Shown here piece after piece: positions 1 through 15,394 of a stretch of 15,394 bases of DNA. Position 1 is the stretch's first letter. Each line of letters begins with the position of its first letter. Below the pieces are notes generated by a model that saw nothing but the letters and a program-made list of their open reading frames with translations, ran no database searches and was not told where the DNA came from. A program made the position numbers and the translations under genes. Origin of the DNA: Deltaproteobacteria bacterium (GTDB lineage: Bacteria; Bdellovibrionota_F; JAHFAK01); NCBI GenBank assembly GCA_023250585.1, contig JAHFAK010000016.1, positions 11,266-26,659 on the forward strand. The letters are read 5' to 3'.

Positions 1-36
1 CTAAAATAGGTTGACTATGAGCCTCTATGAAATTGT

Positions 37-297
37 ATGAATAATACTGAAATTTTAAAACTATTAGAAGAATTGGCTATAAAACTTGGGGTTGAAATAC
101 ATTATGTAAAACTTATGCCTAAATACTCAGCCGGCGGTTTATGTAAACATGATGGAAAGCTTGAACTCTTTATTGATAGTAAACTTAAATTGGAAGACAC
201 GATTGAACTTCTCGTGCAAGAACTTAGAAAATTAGATGTGAGCTCTCTATTCATTCCTCCTTTAGTAAGAAAATATTTTACTGAAATTGAAGAGTAA
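37..297 (+). CDS. Small conserved hypothetical protein (86 aa)
   Basis: A complete 86-residue frame. The ATG is the only possible start, because an in-frame stop lies at 28-30 and no start codon lies between. No good ribosome binding site is visible upstream. The N-terminal third is a predicted amphipathic helix. It is followed by a GGLC motif at about residues 33-36, a strand ending in FIDSKL, a second helix, and a C-terminal IPPLVRKYF motif. From memory, this layout (LEELA.KLG, GGLC, FID, a helix of the L...L..LD type, then PPxVR) recurs in short uncharacterised proteins of the former Deltaproteobacteria. I know of no assigned function and there is no signal peptide or membrane segment, so it is probably cytoplasmic. 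It ends 22 bases before the inverted-repeat element at 320-443. I am confident it is a real gene and not confident of any role. Confidence 0.75.
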   Translation: MNNTEILKLLEELAIKLGVEIHYVKLMPKYSAGGLCKHDGKLELFIDSKLKLEDTIELLVQELRKLDVSSLFIPPLVRKYFTEIEE

Positions 298-319
298 TTC
301 TATACGTTTGGAATTATTG

Positions 320-443
320 ATACTAAGTTGCATTCAAAATGATAAACGTCGGCAAGGAGAAGGCGACGCAAACGTACGTAATTAGTACGTTGAGGAGCCA
401 ACGACGAAGCCAACGTAGTTAGCGTTTGAATGCGACTTAGTAT
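320..443. repeat. 124-bp inverted-repeat element (MITE-like or palindromic repeat)
   Basis: The outer arms at 320-338 and 425-443 are inverted copies, 18 of 19 bases identical. The one mismatch (329/434) is a G-U pair in RNA, so a transcript could pair throughout. Inward, pairing resumes between ACGTCGGC (346-353) and GCCAACGT. The centre is a 7-bp stem AACGTAC/GTACGTT (371-377/385-391) with loop GTAATTA. The two halves also share related words (AAGGAG, GACG, GCCAACG). The element is more GC-rich than its surroundings and looks inserted. It sits between the 3' ends of two converging genes and could act as a two-way hairpin or attenuator, though no U-tract follows on either side. I recall similar sequences (..GACGCA..GTACGTTGAGGAGCCAACGACGAAG..) scattered in other bacterial genomes, but copy number cannot be checked here. 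There is no protein-coding capacity of its own. Confidence 0.75.
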
Positions 444-1062
444 GAGCTGATAATAAATGCCGCAGGGTTTTTAATAATCCAATACACAGAAAGAAATTAT
501 TACGAATTCCTCCTGCTAGTAGAGTATTTAATGTGGTATAAAGTTCATAGTCGTCATTATCAAAGAGTAAATAAGTAAAAAATTGTTTAATAGATTCAGG
601 ATTTAGATCACTATCTCTACGTACAGAAAGGATTTTTTCTCTTACTATTTGATTAAAATGAGTGCGCCGCGAGACTGCGATGTCAGAAAAATAATGATCA
701 AAGTATAGGCAACTCATGATGTAACCATAAAGAAAATCTAATCCTTCATCAGAGCATGATTTTTCTAAAATTTTATGAGAAACGAGAAGAGCTTCTTCTA
801 AATTGTGATTCAAAAGAGCATCATAAAACTCATTAATGGCATCAAGAAGAGAGCTATTAAAAGGAGCCTGAATTTTTTTGACCTGAAGATATCTAATAGA
901 AATATTGATTCTTAAGAGAAGGTGTTGTTTCGAAATAATCTTACAAGGTTCATTTTCAATAGAAAAATCAAATTCTTCTCTGACTTTATTAAGAGTAAAT
1001 ATATTATCCGGAAATAATGTTTTTTCTAATGATGAGTTGAATTCTTCTTTTAATGAACGCAT
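382..1062 (-). CDS. Hypothetical protein with a repeat-encoded C-terminus (226 aa)
   Basis: Not recognised. The start is ATG at 1062, preceded by a purine-rich GGGAAGGGG about 8 bases upstream that fits a ribosome binding site. The protein looks soluble and mostly helical: no signal peptide, one hydrophobic stretch near residues 108-122 (LDFLYGYIMSCLYF), and helical segments around DAINEFYDALLNHNLEEALLVSHKILEK. That last segment has the feel of a TPR or other helical-repeat unit, but no family can be named. Residues 208-226 (TKSHSNANYVGFVVGSSTY) and the stop codon are encoded by the right half of the 320-443 element. The original protein therefore probably ended near residue 207, and the insertion replaced its tail. 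It lies 58 bases downstream of the kinase-like gene on the same strand and is probably co-transcribed with it. Confidence 0.6.
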   Translation of the reverse strand: MRSLKEEFNSSLEKTLFPDNIFTLNKVREEFDFSIENEPCKIISKQHLLLRINISIRYLQVKKIQAPFNSSLLDAINEFYDALLNHNLEEALLVSHKILEKSCSDEGLDFLYGYIMSCLYFDHYFSDIAVSRRTHFNQIVREKILSVRRDSDLNPESIKQFFTYLLFDNDDYELYTTLNTLLAGGIRNNFFLCIGLLKTLRHLLSAHTKSHSNANYVGFVVGSSTY

Positions 1063-1120
1063 GATAAAACCCCTTCCCTTTCATTCCGGAACGTATCATG
1101 ATCATTCCAGAAAATCAAGT

Positions 1121-1699
1121 CTACTCGGTATCTATGAGTTCTTTAATAACCGAATCTATATGGCTTGCGAGATGTTCGATTCCTTGAGTATTGATAATAG
1201 TATAATCTGCCATGGCAATAGGTCCACCTTTTTCGATTTTTTCTATTTCAGCATAATCACGTGTTATAGCATCTTCTCTTTTAATTGAACGAAATGTATG
1301 AGTTGTATCGTTTTTAAATTGATCCGCTCTATTCGTTAAGCGTTCATAGCGAAGCGCCGGAGGAGCATAAATAGCCAGGACATAAAATTGCTTATTGAAT
1401 TTCTCTTTCAAGATTTTATATTCGGACCAACTATATAGCCCATCAATAATAACATGATGTGCAGAATGCTCAATTTTATTTAGATTAATAATTGCATAAG
1501 CAGCCATTCCATGTGTTTTACGAAGCTCTTCACGAATTATCCGTTCATTCTGTTCGTTTACATCAAGGCCTCTTTTTTTAATTTCATCAATTGTGGCTTG
1601 ACCAAAACGAATATAATCAAAACCTGCTTTTTTAAAATATTCTGCTGCATATGATTTCCCTGCTCCCGGCATTCCCACAATTGCGACAATTTTTTTCAT
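1121..1699 (-). CDS. P-loop nucleotide kinase-like protein (UPF0200 / dephospho-CoA kinase-like)
   Basis: A 192-residue protein of the P-loop kinase fold. The Walker A motif GMPGAGKS is at residues 9-16. A DGLYSWSE segment at 86-93 follows a hydrophobic strand (VIID), in the place where relatives have a DGxRSxxE motif. RYERLTNRAD at 117-126 matches the lid-type arginine region, and RD(147-148)...ADYTIIN(164-170) matches the C-terminal RD...ADYxIxN pattern of UPF0200. That family is best known from archaea and is related to dephospho-CoA and adenylate kinases. Its substrate is unknown, so I give no symbol. The ATG at 1699 has AAGGAG about 7 bases upstream. The gene is divergent from larE across the palindrome at 1736-1856 and leads a likely two-gene transcript with the 226-residue gene. 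It could be a nucleotide kinase linked to the neighbouring cofactor pathway, but this rests on position only. Confidence 0.85.
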   Translation of the reverse strand: MKKIVAIVGMPGAGKSYAAEYFKKAGFDYIRFGQATIDEIKKRGLDVNEQNERIIREELRKTHGMAAYAIINLNKIEHSAHHVIIDGLYSWSEYKILKEKFNKQFYVLAIYAPPALRYERLTNRADQFKNDTTHTFRSIKREDAITRDYAEIEKIEKGGPIAMADYTIINTQGIEHLASHIDSVIKELIDTE

Positions 1700-1735
1700 A
1701 ATTTACTCCTTAGAAGTTTTAACGAAAGATGTTCT

Positions 1736-1856
1736 TTAAAGAGGAGTGCATATGTTCTTTTTTTATTTCCTATCGATCGCGCTTTCCTGTTCTTAATACT
1801 ATTATGGAAGCGACGTCGATAGGAAATAAAAAAAGAACATATGCACTCCTCTTTAA
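1736..1856. repeat. Long perfect palindrome (41-bp arms) in a divergent promoter region
   Basis: Arms 1736-1776 and 1816-1856 are exact inverted copies over 41 bp. Inside them, after a 3-base internal loop, CGCTTTCC (1780-1787) pairs with GGAAGCG (1806-1812) apart from one bulged T, leaving an 18-base loop (1788-1805). The folded structure spans 121 bases and could form a cruciform in DNA or a very stable RNA hairpin. It fills most of the 230-base gap between the divergent kinase-like gene and larE. It is therefore not a normal terminator, since no transcript from these genes ends here. Each arm contains GAGGAG five bases before an ATG, giving mirror-image tiny reading frames. A weak competing 5-bp hairpin, CCTCT/AGAGG (1848-1852/1859-1863), overlaps the outer end of the right arm. 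The sequence is unlike the 320-443 element. Confidence 0.9.
1752..1840. other. Mirror-image Phe-rich mini-ORFs in the palindrome arms
   Basis: On the plus strand, 1752-1796 encodes MFFFYFLSIALSCS and a stop. On the minus strand, 1840-1802 encodes MFFFYFLSTSLP and a stop. Both start inside an arm with GAGGAG five bases upstream, and both end in the loop region, so they differ only at their C-termini. The shared FFFYF comes from the T-rich stretch of the arm. Translation is possible from the signals seen, but the duplication follows automatically from the palindrome. The evidence that either is a real gene is slight. Confidence 0.2.
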
Positions 1857-1888
1857 CTAGAGGTTCTTCTTCTCATAGTACTTTAAAT

Positions 1889-1917
1889 TTGACAAAAATT
1901 TCTTTTTTATTGATATA
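1889..1917 (+). promoter_or_regulatory. Candidate promoter for the larEBC operon
   Basis: A consensus -35 box TTGACA is at 1889-1894. A 17-base spacer is followed by GATATA at 1912-1917, or with a slightly longer spacer by ATATAC or TATACG, in the context TTGATATACG. A transcript from here would start about 5-8 bases before the larE ATG at 1930. The mRNA would then be leaderless or nearly so, which agrees with the lack of a good ribosome binding site. The -35 match is strong and the -10 match is only fair. Confidence 0.45.
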
Positions 1918-1929
1918 CGCTTTTGAGAT

Positions 1930-2733
1930 ATGGATCAAGAAATTCAAGCAAAATACCTTGTGCTTCAAAACATTATTAAAGATTATGGACAGGTGCTTGT
2001 TGCATTTTCAGGTGGAACTGACAGTACAACCCTTGCTAAAATTGCCTATGATACACTTGGATCTTCTGCAATCGCTATTACTGGCGAGAGTGAGACACTT
2101 AAAGAAAAAGAGCTCCTTCATGCAAAGACTCTTGCCAAAGAAATAGGCATTAGCCATCAGATTATTAAAACCGATGAGTTACGCAAAGAATCATTTGCGA
2201 GCAATCCGAGTAATCGATGTTATTACTGTAAACATGAATTGTTTTCAAAACTTATTGAACGTGCTCGAGCCAATAAGATTCCCCATATTATTGAAGGCTC
2301 AAATCTAGATGATTTATCTGATTATCGTCCTGGGTATAAAGCCGCTCAGGAGTTTAATATTAAAAGCCCATTTCTAGAAGCAAAGCTCAACAAATCCGAG
2401 ATTAGGCATCTTGCAAAGAGTTTAGGAATTTCAAATTGGAATAAAGCAGCTGAACCATGCCTTTCGAGTCGAATTCCCTATGGGACATCAATTGATCTGA
2501 ATAATTTACGAAAGATTGAAGCTGCTGAAGCCTTTCTTGATGAAATCGGATTTGGTTATAGACGGGTGAGATTTCATGAAACTATTGCACGTATAGAAGT
2601 AAATGAAACTGATTTTTCGACGTTATTAAAACATCGTGAAGTGATTTGTAAACGTTTTAAGGAGTTAGGATTTCTTTATACAACCCTTGATCTTAAAGGC
2701 TACCGTATGGGAAGCATGAATGAAACGCTTTAG
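1930..2733 (+). CDS. larE: LarE, ATP-dependent sulfur transferase for NPN cofactor synthesis
   Basis: LarE is a cytoplasmic PP-loop enzyme. It adenylates the two carboxylates of pyridinium-3,5-biscarboxylic acid mononucleotide and replaces them with thiocarboxylates. The 267-residue length is typical. The PP-loop SGGTDS is at residues 27-32 in VAFSGGTDS, DYRPG is at 131-135, NWNKAAEPCLSSRIPYG at 169-185 holds the sulfur-donor cysteine position (Cys177), and the end is TLDLKGYRMGSMNETL. Unlike the Lactiplantibacillus enzyme, which I recall as having no cysteines at this site, it has a Cys97-x-x-Cys100 pair (NRCYYCK). Three cysteines fit the [4Fe-4S]-type LarE that is reused rather than sacrificed; this is inferred from family knowledge. 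It is first in the operon, with larB starting 5 bases after its stop. The ATG gives an N-terminus that aligns well with the family. Confidence 0.95.
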   Translation: MDQEIQAKYLVLQNIIKDYGQVLVAFSGGTDSTTLAKIAYDTLGSSAIAITGESETLKEKELLHAKTLAKEIGISHQIIKTDELRKESFASNPSNRCYYCKHELFSKLIERARANKIPHIIEGSNLDDLSDYRPGYKAAQEFNIKSPFLEAKLNKSEIRHLAKSLGISNWNKAAEPCLSSRIPYGTSIDLNNLRKIEAAEAFLDEIGFGYRRVRFHETIARIEVNETDFSTLLKHREVICKRFKELGFLYTTLDLKGYRMGSMNETL

Positions 2734-2738
2734 GCAAT

Positions 2739-3476
2739 ATGTCAATCCAAACTATTCTCAAACAATTTAAAAAAGGTCTTGTTTCAGAAAAAGAAATACT
2801 TAAAGTAATAAAAAAAATACCTTTCTCCGATATTGAGTTTGCGAAGGTTGATCACCATCGTGTTCTGCGGAGAGGAATTCCAGAAGTTATATTTTGTGAA
2901 GGAAAGACACCGGAACAAGTTGTTCGCATAGCTGAAGATATGTATGCACATCATGGTTTTGTTTTTGCGACCAGAGCGCATAAAAAAATCTTCACCATAC
3001 TACAAAAGAAATTTACTGATATTTGTTATAATGAATTAGGAAAAGTTATTATTATTGGGAAAAATAAACATCAAACAAAAAAGAAAAAAACAGTAGCAAT
3101 TATTACGGCTGGAACGTCTGATATTAATATTGCTGAAGAAGCATATATGACGACGACTACACTTGGAAGTACGGCAATCAAAATCTATGATGTTGGCGTT
3201 GCCGGTATCCATCGCCTCTTTCGGTTTCAAGATACTATTGAAAATGCGAATGTTCTCATTGTTATTGCAGGAATGGAAGGTGCATTGCCGAGTGTTGTAA
3301 GTGGAATTACATCGAAGCCTATTATTGCTGTTCCTACTTCTAAAGGCTATGGAACTGCATTAGGCGGCATTACCGCCCTTTTTGCAATGCTCAATTCTTG
3401 TTCGCCTGGCGTGACGGTTGTTAATATTGATAATGGCTTTGGTGCGGGATATTTTGCTCATATGATTAATAATTAA
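2739..3476 (+). CDS. larB: LarB, pyridinium-3,5-biscarboxylic acid mononucleotide synthase
   Basis: LarB starts the pathway by carboxylating the pyridine ring of nicotinic acid adenine dinucleotide and hydrolysing the phosphoanhydride, releasing AMP. At 245 residues it has the usual length. The N-terminal half carries the LarB-specific ADHHRxLRxGxPEVIF-like segment (KVDHHRVLRRGIPEVIFCEGK, residues 36-56). The C-terminal half is a PurE/AIR-carboxylase-like fold: TAGTSDINIAEEA (123-135), YDVGVAGIHRLF (150-161), IAGMEGALPSVVSG (176-189), PTSKGYG (199-205) and the NSCSPG loop with Cys221 (219-224), which corresponds to the cysteine known to bond the substrate ring in LarB. The start lies 5 bases after the larE stop with only AGG as a binding site, so translation is probably coupled. 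larC follows after 20 bases. Confidence 0.95.
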   Translation: MSIQTILKQFKKGLVSEKEILKVIKKIPFSDIEFAKVDHHRVLRRGIPEVIFCEGKTPEQVVRIAEDMYAHHGFVFATRAHKKIFTILQKKFTDICYNELGKVIIIGKNKHQTKKKKTVAIITAGTSDINIAEEAYMTTTTLGSTAIKIYDVGVAGIHRLFRFQDTIENANVLIVIAGMEGALPSVVSGITSKPIIAVPTSKGYGTALGGITALFAMLNSCSPGVTVVNIDNGFGAGYFAHMINN

Positions 3477-3496
3477 GGGTACCCTAAAGGATATGT

Positions 3497-4654
3497 ATGA
3501 ATATACTCTACTTTGACTGTTTTTCAGGTATTTCTGGGGATATGACTATTGGGGCATTGTTGGGTCTTGGCGTAGATTTCAAAAAACTCACTGCTGAATT
3601 ACGACAGCTTAATCTTACAAAAGAATATGAATTAAGCTGTGAAAAAGTTACAAAAAATCATATTCATGCAACTAAATTTAATGTTACGGTGAAGCACCAT
3701 CCTCATGAACGATCATACAAAGAAATCAAGACGTTTATTACGAGTTCTTCATTAAATAATGATGTTAAAAATCTGTCTCTTTCTATTTTTGAGTGTATTG
3801 CAGATGCTGAAGCGAAGATCCATGGAATATCAAAAGATGATGTTCACTTTCATGAAATCGGTGCGATTGATTCAATTATTGATATTGTAGGCACTGCTAT
3901 TTGCATTCATGAATTACATCCAACGCGCATTATTGCAAGCCCAATTCCTCTGACTCGAGGAACGATTGAAACAGAACATGGGGCATGGCCGCTTCCTGCT
4001 CCTGCAACTCTTGAGATTCTTAAAGGGGTACCTACGTATGCTCATGCAAGTGAGAAAGAAATTGTTACTCCAACAGGCGCAGCAATTATTCGTGTACTGG
4101 CGCATGAATTTACTTCAATGCCTCACATGACGATAGAAAATATAGCCTATGGAGCAGGATCTTTTACTACAAAGCTTCCCAATGTTCTCCGTGTCATCAA
4201 GGCCCAAACACAAGATGATAAACATACATCATCAGTAGATGTTATTGAAACAAACATCGATGATATGAACCCTCAGTTTTATGAATTACTCATAGAGCAG
4301 CTTTTTAAAAATGATGCTCTCGATGTTTTTCTCGAAAATATTATAATGAAAAAAGGCCGGCCTGCAATTAAATTAACTGTAATTACAAATCCTGTTCATT
4401 GCGAAAATTTAATTCAAATTATTTTTAACCATTCAACTACATTAGGAATAAGAATTCGTCATGAAAAACGCTATTGCCTTGAACGTGAAATTAAAGAAGT
4501 CATGACAAAATATGGTAAAGTACGCATGAAAATAGCAAAAGATAAGAGCACAATACATAGAGCTGTACCTGAATATGAAGACATGAAAAAAATTGCACAA
4601 GAGCATAATTTGAGCTTAGATCAGCTTTATTCTGAATTGTCTGATAAAACTTGA
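3497..4654 (+). CDS. larC: LarC, nickel insertion enzyme (NPN cyclometallase)
   Basis: LarC inserts nickel into the bis-thiocarboxylated pyridinium nucleotide, using CTP, to make the finished nickel-pincer cofactor. Its 385 residues open with the family signature MNILYFDCFSGISGDM. Further motifs are the His-rich VKHHPHERSY (about 65-74), VHFHEIGAIDSIIDIVG (about 116-132), ETEHGAWPLPAPATLEIL (about 158-175) and IVTPTGAAIIR (about 189-199). The C-terminal nucleotide-binding half contains ETNIDDMNPQFYELL and MKKGRPAIKL. In Lactiplantibacillus the gene is split and joined by programmed frameshifting, whereas here it is one unbroken frame. AAAGGA at 3486-3491 is a suitable binding site, and a palindromic GGGTACCC (3478-3485) lies just after the larB stop. 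The -35 box of the next gene's promoter overlaps the larC stop. Confidence 0.96.
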   Translation: MNILYFDCFSGISGDMTIGALLGLGVDFKKLTAELRQLNLTKEYELSCEKVTKNHIHATKFNVTVKHHPHERSYKEIKTFITSSSLNNDVKNLSLSIFECIADAEAKIHGISKDDVHFHEIGAIDSIIDIVGTAICIHELHPTRIIASPIPLTRGTIETEHGAWPLPAPATLEILKGVPTYAHASEKEIVTPTGAAIIRVLAHEFTSMPHMTIENIAYGAGSFTTKLPNVLRVIKAQTQDDKHTSSVDVIETNIDDMNPQFYELLIEQLFKNDALDVFLENIIMKKGRPAIKLTVITNPVHCENLIQIIFNHSTTLGIRIRHEKRYCLEREIKEVMTKYGKVRMKIAKDKSTIHRAVPEYEDMKKIAQEHNLSLDQLYSELSDKT

Positions 4655-4679
4655 CAATAAGCATTATTTAAAGTATAAA
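4651..4679 (+). promoter_or_regulatory. Promoter for the exported hypothetical gene
   Basis: TTGACA at 4651-4656, a 17-base spacer, then TATAAA at 4674-4679. This is the best sigma-70-type match in the window. Transcription would start near 4686, giving a leader of about 25 bases that includes the AGGGG binding site at 4701-4705. The -35 box overlaps the larC stop codon, so the gene is set apart from the lar operon even though it lies directly downstream on the same strand. Confidence 0.75.
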
Positions 4680-4710
4680 ACACTCATTTAAATTTTTATT
4701 AGGGGATATT

Positions 4711-5895
4711 ATGAATCAATTACAACGTTTTATTCTTCGTTCTCAGATTATGATAATATTAGTGCTTATTCTTAGCACACATCTCTATGCCTCAGTTTCT
4801 TTAGTCAATATGTATAGGTGTGAAACTAAATATAATGAAGATATGTATATTCTGAAAAATAAATACTATCTTACTCATGATTTACAAGAAGCCCTTTATC
4901 GTTCAAATTGGGTTAAAGAAGAAAATGATTTTATCTCGGCTTGTTCTGAAAAATATTATTATAAAACAAAATTTAAATATGCTCTTCTCCTTGATTTATT
5001 GAATGATGCTCAAGTGCAACTTACTCAACAACAAAATGAGTATAAATATCAAAATGTAGATCAGTTTAATTACTGCGAAGCCGAATTTGAAAAAACACAA
5101 AAGCTGATAGCAAATGCTCAGCTTGAACGTGGAGAAACAGAAAAAAGCCTTGAAACTTCCCTTAAAGATGCGCGAATTATATATGAAAAATTAGACTTTT
5201 GTAGATTAAAGCTCTTAACGCTTGAACGTGAATATGGCCAAAAATATGCTCATCTTTTAAAGAAACTCGAAAGTATAGTATATCAATTAAAATACAAACA
5301 AGCAATGTACGCACAATCGCAATCTGGTGAATGTCAAGAAGTCAGAAATGAAGTGAATTCGTTTCTTGAAATGCTTACTCCCGAGTATATGAAAGAAAGC
5401 CAACTTGAAAGACTTGAAGCAATTAAAAAAACAAATTTGGTTTACTTGAAAAATAAAATTAATGCCTATACCGAAGATTGTAGAAGTCTTGATTCACTTA
5501 GTTTAGGAATAGATTTAGCATCAAGTCAACTCGATCAAGTAATTGTAGCAAAGCGGGAAGGAACAATAAATCCTCATCCAAAGCTTCTTGCTTTTTCTGA
5601 TCGAAGTATTCAAAAGAATGAATTTGTAAAATTAGAAACAGCGAAAGGAATTTTTACTGTTTCTATTAGTGTACTCTTTGACCCCAAAAATTATACCTAT
5701 GGATCTATTCGAGATGACATAAAAAAGGTTATGCTTACAAAAGAACCTCTTCTTGAATTCATTCCATTAAAAGAAGAATATTTTAGGGCACAAATAATTA
5801 CTAAATTAGCACATGGTTATACTGCGTTTGAGTGTATATCTGCTAATAGTAAAATGGTAGAGCGACCGATAAAAAAGCATAGCTTTAACGGCTAA
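4711..5895 (+). CDS. Exported helical protein of unknown function (394 aa)
   Basis: Not recognised. Residues 1-27 form a signal peptide: a basic start ([10 protein letters not shown]), a hydrophobic core ([10 protein letters not shown]), and a cleavage-like LYA before Ser28. The mature part is rich in Gln, Glu, Lys, Tyr and Leu, with long amphipathic stretches between about residues 80 and 290 that suggest coiled coils. It has seven spaced cysteines (first at residue 37, in YRCETKY; others in SAC, YCEAEF, DFCRLK, GECQEV, EDCRSL and FECIS), which may form disulfides in the periplasm. The end is basic ([10 protein letters not shown]). AGGGG lies 5 bases before the ATG, and a near-consensus promoter lies upstream. 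The stop overlaps the 3' end of smpB on the other strand by 11 bases. A periplasmic or surface structural role is possible, with nothing specific to support it. Confidence 0.8.
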
Positions 5896-6331
5896 TTTTT
5901 TTCATTCGATCCATTTCTCGTTTTGCTTCTTTCTTCTTGAGTGTTTCTCGTTTATCGTAGATTTTTTTTCCTTTAGCAAGGCCAAGCTCTAATTTAATTA
6001 ATCCATTCTGAAGATAAATTTTTAATGGTACGAGCGTTAATCCTTTTTGATTAATTTTATCTGAAAGTTTTGAGAGCTCTGCTTTATGTAATAGAAGTTT
6101 TTTATCACGCAGTGGATTATGATTATTAATATTACCTTGCTCGTATTCGCTAACATGACAACCAATCAGATACATATCATTCCCTTTAAAACGAGCATAG
6201 CTTTCTTTAAGATTAACTTTTCCACCTTTAATTGATTTAACTTCAGTTCCCAGAAGTACTATGCCGGCTTCATATGTAGCCTCAATATGATAATCATGAT
6301 ATGCTTTTTTATTTTGAGCAATGATCTTCAT
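5885..6331 (-). CDS. smpB: SmpB, tmRNA-binding protein
   Basis: SmpB binds tmRNA (SsrA) and brings it to stalled ribosomes for trans-translation. The 148 residues are close to the family norm. Clear motifs are [43 protein letters not shown] at the N-terminus (about 4-46), the [13 protein letters not shown] strand (about 55-67), [16 protein letters not shown] (about 71-86), and [29 protein letters not shown] leading into the basic tail that enters the ribosomal mRNA channel. The ATG at 6331 follows the bamA-like stop by 25 bases, with GGTGAG upstream as a binding site, so it is probably the last gene of the tamB-bamA-smpB transcript. No tmRNA gene was found in the window. Its 3' end overlaps the converging exported-protein gene by 11 bases. 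Confidence 0.97.
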
Positions 6332-6356
6332 CTTGTTGTTTCTCTCACCAATGACT

Positions 6357-9098
6357 TTACCAAATAAATCCTACAGAAAAATGAAATTCTCCGATTGATT
6401 CATTTTCTTTTTTATCTAATTTAAATCCAAAATCAGCTTTAATGGGACCTACTGGAGTATCATAACGGAGGCCAGGTCCTGCGCTTTTACGCACATTTGT
6501 TATATCAAAATTTGATTCATCTCTATATACATTTCCTCCATCAGAAAATAGAGCGCCTCGAAATTCTTTATAAATCGGAAAAATAAATTCTCCAACATAA
6601 TTGGTAAAGATTCTGCCGCCAATGGGTGAATTATTGAGAAAAGTTTCAGGCGTTCCCACATAATCTTCTTTAAAACCACGTACTGTTCCTGTCCCTCCTA
6701 AAAAAAAGCGTTTTTGAATAGGTATTTCAGTAGTTCCTGCGTATGTTTGGGCATATCCTCCACGCAATGAAACATGGAAATTAAAATTTTTGTAAATTTC
6801 ATATAAAAAATCAGTCCTTCCAACTGCAGTATAGAATTCTTCTTCGGAGGCAAAATAATGATTATATAACGATAGTTTCAATGAGTTAATAATACCTTGT
6901 CGAGGATTTAATCGGTTATCAACATCAAATCGTTCAAGACCAAGACTTATTGATCCTAAGCGCAGAAGTCCTGTATCTTCTTCCGCACTTACAACATTAA
7001 AAGTGTCACTAAATTCAAACGTATAATGAATAGTTCCTTTTACTTTTTCAGTAAGTTCACGATCAGCGCTGAGAACTAATGTATTTTCATCAACATCAAA
7101 TTCAACTTTGTCAATGCGTGCATTGATATAGTTGATTCCTGTATTAACTTCAGTATAAAAAATATTTGGTTGCCGAATACCAATGCTAATTTTTCGTTCA
7201 GTAATTTCAGCGTTGGGTATTCTACGTTGTACCGAAGCTCTAACATCTAATGATTTTGCTTCTCCATCCAGATTTTTATGATTAAAACCTGCAAAGCCGC
7301 GAACGATATTATCTTCAAAAAGAAATGCTCCTTCCCTATTCAAGGTAGCAAAACCTGGTCCAAATTCAAAGGAAATGGCATTAAGCTCGTAAACGATAAT
7401 AATAAGGTTATGAAAATGAGTATCAGGGATTATTCCATCATCAATAATTTCAATATTTTGAAATAGTCCCATTTTATAGAGAGACCTTTTTGCTTCAAAA
7501 AGTTTTTTTTGGCTTAAGGGTTCACCAAAAGGAAGTTCAATTCGTTCTCGAATACGTCGTTCATTTGTTCGCTTGTTACCTTTTATAGAAATAAGCCCAA
7601 TAAGAGATTGTTCCCCTTCCGCAATACCATATTCAACAATGGCTTTATTGGGATCTTCAAAATGTACTTGTTCACGAATAGCAACTGCACTAAAACCTCG
7701 TTCTTGGTAGTATGATTTCATTGTATTGGACGCATTTTGAAAGTCATAATAGTTGAATGGGCTTCCGACTTTAAAACCTACAAGATTCATTAATTCTTCA
7801 CGGGAGATAGTTGATTTTTTTTCAACAAAATTAAAATTTATATGGTCAACAAGGATACGCCGTCCTTCGGTAATAGATAAAGTAACCGTAGCTTCATCAT
7901 CATCTATTGCACGATTGGTTATTATAATTGCTACCTCTAAAAAACCTTCTTGCTTATAATAGTCAATCAATTCATCAATCATACCTCGTATATTTTTTTC
8001 TGAATACGTGTCTTTGAATTCACTTCTATCAAAATAGCGTTTCACAACAGAATGAAGTTTTTGGGTAGTAATTTCTTTATTTCCTACAAAATCTGTATCT
8101 TCAATTTCTATTTGTTTATCTAATTCGATTTTGAATTCTATTTTTTTTATATTTTCATTTTGAAAAACAGTTGTTTTAATTTTACTGTACTGATAACCAT
8201 GTTCTTCATAGAACTCATGGATTTTACGTTCTTCTTCTTTGACAACTAATTCCTGAGAAAAAAAACGATCATATCCAAGATATTCATTGATTTCTTCTTC
8301 ATCAAATTCCACATCTCCCTTAAATGCAATTTTATATTGAAGTCCCAAGACTGCAGAGAAGCGTAACTCATAGGTATCAGTTGTTATCTCATATCTCAGC
8401 TCAGGTTCAGAAAGCTGTGAAGTTATAAATCCATTTTTGAGTAATAATTTCTTAATTTTTTCTTGAGATTTACTAACTCGTTCCTGTTCGTAAAAATCTC
8501 CTGTTTTAATTTCCAGTTCATCCTCTAATTTTTTAGAATGAAATTTTTCAAAACCTTCAAAATAAATCTTGGCAATTCGAACTCTCTCGCCTTCATCGAG
8601 AGTAAAAACAAAAGAAACGCCACTCGACTGCTGTTTAAATATTTTTTCAATTTTTACTTGGGCATTTAAGAATCCCTTTTTTCTATATGCATCAAGTATA
8701 CTTTTTTTTTCGTTTTCAGTATCGACTTCATTTATCCCCTGAAATTTTTTGATAGTAACTATGCCTTTGAGTGTAGAATCTGATAAAAATTGATTGCCAT
8801 GAAAGATAAGATTCTCAACTTTATAGCGAGGAATAATGATAAAATGTATAATTAATTTTTGTTCATTTTCTGTTGATGTAACAATAATATTTTCTAGGTC
8901 AAATAATTCGTTGAATTTTTTTATGAGCTTATTAATAGCGCTTTCGCTATAATCTTTTTCTTGCTCTAAAAGTTCTATAAATTTATTTTTTAATACAAAA
9001 TCACTCGAATCGACATTTAACTCAAATACTTTTTCTTGAGCAATAAGAGTGGAAATGAGCAATAACATATATAATAAAGTAATACTAAGCGTACGCAT
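6357..9098 (-). CDS. bamA: Omp85-family outer-membrane assembly protein (BamA/TamA-like), about seven POTRA domains
   Basis: The protein inserts beta-barrel proteins into the outer membrane (BamA), or works with TamB (TamA role). I start it at the ATG at 9098, one base after the tamB stop, giving 913 residues. An upstream TTG at 9113 lies inside tamB and would put extra polar residues before the signal peptide [20 protein letters not shown]. The periplasmic part, about residues 25-565, reads as six or seven POTRA units, several recognisable by a V..I.F.GN start and a YxxxGF/Y middle ([42 protein letters not shown]). The C-terminal barrel carries GTGTVRGF with VRGF at 806-809, SDGGNVY, and [18 protein letters not shown]. 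It ends in FHFSVGFIW, a classic outer-membrane signal with a terminal aromatic. The bamA symbol is the best guess, since its pairing with tamB would also fit tamA. Confidence 0.9.
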
Positions 9099-9099
9099 A

Positions 9100-12000
9100 T
9101 CATTTGAATTCAAATCGAAATTTAAAATCCATTCCTATTTCAGCATCGTTATTAGATCCTTCATCTTTCCAATTTGCCAGAAGAGAGAATTTTTTTGTTA
9201 CCTTATATTCCATCTCAGCTTCTTGTTCAGCTGTATTTGCCAGTGTTGCTTTGTAATTAAGATCAATACCTTTAATTACTTCAGATGATACAATTAAGCG
9301 AGGCTCTACGGTTTTTGAATTTTCAGAAAAAGTTGGAACAATTTGAATCGATTTAATGACTTTTAATTTTTTAATTAGTTCTTTTTCTAAAATATCTTGC
9401 GCTTTTCCTGAGACGGCTGCGGCAGCTTCCCATTTTCCTAAACTTAAATTCTCTCGTTCAGCACTTGTTACTCCTACTTCTAGTACGGAAATAATATCCT
9501 CACGTGAGAGTTCGGGATCAGAAGAAAGTGAGATATTGACGTTTTCTTCATCTCCACTCGCGTTTAAAAATATATGATAATTGCTCCGCTGGGTTTCAGC
9601 CGAAACATTATAAAGAAAGGATATTTTATTAGGGTCAATAAATTCAATTGATCCTGATTGGATCTTAAATTCTTCACCCCTGAATTCTAGGGTTCCTTCT
9701 TTTACTTTGATGGTTCCAAGCAGTCCCATCGATCTATTCGATCCCGTAATACGAAGATTTGCTAATAAACTTGAATCAAATAATTCGTTTTGAATAAGAA
9801 TATTTTCAAGAGCCGTTACACCAATGTCTAAAAATAAAAACTCAGATTCGGGCTCATGTATTTTTATTTTTGTGCTATCTTTAAAAAGATCCGTGATATT
9901 AAATATCTTCGATTTATAGTCGAGCCGCTTATTGAATTTTAGGTTGCTAATCGTTGTAGTGCCTTTTAAAAGCATATGATTTATTGGTCCATACAAACTG
10001 AGCGAACTTAACAGTTGAAATCTAAAATCTTTTGATTGCATGATTTCAATATTATGAACATGAAAATTAAGATCCAATGTTTGTGGATGTAAATTCTTGA
10101 GAATAATTTCTCCGTTTCCTGTAATTTTTCCATTGCTAAAATCAGATGTAAAGGAAGTTAATTTTAGCCGTTCTTCATTTAAAGTGAATGAAGCCATGCC
10201 ATTATAAAACTCTCCTTTAACTTGGGGAATTCCAAATCTGAGATTTTTAATGGTACCCCACCCTTGTAGGTTAATATTAGTTGGTTTGCCAGCTATTGTT
10301 AATTTAAAATGTGTATTTCCACTTGTTTTTTCTAATCGGGTAAAAGCATCTAAAAATAAAAGATCTGAGTACCCAGCCGCTGTAAGCAACATATTTCCAT
10401 CGGTCTCAAAAAAACCTTGAAGAGAAAGTTTACTATTAATTCCTTGAAAGCGAACCGGCGATAAAATAATTTTATCGTTTTCTATACCAAGAATCACTTC
10501 CCCTTCATTTTGTAATTTGTATTTATCTTGTAAAACAATAAGCTTTGAAAGGCGGAGAGTTCCTGAATGCATGTCATTTTTTAAAGATCCTTTCAATAAA
10601 GCTTTACCGCTTACTACAGTTTCTAAATTCTCAAACCGTCCAGTAAAATATATTCCTAAAAGTTCATGTAATTTAATAGCATCAAATTTTGTGTCGAGTG
10701 AATATGTATAATTGACTGAATTATACGAACATGAAGTAACAATAGCTTCATTGAAAAGATTTCCATTTAATAAATATTTATTTTCAAGATAGTCTATATG
10801 CACAAGTGAATTTTCATAGGGAATTCCATGGAATTTTGTTTCAACTAACGCAATGGTTCCATTAAAAATCGGATTATTGATTCTGCCGCTCAATAATCCT
10901 TTAATTAAAACTTTACTCGAAAGAGGAATTCCTTTTTTTCCAATATATGTAAAACTTTCAGTAGAGAGATTTTCAGAAAAAAGATTGAGATTCAATTCAT
11001 CAAAATGACGAATTGTACCTTCGAGATTAATACGCGCATTTTTCTTTGTTACTTGAAATAATACGTTTAATGTATCATTATCAATAGTGCCTTGAAAAAT
11101 GAGGTTATCAATAACCTCATCAGAGATTTTTACAGCACCAATTTTAGCTATATTGAATGAACCATTTACTGTCTTTTTTTTATCAAGTTTTATTTCCCCA
11201 GAAAGTTCAGCTTGATTTATTGAAGCGGTATACGTTTTTGGAAGTTTTAAAAGTTCGAATAATTTTAAAGAAGCAATTCTTCCATACAGAGATACTTCAT
11301 TTGATTTATCAAGCTTAATGCGCGATTGCCCTTCAGCGATAAGCGATGAATTATTAATCATAACGTTATTAATACTCAATTCATTGTATCTTTTTTGTAT
11401 ATTACCGCTAATATTTGTAAGTTTAATCAAATGAGACTCAAGAGAATGAATGAGAAAATCAATAGAAAGCTCTAATGCTCCATATTTGCCCGTAAGGCTC
11501 CCTTCACCTTTGATATCAATGTCTGTCATCAGTTTATCAAACAACTTGATGGATGTGAGGACAAATTTATCTGAAGTAAAATGTAATGACATTGTATCCT
11601 CAAAACTAAAATAACCAGATGCTTTAATTTTTTCTTTATTTCCTATAAGTGCATTTTCAATTTGAAATCTTTTCGGAGTAACATCAATACGTGCATCAAT
11701 AGGAATTGTCGGTAACGTAATAATTAATTGATTGTCGCTTTTGGCTGTGAAATTTTTTGTTATAAGTTTTGCGCCACCTTGTAAATGAAAGGGATTCATC
11801 GTTCCATGAGTAACCAAGGTTCCTTTTTCAATAGTAAGATTAACAGGAGCATCAGTTTTTTGAAAAATATCTAAGATGTTATTGAGGGTAAAATGAGTAA
11901 GCACAATATTTGAGGTAAAAGGATAATTTTTGTTAGTAAGATCAATGAGTGGATTAAATTCACATATCCCGCCGTTTTGAGCTCTATATATTCCATGTAT

Positions 12001-12918
12001 ATTAAGTTTTTTAAAATCAGTAGCAGCGTTGATTAGTAATTCATTCACTACAAAGTCTTTTATATGGAGGTTATTAAACCGTAATTTTGTTTGAAGGTTG
12101 TATAGCCCTCTATGAGCAACACAAGAGGTAGATTCTTTCAGGGTACCTTGCATTGCAGGAATATCAAATAATGATGCTACTTTTGGAACCTGTAACTTTG
12201 AAATCGAATTAAGAGAGAAGTTTTTAAAATTTTGGAAAGTTCCCCATATCCCAATATCAAATGATTCATCGTTAATTTTCAAATGAGTAATTTCCAATGA
12301 AGCAGGTCGATGTTTAAAGTTAAGATTTACATTTTTGATTCTCTCAGTTTTATCTTTATAACGATAGGTGATGGTAGAATTTTTAATCTGAACATCATGA
12401 AGATATTGTTTTACAAAACGGTCATCTTCCTTAATTTCTATATTCGGTATTTCTGCATATACCGTTCCTGTAGAAAAACTTAATTCAAGGGTCGTATTTT
12501 CAAAATTTCCATTTTGTATAGTAAAAGGAATAGAATAATAATCTCGAGAAGATGCTTTTTGCTGTGCTCCTGAAACAAAGCGACCTTTAATAGCTATATT
12601 TTTGCTTGTAATTGAATTAATCAATATTTTTTTTTCGAAAAAACGAAATGGAGTGACAGCTATAGAAACATCATTAACAAAAATTTCGATATCTGGATAA
12701 TGTTGAATTTTAACGTTTTTCAAATGTAACGAAGGATTAAATACATGGATTTCTTTATCCTCATAACTAATTTCAATATGATACTGGTACCTAATATAAT
12801 CGATACAGATGTTTTCGAGTTTTTGTAAGATACTTTTTTTGTTTATATAAAGAGCACAAAAAAGGCTACAAAATAGGATTAGAGGAATTATATATCGAAT
12901 GATTGTTTTACGTGTCAT
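9100..12918 (-). CDS. tamB: TamB-like inner-membrane-anchored protein (DUF490)
   Basis: A 1272-residue TamB/AsmA-superfamily protein, close in length to E. coli TamB. A short basic start (MTRKTIIRY) and one hydrophobic anchor (about residues 9-24) are followed by a very long beta-rich periplasmic region that would form a lipid-conducting groove between the membranes. The DUF490-type C-terminus is clear: GTIKVKEGTLEFRGEEFKIQSGSIEFIDPNKISF, then NVSAETQRSNYHIFLNASGDEENVNISLSSDPELSREDIISVLEVG, ending in beta strands (AEIGMDFKFRFEFK). The ATG at 12918 is preferred over an in-frame TTG at 12930. Neither has a good binding site, and the TTG falls inside a lone arm of the 320-443 repeat. The stop is followed by one base and then the bamA-like ATG, so the pair is translationally coupled. 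It lies 36 bases after the tRNA. Confidence 0.92.
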   Translation of the reverse strand: MTRKTIIRYIIPLILFCSLFCALYINKKSILQKLENICIDYIRYQYHIEISYEDKEIHVFNPSLHLKNVKIQHYPDIEIFVNDVSIAVTPFRFFEKKILINSITSKNIAIKGRFVSGAQQKASSRDYYSIPFTIQNGNFENTTLELSFSTGTVYAEIPNIEIKEDDRFVKQYLHDVQIKNSTITYRYKDKTERIKNVNLNFKHRPASLEITHLKINDESFDIGIWGTFQNFKNFSLNSISKLQVPKVASLFDIPAMQGTLKESTSCVAHRGLYNLQTKLRFNNLHIKDFVVNELLINAATDFKKLNIHGIYRAQNGGICEFNPLIDLTNKNYPFTSNIVLTHFTLNNILDIFQKTDAPVNLTIEKGTLVTHGTMNPFHLQGGAKLITKNFTAKSDNQLIITLPTIPIDARIDVTPKRFQIENALIGNKEKIKASGYFSFEDTMSLHFTSDKFVLTSIKLFDKLMTDIDIKGEGSLTGKYGALELSIDFLIHSLESHLIKLTNISGNIQKRYNELSINNVMINNSSLIAEGQSRIKLDKSNEVSLYGRIASLKLFELLKLPKTYTASINQAELSGEIKLDKKKTVNGSFNIAKIGAVKISDEVIDNLIFQGTIDNDTLNVLFQVTKKNARINLEGTIRHFDELNLNLFSENLSTESFTYIGKKGIPLSSKVLIKGLLSGRINNPIFNGTIALVETKFHGIPYENSLVHIDYLENKYLLNGNLFNEAIVTSCSYNSVNYTYSLDTKFDAIKLHELLGIYFTGRFENLETVVSGKALLKGSLKNDMHSGTLRLSKLIVLQDKYKLQNEGEVILGIENDKIILSPVRFQGINSKLSLQGFFETDGNMLLTAAGYSDLLFLDAFTRLEKTSGNTHFKLTIAGKPTNINLQGWGTIKNLRFGIPQVKGEFYNGMASFTLNEERLKLTSFTSDFSNGKITGNGEIILKNLHPQTLDLNFHVHNIEIMQSKDFRFQLLSSLSLYGPINHMLLKGTTTISNLKFNKRLDYKSKIFNITDLFKDSTKIKIHEPESEFLFLDIGVTALENILIQNELFDSSLLANLRITGSNRSMGLLGTIKVKEGTLEFRGEEFKIQSGSIEFIDPNKISFLYNVSAETQRSNYHIFLNASGDEENVNISLSSDPELSREDIISVLEVGVTSAERENLSLGKWEAAAAVSGKAQDILEKELIKKLKVIKSIQIVPTFSENSKTVEPRLIVSSEVIKGIDLNYKATLANTAEQEAEMEYKVTKKFSLLANWKDEGSNNDAEIGMDFKFRFEFK

Positions 12919-12920
12919 TA

Positions 12921-12938
12921 TTGAATGCAACTTCGTAT
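12921..12938 (-). repeat. Solitary arm of the 320-443 element
   Basis: Read on the minus strand, this is ATACGAAGTTGCATTCAA. The left arm at 320-337 is ATACTAAGTTGCATTCAA, so 17 of 18 bases match. No second arm or internal sequence of the element is present nearby. It ends 2 bases before the tamB ATG codon and contains the alternative TTG start. Confidence 0.55.
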
Positions 12939-12954
12939 AAGTAATTTAATCAAC

Positions 12955-13026
<72 letters not shown>

Positions 13027-13030
13027 ATCG

Positions 13031-13069
13031 ATAGTTTCTAGATTCTGATAATTAGGATTTAGAAACTAT
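13031..13069 (-). other. Hairpin over the FHA stop codon, just upstream of the tRNA
   Basis: ATAGTTTCTA (13031-13040) is an exact inverted copy of TAGAAACTAT (13060-13069). With two G-U pairs the RNA stem extends to 16 bp (13031-13046 with 13054-13069) around a 7-base loop. On the transcribed strand it includes the FHA stop codon and ends 4 bases before the tRNA. It is AT-rich and no U-run follows it, so it does not look like a standard terminator. A role in processing, RNA stability or weak attenuation is inferred. Confidence 0.6.
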
Positions 13070-13863
13070 TTTGCTTCACGCTTTACATCTGCCTTGATGT
13101 AAACGGTGTCACTATCGTTATCTTGACTCGTATCAAGAATAACTTCGAGCTCAGTTTGTCCAAGAAAAATTCGATCACCCACCGTTAATTTTTGTTTTGT
13201 GATGAGCGTATCATTAACATAGGTTCCATTTGTACTACTTAAATCAACAATGTAAATACTTCCTTCAATGACTTCAATTTGTGCATGAGCTTTTGATATG
13301 CTGTTATCATGTAATTTAATGTCTTGAGGGTTGGCTTGATTTTGTCTACCAAGAATGAGTGGCTCTCGAGATAAAGAATACAGTGTTCCTTCATCTACTC
13401 CTTTAATTACTCTTAATTTTATATTCTTTGTTCCTTCCTCATACATCACTTCAGTTTTTTCAGATTTTTTTGAAGTTACTTTAGCTTGAGGAGCTATTTT
13501 TTTTTCTTCTGATTTTTTTATGCGTTTATCTAATAGATCTTTAAGCGGATTCATGAGTCGTAAATGTGAACGTAGTTTTTTTTGAATTCGAAATGTTTTA
13601 TCTGATCCTTGAACAGTACGGATTTTTATTTCCTGATCTTCTTGAATATAATTTGTAATAACTGATTTTGGATGAACTTCTGTTTCAATATATACACCAA
13701 AATAAAATTCAATATCTTTAATAAAAGTTTTATCTTCTCCTTCCGCGACTGCAAGCCGGATCGTTTTCATATCATTATTTTTAATATATTCTAAAGGATA
13801 GGCTACTTTATTATTATTTTTAAGATAATCTTTAATTTTTTGGAGCAGTTTTAATTCATCCAT
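13066..13863 (-). CDS. FHA-domain protein with GspE/PilB N-terminal-like domain (265 aa)
   Basis: The C-terminal half (about residues 148-243) is an FHA phosphothreonine-binding domain: LILGRQ with Gly172-Arg173, NSISKAHAQI with Ser188 and His193, and DLSSTNGTYVN with Asn212-Gly213. These are the conserved phosphopeptide contacts. The N-terminal part (about 18-75, VAYPLEYIKNNDMKTIRLAVAEGEDKTFIKDIEFYFGVYIETEVHPKSVITNYI) resembles the second half of the MshEN/GspE N-terminal domain (PL...ND.KTLRLAMA.P.D...IDEI.F.TG..V...VA....I). This is a judgement by eye. A charged Lys-rich linker (about 113-145) joins the two. There is no signal peptide, so it should be cytoplasmic, probably reading Ser/Thr-kinase phosphorylation. 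The ATG has no clear binding site. A separate promoter lies upstream, and the tRNA and tamB follow downstream. Confidence 0.88.
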   Translation of the reverse strand: MDELKLLQKIKDYLKNNNKVAYPLEYIKNNDMKTIRLAVAEGEDKTFIKDIEFYFGVYIETEVHPKSVITNYIQEDQEIKIRTVQGSDKTFRIQKKLRSHLRLMNPLKDLLDKRIKKSEEKKIAPQAKVTSKKSEKTEVMYEEGTKNIKLRVIKGVDEGTLYSLSREPLILGRQNQANPQDIKLHDNSISKAHAQIEVIEGSIYIVDLSSTNGTYVNDTLITKQKLTVGDRIFLGQTELEVILDTSQDNDSDTVYIKADVKREAK

Positions 13864-13914
13864 ATAAAAATAAAATAGTTGTATGCGTCGGCTTTTTTAT
13901 TGATACACGTAATG

Positions 13915-13944
13915 ATTATATGAATATAAGTGATATACTGTAAA
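13915..13944 (-). promoter_or_regulatory. Candidate promoter for the FHA gene
   Basis: On the minus strand, TTTACA (13944-13939), an 18-base spacer and a perfect TATAAT (13920-13915). The predicted start is near 13908, about 45 bases before the FHA ATG. Part of the 116-base gap between the lipoprotein gene and the FHA gene is explained by this. The rest shows no gene or hairpin. Confidence 0.55.
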
Positions 13945-13979
13945 GATTTTAGTGAAAAAAATAATGAAAAAGAGACGTA

Positions 13980-14204
13980 TTAGTTAGAAGACGTTGTTGT
14001 GTCTTTTACGTCTTCATCAGCTTGGCCTGACTCATCACCATCTGTTTTTGTATCTTTTCCTTCAGTGGTGTTGTCTGTATTCTCATCAGTCTTCATGGTA
14101 TCTCCTTGAGGAGCAGCTGGCTCTTCATCTTTCTTTTCTGGGCAAGCACTCATAAGACCAAGTGAAAATACTACCATTGTTAAAAAAATTCCTAATTTCT
14201 TCAT
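13980..14204 (-). CDS. Small acidic lipoprotein (74 aa)
   Basis: The start is set at the ATG at 14204 (MKKLGIFL), because GGAGG lies 8 bases upstream. A further-upstream in-frame ATG at 14219 overlaps that binding site and would add MEDFT before the signal. Residues 1-20 are a signal peptide (MKKLGIFLTMVVFSLGLMSA) and Cys21 follows in an LMSAC lipobox, so signal peptidase II should cleave and lipidate it. The mature part, about 54 residues, is almost all Asp, Glu, Thr, Lys, Ser, Gly and Asn (KKDEE, TDENTDNTTEGKDTKTDGDESGQADEDVKD). It is acidic, low in complexity and probably unfolded. Pro at +2 gives no Asp-type inner-membrane retention signal, so outer-membrane placement is likely. No family or function is recognised. 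It has its own likely promoter. Confidence 0.8.
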   Translation of the reverse strand: MKKLGIFLTMVVFSLGLMSACPEKKDEEPAAPQGDTMKTDENTDNTTEGKDTKTDGDESGQADEDVKDTTTSSN

Positions 14205-14257
14205 TGTAAAATCCTCCAAATTAAAAGTTTATTAATTAACATTTTCAATAGTGATGT

Positions 14258-14286
14258 ATTTTTTAATCCTTTTAATAAAAAGTCAA
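14258..14286 (-). promoter_or_regulatory. Candidate promoter for the lipoprotein gene
   Basis: On the minus strand, TTGACT (14286-14281), a 17-base spacer, then AAAAAT (14263-14258), which matches four of six consensus bases. The predicted start is near 14251, about 45 bases before the lipoprotein ATG. It lies in the 101-base gap after the barrel gene, where no hairpin terminator is visible. The -10 match is weak. Confidence 0.4.
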
Positions 14287-14305
14287 GAGATTTATGCTAT
14301 TTTTT

Positions 14306-15394
14306 TTAATAATTATAACTGATAGTCGCACCAGTATTTAGAATGAGCCCTTCCGAAGTACTTCCCGAAGAGTCGGAGAGAGAGTCAGTAGATTTTTCTA
14401 TATAATTTGGAATCAATTGATGAAGTTGTATATGCAGATCCACTGAGAGGGAATCTTTGAGGATGTCTTTTTTATCTTTAAATTTGAATCCAAGTCCTAA
14501 TGAAAAAATATTCTTATCGCTATCTAAAAAATATGTTGCTTCCTCATCTTGGTTTGGTACGGGCGACTTTAAAAACGCATAGCCTCCCCTCATGGCTATA
14601 TCAAGATAATCAAGCGTCGTGCCTCCGTGAATTCTATTAAATCGATATTCAAGGCCAAATTTAGGATTTATAGTATCACTAAAATATGCAGCGGGGTTTT
14701 CAGTGAGTGACGGTTCGCCTAATGATCCGCCGCTTGAATCTGCTACTTCTACATAAGCACCTGGAGAAATGAAATGACTCCAGAGAGCATAATTAACATC
14801 CATGCTGGCAAGAACTTTATCTGCAAAAATATATGATACGCCCAATGTATATTCTGTAGGAACAAAATTAAGAGAGGAAGAAAGATTCAGCTGATAGGTA
14901 TTTTCAAGGCTAATTCCTGAATCAAATGCTGTAGTAACATCATTGTTGAGAGTGACATCGGTATTTATATCAATTTCATGTCGATATGACATTCCTAATT
15001 TGAGATCTTTGAGTGAGTTACTAAACGCAATAAAATTCAAAAGAGCTCCTGCGATGGGCGCGATTTTTTGTCCTACTTGGCTCGTCATTTGAATATTTGG
15101 TTCGTTAGGATTGCCTTCTTCTCCAAATGTTGTATTTGAATAAACAGTGCTTGTAAGATCACCTAATGAACGAGCCCCAATACCAAATGAGAACCCTTGC
15201 ACCGGTTCAATCGAAAGGCCTGTTAAAACAGATACGGTATTTGTAGTATTTTCATAAATGACATAATTTGGTTCATAGACATTTCCCATAGACAATGACG
15301 ATACGTAACCAACAGGAAGGAACATACTAAATCCGAAGGCAACTCTTTTACCAAAGGGGATTACTACACCTAAATTAAAACCATGAGAATTAGG
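14306..15394 (-). CDS. FadL/OmpP1-like outer-membrane barrel protein, partial (5' end outside window)
   Basis: The reading frame stays open to the right edge. The 23 codons before the internal Met at 15325 read PNSHGFNLGVVIPFGKRVAFGFS, which is good barrel sequence, so the true start lies beyond the window. The visible 362 residues alternate strands and turns. Features typical of the FadL/OmpP1/TodX transporter family are GFNLGVVIPFGKRVAFGFSMFLPVGY, GFSFGIGARSL, LKLGMSYRHEIDI, NFVPTEYTLGVSYIFADKVLASMDVNYALWSHF, and KFGLEYRF followed by AMRGGYAFLKSPVPNQ. It ends in GATISYNY with the terminal aromatic expected of outer-membrane barrels. FadL proteins take up long-chain fatty acids or other hydrophobic molecules. 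The substrate here is unknown, and the N-terminal hatch domain cannot be seen. The lipoprotein gene follows after about 100 bases on the same strand. Confidence 0.8.
   Translation of the reverse strand, partial: PNSHGFNLGVVIPFGKRVAFGFSMFLPVGYVSSLSMGNVYEPNYVIYENTTNTVSVLTGLSIEPVQGFSFGIGARSLGDLTSTVYSNTTFGEEGNPNEPNIQMTSQVGQKIAPIAGALLNFIAFSNSLKDLKLGMSYRHEIDINTDVTLNNDVTTAFDSGISLENTYQLNLSSSLNFVPTEYTLGVSYIFADKVLASMDVNYALWSHFISPGAYVEVADSSGGSLGEPSLTENPAAYFSDTINPKFGLEYRFNRIHGGTTLDYLDIAMRGGYAFLKSPVPNQDEEATYFLDSDKNIFSLGLGFKFKDKKDILKDSLSVDLHIQLHQLIPNYIEKSTDSLSDSSGSTSEGLILNTGATISYNY

Follow-up and report, generated by a model that had tools for sequence, protein, structure and literature searches.

A perfect palindrome upstream of larE as a probable solo copy of a dispersed, mobile-element-like hairpin repeat

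The palindrome at the larE locus

The window analysed here, that is, the whole stretch of 15,394 nucleotides, carries a P-loop kinase-like gene on the minus strand and a larE-larB-larC cluster on the plus strand, in which LarC matches PF01969 Ni_insertion (5e-146). Arm comparison confirmed the original prediction that two perfect 41-bp inverted arms with a 39-nt centre lie between the divergent kinase-like gene and larEBC. The features of the locus are the following.

1121..1699, minus strand: P-loop kinase-like gene (AAA_18/AAA_17), neighbour
1700..1735: 36-nt spacer that separates the kinase-like gene from the palindrome, with neither MITE end nor target duplication
1736..1776, plus strand: left arm, 41 nt, with a purine-rich foot (TTAAAGAGGAGTGC) followed by ATATGTTC, a T-run and TATTTCCTATCGA; exact inverted repeat of 1816-1856
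1777..1815, plus strand: asymmetric head, conserved across nearly all of the ~80 copies
1777-1779 (TCG) versus 1813-1815 (ACG), plus strand: internal mismatch in the head
1780-1784 (CGCTT) and 1808-1812 (AAGCG), plus strand: short apical stem in the head, where pairing resumes past the 3-nt mismatched step
Between the strands of the apical stem, plus strand: loop of the head, approximately TCCTGTTCTTAATACTATTATGG, with unlike halves
1816..1856, plus strand: right arm, 41 nt, reverse complement of the left arm
1857..1929: 73-nt spacer that separates larE from the palindrome, with a TTGACA-like hexamer near 1889
1930..2733, plus strand: larE-like PP-loop gene, neighbour

The 41 consecutive matches of the arms far exceed chance expectation and, with three mismatches permitted, the arms reach 49 nt with 23 nt between them. 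The predicted fold has an energy of -75.7 kcal/mol, as opposed to -21.9 +/- 3.3 for shuffled sequences (z = -16.6), and outward of both arms the flanking DNA is no longer complementary. As expected of a MITE, the palindrome has dispersed copies and no coding capacity; a peptide within it (GGAG...ATGTTCTTT, both strands) was rejected because variation in T-run length breaks the frame and the ATG is missing in some copies. An Rfam search of the window returned a tRNA gene at 12955-13026 (minus strand) as its sole match and none for the palindrome. The hexamer near 1889, at which a promoter scan made no call, suggests a putative larE promoter within 1857..1929, outside the palindrome.

A dispersed family in two forms

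A covariance model places the hairpin repeat (hereafter family A) at no fewer than about 80 scattered sites of its own genome (123 matches before the two strands are merged), and the asymmetric central head is common to all copies. With 150 of 753 first-look candidates scored, this copy number is a lower bound, also because assembly probably fails at these palindromes: in this draft of 164 contigs with N gaps (estimated completeness 96.7%), a gap of 10 Ns lies within the copy at C44:11567, and copies are found within ~150 nt of the starts of contigs C40, C47, C55, C124 and C140. Searched as a pattern with up to three mismatches, the arm matched four more loci of the genome, each on both strands as expected of a palindrome, and a head pattern gave 47 matches. 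Outside its own genome, the covariance model found no copies in the one class relative examined, and in 98 sampled relatives only short stretches of the flank, beyond the palindrome itself, were matched by chance. The head pattern had no matches in IMG/VR or GTDB r220 (84,980 genomes), and the palindrome none in the phages or plasmids searched, these being collections that may omit records of the genome itself.

The copies occur in two forms. Thirty-eight of them sit inside a MITE with ends GTAAT.CCTCAGTTA and GTAAC(T)AGCTCAGTTAATGGGG, flanked by 8-bp direct target duplications that are intact around most of the 38 and have a mean identity of 6.3/8, as opposed to 2.3 when partners are shuffled. 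Elsewhere in the genome, a GGATCCCGCGG-type hairpin unrelated to this one lies between the same ends; hence, the MITE acts as the vehicle, and the hairpin seems to be its cargo. A GTAAT MITE lacking the hairpin was observed in the region of C60:4862 (L141 ~2838-2876), with a deletion between short GCC repeats and its duplication retained, a possible instance of palindrome loss. About 37 copies, the window copy included, are solo and show neither terminal inverted repeats nor target duplications. Their flanks differ from the MITE ends at 6.49 of 15 positions on average, versus 6.56 for random genomic sequence, and the notion that solo copies are decayed MITE copies was therefore rejected. We infer mobility of the solo form from its dispersal alone.

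All solo copies are intergenic, as are the extragenic REP and REPIN sequences; two that appeared to lie in reading frames fall where the start of a MazG-like gene and that of an IscS-like gene had been extended too far. Their gaps are tight (medians of 20 and 16 nt to the neighbouring genes) and, among the 33 classified, 23 are codirectional, eight divergent and two convergent. The genes beside them are unrelated to one another, and the head is oriented with the genes in 12 cases and against them in 11.

Other palindromic repeats are present in this genome. A second hairpin, family B, has about six copies with head TTGCTTCCTCTTATAAAACTTCACTGAGCAA and the same layout as family A; its head is invariant in five of six copies, and its arms are 29% apart between copies and perfect within the copy in five of six. 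The following copies were located.

L254, 3366-3473: family B copy
L255, 2399-2512: family B copy
L256, 2801-2910: family B copy
L257, 2388-2507: family B copy

Within the window, a further palindromic element with dispersed copies (ATACTAAGTTGCATTCAAA...TTTGAATGCGACTTAGTAT) is represented at positions 320-443, with arms of 19 nt and ~86 nt between them. More copies of this element occur on C6, C14, C22, C68 and C75, with a less exact one on C73, and the C22 copy abuts a family A hairpin. Possibly a half copy of the 320-443 element, the sequence TTGAATGCAACTTCGTATAAGTAATT at window 12921-12946 pairs with that element's end.

No autonomous partner of the family A repeat was found in searches covering IS66 transposases, Y1/RAYT-like genes and three end pairs. 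IS66 elements have GTAA ends and 8-bp duplications, but the genome has no IS66 transposase and IS66 was rejected as the source of the MITE. Candidate pairs of MITE ends on C60, C10 and C42 were likewise discarded as autonomous elements, since they enclose ordinary genes only and no transposase was seen. Four Y1_Tnp genes were identified, one IS200-like and three longer, RAYT-like genes of 189-224 aa, the latter on C32, C47 and C69.

L253, 2501-2938: Y1_Tnp gene
L250, 3086-3739: Y1_Tnp gene
L251, 3329-3898: Y1_Tnp gene
L252, 4515-5189: Y1_Tnp gene

In the sequence read around these genes, which extended no further than a few kb on either side, none of the four is flanked by family A hairpins, and no REP-like repeats were recognised next to the three RAYT-like ones. 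The nearest hairpin is a MITE-type copy ~4.4 kb off on C47, and adjacency to RAYT genes of the kind seen for REPs and REPINs was thus rejected.

Matched arms, inverted heads and competing explanations

The sequence of the arms varies from copy to copy and their pairing is retained. Arms differ between copies by a mean of 31% in solos and 23% in the MITE form, and within a copy only 18 of 2435 positions in register are mismatched (0.7%). An alignment of 36 solo copies reveals double changes in 39 of 48 predicted pairs, with one-sided (G-U) changes a rare, small minority in the arms, and the closest MITE pairs differ by 50 changes matched in both arms versus 12 in a single arm. The lengths of T- and A-runs, which alter by slippage, are equal across arms in 34 of the 36 solo copies, where nine would be expected by chance, and the apical stem also covaries in copy C44:6407. 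Matched changes of this kind are those of an arm-homogenised inverted repeat. The heads of solo copies differ by 12%, as opposed to 31% for their arms, so that the head may be under some selection, possibly through a host function.

The head bears further marks of exchange. Four copies lack its asymmetry, through conversions in both directions: the right-arm version has replaced the left at C66:6258, C113:13257 and C87:3112, and the left-arm version the right at C58:1056. Relative to the MITE ends the head points one way in 15 copies and the other in 14, as expected of an inverting spacer, and C146:3269 and C7:3724, whose heads and compared arms are identical, carry the head in opposite orientations. 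Template switching between the arms of an inverted repeat is reported to homogenise them and, together with this, to invert the spacer (PMC8604942), and the process has also been proposed as creator and keeper of perfect hairpins (PMC8794818). Since matched arm changes and head inversions are its published marks, we infer that template switching underlies both.

We are thus fairly confident in assigning the window palindrome, as a solo copy, to a dispersed palindromic repeat that is non-coding and mobile-element-like: a hairpin of ~117 bp so far known from its own genome alone, with arms kept paired by arm-to-arm copying. A mobile palindromic element was among the options of the original prediction, to be favoured if several dispersed copies of the arm were found in the genome; such copies exist, and the option is supported by the dispersal of the repeat to ~80 sites, at 38 of which it sits in a MITE with 8-bp target duplications. 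The prediction also held that the palindrome must be either recent or kept. Our results point to the latter, by way of arm-to-arm copying rather than demonstrable selection.

The strongest alternative, if an unlikely one, is a hairpin with a host function, either a site for a nucleoid or replication protein or an mRNA-stabilising intercistronic hairpin like REP/BIME, in which selection keeps pairing and head in each copy. The greater conservation of the head over the arms, in family A as in family B, would fit such a role, and so would the exclusively intergenic position of the solos, a median of ~16-20 nt from genes and mostly in codirectional gaps. Nonetheless, head orientation with respect to the genes is random, no orthologous copies are known, and the near-absence of G-U or single-mismatch intermediates is unlike selection on RNA pairing alone, which is disfavoured because more intermediates would then remain. 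A bidirectional transcription terminator or stable small RNA is very improbable. The hairpin is strong, and repeats of this kind can be transcribed, but only two of 33 solo copies lie in convergent gaps, no Rfam match exists, and arms and run lengths drift freely; the small RNA suggested originally is thus not favoured, given the free arm sequence, the indifferent orientation of the loop and the scarcity of G-U intermediates. Still less credence can be given to the idea that a cruciform or hairpin acts as a switch between the promoters of larE and the kinase-like gene, another of the original options. It draws on the location of a highly stable hairpin between divergent genes, but the same element occupies ~36 further solo sites, in all gap types (divergent in just eight of 33) and beside unrelated genes. 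Its sequence shows no specificity towards the lar genes, and larE-specific regulation was rejected in view of the dispersed copies. Finally, an assembly artefact of metagenomic data, to which a fragmented draft whose N gaps include one within a copy, and several contigs terminating near copies, might point, can practically be dismissed, as originally anticipated: a simple fold-back is unlikely because the flanks stop matching and the head is asymmetric, and any artefact is very unlikely because the ~80 copies differ in arms and flanks while having this head in common, with 8-bp duplications intact around most of the 38.

Proposed mechanism, persistence and known systems

For a mobile-element-like repeat with arm-to-arm copying, the following course may be envisaged. 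The conserved, asymmetric head would probably be recognised by the spreading machinery. During replication an arm would fold back, and DNA polymerase would then switch template onto the opposite arm, so that a change carried by one arm is transferred to its partner. Inversion of the head would result from the same process. Arms would consequently drift among copies and stay mirror images inside each of them. The window copy would have entered, or persisted in, a short space between genes, with no target duplication detectable around it.

Bacterial genomes do not usually retain long perfect palindromes. In E. coli, the hairpins formed at palindromes are cut by SbcCD (PMC4245961). A search that was positive in 14 of 14 control genomes detected the hairpin-nuclease subunit SbcC neither in this genome nor in the only class relative examined, and a weak SbcD match in the genome is a metallophosphoesterase of 251 aa, putatively CpdA/Icc-like. 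Hence, the hairpins may be tolerated because SbcCD is missing. A single genome from a phylum with sparse sampling retains some 80 long perfect palindromes, and SbcC was detected in neither of the two genomes examined from that phylum. The arms of these copies record arm-to-arm copying and head inversion, and they constitute a natural data set for measuring how template switching keeps hairpins perfect.

The hairpin repeat is a previously undescribed variant of the MITE/REPIN kind. With REPINs and REPs, which are moved by RAYT transposases, it shares dispersal, extragenic placement, hairpin formation and the lack of target duplication, and its host genome has three RAYT-like Y1 genes; compensatory changes in hairpin stems have also been reported for REPINs (PMC3116915). 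However, REPINs have conserved ends (the terminal palindromic REP units) and a variable middle, whereas here conservation is central and the ends vary, the arms are perfect over ~40 bp, and no copy adjoins a RAYT-like gene. The repeat is accordingly a candidate for a new layout of small mobile hairpin. As a tentative and rather doubtful extension, it might represent a class of mobile hairpin built the opposite way to REPINs, in which the fixed asymmetric head is the recognised, mobile part, insertion proceeds without target duplication, and fold-back synthesis rewrites the arms whenever the element moves or afterwards, each copy thereby getting its own perfect palindrome. The MITEs are approached by the 38 copies with GTAAT terminal repeats and 8-bp target duplications, but not by the window copy and ~36 others, which have neither. 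ERIC-type palindromes are likewise intergenic, palindromic and ~120 bp long, and are set apart by description, since their arms, unlike those analysed here, are conserved between copies. Quasipalindromes mutated by template switching display the same arm homogenisation and spacer inversion (PMC8604942, PMC8794818); what distinguishes the present case is that both extend across ~80 natural copies in a single bacterial genome, with arms of ~40 bp.
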